Source: Acanthococcus lagerstroemiae
Taxonomy: Eukaryota > Arthropoda > Insecta > Hemiptera > Eriococcidae
Reading direction: 5' to 3'
Assembly: GCA_031841125.1 (NCBI GenBank)
Contig: CM063111.1
Span: 42,296,955 to 42,360,954 of the forward strand
DNA length: 64,000 bases
The notes under the pieces: generated by a model
What the model saw: the letters and a program-made list of their open reading frames with translations, nothing else
The model's database searches: none
What the model was told of the DNA's origin: nothing
Shown here: in pieces, positions 1 to 64,000 of the stretch
Numbering within the stretch: position 1 is the stretch's first letter
How the letters are laid out: every line of letters begins with the position of its first letter
Program-made: the position numbers and the translations under genes

Positions 1-2533
1 CAGGCAACCTAAAAGAAATTAAAATCAACATCATTTATGTTTGCAGGAGACTCAACGTTTCCCGAATTTTATACCTACAAGCAGCCTATATGAAAAATAG
101 CAGGCTCTTAAATACGGGCGTGACACGAAAAAGTAATTTAATGCGGTATTGTTTGATGTTACTTGGGGCCATGCCACACCAAGTAACGCCCCGGAATTAC
201 GAGTAAGTACAGCAATCGTTTTCCAGTTTCAATCACACCCGATCGAGCGAGCACCAGCTGTCAGCCTTGTCCGCACTTATAGTTCAATCGAATTCGAACC
301 AATAAAAAAGGTCAAACTTGGCATGACCTCTACGAAAAATGTTTTCGAATTTTATTCAGCTCCTCCAACTGCGGTGCTCTTAAAAATCAGTTTTTTGTAT
401 TTTGCTCGAAAACTCAGTACCTCAGGAATAGTCTGGGGAGGGGGTATTCGGAGGATAATCTCCTTCACAACCGTTCAATATATATATACATTGTTTCACA
501 GAAATTCTTCGAAAAAGAATAATTTTGTTCACTATGTTCGCAAACGAGTATTTTTTAAATCACTTTCAAGGTTTAACACCGCGAAATCCGCCCTCATAAA
601 AAAAATTCTGGCGCCAAACCCAATCTCAAGGAAAAAATAATACCGAGATAAAATGCGCTGCTTACAATTTTCGACAAAATGATACCACATAGTATCTGTT
701 TGCTTCGATTTCAACCACTGGGAAGGGGTATCAAAACAGTTTTTCACAATGCCATGCATCAACATTAGGGTGGTCTTTATTTACTCTTGGTGGACAGAAT
801 TTTTCGGAATTTCATGACGCAATCTCTAGATCAGTTCCCAAAAATCCCCAAGAAGTTTCAGCTCGAAAAGAGAAGAGGAACACAAGCTGCAGGCCCCTCC
901 CCTTTCTTACGAGAAAATACACTGAATTTGGACGTTTCCTTTTAAATTGTTTTATCAGCTTGTAATGACGCTAAAAACATACAGATACAAGTTTTGGATT
1001 GGTGATAGTACTCTTTGACTTCAAATTTGGTTTGAAGCCCTTCGAGTGGATAGCTCCCGTGTATGTGTACGGGGGGGGGGCTGACAATGGGTGTCAAGAT
1101 TGAGTCAAAGCTTTTTTTTTATTAGATCTAGTTTATAAGTTTCTCGGTGAATCAATTTTGGAGGTTAACTTTTGGTTTCGACCACTTAGAATACCACTAG
1201 CAGGAGCTGAACCTCTGTCATTGGTTATTCTTTGCAACAGTAGTTGACTTACAGCTTTTCAAAGCCGCTGAATCCATTTTTGAGGTTATTTAGTTCTGAC
1301 CTCGAGGAGAGCCACTGCAGAGGGCTGAACCTCCATTTAGGTTATATTTTCACCAAAAAGAAGCGGGGATTTAGCTCTCTAGACTCACATTCCCATGGAT
1401 CGAAACTAAAGATGAACACTGTAAACGGATTTAACGGTCCTAATAACCCACGAATGAACTACTGGGAGTTCAGCCCTTCTCTAGTGTCACCTTCATCTCT
1501 TGAATGCCAAGCCTATATTGATATCTACAAAATCATCCAGTATTTGATACATCACTGTACCACTGTTTGTCACCGGTTACTGGGTTGCCCTGCAGCCTTA
1601 CAAGCTTTGATTTTTGGATCGTAACCCATTAATGATAAATTGTGAAACTATTTGGTGGGGTTACAAAAGGGAAGTCCATACTAAGCAAATACATCAAAGT
1701 TAACAGAAATGGCACAAGTCGACTTACGCCCTTCTTCTGTATTACTCCTGGACTGAAAATTTGAAATCGAAATGCGCACTGTAGAGTTTTTGGGGTCGCA
1801 TAATTCACTTTCGATATTTGTTTCAATCCAACTTGGAAACAGAAAAATTCCCGAAAGGAGAGGGGGTCAAAGGTCCCCAACACTCTAACCTCATTTTCGA
1901 AACTTGCATACCCCTAGTGTTGAACATTTGCGTATAAATAAACCTAAAGTGAGGTGGCTCAAAACTGGTACATTCTGTGGGTAGATCGCTCTCAGACCAC
2001 TCAAATCAGAGGCAGACAATGGTAAATCTAAACATTAATTCTGCAGAAGTTTTATGGCCGCGCATGCATCAAAATAGATAGGTCTGGAACATAAAAACCA
2101 CCCTGTAACACTCATGTAGTCATTGTTGATAATCCACCAATGAAGGCAACAACTTTCATCTTGCAACGAAAATAACATCATAAATTCAATAACTAAAAAT
2201 GTAAAAAACGATACCCGTTAAGGTGTCTCAGCCATTTATTTATTTTATTTTAATGAGTATGCGAATGGCGAATTGTTCTACTTGTGGAAAGGTGAATTTC
2301 AGCTCGATTGGATAATATTAGCAGATAGTACCTCGACTACCCCCTACTCCTTTCTTACGAAAAGAATACCCAAATTTGACATTTTTCAAAGAAAACTTTA
2401 TTCCCGAACGTCAAAGCTGTCAAGAACGAATAAATTATTTAGATATTGATAGGTTGGATATATGATACAGACTGAATATAATTTTTATTTATTTTGTATC
2501 GACTGAAGTTCCTCTTTCGCAGCCTGGAGCTTT
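1..2533. other. Intergenic or intronic DNA, nothing recognised
   Basis: I see no coding exon with convincing splice sites, no structured RNA and no clear mobile-element terminus here. The longest open frames (149-640 plus, 1244-1624 plus) are low-complexity, lack recognisable motifs and are probably chance. A poly-G run occurs near 1071. Confidence 0.4.
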
Positions 2534-2645
2534 CCTTCTGGCCGAAAAACCGGCCTAGGTCGAAATCTGGCGAGTTGCTACGTGGGCTCGAATCTGGAAC
2601 CTCCAGATTCCAAGACCAACGCGCTATCCACTCGGCCAACCAGAC
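2534..2645 (-). mobile_element. tRNA-derived SINE, truncated copy 1
   Basis: On the minus strand this begins with the SINE head GTCTGGTTGGCCGAGTGGAT and contains a B-box-like segment. It shares the following body (GACCTAGGCCGGTTTTTCGG) with the copies at 28,909, 41,572 and 42,362. It stops just after the CAGAAGG of the body, so about half the element is missing. It is a retroposed copy and not a functional tRNA gene. Confidence 0.85.
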
Positions 2646-4190
2646 CCAGTAGAAATGATGTCTAGGTTCTAATCTAATTCTACTGGACTATTCACGTTCA
2701 CATTTTTTGTTATATCGAGTCCGAACTCGAGAACACGCCGTTCAGAAATGACATCCACGAAAGACTACACATCAAAAAAAAAAAAAAAAAACGAGCGATC
2801 ATCGGAAAATAATTAAAAAACTCTGTCCAGCGCAATTCAGGTGCTTAATGAAGGAAGAAAAAAGAATAAAATTGAAAAAAAATAGTTGGACACCGGTCGG
2901 TCAATGAAAATGAACTTTTGTTTTCTCGTACCCGCTGGCGCTGCCACTCGGCGTGCCAATTTCTGCAATCGTGCCAAATGAGATTTGGCATCCCGCGTTA
3001 TTCTACGATTAGATGTCGCGATAATTATAGAAAAAAAAACCTGTCTCTTTTTTCCTGTCCCATCTTCTATATAATTATATCATCTACGTTGTATTTGTCT
3101 CCTATGTATCTCTTTTTTATCTCTTGTCTCCTCTTTTTACAATATTTACCGAAAACAGAGTTGTTTACCGCGTTAACTTTGTTTGTCGGAACTGTTCACC
3201 CATTTTGTAACCGACTGGCCGTGTTTCCAAACTCGCCCTCGAATCGATGCACTAGGGCGGACAACCTGAGCTCGCTAGCGGCGGCATCGCTCGAAAAATC
3301 TCAAAGGTCGTATCGAAGGGCTAAAATGACCGCCTACATCTTCTAGAAACTACCATTGATGCCTCGACCACCTCGGCACTTATTGCAGTTCATCTTCACA
3401 TGAGTATAGTCACTGGAATGCTCCGATCCCAGAACAAGGCGGTACCAACACTGATCGAGAAGAGGGTAGTGAAAGCCCCGTGTAAGACTTCAATATGATA
3501 CAGGCCCATAGCAGACTCACCGGAAAAGAAAGATGTAGACAGTTTGCGAATTAAAGAAAGAAAAAACAAAAAACGAATACGTAATAACTTAGCTACAAAA
3601 AAGCAAGGGTCATGGGAGAGGAGATCGGTTGAAGACTGAAATCCAGAGAATAATTAGTTATTAGACAGTTTTAACATAAAATACTTGCGATCCACGATAT
3701 GAATTGATCGGCTCAGGACGTGATTCCCAAAAGGGGGAATTTCATGTTTTTAGAGCTCCTAGGCTCTCAAGAGTATCAACCGATCAACTTATATCGCAGA
3801 TTCAAGCTATTTTGTATTAAATCACTGCAATTGAAATCAATGAAAACAGAGAGCTTTAAAGCCATTAGGGACCAGTAAAAATGTTCTTCTTAAAACGGTA
3901 AAAATCCAATATATTTTCTCATATGAAAACGGGAAGAAGGTTGTGGCGCCATCGGTTTGTCAGGATTTTAAGTTTCAACCAAAATGAGCAAACATCCGCC
4001 CAAACCTTACTCAAAACCTAGAACAAAGGCACCCTACTAATTACAGTACTCGTCAAGGGAAGCTGATAGCAAATTTCAATTCAAACATTTTTTCAAAGGC
4101 AAGCAACTGGTGATACACTGAAAATGTAACAAAAAATAACGGAATTTCTGTCGGCTTATTCACAATATGAAGGGGTGAACTACAATTTTA
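2646..4190. other. Intergenic or intronic DNA, nothing recognised
   Basis: Apart from an A-rich run near 2776-2791, I see no gene, RNA or repeat boundary. The plus-strand open frame 2918-3346 starts in ordinary sequence and turns hydrophobic and low-complexity, and I do not support it as a gene. Confidence 0.35.
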
Positions 4191-4194
4191 AATC

Positions 4195-6135
4195 ACATTA
4201 AATTACATTCTAGGATTCTTTTAGATTTATTCAAGCCGTGTTAAGACTCTTTCAGGCTGGATTAAAACTCGTAAAGAACCTTGAAAAAATTGCAAAACTG
4301 GCTTAAGATACTCTAAAACTCAGCAAGACCATTCAAAATTCGTTCAAAACTCTTCAATTATGTTCAAGACGTTTTTAGGATTATTTAAAACTCGTTCAAG
4401 ACTCTTGAAAACTCTTCCAGACTTTCGAAGTCGTTTAAAACTCTTTAGGATTCTTCAAGAGTCACTTATGAATCTTTAGTATTTCTACAAATTATCTAAA
4501 GACTTCCAAATTTATTTAGAACTCTAGAAGATTCTACAAAACCACTGTTCAAAACACTTCCAAATTTTCCAATACTCATTTTAGGCACTTCAGGATTTTT
4601 CACAACTCCTTTCAAGTTGGGCAAAAACTCTCGTTCAAGACTTTTAAAACTCTTCAAGATTTTTCATGACTGACTGCGACTCATCTAAGCTTGTTCTACA
4701 TTTGGTAAAACTCTTCACTACCTCTTCAAGACTCTTCAAACATCGTTAAGATCCTTTAAAGCTCCTTAACACTCTTCAAGTGTTATTTAAGCTTTATTAA
4801 GATTTCTATGAACTTGATTAGGACTCTGAAACTGATTCAAAACACTCTGAAGACACTTGAGGACCAAGTAAGATTTACTCAGAATGTTTCCTGATCCATT
4901 AAAGACACTTCTTTAGAACTCATCCAAACGTTTTGAGACACTGCTGGCCTGGCATAATACGCCTTTCATTCTTCAAGTCAAGACTTTTCAATACTAGTTT
5001 AGGAATTATTCAGTCTTTTCCAACATTTTACGGGACACTCAGTTTTTAGGACTTTTTATGATGAGTTCAACAGATCTAAAACTGGCTTCAGACCTTACAC
5101 AAATCTTGGACATTTATACCCTTGTTTAAAGCTTTCTCGAACTCATTGAGCCATTCAGGGACCGCTATAACTGGTTCAACAAATTTGACCAAGACTATTC
5201 ACGAACTTATTCAAAATTCTACACAACTCTTCAAGAACACTCGAGGCTTGTTTGATATTCTTTGAAACTTCAGTAGATCAGTTATAGATACTTTAGGACT
5301 ACTTTACAAAACTATCAAAGACTTACTTAATTCATTAAAACTCTTCTAAACTTGTTTAATGTCTGAAGGAGCTCTTCAATATGTATTCAACTCCCTCTAA
5401 AACTCGTTTAGACTCAATAAGACTCTTAGATACTTGTTCAAGACTATTTAGAATTTTTCGCAAGTTACTAACAAATCCCCTTTGTTCTGACGCAGGCCCA
5501 TTCGGGGCGTTTCAGGAATAGGGGGTGCGGTGTCCCGAGGCCAATTTGGCATACGTGCATCGCCATAAGCCCCTCTATCATCGAAATTACTAACGAATCG
5601 TTCAGGCTTCTACAAACTTGATCAAAACTCTTTAGACTTGTTTCAAGACTCTTTTAGATCATTTAAAATTAGTTTAAAACTTGGTAAGATTTTTCAAGAC
5701 TAGTCATAGACATTTTAAGACGCTTTAATACTCGTTTAAAACTTTTCAAAACTTGTTTAGGGCCTTCTACAACTTTTTCAGGCTTGCTCAAGTTCAGGTT
5801 TTTCTGGAATAGTTCGAGACACTTCCAGCCTAATTTACGACTCTTCAAGGTGATTCAAGAATCATTCAGACTTTTATGAACTTAATGAAGAGTCTTCAAA
5901 TTTGTTCAAGATTCTCTACGATTCTTCAAGACTATCTGAAACTAGGTTAGGACTTTATAAGAACCTTTGAAATTCGTTTTCGACGTTTCACGACACTTCA
6001 AAACTCGTTTAAGATTTTTCAAAACTCGTCCAGAACCTTTCAAGATTCTTTCAGACTTGCGTAAGTTCAAATTTTTCTAAACACACTTGAGCTTAGTTTA
6101 GAACCCGCTCACAATCTACTGAACTAGTTTCAGAC
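4195..6135. repeat. Degenerate CTTCAAGACT-type satellite tract
   Basis: For nearly 2 kb the plus strand consists of loosely spaced variants of ACTCTTCAAGACT, ACTCGTTCAAGACT and ACTCGTTTAAGACT, with no strict period. A second tract with the same vocabulary lies at 50,480-51,310. The pattern suggests a very old short-period tandem repeat that has decayed. It contains no long open frame. A short unrelated repeat fragment interrupts it at about 5,480-5,580. Confidence 0.7.
5505..5582 (+). repeat. Short dispersed repeat, copy 1 (core TTTGGCATACGTGCATCG)
   Basis: The core TTTGGCATACGTGCATCG followed by CCATA recurs with one change (GCATGCGTGCATCG) near 6,729. Both are preceded by a weaker match around GGTGTC and followed by CCC-rich sequence. 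The element is unidentified. It sits inside the CTTCAAGACT tract. Confidence 0.55.
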
Positions 6136-6679
6136 TCTTCAAGATTAGCATTACATTTCGGCGCAACCAAAAGCTCATTACCTTGAAGCTCTCCTTCCCC
6201 TTTCTGGGAAAAATAATTTTCTTCATTCTTTTATATCTTTCCCTTCTCTCGCGTTTGATTACAACTTCATTTTGTTTACTTCGTTTTCAGACTGTTCTTT
6301 CCTCCTGAGCGCCCTAGGCACTTGTCCCGTTTGCCCATCACGTTAAATTCAATGACGAGTGCTATCTCAGTTGTCTCATAAAAATTTTGTTTCAATGCCC
6401 GATACAGTTCAAGATTATTCATTCATTCGCATATTTCTGTACAACCAGTAAACGGTATTACCAAGTGACTTTTTCGAGAGATATGGTGGAAAATGTCGAA
6501 TTTGACAACCATATTTAAGAACATCAGTTGTGAAAAAATGGGGGATTAGACATCATTTCTGCATGCTCTGCAATTCCTCCAACCATCGAGAATAAGTCTT
6601 TATCGCTTTTTTTGGTTAGTAAGATCTTCACTAGAATTTTCTCCAATTTGCACGAAAGACACCCTCCGGCCACTGATGC

Positions 6680-6780
6680 GATACTCGAAAGGGTAGTTTC
6701 CGGGACCGAGAGTGTGGTGTCATAGGGGCCACTTTGGCATGCGTGCATCGCCATACGTCCCACCACACCATCCCTTGACA
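6680..6780 (+). repeat. Short dispersed repeat, copy 2
   Basis: This is the second copy of the fragment at 5,505-5,582, with the core TTTGGCATGCGTGCATCG. The minus-strand open frame across it (6,524-6,835) is probably a by-product of the repeat, although it lies just downstream of the coiled-coil gene exon and part of it could be transcribed with that gene. Confidence 0.5.
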
Positions 6781-7017
6781 TGCAATTAAGGTCAGAATTT
6801 CTCCTGGTTTTAGATGAACTTGTAATCAATAACACATTGCATTCGATTTATAAACAACTATTCAACGTGAACCCTTCGAATGCTTATTAATTTCACGGAC
6901 CAAAATCAAATCATAGGAACATCCCGTTCAGTCAGTCCCTCCCTCCCCACCAAACCTTTCTCTCCTTCGCGGCACCAAAAGGCACTTATAATGTAAACAA
7001 AAAAAATGTTCTATTAC

Positions 7018-8267
7018 CTTGGCGAATGAATTTTTCTCGTACGGCAGGTTCATGATGTTGCTCTCTGTGAACCGCACCGAGGGTTTATCGATGTTGGACG
7101 CCGACTTGGACAGCTCGTACCTCTGTTCGCTGACGTATTTACAAGACGCTGATTTGGCAAGACCATCTAACTTCAGCACCGGGTAGTTATCGTTCAGTCT
7201 TATCGAACTACTGCCGAATTTCTTGATCGGTTGCAGCTCACGGACACTCGGACTGGCTGGCCGCGCAAACGGCGAGAACTCGTACAGAGATTTGTCCCGT
7301 TTGTTGCTGGTCAGCAACTGCTTCGCGATGCCATTTTCAACCGACCTTCTCGAGTTCTTCGCGTTGCTCATCAATAGCTCGGCTACCTTCTCATCGGTGA
7401 TGTAGTTCGGGGTCGAATCATCGTTCTGACTAGCTCTGATCCGCAGGTCGTCGATTTGGTTCTCGGCGGCAGCGTACTTCAACCTCAGTTCGGACTGATT
7501 CTTCTCGAGCTGCTCGATAACGCAGTCGCGCTCTTTCAACTCTTCTTCCAGCTCTTTCACCTTGTTCAGCAGGTCTTTTTTCGAAACCGGCAAGTCGTCG
7601 CTAATCGGACTCGTGTCCGGTGATTCGAGGCTCGAATTCTCGACCGCTTCTCTGTAGGCATTGCTCTCCATGCGTTTCTGCATTTTACGCAGCGCCTCCG
7701 ACTGCTTGATCGTTTGAATGTATTGTTTCACTTTACTCTGAACGTGGTCGTACTTCTTCGAGCTGGTGGTTGTCAAACTGGTACAGCTGGTCGAGCGTTG
7801 GAACCCAGAATCTTTCGATTTGGTGGTAGCGATCGAATTGCTTTGCAACGTTTCATTCGAGTACATGCAAGAGTCGCGGCGCAGTGGCGAGAAAGACGAG
7901 ATAGACGACACGTCTAGCATTGAACTAGATTTATTCATATTGTAAGCGCACGGATTTTCGTTGAAAATTGACAGCGAGTACCGTTTGGCCAAAGAGAAAT
8001 TCGGGGGCACTTTGAATAGGTAATCCGCTGTTTCGTCCCCAGTTTCGTTACAGTCGTTTGGCGGAGAAAATTCGGCGGGTTGGACTTTGAACGGTGTCGA
8101 TGTTGTTTTCGAATCAAGGTACGCGAATGAATCATCAGCGGGGATTGTTTTGTCTTGCATCGAGTCCTCCGAGCTAAGACTGATAAGAGAAGGCCTTTTG
8201 ATATCCGAGATTAATTCATCGTCGAGCGAAGAAAACATATCGACATCCACGGCCGAATCATCCGTAT
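7018..8267 (-). CDS. Large coding exon of an unrecognised coiled-coil protein
   Basis: A 1,250-base exon on the minus strand is bounded by a good acceptor (TATTTTCAG just upstream of 8267) and donor (AAG|GTAATAG at 7018/7017). It enters in phase 1 and leaves in phase 0, giving about 416 codons without a stop. The encoded segment is rich in Ser, Asp and Glu at its start (DDSAVDVDMFSSLDDE). It has Ser/Thr-rich stretches, then a basic helical segment (SKVKQYIQTIKQSEALRKMQ), and at about residues 230-277 of the exon a leucine-heptad coiled coil (LLNKVKELEEELKERDCVIE). Ser/Pro and Arg/Ser-rich linkers follow. Codon use is richer in G+C than the surroundings, as expected of real coding DNA. I cannot name the family; a cytoskeletal or centrosomal scaffold would fit the composition, but that is inference. 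The 3-prime exons were not found. The open frame that continues past the donor to 6,928 is intron. Confidence 0.8.
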
Positions 8268-8480
8268 CTGAAAATACATATGAACATGAAACACTTGCCG
8301 TTAAAGAGTTGCATTCTTGCATACAACCTTTCAGCACTATAGAAATGCAAACTACGATGTATTCGGTCGACAAACCGAAAACGTACATACTGCAGCATCC
8401 ATCACTGGATATAAATCGCTGTTATCAACAGTGGCTCAATATTGCGAAATGAGTAACGTTGTAATGATATTGAATCATAC

Positions 8481-8517
8481 CTGAAGTAGATGCTCCAATG
8501 TGTTTTGTCAATTCGCA
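8481..8517 (-). CDS. Candidate 37-base micro-exon upstream of the coiled-coil exon
   Basis: On the minus strand a donor CTTCAG|GTATGA at 8481/8480 follows an acceptor-like AATCTTCAG ending at 8518. The 37 bases read CELTKHIGASTS plus one base, which is exactly the phase 1 needed by the exon starting at 8267. The same frame has a stop further upstream and no ATG before it, so either this is a short internal exon or translation starts at the in-frame Met in VDVDMFSS of the large exon. RNA data would settle it. Confidence 0.4.
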
Positions 8518-9103
8518 CTGAAGATTCTCACAAGAAATTCACCATAACGAGGAAAACATTCGCTGCCCACGTTAATTAAAGCACGACACAGACGCTTTAA
8601 TCATAAAACACAAAGCGGAAAACACTGAATGAAAATGACAGAATAAACGCACACCGAGACGATAAACGAAGGAACGAACACCGAGCACTCATCTAAATTT
8701 TTAATTCATGCATTAAATGTGTATCCTAATAGAACTTACGTACTTCTACGACATGGAGTAAGGAGTAAACCGACTATTTCGGCTTCACTTCGGGTTTCGG
8801 GATTAATGCAGTGAAATGTCACGAAATGAAATTGTACGCAAATACCACCACCATGCGACCTCTAATCTCTAATCAGCGATTATACACATTTGTTTATTTA
8901 CTTTCGAACGAGAGAAATACGTCATAGCTGCAAAAACGAAGTTACTGCTAGCGGACTTTTTTGGAACTACAAGGTATAGAACTTGCATTATTCTAACGTA
9001 AAAAAAGGACTTAATGAATGGGTAGGTTTAGGTCTTTTTCTCAGGACATTTTCGATAGTCTTTTTTTTGGAGCCATTCGAAGATTCGATCGGTTGGTTCT
9101 TAC
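8518..9103. other. Upstream region of the coiled-coil gene, nothing definite
   Basis: This probably contains 5-prime untranslated sequence or a promoter for the minus-strand gene. One donor-like site (AC|GTAAGT on the minus strand) falls near 8,738, but no coding exon ending there is convincing. Confidence 0.3.
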
Positions 9104-10215
9104 CAGGGATGAGAAGTTTATTGAAAAAACTTCTCTTCCGGCTTCTGGCTTCCATAATTATTTAAAAATTTAAACAGCTTCCAGTTCCCGACTTCTTTCA
9201 ATTTTGTAATTTAAAAACTTCCGGCTTCTATTATTTCAAAAAACTTCCAGCGTCTGACGTTTAGCTCCCGACATTTCACTTTATTTCAGGGATGAGAAGC
9301 TTAAACTGTTAAGCTTAAACTTTCGCTTAAACTTAAAAGTTTTTCCAAAAATCTCATTCGCTTAGCTTCAGCTTTTTGCCCTTATCATTAGCTTTTCAGC
9401 GCTTCGCTATCGGCTTTTTTTTCAACATTATACTCAATTCCGCATGAAATCGACCATAGTGAATAATTCATCAAGTATGAACTTCGTATGCAGTACTTAG
9501 TACTTACTGGTCAACGTCAACATCAGTCAGACGTGAAACGTGAACCGAAGTCGACACTGAAGCACTGAAGCAGGAAGCACCAAGGAAACAGGCGAACACA
9601 AAGAACAACCCAGAAGCCGGAACCCAGAACCCGCGGCCGCTGACATGATTTTTCAACTTAAAAAATCAAGTGTTGTGATTTTTTTCGGCTTCTTGATAAA
9701 AAATGTGAATGTCTTAATTAAGCTGCTCAGCGTATCCTTTTTGGCTGGCTTTGCACTTAATGAACAGCGAATGGCTGACTTTTTCATTCGCTTAAAATCC
9801 GTTCAATAATGAGCTTAAGCTTCGGCTTAAGCGGTTATCGGCTTAAACTTCTCATCCCTGCTTTATTTCACCTGTAGCATCTTTTGAGCCCCCCCCCCCT
9901 TTCCAAAGAATAAGAAGCACAAAACAAGTTCAAAAGAAATAATCTATTTTCGTTCAAAAAAGACTTTAAAGCAACGAGTTTAAGAGCTCTTTTCTTATAA
10001 ATAATGACTGACAAGTTAGGCCAAATGCTGACTCTGAGTTGGAACTTGGAAGTCACAAAGAAGCCGATAAACAAAAGAGTTCTCTTCCAGCTTCTAGCTT
10101 CCAACTGGAATTGGCTTCCGGCTTTTCGATTTGAGTCAGGATGCATAAAAACTTCCAACTTCCGCTTCCAGCTTCTTTCACATACCTGGTTCTTGCTTGG
10201 CTGGTCCAAGGAGGT
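9104..10215. repeat. Older TIR element with CTTCCGGCTTCC-like repeats, host of a nested MITE
   Basis: It starts CAGGGATGAGAAGTTTATTG and carries many degenerate copies of CTTCCGGCTTCTGGCTTCC. The right part (10,030-10,180) resumes the same vocabulary after the nested element at 9,287-9,860. The right terminus is not clear, so the end is approximate. Confidence 0.5.
9287..9860. mobile_element. hAT-type MITE with 8-bp target duplication
   Basis: The termini are inverted: CAGGGATGAGAAGCTTAA at the left and TTAAACTTCTCATCCCTG at the right. The perfect 8-bp duplication CTTTATTT flanks it (9,279-9,286 and 9,861-9,868). The interior is full of GCTTAAGC-like words and has no transposase. An 8-bp duplication with a CAG...CTG terminus is the hAT signature. 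It is nested in an older element with related termini. Confidence 0.88.
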
Positions 10216-10249
10216 CCAAGCTTTAGGGTCCAACTACAAAGTAACCTCA

Positions 10250-11241
10250 TTTCAGTGTTGCCAACCTTGTGCCACGGGAAAACTTAAATATTATCCTTTT
10301 CTTATCCGAATAATCAGTGATCATGTGATCAACTATAGGACATTATGAATAATTACCTATTAATTATGATCAATAACTTACTACTGCCATCAGCCATCGT
10401 CTTATGTATGTTCTGATTCCGTACGATTCTATGAACCAAGAGTGTAATGAAAGATTATTTTCATTTTATGGGATCTTCTTTGCTGATTTATATATTTCTT
10501 TCTGTTAGTAGCGAGAGGCGGGGGGTCAACCCTATTAGCTGATTTTGGACTTTCCACTTGTGATTTCAGACATGCGTTAACAAACGAATAAGTCATTCCT
10601 GCTTCGCATAGATTGATAGATTGTAGTGAAATGAAACATCCGATTCTATGATGAAATGTAGTCACATTCATGCCAGGGTTCTTCAATGAAAATCCAATGC
10701 TTGTTTTCCCTCGTTTCCCCTTCCCTGCGAGCAAACCAAAATGTCCGGGTCTACATAAATACTAGGCTGAGTGAAATTTTGTGTTTTAATTATTTTTTCG
10801 ATGAGAAGAGCGATTTTGTTGCCTTCTGACCGAAAAACAATGTGTGCAAAATTTTAGCAAAAAATATTGAAATTTCTCCTAAGCTACCTTAATTTGAAAT
10901 TTGACTGATAAAAAAATAAAATGCCCCTATTTCTTTTAGATGGATCCATTTTGTACCCCTACCCCCGATCGATTCCAGTAAGGCAGAACAAAATTACTAC
11001 CAAATTTCAGATCGATCGGATGGGAGCATTTGAGCCAGAGCACCCTCCTCCGAAATTCATTTTCATTAATATAAGCTTTAAAAATTCAAACTTCATTTTC
11101 GGAAGGTCCTGTGTGTCTACTAATGACACGGGTCATTACGGTGCAGCGATCTGGAGATCGATGCCACCTCTTGCGGTGTCTCCTTAATGAGGACAAGGAG
11201 GCTATTAAATTCTGGAAATATTTTTCGGATTTGGCCGTATA
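10250..11241. other. Intergenic DNA, nothing recognised
   Basis: There is no supported gene. The open frames at 10,429-10,734 (minus) and 10,921-11,187 (plus) lack splice or protein-family support. Confidence 0.3.
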
Positions 11242-11617
11242 GTGACCCTCTATGTTAAAACTCACTTAATGTGTCAAAACCGGTTTTCTCTAGAATTGCG
11301 ATTAAAGTGCCCCCCCCCCATGGTTCCTTCAATTGTCTCGTGCTTGGAACTCGATGTAAATAATTGAGCTATGTTCACACTAACTAAATATTCAGCTCGG
11401 TTTGAACACAAAAACCACAGTTCGCTACACGTAAGTGGTTTTTGACACACTGGGAGGGTTTTAACATAGATATGTTATTATCGGAACCTTTTATAACTTC
11501 TCATAAAATGGGACAAGTTCCACATAAAAGGACACGTCTCCTTTTACATTCCCAAATACCCAAAAAGTGAAAACTGATTTTTTGACACGCTAGATGGATT
11601 TTAACATAGAGGGTCAC
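11242..11617. mobile_element. TIR element (MITE), ends GTGACCCTCTATGTTAAAA
   Basis: The left end GTGACCCTCTATGTTAAAA is mirrored by TTTTAACATAGAGGGTCAC at 11,599-11,617. An inner copy of TTTTAACATAGA lies near 11,459 and GACACACTGG-like motifs recur. It is 376 bases long with no coding capacity and a C-run in the middle. I could not define a target duplication. Confidence 0.7.
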
Positions 11618-13906
11618 ACATATACAGTTTAAAATTTATTAGACCATATAATACCGGTAAATGATGGGGGGGGTGAACAGATTGTGAGGTTTTTTATAGA
11701 ATACTTCTCCCATTTTTGAAGATAAACCCACCATCCAGTCTCGCTGTAAACATTTGACCTTCAGGAACAATACACTCGTATTTGTTGAAGAAAAAAAAAT
11801 CCACTGCCGAGTCTCAAAATTTGTTTGCCTTCACCTCACTATGTGGGGTGAAGATGAATTCACATGTTTTAGCGCGGTAATTTTTGCCGAAGGCGTCGTA
11901 AGAGGGTAAAGTTGTACAAATTTTAAAGTAAAAAAAAAAAAAAAAAAAAAAAATCGTGTGAAGATTTGTGAAAAATCAGGGAAAAAAACAATGCATTTAA
12001 TAGGTAATAATTATTATTCCAAATCATATCATTAAACACCAAGAAGTTGAAGGGTAGGAACGTGAATGCTGTAAAATCATTAAGAACACGAAATGATAAG
12101 TATTTATATGGAGTATTCATAACAAATCAGTCAAGTAGGTAAAATAACCCACTGTAGTGGAAATCTCGCAAGTTCATTCTCACCTCACGGTTTCCAACTT
12201 TCCACACTATCACTTCTATTTCAAGAAATGAATATTTTAGCAACCTATACTAACTTATATATGAAACTAGATAAAATTCTCTGCAAAATACATACATTTT
12301 GAAAACAGTCTCCGCCAGATTATCATGGAATACTGAAGAACTTTATTGTAGACTTCAAAAATTATTCGTACAAGACTTCTATTTTTTATTTTTTTTTAAA
12401 CTGACGGAAATCACATTATGTCAGTTTTGACTGATAACACTTGTTGGTTGTCGCGAATGTTTACCTAAACAAAAATAAAAACAATAAATATGGCAGAGCA
12501 CTATTACGTCACATCAGTGTGTATGGGCATTGCGGGTGGCGCTACAATCCTGCATTTTTTCAAACATTAAACAATAAGGATCAGATCCTTAATAACTTCA
12601 GGGTATTATTCTCCTTGAGCTCGACTTCTTCCATATATTCAGGCACAACTGTCCATGGCAGGTACTACACCATATCAATGATTATTTTAAGCTTGTCGCT
12701 GGGCAACATTCAATATTAGCTCATTTTTAATTATTAGCAACCTCATGCTAGAAGAGGACGAGACTGAAGTAGTGGATGATCCATCCCATCTTCCTTGAAT
12801 TCCACTGCATGGTTAAGTGCATGTTGCCAACAATGAATTCAAAGACCGTAAAACCTATAAATTGCATTTTTTTTTTCAATTTTGAGCCTTCGACCCATCA
12901 CAAGTACCACAATTTTGACGTCACAGCTAAATCTAGATACCGAAATCAAATTCTGTGATTTTGAAACTTCCTCAGCCCACAGGTCTCACGATTCAACGAT
13001 TCATATTAAAATTGGAAATTTCAAAGGTCATAGCAAATATTATGTCATCATTACTACGTAATATAGGAAAAACACAAATTTCAGAGTGATATCTACGGAT
13101 ATGGGATGGAGGGTTAGGGATTGTCCAGGGTCGGTCTGCATCTTTACTGGGCTCAAGTCGGTGAGACCAAAAAAGTGACGAAAATTCTTCTTTTCCCCCT
13201 ATAAGACCTATGTTAATGTATAGGTAGCACAGTAAAAGTAACAGAAAATACACTTTCAAGCTCTGAAAGAACTTTTTGGCGAAAAGAGCAACCTTCCTTC
13301 ACGTGTCACAGTAAATCAATTTTTTGTACCAGGTGTCATTACAAAGTTGGGTCTCTTCAATATTAAATGTTCATTATACCGAATCTGGCAGTTTGGTTTT
13401 CTCTACTTGATCAAAAATTGAATAATTCATTCTAAGCTTGCACGCCTCAACTAACGTACCTAGCAGTACGTTATTCCATTTACAAATGACAACGCAGGCG
13501 GCATGTTAATGTATCTTCTGCTACTGAGAGGCAGCTCAAAACACATCACCCATACTGAAAGAAAATTCATTTCTATGAATGCGTACGCCTTCAAGGTGGC
13601 TTGGTGTATCATTGTTGCATAAAATTAATGATAGATTTCCCTCTCATTCCATAGCCAGACGCCGAGTTTTCGAACTTTCAATACATCAGCGCATCTGAAT
13701 TACGGCTGCTCCAAGGTTGAAGACGGGTTTCTAAAGTCCTTATTTCAACTTTCGATGAGGAGGACCACACTCAGCTGACTTTATCTTCCCCCACCACACT
13801 AACAGATATACCTGATGTGCAGTCATAAATTCTACTCTTTCATCACATACTAATGAATAAGGCATCATTACTCAACATCAGATATATTTTTCGCTGTCCA
13901 CAACAA
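11618..13906. other. Intergenic DNA downstream of RpL4, nothing recognised
   Basis: An A-run at about 11,930-11,952 is visible. The short open frames (12,441-12,719 and 12,993-13,259) show no family resemblance. The RpL4 3-prime untranslated region should lie just below 13,907. An AATATA-type polyadenylation signal is possible on the minus strand near 13,885, and I see no perfect AATAAA close by. Confidence 0.3.
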
Positions 13907-16900
13907 TCACTTCTTTACAGGTTTCTTTTCTGGTGCCTTCTGTTTCTCGACTTTCTTCGCGGCAGGATCCACTTTCTTTGCGGCAGGATCCACTTTCTTT
14001 GCTGCAGGATCTAATTTCTTCGCTGCAGATTTCAACTCTTTCTTCTTAAGCAGCAACTTCAGAATCTTCTCATGTTTCTTCGTCAACGGAGACTGTAACA
14101 GATAAAAACATGTAATACACAACAGGAGAAGCAAGTAATCAGGAATGTCGAATACCAGAAATACATACGCCTGCTTTCTTTAAAGCAATAGCCTCCTTGG
14201 CGAGGGCTCGTGCCTGAGCCGCTCTGCTAGCTCGGCGTTTAAGAACAGCGGCATACGGATTCAAGGTGATCATCGTGCGGATGTGGCGTAACGGGTTCAG
14301 TTTCCTTGTTCGTCGGGGTACAGATCGTCTAAAACGAGAACATCAACATTAAAGGGCGTACGCGTTCATTCAAATAACACGATATTGTATTCACGTTTAA
14401 AATGGCTCAAATTCACAATCGAAGATTTAGGAACTACTGCATTCCCCTTCAATTTTTCGGCACCGAAGTTTAACAAAATTTACCTGCGATGACGGAGAAC
14501 ACTCTTAATTTCATCCGCCTTAAACAAACGCGTCAAATCGGTGTTAGTCATCATGGGGTAAGGTAGGTTGTAGTTATTCTTTAAGCTAGCCTTCTTCTGC
14601 CAGGTTCCATATAACTGATCCAATTGCTTGAACGCAGCTTCGGTCCAAATTACAAATCGACCCAAGTGACCGCCGGGAGCGAGCTTCAGAAGGTTCAACT
14701 TGCGGATGTTGATCGTATCGACACCCGGAATGTTACGGAACGCCTTCTTCAAACCCTAAAAACAAGCAACAGTGAGAATCGTCGGCATCCAGCTCCATAG
14801 AACGTGCTAAAAAAATTAAGTACTCCAATGTCCGAATTAATCGCCACTCTGCTCTCGGCAATTTTGACCAAGGAGAGAACGCTGTATAAATTCAAGTTAC
14901 TATAGCACCTAATGGAACGTTACAGCTCACCGAGAATCAGTAACGTGGAATAAGTGCAACCAAATCATTAAAATTCAATGGATCTCAATTGATAAATCAA
15001 GTAACGATACATGGCAGGTAAGAATAACGCTAATCAGAATTCAACTCTCATTCACGATCGTCAGTAACACAGACCAAGATAGAAGTTTGATTCATCATGC
15101 TAGCAAATGTTACAAGTTCGAGAATTAATTAACTGTATCAGAAGATCAAAATCGTCACAATTATCGGTAACACAGACCAAGAACATTAAATTCATCATGC
15201 TTCAGAACTGTCACTTTGCTTCTTTCTCTGTAGAACTAGCTGTGAGTTTCAATTGCACCTCAACCTCACTTATGACATAGTGAGAGAGAACGCCTGAAGA
15301 AACTGGTTTACTGTAGCACACGTATGGTACACAATTACCGCATATAACGATAACCATGTGGACATTATTATGTGCATGGTACACAATTACCGCGTACATC
15401 GATAACCATGTGGACATTATCATGAGCAAGTTGGCCACTATTTGAAGAAGGCCTGGAATCCTAGAACGCACAGACAACAGAAGTAATTTCCAAAATTCAC
15501 AGGTATGAATCAACATACTTAATGTATGGCAACAAATAATCTTCAACTACATTGCATTACGGACAGGAAAAAAGGCATCTATCATGCTCTCATACATCAG
15601 TAACACAGACCAAGTAAATCATTACATCATTATTCAGAATGGGCCAACCTCTCGATGATCTCGAAAACACGTTTTAGTGTAGAACCACTGTGAGTTTCAA
15701 TTGCACCTCAACCTCACTTATGTTATAGTGAGAGAGAACGCCTGAAGAAACTGGTTTTCTGTGGCACACGTATGGTACACAATTACCGCATAGAACGATA
15801 ACCATGTGGACATTATTATGTGCAAGCTGGCCACTATTCGATGAGGACCTTGAATTCTCGAATGCATAGACAAGTAATTTCCAAAATTCACAGGTACGAA
15901 TTCGGACTCGTCAAGAGCAAACTACGGAACGCTGTTACACGCACTACTACTAACACACACACAGCCTGCAGTTCTTATTAATCTTCGTACAAACTATGTT
16001 CAGATCCATTTTACCTACATAGAATTATTGATAAGAGAGAGTTGCGATACTAGCGCGCCACCGATCTGACAAGTCTGAATCAATATATGACAACAAATAA
16101 TCTTCAACTACATTGCATTACGAACAGGAAAACAGGAATCTGTCATGCTCTCATACATCAGTAACACAGACCAAGTAAATCATTACATCATTATTCAGAA
16201 AGGGTCAATCTCTCGATGATTTCGAAAACAAGTTTTAGAGTACAACCACTGTGAGTTTCAATTGCACCTCAACCTCACTTATATTACAGCGAGAGAGAAC
16301 GCCTGAAGAAACTATTCCTGTAGCACACGTCTGATATACGATTACCGCAGAAAACGAGAACTGTGTGGACATTATTATGTGCTTGCTGGTAACTCTTTGA
16401 AACTCGAAACAGAGAAACCAACAGATCATCGAAAAATACAGACAGTGAAAGATACTCCACATTTGATCACTGACAAGAATAACAAAATGAACACTTCGGG
16501 ATAGACACTCTACGAACTTGCGTTACAATTGAATATCAGAAAAGATGAATCTGTCATATGTATCAGTAACACAGACCAAGTAAACCATTAGATCATCATC
16601 ATTCACGACTAAGTTTCTCTTTGATCCACTCTAAAACACTCATTTTAAAACGATTGTGAGTTTCAATTGCACCTCAACCTCACTTACATTACGGTGAGAG
16701 AGAACGCCTGAAGAAACTGTTCCTATAGCACACGTTCAGTACACGATAACCGTAGGAGACGGAAACTATGCGGACATTATTATGTGCATGCTAGCAAATG
16801 TTCATTAGAAAATTAAGACTTAAAGATTAACAGAAAATTGAGAGATATCCGTAGGTGATTAGAATATTCAACTCGTTGAACAGAATTTTCCTTCATCTCA

Positions 16901-19145
16901 CTTAGTCAATCCACATATATTCAACCCCAAATGGCTCCCACCACTCAAGCATCAGATATAACTACTAAAATCACGGTCAATTCATAACCCAATGCTCTGA
17001 AAAATATGAAATGTCATCATCTACACCTGTTCACTTGAACGACTACAAATTAAAAATATACCAATAGCTCACCGAGGTAAAATAGCTCATCAGAAAATAC
17101 ATCATAATCACAGTTAATTCATAACCCAATGCTCTGAAAAACGTGAAGATATCATCATCTAAATTTGTTCACGAACGATTACAAAAATCACGAATGTCAA
17201 CTGCTCGACGTAAAAGTAATCATCGAATAACACCATAATCAGTCAACTCATTCATAACCCAATGCTCTAAAAATGTGAAGATATTCAAATTGTTCTTAGA
17301 CAGCTAACCAAGTCAACACTAATGAATGATGCAGGTCATCGCCCCACGATGTGAAAACAGTTCATCAGAAAATACATTATAATCACGGTTAATTCATAAC
17401 CCAATGCTCTGAAAAACGTGAAGATATCATCATCTAAATCTGTTCACGAAAGATTACAAAAATCACGAATGTCAACTGCTCGACAAAAAGTGACCATCGA
17501 AAAACGCCATAATCAATCTACTCATTCATAACCCAATGCTCTAAAAATGTGAAGATATTCAAATTGTTCTTAGACAGCTGATCAACGAAACACTAATGAA
17601 TGATGTCATCACCCCACGATGTGAAAACAGTTCATCAGAAAATACATTATAATCACGGTTAATTCATAACCCAATGCTCTGAAAAACGTGAAGATATCAT
17701 CATCCGAACTTTTATCAAGATAACCGACAAGTTATATCAACCTGACAACACAATACATCTATATTCGTAAATACATTGAAACCGAAATTTTTTGTAGTTA
17801 CCTTATCTCTGCTGTAAACGATCAATGGTCCTTTACGCTGAACGTGACGACGGTTCCTCATTTTACCTTTTCCAGCTCGTAATCGTTTAGATTTGTACAC
17901 CTATAAATACATTGAAAAACGATTGTCACTCCAGAAGCTCATAAATCCTTAACATCATTCGTTCAGCTTTCAGTACCTTATTGATATCCTTCCACACGCG
18001 AATACGATGCAAAAATGAAACTGCTTGTTTGGTTCGCGTGTATTCCTGGATCTTGTCAGTAACAACCAATGGGAATTCCGGCACATCTTGCACCAAATGT
18101 CCTGTTGCGAAACATCAATAAATTTCACAACGTCATCGTGATAGTTCAACTCTTCTTCAAGAACCAAATTTTTTACCTTTGGCCATAACCAGAGCCGGAA
18201 CCCCAGTAGCGGCGATAGCGCTGACAGTAGCGTAACGTTTCTGTGTCGTGTTCACCTTACGGTGCCAGCGTCTCCAAACTCGAGTGGGTGCGAACATCCT
18301 ACCGCCTCTACACATATTTCCAAACGCACCCTGACCGCTACGATGGGTACCGCCACCACGAACACGAGGAATACGCGCTACAGCACGACCCGTTCCCCAT
18401 GATTCAGCACTCGTTTGATGACCTAACAGGGAAGTTAAACATCAAGCATTTGCACATAATACATTTGATCAAGACGAATTTCGGTAGTATTCAACGTTCA
18501 AAATGCAATGATCCAATGATAGATACAAAATTTTGTAAAACAGCTTCACGAACAAAGACGAGAACACATTGTACTCAACGTTCATCGGTTACACCCTCAC
18601 CGATACACTGAATTAAAAAATTAGATTATAAGCTTTACGAAAGTGCATTTCTTCATCACACGAGTAAAAAAAGGGGCTTAGGACACTACTTAAGATCACA
18701 CTTCAACTACCTATGAACTAAGAAAGTAGGACTCCTACGTGTACAGACACAAGCAGGATCATACAAATAATATCTCACCAGCATCCTTGCTCACGGCGTA
18801 AGGCTGACGATGATTTTTAGCGATATTCTGATGCACGAAATTAACGACATCCGGTCTGATTGGGGCTTTAAATACAGCAGGCAAAGTTAACTGAGTACCT
18901 GTGTCTTCATCCTTGTCACCGTACACGGTTACGAGTGGTCTAGCGATAGCCGCCACAGCCTGCGAAGTCATAATTGAAAGTAATAATCGAAATCAACTTC
19001 ATCAGTAAAATTAGTGCATAGACATACCAGAAACTCAAATATTTACAGTAATGAATCGATCTAACTGGCACACGTGCATTACCAGCTCGGTCAACTAGAT
19101 TAACCAAATCAACAAATTAGAAAGCAAATAAGAGCTTCTTACCAT
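13907..19145 (-). CDS. RpL4: Ribosomal protein L4 (RpL4, uL4), eight exons
   Basis: This is a structural protein of the large ribosomal subunit. The minus-strand coding exons are 19145-19143 (ATG only), 18959-18779, 18422-18177, 18101-17977, 17900-17802, 14755-14484, 14328-14169 and 14092-13907. All junctions are GT-AG and in phase, giving about 423 residues, the usual animal length. Signature stretches are [95 protein letters not shown] and [18 protein letters not shown]. The C-terminus is the typical lysine/alanine tail, here with a short DPAAKKV tandem repeat. The start is inferred: an open-frame reading would begin at 18,971 (MTSQAVAAI), but TTCGCAG at 18,960 is a good acceptor. Upstream, ATG|GTAAGA at 19,143 supplies a start codon in phase, so the N-terminus is more likely [10 protein letters not shown]. 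Intron 5 is 3,046 bases and carries the snoRNA nest; the others are 75-356 bases. Confidence 0.97.
14826..14960 (-). ncRNA. H/ACA snoRNA-like gene, divergent unit 0 (RpL4 intron 5)
   Basis: The 5-prime hairpin is closed by GCACTT pairing with AGGTGC, with an inner CACGTTAC/GTAACGT stem. The H box ATAGTA is at 14,898-14,903. The 3-prime hairpin is closed by GAATT/AATTC with inner CTCTC/GAGAG. The ACA box is at 14,829-14,831, three bases from the predicted end. The left strand of the 3-prime pocket (GCGTTCTCTC) matches units 1-4, so this is probably a diverged paralogue. The target is unknown. Confidence 0.7.
15029..15104 (-). ncRNA. C/D snoRNA, U18 (SNORD18) family, copy a
   Basis: The box C ATGATGA (15,092-15,098) and box D CTGA (15,034-15,037) are perfect. 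The terminal stem is GCTA (15,101-15,104) with TAGC (15,029-15,032). Box D-prime CTGA (15,061-15,064) is directly preceded by the guide TTGGTCTGTGTTA. The guide matches the conserved 28S segment AACACGGACCAA with one G-U pair, in the same register as human SNORD18, as I recall it. Human RPL4 also hosts SNORD18 copies, which supports orthology. Confidence 0.9.
15133..15205 (-). ncRNA. C/D snoRNA, U18 family, copy b
   Basis: Box C ATGATGA is at 15,192-15,198 and box D CTGA at 15,138-15,141. The guide CTTGGTCTGTGTTA is identical to copy a. Box D-prime is CCGA (15,164-15,167), one change from CTGA. The terminal stem is weak (CTG/CAG). Confidence 0.8.
15238..15377 (-). ncRNA. H/ACA snoRNA, tandem family unit 1
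   Basis: The 5-prime hairpin is closed by GCACA/TGTGC with an inner GGTTATCG/CGGTAATT stem. The H box is ACAGTA (15,309-15,314). The 3-prime hairpin has a GTTTC/GAAAC base and a CTCACT/AGTGAG tip. The ACA box at 15,241-15,243 is followed by three bases. Just upstream, 15,378-15,428 repeats the 5-prime hairpin half, so this unit carries a partial internal duplication. Confidence 0.85.
15574..15636 (-). ncRNA. C/D snoRNA, U18 family, copy c
   Basis: The guide CTTGGTCTGTGTTA and D-prime CTGA (15,597-15,600) are intact. Box C is ATGATGT (15,624-15,630). No canonical box D is present; TAGA at 15,578-15,581 sits in its place. The unit may be functional only if the D box tolerates this change, or it may be decaying. 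Confidence 0.6.
15686..15825 (-). ncRNA. H/ACA snoRNA, tandem family unit 2
   Basis: It is nearly identical to unit 1, with an ACAGAA H box (15,757-15,762) and ACA at 15,689-15,691. Sequence changes among the units keep the closing stems and both boxes, as expected for selected RNAs. Confidence 0.85.
16136..16197 (-). ncRNA. C/D snoRNA, U18 family, copy d
   Basis: The guide and D-prime are as in copy c, and box C is ATGATGT (16,185-16,191). The D-box position reads CAGA (16,139-16,142). A short GAAT/ATTC terminal stem is possible. Its flanks are near-identical to copy c, showing recent tandem duplication. Confidence 0.62.
16247..16384 (-). ncRNA. H/ACA snoRNA, tandem family unit 3
   Basis: The H box is ACAGGA (16,316-16,321) and ACA is at 16,250-16,252. 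The 3-prime hairpin is conserved; the 5-prime hairpin has several substitutions relative to units 1 and 2. Confidence 0.83.
16530..16605 (-). ncRNA. C/D snoRNA, U18 family, copy e
   Basis: Box C ATGATGA lies within 16,593-16,602, in a run that offers two registers. Box D CTGA is at 16,536-16,539. The guide CTTGGTCTGTGTTA is followed by D-prime CTGA. The terminal stem TGAAT/ATTCA joins 16,601-16,605 with 16,530-16,534. All elements are intact. Confidence 0.85.
16652..16789 (-). ncRNA. H/ACA snoRNA, tandem family unit 4
   Basis: The H box is ATAGGA (16,721-16,726) and ACA is at 16,655-16,657. The outer GCACA/TGTGC stem and the whole 3-prime hairpin are conserved, and the 5-prime hairpin has diverged most. 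Confidence 0.83.
16946..17039 (-). ncRNA. C/D snoRNA-like, second family, copy 1
   Basis: Box C ATGATGA is at 17,014-17,020 and box D CTGA at 16,952-16,955. The family core CAGAGCATTGGGTTATGAAT lies between them. TTCAAG and CTTGAG can pair outside the boxes, but at uneven distances. I cannot assign a target. Confidence 0.65.
17085..17166 (-). ncRNA. C/D snoRNA-like, second family, copy 2
   Basis: Box C ATGATGA is at 17,152-17,158 and box D CTGA at 17,090-17,093, with the core CAGAGCATTGGGTTATGAAT. The interior is almost identical to copies 3 and 4. Confidence 0.7.
17215..17305 (-). pseudogene. Degenerate second-family C/D unit
   Basis: It keeps AGAGCATTGGGTTATGAAT and the preceding TCTTCACATTTTT. 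The box C position reads TTTGAATA and there is no CTGA at the box D position. It alternates with intact copies and is near-identical to the unit at 17,487-17,575. Confidence 0.55.
17351..17447 (-). ncRNA. C/D snoRNA-like, second family, copy 3
   Basis: Box C ATGATGA is at 17,427-17,433 and box D CTGA at 17,365-17,368. An extended terminal stem can form between GTGAACAG and CTGTTTTCAC. It is one of the two best-formed copies. Confidence 0.75.
17487..17575 (-). pseudogene. Degenerate second-family C/D unit
   Basis: It is the same as the unit at 17,215-17,305: the core is kept and boxes C and D are lost. Its similarity to that unit shows that a dimer (intact plus degenerate, about 270 bases) was duplicated. 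Confidence 0.55.
17629..17710 (-). ncRNA. C/D snoRNA-like, second family, copy 4
   Basis: Box C ATGATGA is at 17,697-17,703 and box D CTGA at 17,635-17,638. A compact terminal stem joins AGTTC to GAACT. It begins about 90 bases inside the intron from exon 5. Confidence 0.75.
18572..18666 (-). ncRNA. Possible C/D snoRNA in RpL4 intron 2
   Basis: A perfect box C GTGATGA is at 18,653-18,659, and a CCGA that could serve as box D is at 18,585-18,588. TACTC/GAGTA could form a terminal stem, but unevenly spaced. It has no similarity to the intron-5 families. The evidence is weak. Confidence 0.25.
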
Positions 19146-19161
19146 TTTTCACTATATTCGT

Positions 19162-19168
19162 AGAAGAG
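19162..19168 (-). promoter_or_regulatory. TCT/TOP-type initiator of RpL4
   Basis: On the minus strand CTCTTCT lies about 20 bases before the ATG of exon 1. Ribosomal protein genes of animals start within a pyrimidine tract (the TCT initiator and 5-prime TOP motif) and have very short leaders, which is what this spacing shows. The exact start base is inferred. Confidence 0.55.
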
Positions 19169-19169
19169 A

Positions 19170-20586
19170 TGGTTTTTAATTCACAGTTCACAAAATGAAA
19201 CACATCCGTAAGAGGTATTAATTCTCCTTTCTCGGTGAAACTCTCCCAACATTTCACGAAATTTGACTACGGTTGACAGAGAACTTTGCGTGGCGAACAT
19301 CGAGAACACGGTCATGGAAGAAAGAAATATAAAATGTGAAGATTAGAACCAGGAAAGCAAAATATTGAGCTTTCCATGCGGGAAGATTGATACCACATGA
19401 TAATATGTTGTCTTAGAAAAGAGATCTAATATAATGGTAGTTTAAGGTTCTAATTCTGAATCATTTTGTTGAAGTGCAGTTGTATTCGACCTGGAAAACA
19501 AAAAATAGTTTATAGCACACAGACTTTGGAATTATAAAAGCCTCAGCTGCGTTTGAAATACTTTCAATTAAAGTACTTTCTGATGTTCTAATTCTTACGT
19601 CTCATGTATTTCATTTTCGCGTCGTTATATTTACAAGCTTGACGACTTCTGGATTGGATTCCGAAATTATTTCAAATTTTCAAACCACGTACATCTGAAT
19701 TTTGAATTCAACTTGAATAAATGGATATCAGAGATCAGAATCAGTTAACGTTGCTGTTATCAATTATCAGTATTCATTTCGTTCCCTCACTTCGCCGCTC
19801 AAATTCATGAATAATTTTAGTTAATTATTAGTTAAGGTTTTAAATTTAAATATTGTCTTTTGAAATCATTGGTGTGGTTTTAGAAATGCGCATTTTTGGT
19901 AGTGATCTAGGCAAGAGTTGTGCCTGTTGGTGAGTGTCATATCTATGCTTCTGATTCTCTTTCACAGCTACTCGATCACTTGTTTAAGAATGGAAGTGCA
20001 GTAGACAGTAATTTAATGCCTTTCGTATGTAAAGTATTGTACAGGTGTTAGTGTTAATATGAGACAGTATCACGAGTCCGTAAAGTAAGCCGGCATTGTA
20101 TATTTAATGCATCCTCTATTGATTTACGCCCATAAGTAGATGCCAGTGGGATGACATCAAACTTTATTAATTCTCCAAAACAAGTTCATCTTCGAATTGG
20201 TGGAAAATCAGCCCGAAAAATGCCTTCAATTTTCGAAAACCTTCCCACATTTTAGTCTTCAGAAATTAGCATTTCAAAATCATGATTATTATTTTGAAAT
20301 ATGATTTTTATTTGCGTTTCGACGTAATCTAATTTCTGCTTTGATGGAGGCGATTGTTGAGCACTCGAAATATTGATTTCCAAGCGACCCAGTTCTAGTT
20401 TTAGGATGCGAGTTTTATAATGAATTATCAGTATTTAAACTTACTCGAATTCAAATAAATTACTTGTATCGGGTCTCTTACTTTTCAATGCACGCAACAA
20501 ATTAACGCAGTTCTCTGAATTTTCAGAACATTACAACAGTTGTAAATCGTATACGAAATTCGTGTCGCCCAAATTAGGAAAATAAG
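19170..20586. other. Intergenic region between RpL4 and the next plus-strand gene
   Basis: This should contain the RpL4 promoter (left end) and the promoter or 5-prime untranslated exons of the plus-strand gene. An acceptor-like CTGAATTTTCAG at about 20,526 could open the exon that contains the ATG at 20,587. No open frame or RNA is supported. Confidence 0.35.
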
Positions 20587-20760
20587 ATGTCCTCTTTCAA
20601 CGAGCATGAACTCTCACCGTGTTCGAATCCGTTTCTGTCAGAATATGGTATTTCTCCTATGTCGACACTGTCCGTCAATTTGGGATCGAATCTTCACATC
20701 AGAAGAAACTTGGTGTTTTCTAGCAACGATAGTACGCCGCAGAAGACAGAAGTATCTGGT
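20587..20760 (+). CDS. Probable first coding exon of an unknown gene
   Basis: The ATG at 20,587 opens 58 codons (MSSFNEHELSPCSNPFLSEY... to ...STPQKTEVS). They end at the consensus donor TATCTG|GTAAGTATCC, leaving in phase 1. Composition is balanced and Ser/Pro/Asn-rich, unlike the low-complexity frames around it. There are two SP or TP dipeptides, a composition often seen in disordered regulatory N-termini; I do not recognise the family. No next exon lies close by. A candidate that fits the phase is at 54,406-54,445, which would imply a 33.6-kb intron. It is divergently oriented to RpL4. Confidence 0.6.
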
Positions 20761-20978
20761 AAGTATCCACACTAGAGTATATATGTGCCCTTTAACTGGG
20801 AGCATAAATTTGATTGAATGTTGAATGTTCATTATGTTCGCTGACTCAGAGCTAGTGTAAATATTGTAAGCGGCATCTCGAATTGATGAATTTGATTTGA
20901 ATCTCAAGTTCAGATCGAGATATTTTGTTAATAGAAAGAAAACATGAAGTAAATAAATACTTTCGTCGCGGAACAGAG

Positions 20979-20996
20979 AGAGAGAGCGAGAGAGTG
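20979..20996. repeat. (AG)n microsatellite
   Basis: A short impure AG dinucleotide run. Confidence 0.7.
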
Positions 20997-21394
20997 TCTG
21001 AAGCTGCTCTGTTCATTTCTCACCTGTTGAATGGCTGTTTTAGTTTATAGCTTTCTGAAGCATTCTTGATCAGAAATCTGGACAATACTCGGGATATCAC
21101 TGATCTTGAGAACAAGTGAATTGTGAACGGGCTGAGATTGAGTGTTGGAAGTTATTCCAGTCGGCATTCATCTGTTTAATGGCTTCTCTTTATTGCTTTC
21201 TGAATCATTGTCGATAAAAAATTTCGTTGGTTCTCGAAATATAACTGATCTTCGGGAAAACTAACTTACAGTTGAACTGTGATAAGTGAAGCTGTTCTAG
21301 TCTGTATTCACCTGTTGAATGCCTGTTTTTGTCAGTTGCTTTCTAGATTATTATATATTAGCAATCTGATTGGTGTACGAAACTCTGGTCTTGA
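20997..21394. other. Intron or intergenic DNA with a diffuse duplication
   Basis: Variants of CACCTGTTGAATG-TGTTTT-GCTTTCTGAA-CATT recur near 21,022, 21,170, 21,310 and 21,735, spaced by roughly 140 bases (larger for the last, which lies beyond the MITE). This suggests a decayed tandem duplication. There are no genes. Confidence 0.4.
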
Positions 21395-21661
21395 CAGGGT
21401 GACCAGTTTCTGGAAAACCGGGAAAAGTCATGGAATGTGAGCACACCTGGAGAAGTCAGAGAAAAGTCAGGAAGTTTTGAAAGAAAATCGAAAAAGTCAG
21501 GGAATTTTGAAGAAAATTTTATGATGTGAGAGTACTGTACAATTTTCTCTGTCAGACTCAATTGAACACCTTTTTTTTTAAATAATTTGTTTGTTATGAA
21601 AAAATTGGGAAATGGACGGAAAAATCAGGAAATTTTTTCGGGGAAAAAACTGGCCACCCTG
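21395..21661. mobile_element. MITE, CAGGGTGRCCAGTTT termini, 5-bp target duplication
   Basis: The left end CAGGGTGACCAGTTTCTGG mirrors the right end AACTGGCCACCCTG. CTTGA is duplicated on both sides (21,390-21,394 and 21,662-21,666). The interior has GGAAAAGTCAGGGAATTTT-like words and no open frame. A worn fragment of the same family lies near 45,630-45,695. Confidence 0.85.
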
Positions 21662-21666
21662 CTTGA

Positions 21667-24600
21667 GAACAAATATGTAACTTGCTGTTAGATTGCGAGA
21701 TTGAGGATCTAGAGCTATTCCAGTTCAGTATTCACCTGTTGAAGGACTGCTCTAATGTAGTGTGCTGCTAGATCATACGATTGATCTGGATTAGCTGTGC
21801 AGGGAGTTATACCGAAAAACCACCTACATATAGTTGGGATTACTTCTTGCACCGGTGATCATCATTGCGATGTGCAATTTCACACGTGTGAATTTTCAAA
21901 AAGAAATCATTGATAGCGACTTCGAAGATGAGTGAGGGCAGTTACTGGTAGAGTGTATCCAGGTATCTAGGTTATAGACGAATGTGTGGTGATCTAGTAT
22001 GTACCACATACCATGTGATGTAAATGCTTTAATGAAGGGACTCTCCTATTGTAAGATGTGACTACAGTAGTTGAGTGGGTGGCCCTTAACACACGCACCC
22101 CTGAGTCGGCAGCGAACCTGTTGGTTGAGAATTTTTACATAATTGAACTATAAAATGAGGGGCATGGTACAGAACACAGTTGTAGCTGTCCAAATTCTAG
22201 ATGTGTATCCCTGTTTGCAGGTGCTGGACTTTCATCGTGGCTACTTTCGTTTATTTCATTTATGATGAGCGAAACATATGCCTCCTAACTGACATTCTAT
22301 CCAATAATTAATCAGTCCTGTATTCGTCACTCTTAAGTTTTCATCTGCAATGGATTTCTGTTCTTGAAATCATTGAAAACTAATACAAAACTGGTACATT
22401 TTTTGCACGAAATTCTGCGTTTTTTCTGTCGCGTTATCTTATCAGTAGTGTCTGCTGATAATTCTTTTAAAACTTGATTACTGATTGGACCGAATTATCA
22501 GGGAAGAGCTAAGAAATATGCAGCTGTGTACATTTAGCTCCAATATATTTCTAAAAGATTTGGTTTTGTATGGATTTTGAAAAATCATTTCTGTGTAAAC
22601 GAGGATAATCGCTGTCGGGTTTTAAGACAGGCCTGTGCCATTAAAAGCTAGAAAAAATCAAAGGGTGAGTTGAAAATGGGTACGAAAACGAAAAATACAG
22701 GGCAACGACCGAAAACCGTTCCGATGGAGATCCTATTTTGTGGATAGGTAATAATATGCACCTCCTGAAAAAACCGGTCTTGGGATTAGAGCACGTGTAG
22801 AATGCAACAACGTTAGTGATTTAAAGTGCCCCGTTTTTTTCGGGGGGGGGGGGCTGGTACATTGACGCAGTTGGTTTACGTTTTTTATCATTCGAATAAG
22901 GGTAAAATGAAATATTTTTGTTTGGTTACTGTTGGAAAACAGGAAATGAGTCTTGGTTTTCAAATGCAGCTAGCAAATCGTTGATTTTGTTAGATGTCAC
23001 ATTATTACTTGTGCTTTTCTTCACTTCTGTTTGGGACATCGTACGTGGTCCTCATGAAAATAATTCAATTTTTCGGCTTTAGAAATTCAGACTTCTTGGA
23101 ACGAAGCGTTGTTCTGGTTCGATTAGTGGATGAAACCAATGAACCTGAGATCATATTTGTCGGCTTTCAAACTGTTAAAATCGTATTGTTTGATTTTCGA
23201 ATTCTGGCTCTAGTTCTGGAATTTTGGGCTTGGAACCCGTATATCAAAGCAGTGCCTAGTATCTCAGAGCAAAATACGTTTCTCCAAGGAGATTTCGGTT
23301 AAACTGCGACCCTTATGATTTGTGTAACATTAATCTAAACTTCCAAGTATGGTGTTTCAGGATGTGATCCTTGTCTGACCCGGTGTGGCAGTAATTTGTA
23401 CTGACAGAATGTGACCTACTCTCAGTTTGAAGGAGCTGAGAAATTATCCTTGAATGAAATTATTTGCTTCGTTCTTTTTTTCTACTGAAAGTGGAATGGT
23501 GGAATTCATTATAATGAAATAACTTTGGCAACAAAAATGGTTAACGGATCAACATGTGTTTACGAAAGTAATTTCGATAAAAGTTACTCAGAAAAACAGT
23601 GAAATTTTTGGTAAAAATAACTTTTTGACCCTGTACATTTTTCACGGAAAACGATCGATTAGTGCTTAAACTCCCCATTCCTCTTGGCTCCGTATTCCTA
23701 TTTCTTGGATACAGTTTTTTATTTATAGTATTTTCGTCCCTGAGAACAATCATAATTTCCTTCTCTTCTGGAGTAAAAAGAGCATTAGTAAACACTCCAT
23801 TGTTCTAGTTCTGATGATTATTTTTTTTAATGATTTAGTCTGTTTTATCTTTCCACCATTCTACATATTTGCCATGATCGTGAAATATAGAAAAGCAAGT
23901 CACTTCATCAGTTGGTACTGTCTCAGCCCCTTTGAGAAATTAGAGTAGGCAAAACGTATCTGCAATGTCATGATTGATTGCCCACTCACCCGGTTGAAGG
24001 AGTACCATTTATTTTGAAACTCTCTACGGACAGCGTTCACTGAAGTTTACTGATGAAATGATCTTCATTCAATGTTGATCAAATAAATGTCACATGACCA
24101 TCTGTTTCTATAGTTTTTGGAATTGGTTGAACCCATTTTTTTGAAGGTTTTTAACTGCATCTCCACTGGGGTGGTCGTTGTGTTCGTTGTGTTGGATCAT
24201 GGGAATTTCTGTTTGGTTCTTTCGTAAATAGATGTCAATAAAATATGAAAAAACTCCTGCGATATTTCAGCTTGATTGGGTAAGGGGAACATGTGCTGCA
24301 TGTTCACTTCCCTTTTTATAAAAATGTATAGGAATTTTGACAGCCTACAGTTGTGTTGAATATTTGTTTTTATAGATGTCAGCAAGTCATGTGGTGCTGA
24401 TGAAGTATAAAATTGTTTAACTCTATAATCTGGGTCAGTGGTCTCGGAAGGGGTTCCAAAAAGGAAAGGGAGAGGATGAAAAATATGAAATTGAGATAGG
24501 GTTCATAGAGGTTGCTCAAATGCTGCTGAATTCGATTTTGAAGGTAATTTTTTACATTTAACCTCCTGAAGTGTCATTAAAGGGAGTTGGCAATAAATTT

Positions 24601-24896
24601 TGTTTATTTATTCAAAATACATAGTAGTACATTTATAATAGGTTTTCAAAGACAGTGAACTTGATTTTGAGAGTGATCTGACTTATGTGGTAGCTTCAGT
24701 TGGAGTCAAAACTAAATGATAATCGACTTTCCTGGAAAATTAATTGTTATTTGGTTTTGATTGTTTCCTTGTACACTTGATGGCGGGATCTACAAACCAT
24801 TCCCAGAATCGGGCTTAGTGACTTTAAAAATTTACAAATAGAATACCATCTTGAAAAAATGAGCAATATTTGGTATCAGAGAGCGAGGGTTGGACA
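21667..24896. other. Intron or intergenic DNA, nothing recognised
   Basis: There is no supported exon or repeat boundary. The open frame 22,994-23,302 (plus) is hydrophobic and lacks splice context. A G-run of 11 is at about 22,843. Confidence 0.35.
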
Positions 24897-24901
24897 TAAA
24901 A

Positions 24902-25266
24902 CTGGGTGTCTACAAGTACTGAAAAGTCCTTTAAGTCATGAATTTGGAAAGTAGGTCCTGACAATCCTAAAAATGCTGAAAAAAATTGAAAAATCCTTCA
25001 TTTTTGTTAGAAATACTCAAAAATAAATTTTTCGCGATTCCCATGATTGGTCCTTAAAAAGTGTAGCGCAGGATCTGCATATATTCACAATAAGAGGGAA
25101 AGTAGAGGAGCAAAAAGGAGGGGGGTAAAGGGGATAAAACAATTGGAAACCAAAAAGAAAAGATTTGCACACTCGGTGATGAGATGGAAAATATGCCGGC
25201 TACAGTCCTGCAAAGGGTCTTAAAAACGTGCTTCATTTTTACTTTCCAATTTCTGTAGACACCCTG
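24902..25266. mobile_element. MITE, GGGTGTCTACA termini, 5-bp target duplication
   Basis: The left end CTGGGTGTCTACAAG and right end CTGTAGACACCCTG are inverted. TAAAA is duplicated at 24,897-24,901 and 25,267-25,271. It is a short version of the element at 62,782-63,503, sharing the AAAGTCCT, GCAGGATCT and AAACAATTGGAAAC segments. Confidence 0.85.
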
Positions 25267-25733
25267 TAAAAACTACTCTCAAAATCGAATTTAGCAATAA
25301 TCTCAAGGTGTACAAACTACCCTCAAAGTCAAGTTCACTTATCTCAAAAACCCATAAATCAACCCCGATGTCGAATTTAATTTTTTCACTTCCCTCCTTT
25401 TGAAGCTACTCACCGGAACCATTGATCCAAATTTTGAAGCCAAGTCAGTGTATAGCCCGTTGACATATTATATTACAACAAATCTGTAATACAATTCTGA
25501 TCCAAGGAAAAAAATTTTTGGTTCAAAATGTCATGTTCAACTCAGTCGATTGAGCTGAAAATTTACAGTAACTTGTAGATATGTTATTGAAACCAGTGAC
25601 GAGGGGGAAGTTAAGAAAATTCGAAAAAGAATTTCATCAAGATTAAATTTAAATAAAAGTAACCTGAAACCCCTTCCCTTAAAATCCACAGTGATCTCCA
25701 CTGGAAAATTGGGGATAGTAATTTTCAATATTT

Positions 25734-26022
25734 CGATTATAGAGGTTCTTGAGTTGTCGAGTTAATTTTTAAGGCCATTTATGCTGTAACCTCTACCCAG
25801 AAGGTTCCGCAGGGGGAACCTGAAATTGAAAGTTGAATGTGTGGGTATCAAAAATATTATATGTAAGATTTTTAGCGCCTCTGAGTTCATTGTTGGGTAA
25901 TTCAGCTGCAACCCAAGCTCACATATTCGACTGTTTTGGCTCCCTGTGGAGGTTCCTGGGTAAGAGTTACAACTAGAATGGCCTTAGAAATGAGCTTATA
26001 AACTCAATAAACCCTATAATCG
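25734..26022. repeat. Inverted repeat, arms of ~115 bases (minisatellite family M120)
   Basis: The arm 25,734-25,850 is the reverse complement of 25,912-26,022, with scattered mismatches. Both begin CGATTATAG-GTT-TTGAGT from the outside and include CTACCCAG(A)AGGTTCC / GGAACC. The loop is about 60 bases. The arms resemble single units of the tandem arrays at 34,510 and 56,955. Confidence 0.65.
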
Positions 26023-27834
26023 ATACATTGAAAGCTATCATCCTCAATTTTCATGTGTTAATCCCCTGTGGGTTCTATAGGGGCGGAGGTGTGTCTGAAG
26101 AACCTCACAAGTGAGTTCAGCAAATTAGAAAATCATGCGAATATATTGTCACGAGATATTTATTATTTGCTTTTAACATTAAGTAAACGACGTAATTTCA
26201 TCAAAAAATCACCCAAAAGACCTATTTTGGAGCCCCCTATGCCCCCTACATGATTTTTTTTAGACAACTTCTTGTCGAGTCCTATGTTATGTTAAGAACA
26301 ACCAAATTTTTTGGGTCGGATCAATTTTTCTTTTGGACAACTCTACTTCTAAGGTGTTTTAAACGAGGAATCCTGTGTCAAACTTCAACGTCCTTGGCGC
26401 ACCACCTAGTTTTTTTGTTGTTTTTTTTACAAAAAATTTTGGTCTCTGGGGTTTTACACTAAAATACACGACTTTTTTGTAAGACCAAAAAACCAATTGA
26501 AAAAATAATAAAATTAATAAGTACTAGCCTGATGGAAAGGGTGATTTTGAACCGGGGTTTTATGGAAAATTTGCAAGAGACCTTTTTTAGTGGTAATTCA
26601 AAGAGCTTTAATTGCTACTCAAAACAGATTCTTACGTGAGGTCACATTAGGCAGGATACAGTGTAAACGTCAACCTTTGCCCTGTGGATCCAAGTGGGGC
26701 TATTAGCATGGGGCTCATTTTCAAAGTGATCCTTATGCTATTCCGAACTCATCAATTCTCCACTATAATAATAAAATACAGGATTCTTCTCCAATTCTTC
26801 GTACAAATGTCTAGGGTCTGGGCTACGAGGAGGAGGGAAGGGGCTACCCTAATTGTTTTCCGAGTCGGTAGTTTTGGAATTTTCGAGAAATACAGTAGCC
26901 TGGCTGCAAAACTGGGGAAGGGAGAACCTTTTTTGCTTCTTAGTAAAATTTTTAGGAATTTTAGTCGACGTTTTGGCCTTTTACTTTCCTCCCTCTTCCC
27001 TCAAAATTTTTTTCCGTACTGGCACTGCTACTCTCGTTTTATCGGTTCTGAGATCACTGACACTCGTTTCCGTAGATATTGAAATGGTCCGTCGAAATTT
27101 CAAAACAAAAGCATCTACATTCAAGTACCGCCAAATTACCTGGCGTAAGCACAGAGTATTTCCAAACCTGTACTAGAAAACTGTCCTTACACCAGGCGAC
27201 CTATATTTGAGATGAACTTAAGATCGTATGTTTTAATTATGGTCGCGATGTCGTTAATTCGCCCTGTCACCCTCTGTTGAAGAAACATTTCGGCGCTCCC
27301 TTTCTTGGAGCCCATTTCTCCCAGTCGACCGTTTTTCACGCCACGAAAACTTAACGTATCTTTCATTCATCCTTTTTTTTTCTTCTTGTTCCTTCTTCGA
27401 GATAGCAACCTCACTTTGGTCGCTATATTAGGGTTTTCTTCTTGTCTTTTACCTTTTTCTCTTTTTTCACTCTCTTTGATTAAAACCCCTCTCCGAAATC
27501 ACGCAAAACCAGATTTCATTTTCGGCATACGCGTTAAAATTATGTTCGACCAGGTAATCGGGCAAGATGTGACACATGTGTTATATGCTATCGTTGATTG
27601 TGTAGCACATGCTCAAGATCGTATGCACCTTTGACGAAAAAGGTACCTATATACTCTGTACGCTCAAGGGGTTGATAAAAAGCGTCCCGCGGAGTAGTGG
27701 CGCGGGCACGTGTTCGCGCAGTTTGCAAAAGGGAAGTTCGTTGAATCAAGAGTTCATGCGACCGGGTGTATCCTGGTAGGCAGCACTGTACATTCGAGAG
27801 TGTACCCGCCAGGTGATTACTTTTTGGTCGCATT
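26023..27834. other. Intron or intergenic DNA, nothing definite
   Basis: The open frames at 26,250-27,176 are low-complexity or pyrimidine-rich and show no family motif. From about 27,560 to 27,830 the sequence is more complex and apparently unique, but contains no exon I can support. Confidence 0.3.
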
Positions 27835-28330
27835 GAGACCATAGGGTGTCTGCCGGCCCCGGAGTCCTCCATAAGTTCCCCACAAAATTCAAAAGTGGAG
27901 TATTTTAAAAAATACAAGTGAAAATAATGAATTTATTTCAGATAATCATCTACCACATTTCTGAACATGGTAAACATAAAAAATGAAGGTTTTTTTATGA
28001 AGTAAGAACGTCCTAGGCTGTCAACCTCTTGTTTTTCAAACTCAGTCTGTAACTTAAGACTCCTCCCAACAGTTTAGTTCCCTCCTGAAAACATTAGAGG
28101 GTTACGAACTTCGTTCAAAAAACCTTGCAAAATAAGGTGTACCCTGATCTTTAAAAGAGCCTAATGAAGTTCCCCCATTCAAAAATGAGAAAATGTTGTT
28201 GAATTACCGCACAGCCGAAATAGAAAATTAGATCTTAGTCTGCCCATTGATACTACACATTACATACACTAATAATTGATTCCCCCCCCCCACGTTGTTC
28301 AAAAAAGCTTTTTTGTGGCGTTTTTGTTTA
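27835..28330. repeat. Element R1 (GGGTGTCTACC...AGTCCTCCATTTT), internally deleted copy
   Basis: It starts AGGGTGTCTGCCGGCC and then GAGTCCTCC. The middle shares GGTTACGAACTTCGTTCAAAAAACC with 55,830, and the end shares TGATACTACACATTACATAC-like sequence with 55,985. The fuller copy is 55,116-56,182, and other copies are at 42,289 and 30,290. There is no coding capacity. Confidence 0.65.
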
Positions 28331-28485
28331 ACACGTTAAGTGCTGTGCTATTTTTTAGTGTGGCATTCCAAACAGTGACGTATCACCCGGTTGAAAACTT
28401 GGTATGCGAAGTCCCAGACGCATGCCCAACGCCTTTTGGTGGGAGATAGGTATCCCGCTCCCTGAGGATCCCATGAGCCAACGGC

Positions 28486-28642
28486 TGTCATCCACCTGTG
28501 GGTGACAATTTTGTAGTGCGGAATCGCACGCAATCAGTGAAGAGGAACAACTTTTATATTATTAATTTTTTTATATCACGCTTCCTTCACGAGATAGCGC
28601 AAATACACTGGTTTATGGAGTGTCACCCACCAGTGGGTGACA
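28486..28642. repeat. Pair of 22-bp near-palindromes ending TGTCA...TGACA
   Basis: The palindromes at 28,486-28,507 and 28,621-28,642 share TGTCA-CCACC-GTGGGTGACA and are 113 bases apart. They may be the subterminal motifs of a DNA transposon or binding sites; neither is proven. Confidence 0.6.
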
Positions 28643-28908
28643 GTTTTTTTGATCCTTATATCTTAGTTTTGTTTTTATGTTTTTATTCTTTGTAATAATA
28701 TTGCAAAAATTTGAATGTAGCGCGCACCTTTTCGCACGCCCTATAACTTCATTTAGCTACTTTTGGACCGCTCTAAAACGTATCTGTCTGGAAAATTTAG
28801 GGAAAAGTTAGGGAATTTCACTGAAAAAAAAAAGAAGCTAGACTAGCTATGTTTAAAAATTGTTCGGCTTAAGAAAATTACTTTTTGTGCAATAACAATG
28901 AAATACCT

Positions 28909-29133
28909 TCTTTTTTTTCTCTAATTTGCTCTCAACCCGAGTCCTGGAATCCGCCCTTTCGAGCATTACTTCAGAGACATCGGGGAGGCTGTAAGGGCTA
29001 TCTTAGTCCTCTTCTCTTCTGACCGAAAAACCGGCCTAAGTCGAAAATGCTGGCGAGTTGCTACGTGGGCTCGAACCCGGGACCTCCGGATTCTGAGACT
29101 AGCGCGCTATCCACTCGGCCAACCAGACCTCTT
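28909..29133 (-). mobile_element. tRNA-derived SINE, full-length copy 2
   Basis: On the minus strand it reads head (GGCCGAGTGGATAGCGCGCT, B box GGTTCGAGCC), then body (AAGGGCGGATTCCAGGACTC) and an A-rich tail. A 14-bp target duplication ACAATGAARTACCT flanks it (28,895-28,908 and 29,134-29,147). The internal poly-III A and B boxes come from a Leu/Ser-like tRNA. Confidence 0.9.
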
Positions 29134-29147
29134 ACAATGAAGTACCT

Positions 29148-30289
29148 GTACAGCATTTTCGAGGGGGGGGGGAATGCCCAGGGGTCATTGCGCCCGCTTT
29201 CTTTTTTGAAAAGAAGTGAGCTTCAAATATTATTGATCGCAGCGACAAAATGAAAATATATAAAAAAACATGAAATAGGTTCCTGGGTTTTTGGACCCTC
29301 TGAATATATTTCTGAGGATATCTTGCGTCCGTCCCTCATCCTTCCTGAAGAATCCACCAAGGGGTCAACAAGGAACTATTTGCTTAAGATATAAGAAAAT
29401 AAGGGAGTCAAAATGCATTACTGCCTTAGAAAATCCCAGTCTTTAGTGTCGGCCTCTTGCAGTCACTTTTCTTTTCCTTCTCTTCCAAATTGAATTGATT
29501 TCAGAGTGCATTCGTGTTGTTGATATAAATTTCCATAGAAATTTTTAATGAAAAAATACAATTATTATTGCCGCCAAGTTTATTTATTTATCAGGATCGA
29601 ATGTGATCGATAGGTAATTATTTATTAATTTCCATACAAAACATGAAAATTGATTGTTCAAGACTGTCAAGAGTCAAAATGCAAGCTTTCTTGCTGACTC
29701 TCCTTGAGTAGCGAGGTTACTTGTATATTTGAAGCCTACCTTCGTGATTTTAAAAATTTCAGGTTATAGGCTCGTGCGGATTAACATGTGTAGAGAGAAG
29801 CATAAAAGACCTCAGGAATAAAATCCTCAACTTGACAAACCTTACTAAAGATTTATTTTAAGTGAATGTTCGTAATTAGTAAGTCCTCACTTCCTGGCGA
29901 AGTCTTTAGGTTGAAGGGCGGGTGCGAAATGAGAATGGATTCAGAGTTCTTAGAAACTATGGAAATACAGTTTTACACATTTACATGTATTTGTATTTCA
30001 TTGGGCAGTAATTATTGCAGCTCACTTTTTTCCTAAAATTAAAGTCGGTGCAGTAACTTTTGAAATTTTTTTCGACAGTTCTGTACTGGTACTTTTTAAT
30101 ATAGAATAGTTTTCTTAAGCCTAACTATTATTAGAACAAAATTTGACTTGTAAGATTTTTTAAAATTGCAGATTTTGTTGATGTTAAACTTCTGCCTGCG
30201 TGTGTGACTCCTAAATATTCTTCAATTCCAAAAATATTTCAGCTGGACTGTTTTCACACCCACTAAAACAAATTTATCCATTAGCAGAG
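29148..30289. other. Intron or intergenic DNA, nothing recognised
   Basis: No exon, structured RNA or element boundary was seen. A G-run is at about 29,164. Confidence 0.35.
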
Positions 30290-30476
30290 TAGCTTTTTCA
30301 AAAAGCCTGATTTTGGACCAGCCTATCTCCCTCCCCTCCTTAAGAAATTCGAGTTATTGAAAGTGGGCTACAGAATACTGGAGATGAGTCTCCTAAAATC
30401 AGATGATGAGGCCCCTCAAAGTTCTCTAAAAGTCCTCCAATTTTATTTTTCGAGATTGGTGGACACCCTCTGTTAT
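30290..30476. repeat. Element R1, 3-prime terminal fragment
   Basis: It shares CTACAGAATACTGGAGATGA, AAGTCCTCCAATTTTATTTT and the terminus GGTGGACACCCT with the end of the copy at 55,116-56,182 (GGTAGATACCCTG). Confidence 0.6.
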
Positions 30477-31101
30477 GGGTTTTTTTGAAAAGTATTGGCC
30501 CTATCACAGAAATATAGAACTGCAAAATGTTCTCCGAGAAATTGTACATACGAAGCAGTATACGTCATTCCCCGTAATAATACCACCTTGTCATAAAATG
30601 GCGTCGCTTTGATCCCCTTTCTGGCTTTATTTCACACGAAGTTTTTTTAGTGCTAAGTAGGTGTATTTCATTAATTATTAATCATCAATAATTATTAAGT
30701 CAAGTAAAATATGTCATACCAAAGTATTCAAACATGTCGAATTCCATTTTGATGTTATTCTGACTGTCACCCCCTGCCTTGAAATAAGGATTACAGGATG
30801 ATAAAAATTATGAATTAAAAAAAAAAATTATTTCAGTTGTGAATTGAATTAATTCTGATATTAAAAGTATAAATTTAAAAGTCTGATCAGGGTGTCACCC
30901 AGTAAGTTTGAAATATTGGTCTGTAAATTGGCATCAGTTACATCATATAATAGGTTTTTGAACCGCAAAATTCATTTTCAGTCCAGTTTTCAGCGTGACC
31001 TCTAACGCTCTAATTATATGGCACTGCAGGGAGCCATAATCTCGAAAATTATTGATGTGCAAAAACTGCTTTCAGTTGTATCGAAATACGGATTCTTCGG
31101 G
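30477..31101. other. Intron or intergenic DNA, nothing recognised
   Basis: AT-rich sequence with no supported feature. Confidence 0.3.
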
Positions 31102-31342
31102 CAGTGGCGTAGCCCGGATTTTTCCGGGGGGGGGGGCAAAATGTTTAGTGAGTACGCCTAATATGAACTGTATATTTTGACATTGACGTATCAGTATGTT
31201 GTGCTTTTCTAACTTCAATTATGCATCTGAATTTAAATTTCATTTTGCACACTTACTGTGATACTGCGAGCATATAAAAATTCTCATCTCAGGAGGGGGG
31301 ATTCATACCCCTAATCCCTCAGCCCCCTTGGCTACGCCACTG
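31102..31342. mobile_element. hAT-type MITE, CAGTGGCGTAGC termini
   Basis: CAGTGGCGTAGCC at the left mirrors GGCTACGCCACTG at the right. CTTCGGG is duplicated on both sides (31,095-31,101 and 31,343-31,349). The interior has a G-run of ten and no open frame. Confidence 0.88.
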
Positions 31343-32429
31343 CTTCGGGGCGTAAAATTTATTTTTGATATTTTAAAAGTAACCCCTACCCCGGCGGTGT
31401 CACAGGGAATCACAGCAACATTAAAAATAGCGAGTCAGCGAAAATTATCGTTAGTGGTATTGCAGTGGAAGTTTTTGAGGGCGTTGTGTTCGGTTTTGGT
31501 ATTGTTTTGAGTGTAACGCTTACCCCTGCGACACCGCAGAGTAACCTGGAAATTTTACTTGATGAGTCGGAACTACCTTCGGTGGTGTAATGAGTTTTTC
31601 GGGCTATCGAATTAATTTTTGAAACTCGAACGAAGACGCTGGTTGAACTCGGAAGAAATCCGTTTGGTCGGAAATAAACGCATGTCCGGCTAGGATATTG
31701 GAAGTTTTCCGCGCCGTATGCATTTGCTACCCACCCTTTTGTGCTTAATGCATTTCTAGTGTGTACATACGGTGCACATTGTGTAACAACGGTTTATTGC
31801 CCTCTGTAGGTTTCCCTTTCCTTCTGGGTATATCGAAGGGTGCCCGGTGCCTTAATTGAATTCGTTATATCGGCGTACAACGATAATTTTATTTTCGCTT
31901 TGCCTATGATCCCGTATCTGCGGATATCGTAACCAATTATGAATAATATTTAACGTGTTTCGTCGAATACGTAATTGTCCGCTGTTCTTCTAACTCAACT
32001 TCGATGATGTCACCGATGAATTCGTCGTTCTGGTCAGCGATGAAGGTTGTGCTGCTTGAAATTGCAAGAAGGTTGAACTGTGCGTTGAGATTGATGTTAA
32101 CTGACTGAGAGCCTGACCTGAGACCTACCGAAGAAGAAAAGGAATCTCGCCCCAGCTCCCCTGAACATCCTTGTCAGTTGGCAGTTCCGGAAAAACTGTC
32201 GCGCAGTTGACAAAATTTGGATCCGCTGCGGGTAAAATTTGAAGTGTTGACTTTTTTCGATTTCAAACATTCCGGTTAACTGACGGACTTGGATTTTTAG
32301 GCGGCGAATTGATATTTTAAGTTGGAAGAATTCTGATCCTCCTCTCCCCTGCTCACCCCAATAAAGTTTCTTCGAGAGGCTCCTGTATATACCTCACGAA
32401 AGAACACTATTGCACAGGAAGGTAAACAG
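31343..32429. other. Intron or intergenic DNA, nothing definite
   Basis: Sequence from 31,620 to 32,200 is more complex than its surroundings but has no splice-supported open frame. Confidence 0.3.
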
Positions 32430-33440
32430 GTCAAATACATTGACACGAGCCAGATTCTCAATAATTCCGGAGCCAAGACGGAGTTCCTCAAGTTGAATAA
32501 CAGGGTCCCGGAGCTGACCTCTTACCAAGAGAGCTAGAGTCCGAAAAAAAAGTTTGCTGGAGCCGAAACCCGAGAAATATTACTTGCTGGAGTCGGAGCT
32601 GGAGCCTTGAAGAAATTATCTGCTGAAGCTGGTGTTAGTTCCAGAATTTTATTAGAGCCAATTTCTGATCTTAACTCCAGCTCCTGAACCTTCTTGTGTC
32701 CCTTCCACGTACACTTCATTTCCTCTCATGCCTTTCCACCCCCCCCCCCCAACTCCCCTTAGAATTACAGGAGCCTGAGTCAAAGTCATCAAAATTGTTT
32801 TGCCGGAATCGGTGTCGAAGTCAGAGAATAAACCAGTTTCAAAAATTTTAGCCGAAACCAGGCTGGAGACCGAAAAACATGATTTTCTGGAGCTGAAGGT
32901 GATTTCAGAATTTTACTGGAACCAGAGCTAGTTTCTGAGTTACAGTGGCTCCAGCTCATCAGCCTCCTTGTTTTCTCTCCTCTCCCCCTTAACCTCCCCC
33001 ACACCCCTCCGCCCTTTTCCATCACCATAAAAATAACCTAGTTAAAGTGAAAACCATATTTTTGGCGAACCTAGAGCTTTCGAAGATTTGTTACTGGAGC
33101 TGCATCTAAATATGTTTTAAAACAATGAAAAAGAACAATTATTGTTTTAAAACAAATATGTGTTTTAAAACTTTTTTTTTGTTTGTTTAAAACGTGTTTT
33201 CTAACCATATTTTTTCAGGTTTTAAAACTTTTTTTTTTCATTTTCTTTGAGATTTTCTCACCCAGAATTTAGAGGAACCTCAAATCCAAATAAATTTTTG
33301 AATTTCACCCAAAAATTTTCAGAATGATTTGATATTAGTGATAAAAATGAACGCTATTAAGTGTAGCAGAACCAACTGACAAAATCTGTTTTTTGGGAAC
33401 TGGAGCTGAATTCAAAAGTTGACCCGAGTCAGAGTCAGCT
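32430..33440. repeat. Degenerate GGAGCCGGAGTT-type satellite
   Basis: Repeated variants of GGAGCTGGAGCC, GGAGTCGGAG, TTTCAGAATTTTACTGGAAC and GCCGAAACC occur without a strict period. The same vocabulary returns at 52,300-53,460 and 62,560-63,640. The minus-strand open frames across it are by-products. Confidence 0.55.
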
Positions 33441-34509
33441 CGAAAGATTCTGGGTCCCTGTTGAATAATTTAACTTTTCAACACGTAACCTTCCGATACA
33501 GGGTGTTTCAATTCAGTGATCTCCCTTCAACGAGGTAAGCCGGCAACTTATTCTACAGCGAGTCGATATGTTTGCCCAACTTGACTTCTGGAAAGGCTGA
33601 CCACGAATAACCAGGAATTATTTGCCTCCTCTGTAGTGATTTTGGATATCGAATATTCAACGCAGCCCCGTAACCGTGGGGGCAAACTGGGGTTGAGCCC
33701 CCTCTAAGCAAAGATACCACCATTAAAAAAGTCATCATTACGCTGGACGAAAAAAAAAAGGATGAAAAGAATTAATATCATAGAAATATTTAAATTTAGA
33801 ACAAAAATTTGGTTAACTAATTTGGGACTCTTGGGAAGGGGGGAGTAGGATTTTCAAGGGAGAAAACGTCGATAATTGAGGTATTTTTTTTAATCGCCGA
33901 TATTAGAGGACTATTTTATGAAAATGAAGGTAAAATTACTGCTCGAACGAAAATTTTTCGAAAAAACGTGTTTTAAAGGTGAAAAGTTGCACATTCAATT
34001 TCAGGTGCCTTGAGGACATTCGCCCCCCCACCCCCGTGGCTATACCACTGCCTCGTAGAAATTTTCACATTATATACTAGTGTATCCTTAAGCCCCCCCT
34101 CCCCCCTAGTAAACAGTCAGCACCTCCTACCCCAGATGGCTGGCTACGGACCTGATTCAATGTTCGAATCATTGCATTCGTTTTCCTTGTTTGGCTTTAG
34201 ATTCTCACTTATCATTTAGTGGATGGGAGAGTAACTTCAGATTTCACGAAATATATTGATATATTTCTCGAAGCAGTCCTCAGTCTTGACTAACGGGATT
34301 CTCATGATGCACTCCTTAAAGGGAAGAATTCCTGCAAGATTTCAATTCAATCAGGTACGAAAAACATTTGGGGCATGCCGCTTCACTTACAGAATAGCCG
34401 AATTTTATTCGTTTTAGCTAAAACATTTTTCTTTATTTTTATACCACTCAAAATATACTTGAATAATTTTTGGATAGGTATCGCTTATGCGGCCCTGCTG
34501 CAAGGGGGA
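33441..34509. other. Intron or intergenic DNA, nothing definite
   Basis: A fragment reminiscent of a CAGTGGCG-type MITE end (GGCTATACCACTG) lies at about 34,038. Several C-runs are present. Confidence 0.3.
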
Positions 34510-35110
34510 GGAGTTCCTTAGAATTAACATTGATTTTTGGAATTTGGCATTCCCAGATATTTAGAGGTCCCCTCCCTCATAAAAGTCTAAAAGATTTTCT
34601 ATTTCAATTTGGTTTTAAGGGTCGCTGAATTCATTCCAGGGGTTTTTCCCTCTCCTCTCAACTTTTCTGGTCCCACTGGGGTCTAATTTCCAGTTACTCC
34701 AATATCTCTCAATTTCCGAGTTCTTTACATCGATAGTAGGGTTTTTGGATCACTGAATCTATTTCAAAGGTTCCTTCCTTCCTTCCCTCAACCCTTGAAG
34801 CTTCACAGGGGGCTAATCTTCAGTTATTTCAGCTTTCCCGGTTTAAAAGTTCTTTACATCGTAGCACGGTCTTCTGAGTCACCGAATCCGTTTCAGGGTT
34901 CATTTTCACCCCTTCTCTTCGTTCATGAGGAGATAATCTTCAATTCCTCCAACTTCCAAGCTGTTTACGTTGATAGTGAGATTTTCCAAGTCCCTGAATC
35001 CGTATCTGGGTTTCTTTTCCCTCTCCGTTCTACCTTTCACGCTTCTAAGAGATATAATTTGTGAATATTCCAACTTTCACATTGTTTGTTTTGAAAACAG
35101 GGCTTCTTGG
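34510..35110 (+). repeat. M120 minisatellite array, forward arm
   Basis: Four to five units of 120-125 bases occur. Landmarks such as CTTCACAGGGGGCTAATCTT recur near 34,673, 34,799, 34,921 and 35,041. Each unit also carries GTTCTTTACATCGATAGTAG and CTGAATC-GTTTC-GGGTTC-like parts. Confidence 0.75.
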
Positions 35111-35369
35111 GTTACAAACAGCTTCTGTTAGAAGTCTTCAACGACTATCGAAGTAATTTCCCTATTCTTGCAAAGCGAAATTGACCACGAGGAACGAAAT
35201 TTGACTACGTATACTTGTTCGAATAATGATCCGTTTTTATATATGAGATAAATTAAATGTATTACATATTATTTACTTCTATAGTATCGCGCAATGTGAT
35301 AATCTTTTTTACTGGCTGTCGGTAACCCACAAGACCCTACGCATTTCATATACTTGAAGAATTTTCAAA

Positions 35370-35625
35370 TTTATCCCAGGTTAGCCCCCTATGGAGCTTG
35401 AATGGTTGAAGGGAGGAGAGAAACGAACCCAGAAAGGATTTAGGGACTGAGAAAACCCGATTAACAACATAAAGCACTTGGAATTTGGCGAAATTGGGGT
35501 AATTCGAGATTGGCTCGTCGTAGAGCTTGAAGAGGAAAGCGGAGAAAAGAATCCAGAAACGAATTCAAAGACTCTGGAAAAATTCAAAATTAAATTCCTT
35601 TTAGTGAGGATATCATGGCATATAC
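35370..35625 (-). repeat. M120 minisatellite, reverse arm
   Basis: Two units in the opposite orientation to 34,510-35,110 (CCCTATGGAGCTTGAA, then ACCCGATTAACAACATAAAG). Together they form an inverted pair separated by about 260 bases. The plus-strand open frame 35,478-35,864 is a by-product of the repeat. Confidence 0.7.
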
Positions 35626-35692
35626 AGAGCCGGATTAGGGTATTTCGCGCTGAAAGCGGCTTGTTTTTTCGCGCCGTGCCAATACCTTGGTT

Positions 35693-35859
35693 CAGGGGCG
35701 GATACAGGGAGGGGGTCCAGATCCCCATCCCTGAAATATCTAATGTATCTACCAACGCAACTTCTTTATTATCTTTATTCTATAACATTTTTCTGACATT
35801 TTTCATTTGGACCCCCTCACTCCGACCCCTCCTCCGAAATTATTTTGTATCCGCTACTG
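35693..35859. mobile_element. MITE, CAGGGGCGGATAC termini
   Basis: CAGGGGCGGATACAGG at the left mirrors TGTATCCGCTACTG at the right. The 8 bases outside each end agree only partly, so the duplication is worn. No coding capacity. Confidence 0.7.
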
Positions 35860-35934
35860 CCTAATTTTTTTTTTCCCCCGAAAAAAAAAATGTTTTTAGT
35901 AGCAATCATCACAGAAGAAAGTTTTTTCTTCCTT

Positions 35935-36116
35935 TATTTTACAAAAAGTCAAAAAGAGTACATCGATTTTTTTGAGATTGTGAATTTTTGATAAGTTTTT
36001 CACGGAACGAATTTTATTATCTTTATTTTACAAGAAGTTAAAAAGAATAGTACATCGATTTTTTTTGAGATTGTGAATTTTTGATAAGTTTTTCACGGAA
36101 CGAATTTTATTATCGA
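35935..36116 (+). repeat. Two-copy tandem duplication, ~91-base unit
   Basis: The segment with GTACATCGATTTTTTTGAGA, GTGAATTTTTGATAAG and TTTTTCACGGAACGAATTTT occurs twice back to back with almost no divergence, so it is recent. Confidence 0.85.
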
Positions 36117-36460
36117 TTTTCTCACGGGGCGAATTTTTGATCAATTCTTTAAAATGTGGTGCAGAAATGTCGCGTCGTCAAATGCCGCGGAATTTTTGCG
36201 CCGCAATCCGGCACTGAGCATACAATATTTTTGGCATTTCATGTGTTTATCATCGGCTTTTAAAGAAAATAGGTATCCTGCGATCGTTTCCACTCGCCCC
36301 TATTTGCTGTGACTCTTCGAAAGTTTTTACCCCCCCCCCCTCCCCAGACCGTCAACCTTGCTACGTGTTCCATCCACTTCCATTGCATCCTTCTGTCGTA
36401 TCTGATTATGTCTACATTATTTGGTATCTTTGGTTTTAGGTTTGATATTTTTTCCGATCT

Positions 36461-36785
36461 TTAGTAGTTTGCCATCGAATTTTGAGTGGTTGCAATTTTT
36501 GTAAGGATTTTAACAGTTCGAGCCCAAGTTTGACATCCATATGTCAACGACAGGACAGGGCACTTGTTGAAAATTTGGCTTTTTCGGTGATTTTTAGAAG
36601 GACCCTTGAATATTTTTTTGAAAGACCAAAACTTGTTCCATGCTTTCGATATTATTTCGATTTCTTCTTCGGTACGATCTACTGCTGATATTAATTGTCC
36701 GAAATAAGTTGCCCCTTCCATTGTTGCAATTTCTTTCCCACATATTATCGTTTTCGTTGTACTCAGAAAACTCTATTAACAACAT
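36461..36785 (-). mobile_element. RTE-like LINE fragment (C-terminal part)
   Basis: The minus-strand frames, with a frameshift, carry ATYFGQLISAVDRTEEEIE, KKIFKGP and VLSLTYGCQTWA. This is the thumb and C-terminal region typical of RTE-clade non-LTR retrotransposons, where YLG and LTYGC/W motifs follow the polymerase. It is short, broken and non-functional. Confidence 0.75.
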
Positions 36786-37115
36786 AAAAAACTTCGAAAT
36801 GGGGGAAATTAAAGTAATTGAAGATTAACCCCTTGTGGTGTCACCGGCAGAAGGAAGAGGGAAAATATCCCTGAAACGAATTTAGCGACCCAAAAAAAGC
36901 ATCCTATCCATGTAAAAAAAAAAAAAAAAACTTGAAGATTAATCCTCTATGGAGCTTGACGAAGGAAAAAGGAAGAAAAGAACCTGAAATGGATTTATGT
37001 ATTGAGAGAACCCTACTAACAACTAAAAGAACTTGAAAATTGGGAAAATTGAAGCAACTGAGGATGAGCCCCTTGAGGAGTCTGAGGAGTGAATTAGAGG
37101 GAAGAATAACTTTTG
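36786..37115 (-). repeat. M120 minisatellite, further reverse-orientation units
   Basis: Two to three units with ACCCCTTGTGGTGTC, CTCTATGGAGCTTGA and ACCCTACTAACAACTAAAAG occur, again opposite to the array at 34,510. Confidence 0.65.
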
Positions 37116-37426
37116 GAATGAATTCATAGATTCTTGAAACCCACGTTTGAAAAAGAAAATCATTTTTAGGCTAATATGGGGAGGCCTCAGGTATCTGAGA
37201 ACCTCAAATTTCGTTCATCAATGTTCATTCCCATAAGAAATTCTCTTCCCGTGCACACGGTTTAACCTTTTCCGACTCTGCACACACTTATTCAGAAAAT
37301 GTGTATTTTCTACTCGTGAAACCGATGTAGAGGTTGCTCCGACCGAAAACATGAATTGTATTTTCGCCTAAAAGTAGATAAGCACCACGCAGTTAGGTGT
37401 GGAGGGGAGGGGGCAACAGATGATAC

Positions 37427-37591
37427 CAGGGGCGTAGCTACGGAGGGGTCTGAACACCCTCCCCCCCTTGGCATCGGCCGACAATGTGAAAAAATTAAAA
37501 TTTATTCTGGTAATAGTAAGTTTTACTCCTGTAATGTTGTAAAAGTGAAACGACCCCCCCCCCCCTCATACCAAATCTGGCTACGCCACTG
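37427..37591. mobile_element. hAT-type MITE with perfect 8-bp duplication
   Basis: CAGGGGCGTAGCTACGG at the left mirrors GGCTACGCCACTG at the right, and GATGATAC is duplicated (37,419-37,426 and 37,592-37,599). It belongs to the CAGTGGCGTAGC group seen at 31,102. Two C-runs lie inside. Confidence 0.92.
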
Positions 37592-37659
37592 GATGATACT
37601 TTGTATCTCTTACCCTTGTACCTCCCCTCACCCCATTCCATCGCAACTGGTATTTAGTA

Positions 37660-38660
37660 CTGATGATATCTAACATGGAGGAACTCATCTGGAATGTGTA
37701 CGCTGACATGGAAGTAATTATACGGCTTCAAAGCACAATCTCATAGAATTTTCAGTCTGCCAGGGGTGTGAAACAAGGCTGTATCTCATCGCCGATTCTG
37801 TTCAATATATACGGGGAGCACATCATGAGCAGCGGCCTTGATAGATGGGATGTCGGTGTGTGAATCGGAGGACACACGATAAGCAACTTGAGTTTCACTG
37901 ATGACACCACGTTATGCGCTGCAACGCAAGATGAAATGAATATGCTCCTCGAAAGAGTGGAAACAATCAGCAGCAGTTGTGGTCTAGCAAAACCAAGATA
38001 ATGGTTGTGGACAAGGCCGGAAAGTTGAAGCCATCCGACGCGCTTGGCCAATACGACCTGGTTGAGCCTTTCGTGTATCACGGCTCGATGGTCGACGCCA
38101 ATGGCAGTAGTTCTGAGGAGATGAGAAGAATCGTCCTAACTCGCGAGGCAGCGGTCAAGTTCACCCCTATCTGGAAAGAAAGGGGAATTAGCTTTGCCAC
38201 CAAGATACGGCTCATCAAAGCACTCGTATTTCTAGTCTTGTGGTATGGCTGCGAAACCTAGACTATCAAGGCGGAGGATCGAAGGAGGATTAACGCATTT
38301 GAAATGAGGGTGTACTGCCGGATGTTACGGATACCATGGACTGCAAAGAAAATGAACGCTTCCATCCTCGAAAAGCTGACAGTGCAGAGGTGACTGTCAT
38401 CCTCCTGCTACAGCAAGATCGTACAATTCTTCAGAACGGTCGATAACCTAGAGAAACTGGTCGTCCAGGGGAAGGTCGAGGGAGAAAGGTTACAAAGAAG
38501 GTCACTAAAACGGCGGGGTGATCAGCTGGAAGAGGTAACAAATATGCCGATCCATCAGCTTACGCGACTGGCAGACGACCGTGTGGCCTGGAGGGGCACA
38601 GTGGACACTGTCGAAGTCGGGTACCAAACGCTCAGTTGTAAGCGACGGACGTATCTCGAA
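37660..38660 (+). mobile_element. RTE-like LINE fragment, reverse transcriptase and C-terminus
   Basis: In shifting plus-strand frames I read ARGVKQGCISSPILFNIY, then NLSFTDDTTLCA, KTKIMVV, VYHGSMV, RLIKALVFLVLWYGCET and RRINAFEMRVYCRMLRIPW. The active-site YADD of the family is FTDD here and stop codons interrupt the frame (for example after ETISSSCGLA and at 38,260). It is a dead copy of the RTE type, unrelated in detail to the copy at 40,091. Confidence 0.85.
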
Positions 38661-38679
38661 ATTTTTCCAGGGCTTGTTG

Positions 38680-39735
38680 TTCCTTCTTGAGTTTTCTGTG
38701 AGGGGGCATTTGCCTCCTCGACACTGCAGGATTGCTACCACTGCCTGTTACAGCAGTACTGGTTCACGCACGGACTGATCGAGCCTTTCTTTTCCCACAG
38801 TTTCATGAACTTGTAATTCGACATTGCTCGCATTATGCAACGACACCATCTATCGAAGTTCCCGTCTTACCGCATCCTCTAACATTCTACAGTGAGTTGA
38901 AAATCGGTCGAAAGCCTTCGCACTGCCATTGCCTCTTTCATTCGGTACTCGTTCCTCGAAGGTACAGTGTCTGCTTGCGCGTGATTGTCGACGGCGGCGA
39001 CGTCTCGAGAAGGACCCCAACCGGTTTGCTCGGACTGACTGGAAAACCGCGTAGCGCAGACAGAGCCCATTGATAGTCGCGTTCGACTGTCTTAATTAAT
39101 CACTTGGGCGTAAAAATACGTGTACAATATCGGAGCCGCATGCGACGCGTACCTCTTTTATCAATTTATGCCCCCGGTCTGGCGATGCGAGGAGCACGAG
39201 TGGTACACGGCTCCACGGAGAGCACTGCAAGTTATACCCGATTACCTAATCCCTTCTAAATGTCGATTAATGCCCGCCACGATCATTGTTATTGAACTTG
39301 TTTTATTCCGGATAGTGGGCCCGCGTATACTTTGTACTCTCACCGGGCACATGGATAAACTGTATGTCTGTACACTTCCTCGCAGAGAGCTGGAGAGGTG
39401 GCGAGGGTGGACACTGTGTGGGTCACGGTGCATGTATACAATTCATGGGGTGCTCGAATGTACACGTATGGTATGTACGTACCACTTATTGTCGTCGTGC
39501 AAGCGTGACAACGGAAGAAACTCGTTGCAGTAGGGCGGCTTTACACGAAACTTGCGAAAAGCAGGTCCTCGAAGTCGGCGGTAATGTGGCGAGTATGTAC
39601 GTTTCACTAGGTTCGAAAATTTGGAATTGGAAAACATTTCTCCTCAAACAGGATGTCCAAAGGTCTCGCGAGTCCCCGAAAAGTTTCCCGTCTGGAAAAA
39701 AGGTCCACGATTCCGCCGAAAGTCTTCTATTTTGA
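38680..39735. other. Complex, apparently unique island
   Basis: This stretch is less AT-rich and shows no repeat vocabulary. Open frames on both strands (38,732-39,073; 39,120-39,533; 39,364-39,735) overlap and none has splice or family support. It may be a regulatory region or an untranslated exon. It adjoins the inverted-repeat arm at 39,735. Confidence 0.4.
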
Positions 39736-40090
39736 TAGGAGGAGAAGTGACGTGAAACGAGTAGCCGCATGGTATCACATGACATCATTTATCCTGGTCC
39801 TAGGCGTTCGGAGGGGAACACGGGGGATTGCCACGAGCTGACAGTTTGCCTCCCTCTCTAGTAGCTGTTTTCCTTGACATGAAGCGATTTTTGCTTTTTC
39901 ACTGAAATTTTGAAGTCAGTCTTGCTGTTGTATCCCAAGTACCTCTTTTTCTAATGTTTCTGTAGGCTCAAGTTACTTTTCTTGAAAAATTGGTCACGTT
40001 ACGGGGCTACTCATGTGTGCCGGCTGAGGAAAGCTAACGGCTGGGCCATTAAGTCGAGAATTTTAATTTTCACTCATGCATTCGATTGAA
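39735..40090 (+). repeat. Large inverted repeat, arm 1 (interrupted by LINE)
   Basis: It matches the reverse complement of 46,935-47,260 over landmarks GAAGTGACGTGAAACGAGTA, GCCTCCCTCTCTAG, GTCACGTTACGG, GCTGAGGAAAGCT and AAGTCGAGAATTTT. The match resumes at 42,162 (AGAGTGTAAATTACG... CTTTCAGGGTTCTAACCCCT) beyond the LINE. Confidence 0.75.
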
Positions 40091-42161
40091 GGATCAGAAG
40101 CAAGGATAGGTTAGACCAGTGGGACCAGTTAGAACTATGTGAATTAAGGAAACTTGATTAGGAAGGGGATAAGGAGAGATGTACGAACGTACGATCAGGA
40201 GGCAATAAGGGAAATAATCGAGAAGACTGACTCTATCAGGAAAGTATGTAAGGCACTTGCTCACGGGCAAGACCTATTCCCAGCCATAAAAACGAAGAAA
40301 TCTAAAGAAAAACTTTTTGAAAGGGAGGATAATATAGTAAGAAAGGCAACGGAATTTCATTAGGAGCTTTATACGGAAAAAGAGAAGGTAAAGAGGACTA
40401 TGCTAGGAAGGATAAGGATGAGAAATTGACAGAAGAAATAACAGAAGAGAGGGAAGAAAACAAGGAAGAAATTACGCCTGAAATTACAAACGAAGAAATT
40501 TGGAGGATATTACGATGTGAAAGAAGGTAAGGCGACTGGACCAGACGGGGTAGAGAACGAACTAATAAAAATTTTAACGGATGCACTCACACTTTACATA
40601 AAATTTGTGCAAACAGGATTCACACCCAAACAGTGGCATCAATCAGAAATAATTTTGCTGTATAAAAAAGCAGACAGGAGTGACCTGAATAAATTATAGA
40701 CCTGTTAGCCTATCCTCAAGTATAAGTAAATTTTTTGGAAAATTACTAGAAACCAGATTATTATACCAAAATTTAGATTGGAACGAGCCAGTGGAACAAG
40801 TCGGGTATAGAGCAGGTTACTCAACCGTCAATCAAATTGTGGAAAAAACAAAGGAGTGTAATATGCCGCTATATCTCTTATTTATTGAATTCAATAAAGC
40901 ATTCGCCTCGGTGGAACACTGGGCAGTATGAGATAGTGAGAGTACTGAGGGAAATGTATGACAAAACAATAGCATTGGTAAGGTTGTACAGGGTGGGAGA
41001 GGAATTTGAAATACAGAAAGGAGTGAAGCAGGGGGCCCTTTGTCTCCCAACCCTTTCATTGCTATACTGGAGGGGATATTTCGGAGATTAAACTGGGAGA
41101 AAAAAGGGAAGGATAAATGGTCGATTGCTGAATAACCTACGATACGCAGATGATATTGTGTCGCTAAGTAATGAATAGAGGAGTTACAAGAGATGGCAGA
41201 AGAACTCAATACCGAAAGTAGAATGGTGGGACTATCAATGAACTTGACAAAAACCAAGCTGATGTCAGATACTCAGGAGGGAAAATTGAAGGTGGGTACA
41301 GAAATCGAAAGAGTGGAGGAATATAATTATTCAAGGCAAATGGTAGCTTTTGAAAATAGAGGGAAACTGGAGCTGAAAGCGAAAACCGCGAAAGATTGGA
41401 AAAGTTTCTGGGCCCACAAAGCGATGCTAAAAGGTAACTTACCACTAAGGGAAAAAATAAAAATACCGGACCAATGTGTGATGGAGCACAAACATGGTCT
41501 TTGACTAGAACACAATACGAGAGCTTGAGAGGAACACACTTTAGGATGCTCCGTAGTACTATGGGAATGGAGTCTGGTTGGCCGAGTGGATAGCGCGTTT
41601 GTCTCGGAATCCGGAGGTTCCGGGTTTGAGCTCACATAGCAACTCGCAAGATTTCAACCTAGGCCGACCTGAAAGGAAGAGGGATAAGACTAGCAGCCTC
41701 CCCGACGTCTCTGAAATATGCTCGAAAAGGCGGATTTCAGGGCTTGGGTTGAGAGCAAATTAGAAAAGAAGTAGTACTGTGAGAATACGCATCAAAGATA
41801 GAATAAGTCTGAAAAAAATACTTGAAAGGACGGGCTCGAATGATATTGGAGAGAAAATAAAAAAGGCAAAATTAGGATTCGTAGGGCACATGATGAGGGG
41901 CATAGACAAATGGGAAAATGTGACAGAAGAACGGTCACCTACAGAATGGAAAAGCAAAAAAAGGTTAAACCACCTACAAGGTGGACAAGATTACGAAGGA
42001 ATTTGGGATACTGTGGGGAAGAGTGGGAAAGGACAAGTAATGGTGGGAAAAGGCGATGGGTGCTAGTGCCCAGAAAAGGATGCATTCGACGTCACAACAG
42101 CCCCCCCACACACTCCGGGGCCTAATGTTACGACGAATGAACGACTGTAAAATAAAATAAA
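40091..42161 (+). mobile_element. RTE-like LINE insertion with target duplication
   Basis: The insert is flanked by ATTCGATTGAA (40,080-40,090 and 42,162-42,172) and ends in a short A/T-rich tail (AAAATAAAATAAA). Plus-strand frames, with many stops and shifts, show KEGKATGPDGVENELIK, WHQSEIILLYKKADRSDLNK, a palm motif FNKAFASVEH, GVKQGA, NLRYADDIV, MNLTKTKLMS and KLGFVGHMMRGIDKWE. These are the order and spacing of RTE-clade reverse transcriptase plus C-terminal region; the endonuclease is missing, so the copy is 5-prime truncated. A SINE is nested at 41,572. The pre-insertion site is confirmed by the uninterrupted copy near 46,950. Confidence 0.9.
41572..41770 (+). mobile_element. tRNA-derived SINE, copy 3 nested in LINE
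   Basis: The head is GTCTGGTTGGCCGAGTGGAT, with B-box-like GGTTCCGGGTTTGAG and a complete body to GAGAGCAAATTAGAAAAG. It is flanked by GTAGTACTRTGRGAAT duplicates (41,553-41,568 and 41,771-41,786). It disrupts the LINE frame after the HGL segment. Confidence 0.9.
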
Positions 42162-42361
42162 ATTCGATTGAAAGAGTGTAAATTACGTATTTGAGCTTTC
42201 AGGGTTCTAACCCCTTTTCTGAGACTTTTCGGGGCTGCAACCCCTGCCCTGTGTACGCCACTGCGTTTGACGATGTGCGGAAGCATTGATGTTGTAGGGT
42301 GTCTACCGGTTCTCCGAGTCCTCCATTTTAGGAAAAGGTCCCCCAACCCCCTGAAATTGAG

Positions 42362-42585
42362 GTCTGGTTGGCCGAGTGGATAGCGCGTTGGTCTCAGAAT
42401 CCGGAGGTCCCTGGTTCGAGCCTACGTAGCAACTCGCCAGAATTTTCGACCTAGGCCGGTTTTTCGGCAGAAGGGAAGAGGGCTAAGACAGCCCTAACAG
42501 CCTCTCCGAGGTCTCTGAAGTAATGCTCGAAAGGGCGGATTCCAGGACTCGGGTGCTGGAGAGCAAATTAGGAAAAAAAGAAAAC
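42362..42585 (+). mobile_element. tRNA-derived SINE, copy 4
   Basis: This copy is closest to consensus: A-box region TGGCCGAGTGG, B box GGTTCGAGCC, body with GCCGGTTTTTCGGCAGAAGG and CGAAAGGGCGGATTCCAGGA, and tail GGAAAAAAAGAAAA. It is inserted in element R1. Confidence 0.9.
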
Positions 42586-42732
42586 AACCAAATTCTCCAT
42601 TTTGATAAAAAATTCCTTAAAAGTTCAGAAGTGTGGAATTTTTGTGAAAGTTAAAAAAAAAACGAATCTCCCCAAAATGTCATATTTTTAAATTAATTTC
42701 TAATTGAATTGGGATAATATTTATATTATCAA

Positions 42733-43800
42733 CTAGCTGACCCGCTTCGCGGCTCATCTAGACTGTTGGCTGAAGTGAGTTAGATGGAGGAACACTAGTA
42801 TCTAGCTCTGTAAAGCAGTACACGTAAGTTATTACGAATCAGATGAATTATTTGGTGCCTAGTTTCCCTCATTTTAGGTTTCCCGATTTGAGACGGGCTA
42901 AATATTATTTTACCCAAGTATCCGATGTTGTAATCGCAGGTATAGATACTTTCTTGATGCCGGGTAGATACATGTTTCTTTGGAATGGGTAGGTAGACTT
43001 GAGCACCAAATTGAAAGTTTGGTTAGTAATGCGTGTTTTATGACAATGAACGATATTTTTGGCTGTAGTTATTTTACATTTTCATAATTTGATAATGAAA
43101 TGCGAGAGACATTTTTACATACCGACAAGCAATAACAACTGGTTTCTCTTCTGCGTGTGCGCGTGTGTTGATAGATGGTTAGCGGTACAGTGCCTGATTG
43201 TTACGAGGTCCCGTACTCGCCGTTACTGAAATTTACGGAAATTTACTCATATTGCATTTAGTCGGAGTGACCTAATTCTTTTGCAATTCATCGCTTCATG
43301 TTTGTGTTACCCAAACAAAAATTTTGGTGTTTTCAAAAATTCAATCGGATAATTAAAAGAAATACTGAATATATTTTCCAAAAACTGAAGTTTTAGGGCT
43401 TTTGGATATGATACAGTGCTGCAAATGGGCTGAGTGGTACATGCGTGAGTACAAAACAGTATCCAAGTATATTGTGGCCGCGTTAAATCAGACATAAATG
43501 TTATAATAATATGGTACATTGAGCTCGTTTTGGAAATTTCAGATTTTCAATTTCCTGATAATTTTTGAAGCCACCAAATTAAAACACTTCCGAAAAAGTC
43601 CAAGTCTAAAAAAAGTAGGGGTCCAGAGAAGGCAAAATTCTATGATACCAGATTTTTTTTTTGAAGTTTTAAAACCTCAGATTTTATACGAAGACATCCA
43701 GAAAGTACGAACCCCCGAACTCTTACGGTTCATCTGCCAACCTCGAACAAATAAACACACACACAGACAAACAAACACTTCTATATGTATTAGAGAGAGA
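42733..43800 (+). mobile_element. Nested element, CTAGCTGACCCGCTTCGCGG start, (CACA)/CAAACAAACA end
   Basis: It starts ACTAGCTGACCCGCTTCGCG and ends AACAAACACTTCTATATG then TATTAGAGAGAGA. Element R1 sequence resumes directly after it, whereas the copy at 55,116 has no interruption there. Many arthropod genomes carry elements with a similar CTAGCTG-CCCG start and ACACAAACA end; the superfamily is uncertain to me. No long open frame. Confidence 0.65.
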
Positions 43801-44150
43801 TGATGGCCACGACATTAAATTATAATTTTCATATAATTATTATAAATACATTTATGGTTATGTTTAGTTATATGAGCTCACATGATGCTTAAATGGTATC
43901 TCAGTTTTGAATTATATTGTCACAGTCATTAATTAGGGACTACTAATGTAATAAATTATTATCTACAACATTCTCCATTTAAGTGGTGCAATATTTCGTT
44001 GTTTTTGAAAGAGCTAAACTTATTCGTTTTATTCTAAAACCTGCTGGCCAATTAATTTTCCTAGTTGAAAAAATGTGGTGAGGTCCCATCGGTTGGGGAA
44101 GGGGAGGTCAAATTTATCATTGCAGGGTGCTTACCAGTCATGAAAGTCGT

Positions 44151-45699
44151 GAGTCATGAAAAAGTTTGAATTTAATTGTATGTTTAATTTACTTTAAAAG
44201 TGATGATAAAGAGGGCGGTTTAGTTCACTCAGATTTATAGTGCTCTATCTTCGTTTGCAAATAGCATTGTTCATCAGTTTTACGGGTTGACATAATGAAA
44301 TACACCTCATAGAAGAATTCCTGTACCGGGCATGTGGCACATATCAGGATGACTTCCTGGATCTACTACTGACTTTGTGTAATCGTCATATTCGAAGTAC
44401 AGAAAGGTCAATTTTATCTTGAATTTTCCATCTCGTGACTGGTTGCGTCATTCAAAAAGTCTGTCATCTGACATCGATAAGTTGAGACTGCTATGCCTAT
44501 GTGTGGTGGGCTGGTGGATGCCAAGCGGATATTCAACCTTTCATTCTAGCCCTTTGTGAGATTCCGGCCCTCGATAGTGTTCATTGTTTTCAACGTTTAA
44601 ACTTGAAGTACTTTCTGCACAATACGAACACAATAAGTGTGGCCGATTGGACGAAGTGTGTACTATTTATCGTCGGCTTGCTCTGTGTAAGCCTGCCCTA
44701 TTTAAAAGAACAATCCCTGTCGCGCACATTTATAAAACTAGCATGTGGCGTCTGCTGAAACTGCGTTACCCCCTTCGATTAATCACTTTTTTTCTATTTT
44801 TTCACGTGCTGGTTTTCATCTGCAGTTGCCCTCAGACTTCGAAAGTTCGTTGAGTTGAAATTGGTTTTTAATTCTTTCAATTCGCTCTCTGGCTGAAGAC
44901 GAAATTCTCGGTCTATGTTCGCCGCTGGCATTAGCAAATTGGAAGTGCTTCGTTTTTGCCGCATCAACAACTGTAATAAACGTACAAATGTAGTGACAAT
45001 GGGAACATGTTTCGATTTGCAAACCATAGTTCTGCTCGATTTGCGATGATTGCTTTCTGTTCGTTTAACCTTTCTGAGAAAGTATTTATGTCCTAATTAC
45101 AGATTCCTGTGTAGGTGATGCAGTTAGGGAGGGCGCACACGTGTGTCGTCATACTTGCAGCTACTTACCTGGTGCGCTCATTTCACATGCCATGTGCCTA
45201 TAATGTGTCCCGTTAAGTCGGAAATGTATTTATTTTTTCGTCTAATTTGCAAATCGAAAGAAAAGTCGATGTTTTGTTAACGATAACGAACACAGGCGCA
45301 GGCGTAACCTTATGCTCGGAATCCATTAAACCGTTGATCGTCAACGTCGGGGAATCCCTGCATTCGACAGATTTGTTATTCCCCTGATTAGGCCTCGAGC
45401 AACTGCTGTTAGTACTATTTACTGTCACTAAAGAGTGTAACTTTATTTTAAACAATTTGAATTGTGTGGTTTTGAAGTATCAAGGTGGTTGGTACCTATG
45501 TTTAGTTCTATATAAGAATTTTGTTAACTATCCATTGGTAGTAAATTACGGTACTAGAAATTAAAAAAAAAAATTGAGTGACAACACTCATTAATGAACT
45601 TCCAACCAGTAGGCTTGCTCGTTGAGAAAAAAATGAAAAGTGAATCTTGAAAAGTCAGGGAAATTCATAATCGAAAAAAAGTAGCCACCTGGATTAACC
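44151..45699. other. Mostly unassigned DNA with one candidate minus-strand exon
   Basis: See the candidate at 44,816-44,969. The minus-strand open frame 45,213-45,455 has reasonable composition but no clear donor. A worn fragment of the 21,395 MITE family lies near 45,630-45,695. Confidence 0.3.
44816..44969 (-). CDS. Candidate terminal coding exon, unknown gene
   Basis: On the minus strand the acceptor-like TTTATTACAG is followed by an open frame reading VDAAKTKHFQFANASGEH, then PRISSSARERIERIKNQFQL, to a stop at 44,816. A second frame across the same bases is also open, to 44,794, so the reading is ambiguous. Composition is better than its surroundings. No upstream exon was found. Confidence 0.3.
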
Positions 45700-46333
45700 C
45701 TACTATCTCACTTGTCATCCATGGTTTTCTCCTTTTGAGTACCTAATTTCTTCTTTGCTGCCAGATTTGTTGCTTTCCTTAGTGCTACCCACTCCCCTTC
45801 AATATCATTTACTTCCTGTGATTTACAAAGTTCTTTCGTTGTTTCTTTTTGATATTCTCTTTTTTTTTACCTCTTTCAATAACTTAAAATTCCATTTTGT
45901 TTTTACTTTCTCCTTATTCATCTTTTTAAAATTAAAACATACATTTCATTACAACTAAATTTTGGTCACTATCTACATGATGCTCCTGAGTATGTTTTAC
46001 AGTCCAATATTTGATTTTTATGTCTTCTTTTCGTCATAATCTATTTGATAGCTTCTTTCATCTCCTGGGCTTTTCCGAGTATATTTTCTTCTCTCGTGTT
46101 TTTAAAAAGACAATAACTAATTTTTATTCTTCACAAATTTGTATGAACCTCCACCCTATTTCATTTCGCTCTCCTAAACCCCCTTCTTTTCTTTCTCCTA
46201 CTCTGGCGTTCCAAACTTCCATTATAATTAAATTTTCATTTCCTTTTACCTTGTTCAATACTTCACCAATTTCTTCATAAATTTTTTCTACTTCTTCTTC
46301 ACTGTAACTTCCTGTTGGCATATTAGTCCACAT
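45700..46333 (-). mobile_element. RTE-like LINE fragment, endonuclease part
   Basis: Minus-strand frames read MPTGSYSEEEVEKIYEEIG, GNENLIIMEVWNARVGE, a VDSDHNLVVMKCMF-like motif and VNDIEGEWVALRKA. These are the AP-endonuclease motifs (the normal GDWN is EVWN here; SDHNLV is the catalytic histidine motif) followed by the linker before the polymerase. It has stops and shifts and is dead. Confidence 0.82.
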
Positions 46334-46934
46334 GAATTAGGTTCTAACTACGAAAAAAATCGTAGAAGCTAAAACTTGGTATACATTAGTCTAATTAAGT
46401 GTCCTGAATAACGTACTACAAGTCCCAACGAAGCTGACGCCGGCGTCGTCCCCTGGGGGGCAAAAATGGGGGCATAAAACAGTTTTTTGCGTATATCTCG
46501 CTAAAATTTGAGTTCAGAAAAAGAATGTTCAAACAAATGCAGTAGAGAATGAAAAAATACATAGAAAATGGTCTTACCCATTTTTCTGTAGAGTGCGTAT
46601 TTGTCGAATAAATTAATATCAAACGTTGAGATGTAAGGGGATTTGAAACTTAGAAATCCTAATTAATTAGAAAATATGAGATTTTGTAGGATTTTTATTT
46701 TACAAAAATGCTCAATTTATAAATTTCGGAGGGATATCCTATCAAAATGGAGGACTTTTAGGGGACTAAGGAATTTTTTTTCCAAAATAGAGAACTTCTA
46801 GGGACCGGTAACACCGTGCCGCATAGATTTCCTGAACATGTTTGAACTCAGTGTTGTACATAAGGTGGGGTTTAGAGTTGTGAAATCTCTCAAAAGAGGG
46901 GTTGGAGCCCCGAAAGCTGTAAGAGTGTTCACTT
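46334..46934. other. Unassigned repeat-like DNA
   Basis: Sequence near 46,740-46,810 (AAAATGGAGGACTTTTAGGG) resembles the reverse of the R1 TCCTCCATTTTGAT part and may be another R1 end. Confidence 0.35.
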
Positions 46935-47260
46935 ACACCTGTCGCAGTCGAATGCTTCAGTGAAAATGAAAATTCTCGACTTGATAACTCAACTGTCAGC
47001 TTTCCTCAGCCGTTAGACATCGGCAGCTCCGTAACGTGACCTGTTTTTTACAAATGGTAACTTGGGGCTCTTTTGGAACGCTGTTAACTTCCAAATTTCA
47101 GAAAAAAGCAAAAATCTTCACTTTAGGAAAATAGATCCTAGAGAGGGAGGCTAACTTTCAGCTCGGGGGTCTGTGTTCCCGTTTTCCCTGTCCCCATGTT
47201 GCGGACCTGGATAAGAGACACCATGCGGTTACTCGTCTCACGTCACTTCTCGGGGCAAGG
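46935..47260 (-). repeat. Large inverted repeat, arm 2 (uninterrupted)
   Basis: It is the reverse complement of 39,735-40,090 and its continuation after 42,162. Landmarks on the plus strand are AAAATTCTCGACTTGATAAC, AGCTTTCCTCAGCCGTTAG and CTAGAGAGGGAGGCTAAC. It provides the empty-site version for the LINE at 40,091. Confidence 0.75.
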
Positions 47261-48377
47261 GAAATTCCCTCTAAGCTCCCACCCCAATAGCCGGCACGGC
47301 ACCTCGTAACATCAACAAAGGCACGAAACTTCAATTATTCTGCGCAACCGTCATATCGCATCGAGTGTACAACTTGCACACGGTTGCCCACACCAGAGTA
47401 CACCCAGCAGTCTATTAATATCCGGTAATCGACACCCGAGCCACCGCCTATTTCCCGGAGGCCCTCGAACTCGCCAATTATTCAAATGTATGTACCTAGA
47501 GCGTCGCACGTCTCATTCTACGGATACGACGATCTCAGGAGCCACGTAGCACCAGAGTCAAACACGTTATGTCCAAAAAGCGTGAAAAAACAGTTGCCAG
47601 TCTTTACACGTACACGCAGCCATACAGAAATCACCCAGGCTGGAACTTTTTCTTTTCGTTCTTACTTTTTCCTGCCTAGTTTAAAGGCGAATGAACGAAC
47701 GAACAAACGCTCGAGAAAACTTGACCAACGATCGAAATCAGCGAGCGGAATTCCTTCGCATCCGGCCTCCGGCGTAAATCGTGACGTTGTCGAACCGAAC
47801 CGGGGCACGTGCCCTAGACGCACAAGCTACTCACGGTTCCGCTGTGCTCGCGCATATACATAAAAATATTACATAAGTATATTTAATTAACCCCCGGTGA
47901 AGAGGTAAGGGTGACTGTTAAAATAACCGATCGTAAGATACCGACAACCGACCACTGGCGGTCACCCAGGTGTCACACCGTGCATCGAACGACCATTTCT
48001 TTAGGCTCGATTAATTAGGTTACACTTCGATATATGTATCTACTTCGTGTACATGCTCTCCTGTATACAGGAAAAATGCGAGCCGATAAACAACCAACAA
48101 CTTGCCGGTGTCAAGTGCGGAAATCAAACGTCCCTGCTAACGGTCGTCGCCTTGGACCGTTTGTCATCGTGGTCTTGCAGCCCTGAACTTGTGACTTAAA
48201 GAGTGGAAATCAATTCGTACGAATAAATACGAAACTAGGAACACATTTAATGTACTCCGAGGTTACCGTTGTGCCTATGTTGGTACAAAGGCTGCTTTGG
48301 CTGGCGAGGCCTTATGCAAAAATATTACGTGCAAGGCCTTTCTTTTGTAGCACATAAAGATAGGCACAAGCGAGGAC
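47260..48377. other. Complex, apparently unique island
   Basis: It is richer in CpG and less AT-rich than the surroundings, with no repeat vocabulary. The open frame 47,486-47,863 has no family resemblance or splice support. It is a candidate regulatory region or untranslated exon. Confidence 0.35.
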
Positions 48378-48648
48378 CAGAGACGAAACTTGACTCAGTT
48401 TAAAGGGGAGGGGGTCGAGAAGGAAAATTTGCCGACAAATATTTTTTTTTAACTAAAAATTCGCCGATGAAATTTTTTTAAATTTTGAAAATTTGCCGAT
48501 TTTTTAACTGAAAAAAAAAAATAAACAAACAAACAAACAAACAAATGTTTATAGAAAATGAAAAATTCAAATGAACAGTTTTACAATTTGCTGACTCCCA
48601 AATTATTGGGGGTGTTTCATCCTCCTCCCCCACATAGTTTCGTCCCTG
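48378..48648. mobile_element. MITE-like element, CAGAGACGAAAC termini, copy 1
   Basis: CAGAGACGAAACTTGAC at the left mirrors GTTTCGTCCCTG at the right. The interior has AAATTTGCCGACAAATATTT and AATTTGCCGATTTTTTAA. A (CAAA)n run is inside. The duplication is not clear. Confidence 0.65.
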
Positions 48649-49325
48649 CAAGTGCAGATTGGAACCTTATCCCCAAAGCACTCACATTTGCGCACATGAG
48701 CATACCCTAGTCTGGGAGGGTAAGCTGGAAGGATGTTAGGAGTACTTGAGAGGAACACACAACTTTTACACATTAAGGTGGTCATTATTGACTCTTGGTG
48801 ATATTTTTTTTCCTGAATTTCCTGTGATTCGTCTCCTAAATTGGTTCTAATACAATCAAAGAAGGAAAGAAAGAAAAAGAAAACTACAAAGTTTCAGATC
48901 TATTGTACTTGAAAAATCCGTGCCACAAGCTCCCTTTCGTTCTTATGAGAAAAACACATGGAGTTTTGACTTTTGTTCCAGACTAAATTTCCCTTCTATA
49001 ATCACCAGGACGAGAGCCCATAAATTAAACAATAGAATATTTGCTATCGGATTCAGCTTGTGACATTGGAAAATAAGTCTTTTGCTTTCAACTGTTAAAT
49101 TTTAATAAAACGTTAAACTTTCTCAAATTTCAGGCCCTAGGTCAAACAGAGAATCTAGTAATAACAGAATGCTCATAGAAATTCGAAATCAACGTTTGCT
49201 ACCGACTTTCAGATTTTTGAAATGTCTTCCACATTTCAACCTTTCAGATAACGTTCGATACTCAGCTTGAAATCTTCGCCTTTTGACTGACTAGTCTCTG
49301 ACAGGAGTCCAGAGTACTCCATTTT
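48649..49325. other. Unassigned DNA
   Basis: I see no supported feature. Confidence 0.3.
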
Positions 49326-49545
49326 CAGAAACGAAATTTGACTTTCAGTTTGGGGAGGTTGAGAAGAAAAATTTGCCGACAAATATTTTTTGAAGACTAA
49401 ACATTCGCCGACAAAATTTTCAAAAAATTAAAAATTTGCCGATTTTTTAATTAGGGAAAAAAAGTATTAAAAAAAAATGAAAACATGAGTTGAACAGTTT
49501 CAAAATTTGCCAACTGCCAAATTATTGGGGGGGGGGGAGGCGACT
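49326..49545. mobile_element. Same element, copy 2, right end lost
   Basis: It starts CAGAAACGAAATTTGAC and repeats AAATTTGCCGACAAATATTT, CATTCGCCGAC and CCAAATTATTGGGG in the same order as copy 1. It ends in a G-run next to the Penelope relic. Confidence 0.6.
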
Positions 49546-49559
49546 GTAGCTCAACTAGT

Positions 49560-49950
49560 AACGACAAAACATAAACAAAGGGCATGAACAACAACACCAC
49601 AGTATACAGACTGGACTGCGAACACTGTGACATGATATACGTATACTCGTAGGAGAAACAGGTGGAAAATTCACAACTAGAATAAAAGAGCATGAAAAAT
49701 CACAGAAGCTACTAAAGGACGACAAATCACTTCTTGGAAAACACTGCAACGACCAAGGACACCACAACCAAAAATTGACAGAAAAGTACGAAATCCTATT
49801 TCTAGAAAACAACACAACAAAAGGAAATTAAAAGAATAACTAGAGATAATAAAGGCAAAAACAAAACAAAACAATCTAATAAACACAACAACTAACTTCC
49901 AAAGAGAAAACCTGTTCAAATTAATAATAAGACTCCCTTTGGACAGATAA
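49560..49950 (+). mobile_element. Penelope-like element relic, GIY-YIG endonuclease domain
   Basis: Plus-strand frames read VYRLDCEHCDMIYV, then after a frameshift ETGGKFTTRIKEHEKSQKLL, LLGKHCNDQGH, KYEILFLENNT and FQRENLFKLIIRLP. The order VYRLxC-xxC-xxYVGxTG, TRIKEH, KHC-xxGH is that of the C-terminal GIY-YIG nuclease of Penelope-like retroelements. An insertion breaks the YVGETG motif and stops follow, so it is dead. Confidence 0.8.
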
Positions 49951-50112
49951 CCAATAGGAACACACACCAATAGGTTTACCATACGGTACTACACATTACT
50001 ATACAGGGGAACTCAGCTAAAGATGGCATAACAACCGAAAGCGCTATGGCCAACGGAAACAAAAAAATGAATTGGCACACCCAAAAAATAGAATGCAGCT
50101 TAACTGTCCTCC

Positions 50113-50277
50113 CAGGAGCGTAGCTACAAATTTAGCGCCCGGGTGCCAAATTTTCAGAGCGCTTCCTTCATTTCAAAAAAAAAGATTTTTCCCCCTACTT
50201 GTCTTGAAAAAGATTTTCTCTTTCTCTGATGCCCGGGTGCCAGGCATCTTTGGCGGACCCCTTCAGTTACGCTCCTG
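50113..50277. mobile_element. MITE-like element, CAGGAGCGTAGCTAC termini
   Basis: CAGGAGCGTAGCTAC at the left mirrors AGTTACGCTCCTG at the right. GCCCGGGTGCCA occurs twice inside. No clear duplication and no coding capacity. Confidence 0.7.
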
Positions 50278-50479
50278 ACCCCCTTTCTTAGTACAAACAT
50301 GTTATAATTTTGCTGCATTAGTATCAAGACGAAACAAGAACAAAAGTTTTCCGAACTTTGATGGTGGTCTCGACAAGAATTTAGCATTTTTGCGTAAAAA
50401 TAACTCATGTAAACTTTTACTGCGAATATTGAAAAATGATAATGATGTTTAGGCTTTTATTGATGAGCTGATCGTTGCG

Positions 50480-51310
50480 AAAGATTCAAATGCTGTTCAA
50501 ACTCCTCCTGACTTTGTTCAATAAATTTAAGACTCTTCGAGATTCATTTGATACTCTCATAATTTTTCATATCAAAACACGTTTAACACTTTTCCGGACT
50601 CAGTTTCAGCACACATTTCAAAATTATCTCGACTTCAGGTTTCTCTACCAACTTTTCCAAGATTTTAGTGGCTCATTAATGATAATTTCCACCCAGTAGT
50701 TCCTTTCAGACTTTTAAAAATTTATCTCAACTCGTTTTTAGTTTTAATTGTAAGACACATTAAAGATACATAATATACAGTTAAATCCGAGGACACGTTT
50801 CAAATATATCTCGATTGATAGGTTCCTTTACGATTTTTCCAAGATTTGAGTGACCCATTAAAGACATGTTTCAACTCAGTAGCTACTTACAGACTTTTTT
50901 TTTTTTTCATTTGAAGTTACACTTCTGATAGATAACGTATTACAGACACCTCGCAGACTTTTCCCAAGTTTGAAGACATATTTCAGATGTAGGTATAACT
51001 ACTTTACGGACTCGCTTAAGACTGATGTAGGCCTGCGGAAGTATTTTTGAAAGATGTTTTGAATTTCTTGGACACTCCATCTCCTGGAAATCTTGGAAAT
51101 TTCTTTCAAATTTCCTGTTTTTTTTTTTTTGAAATTTATTTGCTTACGACTCTTTTAGACTCGTTTCAGACTTTTGAGACTCATCGTGCGGGTATGGAAC
51201 TCTGAGATTTCTGAGGGCTTTTCTAAACTTGTCTAAGACTTCAAGACTCTTCTAGACAGGTCTTCGATCGTCCATCAGGCTCTTCCGGGCTCGATTTAAT
51301 CGAGCGTAGA
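50480..51310. repeat. Degenerate CTTCAAGACT-type satellite, second tract
   Basis: It has the same word set as 4,195-6,135 (GACTCTTCGAGATT, GACTCGTTTCAGACTTTT, GACTTCAAGACTCTTC), again without strict period or long open frame. Confidence 0.6.
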
Positions 51311-51964
51311 ATGGTGTCAAGGTTTCATGAGATTCTTCTGGATTTTCAGTTCTGCCAGACCGGTCCCACGAACTCGAACTCCCCGACGTATACTGAATTG
51401 GCCGGAAAGGTTTGAGTCTGTTCCAGGAACATGTCTGGGGAACCAGGGGTGAGTCTAGGATTTCGTTCTGGAAGGGGCTAAACTTAGTGAAAAATATTGA
51501 GGGGAATAATCATAGTTTACGCCGTTGAGTTGAAAACGTACCCATAGGCGCTGGAAGGGGAACAAGCGGGTGGCATACCTCAAATCTCTAATGACTGATT
51601 TTTTTCTTTTTTTCTCTGCTTCTTTTTTTTGGAAATCCAATTTTAATTAGGGTAGATGGGGAGGGAGGTGGTTACAAATCGTATGGCACAATCGAAATTT
51701 CAGAATAATCGGAGATAATCTTATTTTGCAACGATACGCCGTCTTTCTTATAAGCAGCTGAGAAGGGAGTAATCAAATGCAGGATCTTCAAGTACGCAAC
51801 AGATGTTCACCAATCAAAAATGAATTTGACGGCTTCGAACCTCCAGAGCTGATGAATCGATTTCGTTTTTGTCCTCATAAGAATTCAAAAATTTATGTTG
51901 CTAAAACTTCGTCCAGTAGCAATAAAACATGAGACAAACACAATGTCACTTGCGTAGTTGTAGG

Positions 51965-52216
51965 CAGCCCCGCCGAGAGGATCTGCGACCCCCCCCCCCC
52001 TAGTGAAATCTTCCAAGAATTTGTCGACAGATGACTGCAAAAAAAAGGAGCAATAATTTTTTGTTAGATTAAGTGCGAATGTCATAAATTTATTAGTGTA
52101 ATGTGTTTTATTCAAGAATCTTTTCAAAACTTTTTTAAAATAGTATTTTTTTTTCAAATTGCGAGACTCAGTGCAACTTGCGCCTTTTGCACCCCCCCCC
52201 CCTTTCGGCGGGGCTG
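51965..52216. mobile_element. hAT-type MITE, CAGCCCCGCCGA termini
   Basis: CAGCCCCGCCGAGAGG mirrors CTTTCGGCGGGGCTG. The flanks GTTGTAGG and GGTGTAGG are an 8-bp duplication with one change. C-runs lie just inside both ends. No open frame of its own. Confidence 0.88.
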
Positions 52217-52299
52217 GGTGTAGGAAGTTTTGGGGAGGAATAGGGAAAATATTCCCAGGTTTAGAAAGCGACGGCAGAGGAGTGATCCCGGGCAAAACT

Positions 52300-53460
52300 T
52301 ATCTCCGTACTATTGACTGAACTTGGAAGGCCTCCAACTTTTGCCCCGTAAGATCTGGGTTCAAGTTTTGTAACTTAGAGACCTTTTTGGACTCCATTTT
52401 TTCGGAGTTTAGGAAAAATTATTTCCCTGGGCTGGAGCCAGTGTCAATGATAAGTTAAGCTGCACCCGAAGCCACATTCAAATTTATTTCGAAGCTGGAA
52501 CCAGGTCGAAGCAGAGCGGCTCCGATTTTGATGCACATTCGGGGCCCCTGGTAGCTACGTTTTTACGAACACAGTAATATTTGGTATCCGATTTTCGGAA
52601 TGAGCGACTCAAAAAAAATCCTTATTCCAATACTTAGTTCACGTTTTTCAGGTGAGAAATTAAGACATTGAAATAAGGAAGGAAAAAGGACAAATTTGAG
52701 GCTCAAATCTAGGCCAGGTCAAAAATGCGATTACATTTTTGAGCTATGGCGACGTACACAAAAAAACTTATTCCATTATTTAACTTTTTCGGCAGTACCA
52801 AATTCGCGAAATTGAAAGAATGAAAGTTGGATATTGAAGCCCATGTTAATGTCGAATACAAAATCTGTTTGAATTTTTGAAATCCGCGTCCAAAAGACAT
52901 CGCTTTTGGTACTTCGTTCAGTGCTGTCACCTGAGTCAATTCGGCCCTTCGAAAAGGGAAAAGTAGACTTTGGAACACCAATCTGGGTTGGATCGGGAAC
53001 CTGATCAAATATTCGAACTCGACAAAAATATATTATGTATTCCAATACTTTATTCATTTTACTATGTTGAATCAATTTTGCGTATTTGAAGGAGTCAAAT
53101 TTGGATAGTGGAGCCCGTATCGGAGTCGAATTAAAAATCTAATTGCATTTTCAAAATAAAGGCCTCAAAAGACCCTATCTGATTCCTCGTGCAGTTTTTT
53201 CAACTTAGTCAAATTAGTCCAGTTTGAAAGGATTCCGCCCCAGACTTTAGAGTCCAATCGGAATAGGATTTAAAATTTGATGACTTTTCCAAACTCAACG
53301 ATCCAAGAGACACCTATTCCGAAACTTTGTCCAATTTTATAGGCAAATTCAAAATAGCCCCTCAAAAGAAAAAAAGATCGATCTTAGAATCTAAATCGGG
53401 GTCGAATCGAAAGGTTGATTGCATTTTTGAGTTTAACTATTCAAACCACCCCAATTTGTT
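52300..53460. repeat. Degenerate AGTCGAATC/GGAGCC-type satellite
   Basis: Repeated statements such as TTGCATTTTTGAG, GGAGCCCGTATCGGAGTCGA and TTATTCCAATACTTAG-TTCA recur about every 250-300 bases, with the same style as 32,430 and 62,560. Confidence 0.5.
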
Positions 53461-54405
53461 TATTTCTCTTTGTACATACGCGTTTAAAATTCCGAAAGGG
53501 GGTTAGGGAAAATTTTTTCGCCCGGAATAAACTAGACATTAGTCCTTGACGATACCTATTATATTTTGTTTCGACTTCGCAATAAAGAAAAGTAGGGAGG
53601 CCAGTTCCTGAAACACCCTGTACAGACGAACCACAGAAACGGGGGGTTGTTGGCTTGTTTCAGATATTTCGTGGAAGTCCTGGTCTCTCTTGTGAGTTTA
53701 CCTATATGATTTGGAAACATTCTGTGGTCCTACTTTGAGTAAATTTCTTACAAAGAAATGCTTTATTTTAATGTGGAGTAAGTGGCTCTGAAGCTGGTGA
53801 AAGACTTCAGTCTTCATAAAATGTGCGTTCAAATTGATTCTGCGTAATCGAACACCCGTACCAACTTGTGCCAATTTTTTTAGAGTGAGAGTAGATATGG
53901 ACGCCTCTCTGATGTTTCGATCATCTGTGTCTTACTTTTCGAGGAAAGATTACCATAAATGTAGACAATTTACTACTGACATTCGAAAAGCTGTGAAGGT
54001 TTCGCTTCAGTCGGCTTTCTGTTTGCTTGGCTGGTGTTAAAAGTAGCGTGAGAATTTACGAGTAGAAGCTGTGGTTTTGTCTCCAAGGGAGGTTAGTGCA
54101 GAATTTAAAGGAACAAGCTTCCGGATTCCTTGAAATCCAAATAAATTACGTGAGTAGTGTGTAAGATCATTTATCCACACAGTCATACCACACCCCGAAT
54201 GTCCTATACCCGTTTCGCATGTTGGTGCTCGTCGGAATTAGTTCAAATTGACGGCTGGAAGAATGATATTACGAACATTGACTCGTCTTTTGTATGTACA
54301 ATTAAGATGTCTAAAGTATTCTCGTACTTTACTGGAAGTGTCGAGTAATTTTATGTTTCATGTTTTCATGCGATAAATAAATAATTATTACTGTGGTATT
54401 TTCAG
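53461..54405. other. Intron or intergenic DNA, nothing definite
   Basis: The short open frames here have no splice or family support. Confidence 0.3.
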
Positions 54406-54445
54406 ATCACAATGCGACAGCGAATTCCGGTAGCCCACCTAACAG
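54406..54445 (+). CDS. Candidate 40-base internal exon
   Basis: The acceptor GTGGTATTTTCAG ends at 54,405 and a donor AACAG|GTAATT follows. The phase-1 entry matches the exit of the exon at 20,587-20,760, giving D-HNATANSGSPPN and two leftover bases. The Ser/Pro/Asn character fits that exon. The intron would be 33.6 kb and no transcript evidence is available, so this is a suggestion only. Confidence 0.35.
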
Positions 54446-55115
54446 GTAATTCACGAAGATATTTTATTCGAATTACTTATCGTCCATATAAGTTCGCTCG
54501 TAACGTGTCTGAAATTAATTATTGTCGCGGCGTGCACACGTAATTGACGGTTTATAAAATATGAAAATTATTACGAAAGAACGAACATCCACGTTTGACT
54601 CGTCAGCAATTATAAAATTTTTCAGAAAGAATATAAGAAGAACGAGTTGTACCCGCGTTTGAAACGCCTCATTGGGCGTTTTCGAAATCGATGAAATGCT
54701 AAGGTGTTGGTGTATAGACGAGTGAGCTGATGCACCAGAGCTCGAGAATGACAATGAGGGTCAAATTAACTACCTGCAATTTGAACTGTGAATCTTCTCA
54801 TGCTAGATTGGCGTGTCTGGAGTTTTGCGTGTAGGGCTGAATAGATATCTAGATTTCTAAACCGTCTTTTTTCAGACTATTTATTCGGAACTTACCTTAG
54901 CTCAGTTGTATGATTTTCTGAAATCATTAGGCCAAATATCAAATGGCAAGGTGTTCTGTCAAAAAGGGTTTCGAACACAGCGTGAACACCTTTAACGACC
55001 TGAAACCTAAAGTCAACAGAAAAACCAGCCAAGGTATTAGAGCCACAGCTACTCAACCCAAAATTGTCGTTTTCTCTACACACTCAGAATGCACGATGAA
55101 TGGTCCGTTATTCAG
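54446..55115. other. Intron or intergenic DNA, nothing definite
   Basis: The open frame 54,943-55,197 runs into element R1 and is not supported. Confidence 0.3.
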
Positions 55116-56182
55116 GGTGTCCACTAGCCCTCCAAGTCCTCTAATACTCTCACAGGTCAAGAAAAAGCGTCCAGTCCCCAAAAGTCCTCCATTTTGATAA
55201 GAGGTCCCCCCAAAATTCAAAAACGTAGAATTTTTTGTAAAATACAAGTTAAAAATATCTAATAAATTTCCATAAAATCTCATATTTTTAAATTAATTTG
55301 GACCTCTAAGTTTCTAATTAAATGGTGATATATTTTCAGCGATGGCCATGGCATTAAATTATGAATTTCATTTATTATTGTGAATAAATTTATGGATATG
55401 TTCAGCTATAAGTTCACATAGTAGATTGTTCTTGCTTAAACAGTATCCCAGTTTTGAATAAATTAGATGAACACAGTCATTAGTTAGGTACGATTTAGTT
55501 ATGTTGTGGTTACTTTTTACTCATTTCTATTAACCAAATTGTGTGAAAAATCAAAAATAATTTCAAATAATAATTTTTTTGTGAAGTACATACGTTCAGG
55601 GATATCAGTCTCTTAATTTACTAAGTTTTTCTGACCTAGTCTCTAATACCTCTGATTTTTTTCCGACTGAAAACTTCTCCCAGTATCTTAGCTCCCTTAG
55701 TCCACATAAACCTGCTCCAACTTGTTTACAAAACTATGACTTTTGGAGCAAGTCGATATTGGTTAACGTGGACCGAGAGAGCTTGGAATTCTGAGTAGAG
55801 TCCGCCGTGAAAAATAAAGAAAAGATATAGGGCGTTACGAATTTCGTCCAAAAACCTTTGCACATTAAGGGACACCTAGATGCACCTTATTATATGAGTG
55901 TACTTTCCTTGAAAAGAGCTTCAGAAAGATCCTTCTTTTTCAGTTATGCAGCCAAACTCAAAAATTAGAATTTAGTCAGGCCACTGATACTATAACATAC
56001 CTAATAGTTGATTGCTATACCTACCCCTCCCGTAAAATATTGGCCCAGTGTATGACTTATTGCAAAATGAACTATAGGAAACTGGAAACGAGTCCCTCCA
56101 AATCTGATAATAGAATCCCCAAAGTCTCCCAAAAGCCCTAATTTTATTTCTCAAGTTTGGTAGATACCCTGCTAATTTTCTG
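55116..56182. repeat. Element R1, fullest copy
   Basis: The left terminus CAGGGTGTCCACTAG and right terminus GGTAGATACCCTG are inverted. The interior has GTCCTCCATTTTGATAAGAG, CATATTTTTAAATTAATTTG, GATGGCCATGGCATTAAATT and CACAGTCATTAGTTAGG. It is about 1.07 kb with no transposase. Other copies are at 27,835, 30,290 and 42,289. Confidence 0.7.
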
Positions 56183-56429
56183 CTTTTGATTTACGGTTGA
56201 CGTATCCTCCAGCTCGGTTCCAAGTATCTATTAAGAAAGAAAGAAAAAAATAAAATAAAAATCTGCGCCATTTGAGTAAAATCGGCGAAGAGTAACCAGT
56301 GCCTCAAGGAAATTGAAGTTATTATGGGAATGAACGTCGATTTTCGGAATTGTAGTTTCAGTCGATGAGCCTAAAAATAATTTTCTTTCTCAAATTGATG
56401 TTTCCAAGGTCACGAAATCTACTTCTGAG

Positions 56430-56949
56430 CTGGATATTCACCAGTCACGAACGTCAGGAAAAGTCATGAATTGAAGAGTGGTCATGAAAGTCATGACTTC
56501 GATTTTATATAATTTGCTTTTTCCCAAAATTCATAAGTTCTTCCTAAATTTGAAAAAGAAATTTAATGTACATTTTCTTAAATTTATTATTTTATCATAT
56601 TCTTTTTAAATATGACCTCCAAAATATTAGTAAAGAGAGAAATTGAACAAGTATTACTGAAACTTCAAAATTGGTTTTGTTTTTGCAATTTACAACCCCT
56701 AATATTAAACACAAGTGCGTCAATACGTAATTTTGGTTCCAACTGCGCCCGTCGATGCTGAATCCGACTACACGAAGCGTACCGCGTTGTCGATTCGGCA
56801 TCGACGGGCGCGGTTGGAACCAAAATGACGTATTGCCGCACTCGTGTTTATAGTGCTCTAATATTAGTAATGTGAATCCATGAAAAAAGTCTTGGAAAGG
56901 TCGTGAAAAAGTCATGAATTTCCGAAATGTATATTTGGTAGACATCCTG
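56430..56949. mobile_element. MITE of the CAGGG...GGTAGACATCCTG group, host of a foldback element
   Basis: The left end CTGGATATTCACCAGTCACG and right end GGTAGACATCCTG are inverted relatives. The flanks CTGAG and CTGGG look like a worn 5-bp duplication. The interior repeats GAAAAGTCATGAATT-like words on both sides. A left-end fragment of the same kind lies near 44,131. Confidence 0.65.
56708..56857. mobile_element. Foldback (hairpin) element with 9-bp target duplication
   Basis: Two ~60-base arms (AACACAAGTGCGTCAATACG and GTTCCAACTGCGCCCGTCGA, mirrored by GACGGGCGCGGTTGGAACC and CGTATTGCCGCACTCG) enclose a ~20-base loop. CTAATATTA is duplicated at 56,699-56,707 and 56,858-56,866. Arm identity is high, so it is young. 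It is inserted in the MITE at 56,430. Confidence 0.9.
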
Positions 56950-56954
56950 CTGGG

Positions 56955-57400
56955 GTACTTGTAGGCTTGTCTCTCTTCCCTCCCTCCCTGGGCTCCACAG
57001 TGGCTGTTCAGTTATTTTAATTATGTTCTGATTTCCACATTATTTCTGATTAAGAATTTTTTGGATTGCTGATTTCATTTTCCGAATTCTTTTCCCTTCC
57101 ACCTTAATTCTTGGGCTTCACAGGGACTGATCTTAGATTATGATTCCAATTTCTACGTTTCTTATGTCTGGGAATGGATTTACTGAGTCGTTGAGCTCAT
57201 TTTTGGTGCTTTTCTCCCTCCGCTTTCCCTTTGAGCTTCACAGAAGGGTGGCCTTACAAATATTTCAATTCCTATATTTTTTATGTCTAAATCAAGGGTT
57301 TTTCGATCGCTGAATTTATCTCCTAGGTTCTTTTCTCAGTTTCCTCAATCCTTTCCGTTCATCATACGTAGGAAATTGTATTATTATTGTTTCTATGAAT
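56955..57400 (+). repeat. M120 minisatellite array, forward arm, second locus
   Basis: Units start near 56,993, 57,117 and 57,236 with CTCCACAGTGGC, CTTCACAGGGAC and CTTCACAGAAGG, period about 120. Shared parts are CCAATTTCTACGTTTCTTAT and GGGTTTTTCGATCGCTGAAT. Confidence 0.7.
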
Positions 57401-57559
57401 TCAGTTGAGATGTTTTTCAGTCGTAGCTCTCTGACATTGAACTCCATTTTGAGTTTGTGGTATATATATTTTTCACATTCATTTTGTAACCTTTGATAGC
57501 CCTATGTGACGTCTAGGTATCAAAAGAAGACGACTATGAAGGCCTTGATGGAATTCAGA

Positions 57560-57950
57560 GATGCAATAACACAATTTCCGTAGATGTGATGAGTCTGAAA
57601 AAGAACCTCGGAAATAAGGGGGGAAATCTTCGGAAATGAACTGAGCGATCCAGTAAATCCTTATACAGACATAATGAACGTGGAAATTAGAATCACCTTA
57701 AATTACCGCATGTGGAACCCAAAGAATGAGAGGAAGGGGAAATTTAACTCCAAAAATAAAATCAGCGACACAGAAAACCCTTATTCAGGCAAAGACAATA
57801 TGAAAATTGGAACAAAATTGAAATAATTGAAAATCAGCTCCCTGTGGAATCCGAAGGAATAGAGAAAGGGGGAAAGTATTTCAGTAGTGTATTCAGCGAC
57901 CTTAAAAACTTCAATTTGAGCAGAGAAATGATTTGTAGCCTCATATGCAG
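57560..57950 (-). repeat. M120 minisatellite, reverse arm, second locus
   Basis: Units in opposite orientation (GCATGTGGAACCC at 57,709 and CCCTGTGGAATCC at 57,840) face the array at 56,955, as at 34,510/35,370. Confidence 0.68.
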
Positions 57951-60900
57951 GGTTCGATGTCGATGGAAACTCAAATTCCAATTATAAATATTAATTCCCA
58001 TAAGCGAGCTATCCTGCATCCACTTTGCTCAAATTTTCAGACATTTTTTTGTTCATTTTGAAAACCGATCGAGAGGGTGTGCTAACGTGAAATGTGAATT
58101 TTTTCCAGTCAAGGTAACTAAGTTTCATCCTAAAATGCATAACTCTCAACAATAACTATTACCTGCAGCTCGTTATCAGACAGTTGCCAAATGACCAGCT
58201 TAGTTAGAGGTGAGTCCACCCTCTTCTGGGCTCGACTGCCGATGAATCTTCAAAGTTATTGGATAAAGCCGAATCTCCTTGATTTTGATTGTACAGAATT
58301 TCATAATTGTTTCTCCAATAATGAGAGGTAATCTAGTTGTTTTCCACTTTTTAACTTGATCAGTTTTGTTACTGTTCACTCACTACATCCTTTCTGATGC
58401 TTCTACAGAACGGTATTTGGGAATGCAAAACCAAACGGGAGTTGGAGTAATAGTTGTTCAAACATCGCGCTGTGTCTCAGACCCCTACCCTGGCTAGAGC
58501 GAAGTGAAATAATTGGACTGTTAACCTTTGGCCAACTTGTGGGAATTCCACATTTCATGGATTTTTAACTTTTGGGGTCAAATTACCCGCTTAAAATAAA
58601 TGTCTCCCTTCCAGATGCTTAGAAATTGGTGTTTTGTTGAAGATGTGTAACTTCAGGAAATTCCCGAAGTTAACGAAATGAGATCCTGAGGGATTTGTAC
58701 CCCACCAACAAAATTTCAGCTCTGTTGAAGGAATAACTCCAGATTGACAGTTTAAGGTTTCAAAGGCGACAACCTTGCCGTAGGTTGGCGAAACCTTAGA
58801 GTAATAAAATGGAAACAAATAAATATCGAATATAAAAAATACAAACATCTGTGAAATTTTGGAAAGCTGATTCCGGTCTCAAATCATTGGGTCGTATATT
58901 TCCACAAGTTACGCTAAATAATGTTTTTTCAGACCGGATAATGCTTGGTAATGAACATGCGGCCCGAATTTCCGTCTATTAAGATTTGCTTCTTCGCGGT
59001 CGTGGTCAGAAAGAGGCGAGGTCTGCTATAATCTATGGATCAATTATTATAAAGATCAATCAGATCACCGAAAGATCACTCGATTCGCAATCTGAATAAC
59101 ATGTTCTAAGATCAAAAATATCACGGAAATAGGGCGAAATAGTGATTTAAAGATCAAAAATATCATAGGTTCTTGATATTTCTCATAATTAGAAATCTTT
59201 TCTTCAAAATAATTTGCAGATCATGATCTTTGCCCTCCATAGTCACAGAATATGGCACATGGATGAAATCTTGGAATTTTCTTGTACGTTGCATTAAATT
59301 CATTAAACAGATGATAAGAGCAAGGGCGTGCCGAAGGGGAATGGGCCGTAAGGAAAAATCCAAAATTTTCCTTCTGAGAAACCTTCAGTTTTGCTAGAAA
59401 ATTTTCTTTTTGGTACTGATTTGATTTGGAAAAACAAAAAAGTCTCAAAAAGCCTTAAATTTCTCAACCGACGGCCACTGATTTTCCAACTGAAATTGAT
59501 TTTGAAACCTTATAGTGGGAGCCTCTTTATCCCTTCTCCTTTGAGACCCGTCGGAATAAAGAAAAGTTATCAAACTTGGGTTGTTGAATTTTTCATTTAG
59601 TGTGATTTTGGTGTGCTACTGCTCAGCGCGCTGAGTTGCTCGAGCACTTGAGCAACACTCTTTGATGCAAATTTGCAAATGCCGTAGTGGTAGAGCATGA
59701 TTGTCTGCTTTGACTTCTTACTCGACTTGGCCACCATCAGGTGAGCATCGCATAGACCGGTTGATCTGGCTTTTTACTCAAAGGAGGTGGTGGTCAGGTT
59801 TTTAATTTGAAGAGAGTAGCGCAATATGTTGATCTGCTCGTACTTGTTTGTCTGCCGGCTAACCAGGCTTGATGATTGTCAATCTGTCTGTCAGATTGCG
59901 TAGCTCGCTTTCTGTTTATCGTCTCAGGCTGACTAATCAGGATCATAGTTTGTTTCTATTGGAAGGAGGAGATAACGAAATGGTTTTCGAGTCTTAAGTG
60001 TACAGAGACTATAAAGTACGCTGATCTGCTTGATGTATATTTCTGCAAATGCATTTTTAATTGATGATATAGCATTCATTTGAAATTCTATGTTAGCATT
60101 CATTTGAAGTTGTATATGTATAGTGTCTTTTCAAACAATCAGGGTATTGTGTTAGCCTGTATTAAAGGAATGACTAAATGCCATGGAAGAATCTCTCCTT
60201 TCGACGCGTTGTCTCCATGGGAGGATTCGCCTTTCTTTAGACGATGTATTCGCGAACATGCTTGATTATTTTCTTCATTTTTCTTTTATCAGCCTGTAAA
60301 AAAGAAATCTTCCCTCACACCTCCAGTCAGCTGATCTTGTGTTTCAATTTATATGTACCTGCTATAGCCACTCCATTTGCAGCTATCCATTTATCTATTC
60401 TTCTTTTGCTGCAATTGAAGCACTGCCGCGATATATCTAATTTTGTTCGATCTCGTTTTTTTGTTTTGTTTTTTTGAAATGTTTTTCCTCTTCACTTTTG
60501 TTCGGCTGATATACAAAAGGTTACGAAGTGAGTTGCTTGTGTCCGAAGGAAGGTATCTGCCGGTGTAAAAAGCAATAACCTGGAAACGTTTCCCCGATTC
60601 GAGCAAGATTTATCGCTTCGCATTCTTTTCCGTTATCCGCTCCAGCCCTGGAGTTGGTATAATTCGTATAAATGTCTAGGCGAAGAACCCTGAAATGGTA
60701 TTTTGTACACACGCCCACCCCCTGATTGCGGGCCTGGTGGCCTGCCTCAATTAAGAAGACGATGGAACTGTCTAGTGAATATATTATGCGTAACAGAGAT
60801 CTGCTGGAGATAATCTGTTCGTGCGCTGATTTCCAGTGTCCTTTTTGCGATGCTCGTGTGTTGTACGAATGTGTGTAGTGATGTTGGACTGTAAGACGAG

Positions 60901-62559
60901 GTTACAGGGAAAACGCGTGATTTCCGGTTAGGGGTCGCGTTAATGTGCGAGCTATGGAGTCTGAAGAGCGAACCGGATGCTGTCAGAACCTGCGCGAACG
61001 AAATTTGTCGCTGGGGTGTGAATGGCAGAATGCCGACAAAAACTTACATTCTCAGTTGACAAGTAAAACCTCAGTAAGAAATGGATTCAAGAAAGATGAA
61101 AAAAAAAAAAAAAAAGACTTAGCTTTCTCATTACCAACAGGCTTAGGAAATGTAAATTCGCCTGAATTACCAACTTGGAAATTTATTGGGGTGTCCCCCT
61201 CACGCGCCAGTCTGAATCAGCGTTTCAGTTTATCAACGTTATCAAACTGTCTGAGGGCCCCGAAGTATATCAGAATTCATGGAATTAGAATTTATCAGTG
61301 ATCAAACTAATCTAGACATAGCGCACTAAATTTAAGTATACGTAAGTTGGGTATAGCAGACTTCGACGTTAAAAAAAACCACGGGAAAGAATAAAGGAAC
61401 AAATTTGGCCTTTTAATCTATTGTATCCTCAATTGGTAAAAAATCTAGTATGTTTTTTGGTAATTGATTCCAAACATTTATCAGCCAGCCTGTGGAAAAA
61501 CCTTTTAAAAAAAATTGAGAAAATCAAACTACCTCTTTCCTCCATAAAAAATCGTCTTTTGACTAAATCGGATCATTAGTTTTCAGTATCTGGATGGTGT
61601 TCATCTTTTCTGTCAATTATTTATGAAACCGTTGGGGAAAGAGACAAGATTGACCTTTTTGACTTAGAAACATCTGAAGTTCCTTTCCGTTTGAAACATT
61701 TTAGATCTCAAAAATGTTGACTCCTATGGTTTTTTATCTATTTTTTTATTTAGAAGATAGTTGATATTTATTGTTATTGCGATGTCAAAAAATTATGAGG
61801 CTTCCGTTCTCCGACAGTTACCAATAAAAATTTTCGGATGGCCAAACTGGTCCATTAATCAGAAAAATTTTCAGTGTTTCTTTCATTATAGTCTAACTCA
61901 AGATTTTCCATTAGTAAGTCGAATGGCATCTTCAATTGGAAAATTCTGAAATGCAAAGCTCTTAGCGAGGGGAGAAACATAGAAACTATTTTTAACTAGA
62001 AAAGTTTATCTTCTCCTCTCTCCAAAATTTCCTCAGTTACAAAAAAAATCAAATAATCAGGGGAACTCAAATGTGTTGATTCTTTTGGCTCACAGTCCCC
62101 CCCCCCCCCAAAAAAAAAAGTTGAATCATCAGTTAGAATTGTTGCTTTTTTTATTGGACTCATACCAGAAAGTGAAATTTTTTCTAGAGATGAAGATTTA
62201 ACATTTTGAAGTTTTTGAGTTGGAGAAATATGGAGCCCTTCTTCCCACACTATACAAAATTTCTTCAATTAATTGACACAGTATCGAATTTTGAAAGGGT
62301 TGACTCTTGATTTTCATTTCGATTTAAATTTAATTTCGATGAGGAGACAATAGACATTTTTTGAGTTTAAAAAGGTTGGAACCTCCCTTCCTAATTCCCA
62401 ACAAATTGTCAGATGGCAAAATGGAAACATCATTCGGCAAAATCGTGAGGGATATTTTTTTTTCTTTGCTTAGCAGTTTCAGAAATTTCATTTGATTAGT
62501 CAACGTAGCATCATCCCTTGAAAGGTGTGGAGAGTAAATTTTTTCCGATGTAGCTGGAT
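57951..62559. other. Long stretch without a supported gene
   Basis: I see no exon with both splice sites and coding composition, no structured RNA and no complete element. An AGATCA-rich segment with repeated GATCAAAAATATCA lies at 59,035-59,230. A-runs are at 61,100 and a C-run is at 62,099. The open frame 60,945-61,301 passes through an A-run and is probably chance. Confidence 0.4.
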
Positions 62560-63640
62560 ATTTTGAATTTTGAATTAGAATCCGGAGTCGGAGCTTGGGG
62601 CCCCAAAGCCGACCATTTTCAGGCGAGTCGCAGACCGAAAAAATTAGTTACCGGAGCCAAAGTCCATTTTAGAATCCCTCTTCCCTTGAAAATAACCCTA
62701 GCAGCAAAAACTACATTTTTAGTGGAGCCGGAATTAACAAGAATATTTTACGGCAAATGATCTTGAGATCATTTACCGGAGCAGGGTGTCTACAGCTGCT
62801 GAAAAGTCTTAAAAGTCCTGAATTTTGAAAATAGGTCCTAAAAGTCCTAGAAAGTGCTGAAATTGGTGGGGGGGGGGAAATGAAAAGTCCTTCATTTTTG
62901 TTGATTGATTGAAGATTTCATTTCAAATTTTTCTTTCTTCTATTTTTAATTTTTTTCTTCAAGTATTATTGTCTCATTCTTCCTTGTTTTGATTATTAAT
63001 AATTTACATTAGTGTAATTTTTGTAATCATTTGTTAGGTTTCTTATTTTCTAGCCAAATCTTCTGTTCGAAATTCTAAGTTAGGTACGTCAATTTCTTGT
63101 TGGTTTGTTTGTTTTCTTTTTTCAGAAATTTTCGAAAATTTCTAGTCACTTGTTATACTGTACGCATAATTATAATATCTAGTTTAATTTCCCAGTTTCC
63201 TTCAAAAATCTAAGTCATTGTTGTTTTCTAAAACTTTATTTGAAAAATTCTATTCTAAGTTACTTGTTCCTTAATTTCCTTCCAAAAATTCCAAGTCCCT
63301 CGTAAATTTATTTTACATTTGTTTCCAATACTCAAAAGTAAATTTGTTGCGATTCCTGTGATTGGTTATTAAAAAATGTAACGCAGGATCTATATTCACA
63401 AGGAAGGGGGAAGTAAGGGTATAAAACAATTGGAAACAAAAAGAAAGATTTGGGTCCTGAAAAAATACTTTATTTTTACTTTTCAATTTCTGTAGACACC
63501 CTGCGGAGCCGGAATCCCATAAAAATTACTTACCGAAACCGGAGCCAATTTCAAGAATTGGAACCGGAGTTAAATCAAATTTTCCCGGAACAGGAACCAG
63601 CTCGGAACGGCTCCGGTTTTGGTGTCAGTCCGAGTCTATG
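62560..63640. repeat. Degenerate CCGGAGCCGGAGTT-type satellite, split by a MITE
   Basis: GAATCCGGAGTCGGAGCTTG, ACCGGAGCC and AACCGGAGTTAAATC-like words occur on both sides of the element at 62,782-63,503. Confidence 0.55.
62782..63503. mobile_element. MITE, CAGGGTGTCTACAG termini, 5-bp target duplication
   Basis: CAGGGTGTCTACAG at the left mirrors CTGTAGACACCCTG at the right. CGGAG is duplicated at 62,777-62,781 and 63,504-63,508. The middle (62,890-63,330) is AT-rich and expanded compared with the 365-base relative at 24,902. Confidence 0.87.
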
Positions 63641-64000
63641 ATTATTCCAAAACTATATCGTTTAACTAGTTCATGTCAAATTTTATAAACCGATGCAGTT
63701 GGACATAATAAAGGAAGAAATGCCCAGAGAACTGAATTCCAGCTCAGAGGGTTGGATGATAGTACTGGTTAACTTCCTGAAAGTGTTCAAGAATCCGAAT
63801 TCGGAGAGCCGCCGAGCTCCTTAGGTGGCTAAACTTAATTTGGAGAAAACCTTTCAAACAAAATTGAATTCTACACACACAAGATCTCTTATAAATTTTT
63901 CGTAACTGCCCCCAAAATGCTACAAATAGGGATTAACACAGGGAGGGCCTATATGGAAAAAGTACAATTTTCGTATTTTTTTCTTCTTCTTCTCTCTTTT
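63641..64000. other. Window end, nothing recognised
   Basis: No supported feature; the last bases are a pyrimidine-rich run. Confidence 0.3.

Follow-up and report, generated by a model that had tools for sequence, protein, structure and literature searches.

Two classes of snoRNA-like genes in tandem within a single RpL4 intron of Acanthococcus lagerstroemiae

The window, a 64,000-nucleotide stretch of contig CM063111.1 from Acanthococcus lagerstroemiae (Hemiptera, Eriococcidae), carries on its minus strand a gene for ribosomal protein L4 (RpL4), whose spliced product matches that protein over 365 residues. The first eight named relatives among the matches listed share 74-78% identity with this product and are bugs of the order Hemiptera, as confirmed for Laodelphax; two transcript-derived proteins are 94% identical to it. 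Exon assembly and sequence place an intron of 3,046 nt at 17801..14756 (minus strand), between exons at 17900-17802 and 14755-14484. Its ends are GT...AG, with a GTAACT donor at 17801 and a TTTTTAG acceptor whose last base is 14756, exactly where a sequence-only reading of this DNA had put a 3-kb RpL4 intron. The last RpL4 exon contains a 21-bp tandem repeat of 3.8 copies (13950-14028) that encodes a Lys/Ala-rich tail. Elsewhere in the window, positions 40000-42150 (plus strand) resemble by eye a decayed non-LTR retrotransposon, and tRNA-like (SINE-type) words lie near 41569 and 42366.

On the RpL4 sense strand, the intron holds five H/ACA units (H1-H5), five U18-type C/D units (U18_1 to U18_5) and six units of another C/D family, here family B. 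All coordinates that follow are on the minus strand and in sense order. B1 (17635..17703) extends from an ATGATGA C box to a CTGA D box and is followed by B2 (17495..17575, approximate ends), a decayed copy that has no C box and keeps the antisense core. B3 (17365..17433) and B5 (17090..17158), both with intact boxes and identified by box scan and 28S duplex, flank B4 (17220..17300, approximate ends), a second decayed copy with its antisense core kept, placed by alignment and 28S duplex. B6 (16952..17020) has intact boxes and a diverged 5' half of the antisense element. H1 (16653..16787), placed by alignment, has a decayed 5' hairpin with both left guide arms kept, and is followed by U18_1 (16536..16602). 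H2 (16248..16382), likewise placed by alignment and with a partly decayed 5' hairpin, precedes U18_2 (16135..16204, approximate ends). H3 (15687..15823), by its fold a full hairpin-hinge-hairpin-tail unit, precedes U18_3 (15574..15643, approximate ends). Next comes a half unit beyond those counted (15376..15427), which duplicates the H4 5' hairpin in tandem over 52 nt and was recognized by repeat and alignment; it abuts H4 (15239..15375), whose full structure likewise follows from its fold. U18_4 (15138..15198), U18_5 (15034..15098) and the diverged H/ACA unit H5 (14827..14957) complete the array.

With unit ends as drawn, 1,604 of the 3,046 nt of the intron lie within units, and inter-unit spacers span 22-311 nt, with zero between the duplicated hairpin and H4. 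B1 lies ~91 nt from the 5' splice site, and the 3' splice site is ~70 nt beyond the end of H5. Local duplication is evident for both the H/ACA-U18 module and the B module. By eye, a 15-nt word, ACATTTGCTAGCATG, occurs upstream of both H1 and U18_5 (about 16805 and 15103, minus strand), as if past recombination had joined these two unit types.

The C/D units were evaluated with a strict box scan that demanded an exact RTGATGA, a CTGA at 50-95 nt and a stem of at least 4 bp. Six sense-strand matches were found in the intron (four in family B, plus U18_1 and U18_5) and none on the antisense strand; dinucleotide shuffles (n = 1000) gave a mean of 0.09 and a maximum of 3. The whole window outside the intron yielded one further match. 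A C/D-like motif at 13846 (minus strand), directly downstream of the RpL4 stop codon, was set aside as an extra snoRNA, one match being in line with the chance rate. C box, D box and terminal stem are all present in U18_1 and U18_5; U18_4 has the boxes and fails the terminal-stem criterion; U18_2 and U18_3 keep guide and D' with degenerate boxes and no canonical C/D pair. Exact C and D boxes occur in four of the six family B copies (B1, B3, B5 and B6), and folding of the B2 region revealed no structure above shuffles (z +1.18).

At gathering thresholds, Rfam returned no match in the 64 kb and recognized none of the units. A permissive search with SNORD18 (RF00093) matched all five U18 units on the correct strand at 34.0 (U18_5), 27.9, 27.9, 22.4 and 21.9 bits, the best of them below the gathering score of 41. 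Two B units also match this model, at 21.2 and 20.9 bits, and the two weakest U18 scores therefore say little. We describe these units as U18-type and do not assign them to Rfam SNORD18. Naming family B after an Rfam family was likewise rejected, as the permissive search gave weak, box-like matches to many C/D families, the best at 23.2 bits.

For the H/ACA units, a covariance model built from H1-H4 detected the held-out H5 with 32 bits and an E of about 1.8e-6 under a rough calibration; on both strands of the 64 kb and up to E = 10, no other non-training match was obtained. Each of the five units has a hinge with an ANANNA H box and an ACA tail, 3' ends being drawn from the sequence. The hairpin-hinge-hairpin-tail arrangement is given by folding for H3 and H4, which depart well from shuffles (z -2.53 and -2.46), and for H5, which does so moderately (z -1.75), and by alignment for H1 and H2, whose folding is no better than that of shuffles (z -0.58 and -0.64), such that RNAfold alone gives them no support. 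The distance from pocket to H or ACA box is 13-14 nt in the H3 fold, and neither hairpin has a gap in H1, H2 or H4. The H1-H4 stems vary little and contain no clean double compensatory change.

Overall, the sequence-only reading had counted at least 14 units: five H/ACA-like, five U18-type, and four intact plus two degenerate units of the other C/D family. Each count stands; the 14 are not equally intact, given the missing box pairs of U18_2 and U18_3, the stem of U18_4 and the folding of H1 and H2. In the covariance-model check that it had proposed, the H1-H4 model finds H5 and SNORD18 hits all five U18 units below threshold; no Rfam gathering score is reached.

The 5' hairpins of H3, H4 and H5 were also matched on the correct strand by Rfam mir-3804 (RF03909), at 15757-15830, 15316-15375 and 14895-14967 (minus strand), with 34.2, 33.1 and 28.4 bits, far below the cut-off of 90. 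We take mir-3804 to be a microRNA family of Tribolium origin. In the present intron the matching hairpin is half of an H/ACA RNA, and the annotated 'miRNA' may represent the 5' portion of an H/ACA snoRNA orthologous to these units.

Predicted targets were sought in the species' own rRNA, with rDNA located by pattern in this genome and 28S and 18S read from its stretches. The 28S copies examined (rDNA stretches L019-L031 and L040) are broken or incomplete, and the 3' part was found solely beside a retrotransposon-like insert. The 18S rRNA (L019:3032-5554) measures 2,523 nt, which is long among insects; long 18S rRNAs are typical of some Hemiptera.

All five U18 units have their best ungapped rRNA match at positions 760-772 of the species' own 28S (AACACGGACCAAG) or a slightly longer stretch. 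Counted by hand, D'+5 falls opposite the A of AACAC, which predicts a 2'-O-methylated adenosine at position 763 of the 28S copy in L019. From this count, set against the human sequence, the facing adenosine is probably the equivalent of human Am1313. The large-subunit site of U18 is methylated in human (Am1313) and yeast (Am647), according to PMC3511168. Duplex strength does not exceed chance, with 36 of 200 shuffles reaching the same duplex energy, and for each unit the top-scoring of 20 shuffles in the ungapped scan fell within about 5 points either way. The weight of the predicted target lies in the match falling at a known site.

The family B core, in contrast to shuffled sequence, forms a far stronger pairing: one bipartite duplex with 28S 3069-3103 at -39.9 kcal/mol in B1, an energy reached by none of 200 shuffles (mean -25.4, s.d. 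1.8, minimum -32.1). At the same site the B2 and B4 cores give -33.1 and the B6 core -29.3 kcal/mol. The bipartite antisense element comprises 15 + 10 + 3 bp, and its 28S partner spans 35 nt. When matched without gaps, B1, B2, B3, B5 and B6 all score highest at this site, while B4 scores higher at an 18S stretch. The 15-bp part covers the CAGA that would serve as D', and the duplex does not fix one methylation site. The paired stretch probably lies in or beside the sites guided in chicken by HBII-276 (G3233), U40/U46 (A3249) and U15 (A3274). Those three sites are taken from a table in PMC2653536.

Of 11 rDNA copies examined, five contain GTGAAGAAATTC, and in all five the 28S at the B site reads AACGTGAAG; this filter would miss copies variant in GTGAAGAAATTC itself. 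The Rfam LSU consensus is less conserved at two places that carry C and G in the species' own 28S, and B1, B3 and B5 pair with this C and G. This comparison of one species with the Rfam consensus suggests that the B units may have co-evolved with their own 28S variant.

Candidate H/ACA targets were evaluated with pockets fixed by the fold, in seven pocket definitions that were each set against 200 shuffles. The test was not blind, as a CGCCTGAA match in the 28S 3' end had been seen by eye beforehand. Under this caveat, the 3' pocket of H1-H4 fits 28S gttgga[UU]acgcctgaa with one right-arm mismatch, a fit equalled by none of 200 shuffles, and the 5' pocket of H3 and H4 fits ggt[UC]ggacatt with a right arm of only 3 bp, a fit reached by 4 of 200. 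The two predicted pseudouridine sites, GTTGGA[U]TACGCCTGAA and CAGGT[U]CGGACATT, lie close to the 28S 3' end at a distance of 61 nt from each other. No convincing target emerged for H5, with 6, 44 and 76 of 200 shuffles for its 3'-pocket definitions and 98 and 30 of 200 for its 5' definitions. An initial unrestricted scan, run on 28S lacking the 3' part and with no shuffle control, gave several near-equal matches from which no target was claimed.

Conservation within the array was compared across four H/ACA-U18 modules (R1-R4), which form six pairs. Identity over all six is 88-95% for the H/ACA 3' hairpin with its tail and 77-98% for the 5' hairpin, the upper value being that of R3/R4. U18 cores are 59-78% identical in five pairs, the H-U18 spacer 23-55% and the stretch after D' 34-49%, with R2/R3 the exception each time (98%, 86% and 93%, respectively); R2 and R3 would on this pattern be a recent pair. 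Upstream of the H units, the adjoining 60 nt, compared for R1-R3 only, are 40-55% identical. Three of the four pocket arms, namely both left arms and the right arm of the 3' pocket, do not differ among H1-H4, and the 5'-pocket right arm varies. All six family B copies share an identical 19-nt core. Gene conversion could be another cause of the likeness of the conserved blocks. Exact-word searches of 658 Mb in 438 contigs found the U18 guide five times and the B core six times, every occurrence being in the RpL4 intron, as are all four exact occurrences of an 18-nt H/ACA word; diverged copies may lie elsewhere. For this array, then, the units, their structures, their rRNA complementarity and the conservation of guides over spacers have been computed, and the exact genome search gave no second source for either C/D guide.

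The presence of snoRNA genes of two classes in the RpL4 intron is well supported by these computations. We consider it probable that the intron is a tandem-duplicated, mixed-class array of C/D and H/ACA guides for 28S rRNA that grew by duplication and whose inner units are cut free. RpL4 pre-mRNA would then deliver guide RNAs of the box C/D and box H/ACA classes, both binding 28S rRNA. The U18-type units would direct 2'-O-methylation of a conserved large-subunit adenosine (human A1313), H1-H4 may guide the conversion of two uridines close to the 28S 3' end to pseudouridine, and family B, pairing with its 35-nt stretch, could be a methylation guide there or an aid to rRNA folding. Repeated local duplication of the H/ACA-U18 and B modules would have enlarged the array, with some copies now decaying. 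When a debranched intron is trimmed, protection extends to the outermost snoRNPs only, so the inner units, if used, need cuts in the spacers; most likely they would be freed by endonucleolytic spacer cuts and then trimmed to the snoRNP ends. Transcription, snoRNP assembly, rRNA modification and the processing route are what we infer from the array. About ten units are plausibly active, namely H3, H4, H5, U18_1, U18_5, U18_4 (with its weak stem), B1, B3, B5 and B6, or twelve if H1 and H2 are included.

How many inner units are released and used is where other readings diverge. Exonucleases might stop at the outermost snoRNPs, B1 and H5, leaving a sno-lncRNA-type transcript of up to ~2.9 kb from which most inner units are never released. 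PMC11028025 reports that two snoRNAs in one intron can yield sno-lncRNAs, and B1 and H5 do lie close to the splice sites. Yet H3, H4, B3 and B5, all of them inner units, rank with the best preserved, and guide elements have changed less than spacers, which suggests that inner units are used. Recent duplication, as in the near-identical R3/R4 5' hairpins, may account for part of this preservation, and we regard such a transcript as unlikely on balance. A better candidate, which we nonetheless hold to be somewhat improbable, is that a few units (for example U18_5, H3/H4 and B1) function and the others are young duplicates becoming pseudogenes. Lost boxes in U18_2, U18_3, B2 and B4, decayed 5' hairpins in H1 and H2, and the recent pairs among U18 cores (R2/R3) and 5' hairpins (R3/R4) would all follow from it; the invariant pocket arms of H1-H4 and the 19-nt core shared by every B copy, decayed ones included, would not.

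It is very improbable that the conserved words form a satellite-like repeat devoid of function as RNA. Tandem duplication is plain to see, but structure, boxes and matches to own rRNA at several independent sites are not explained by it, and conservation is strongest in the guide parts. A simple satellite, a transposon and a miRNA cluster were all considered and rejected. Beyond the mixed-class array itself, a more far-reaching proposal can be put forward tentatively, and we hold it to be less likely than not: a polycistronic intron factory in an insect, in which about ten active snoRNAs of both classes act on 28S after endonucleolytic release, and family B is a new bipartite LSU-binding C/D RNA, as much rRNA chaperone as methylation guide, that tracks its own 28S variant.

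Several known systems resemble this arrangement in part. Drosophila reportedly has intronic H/ACA clusters, in which several snoRNA isoforms that arose by duplication occupy single introns of protein-coding genes; these are reportedly H/ACA only, whereas the RpL4 array combines H/ACA units with two C/D families in one intron. In Xenopus, release of intronic U18 is said to involve the C and D boxes, and XendoU is said to be an endoribonuclease for intronic snoRNAs (work on U16/U18 processing); the likeness is that of an intronic U18. Polycistronic snoRNA clusters of plants, reportedly described by Leader in 1997 and Brown in 2001, share with the array the presence of several different snoRNAs per precursor. 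Unlike an array in the intron of a protein gene, plant clusters mostly lie between genes and have a promoter of their own, according to PMC11028025. The same source describes 'intronic snoRNA clusters', and the RpL4 intron, with its predicted units, has the two or more snoRNAs per intron that define them. The sequence-only reading, which had held that animal intronic snoRNAs usually occur one per intron, was right that several per intron is unusual, but the arrangement has precedent in animals. Chicken RPL4 hosts U18a, U18b and U18c in introns 2, 5 and 6 (PMC2653536). Vertebrate U18/SNORD18 and the present units share guide type, predicted large-subunit target site and host gene; the vertebrate gene has one copy per intron, whereas here five lie in one intron, some with decayed boxes, and score below the Rfam cut-off.

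In the literature searched, drawn mostly from outside subscription journals, we found no published account of this RpL4 locus. The array is a strong variant of a known arrangement and not a new kind of system; what stands out is its density, the co-occurrence of both classes, the single predicted target molecule and a B family with no Rfam match. It presents RPL4 as a host of U18-type units in an insect, as in vertebrates, and family B as a set of C/D units whose 28S match is long and bipartite and for which no Rfam family scores above noise. As a local birth-and-decay series of snoRNA genes, it displays guide parts that change less than the spacers between them. Moreover, the array offers a natural setting in which to ask whether animal cells can free many snoRNAs from a single intron, a task beyond exonuclease trimming by itself.
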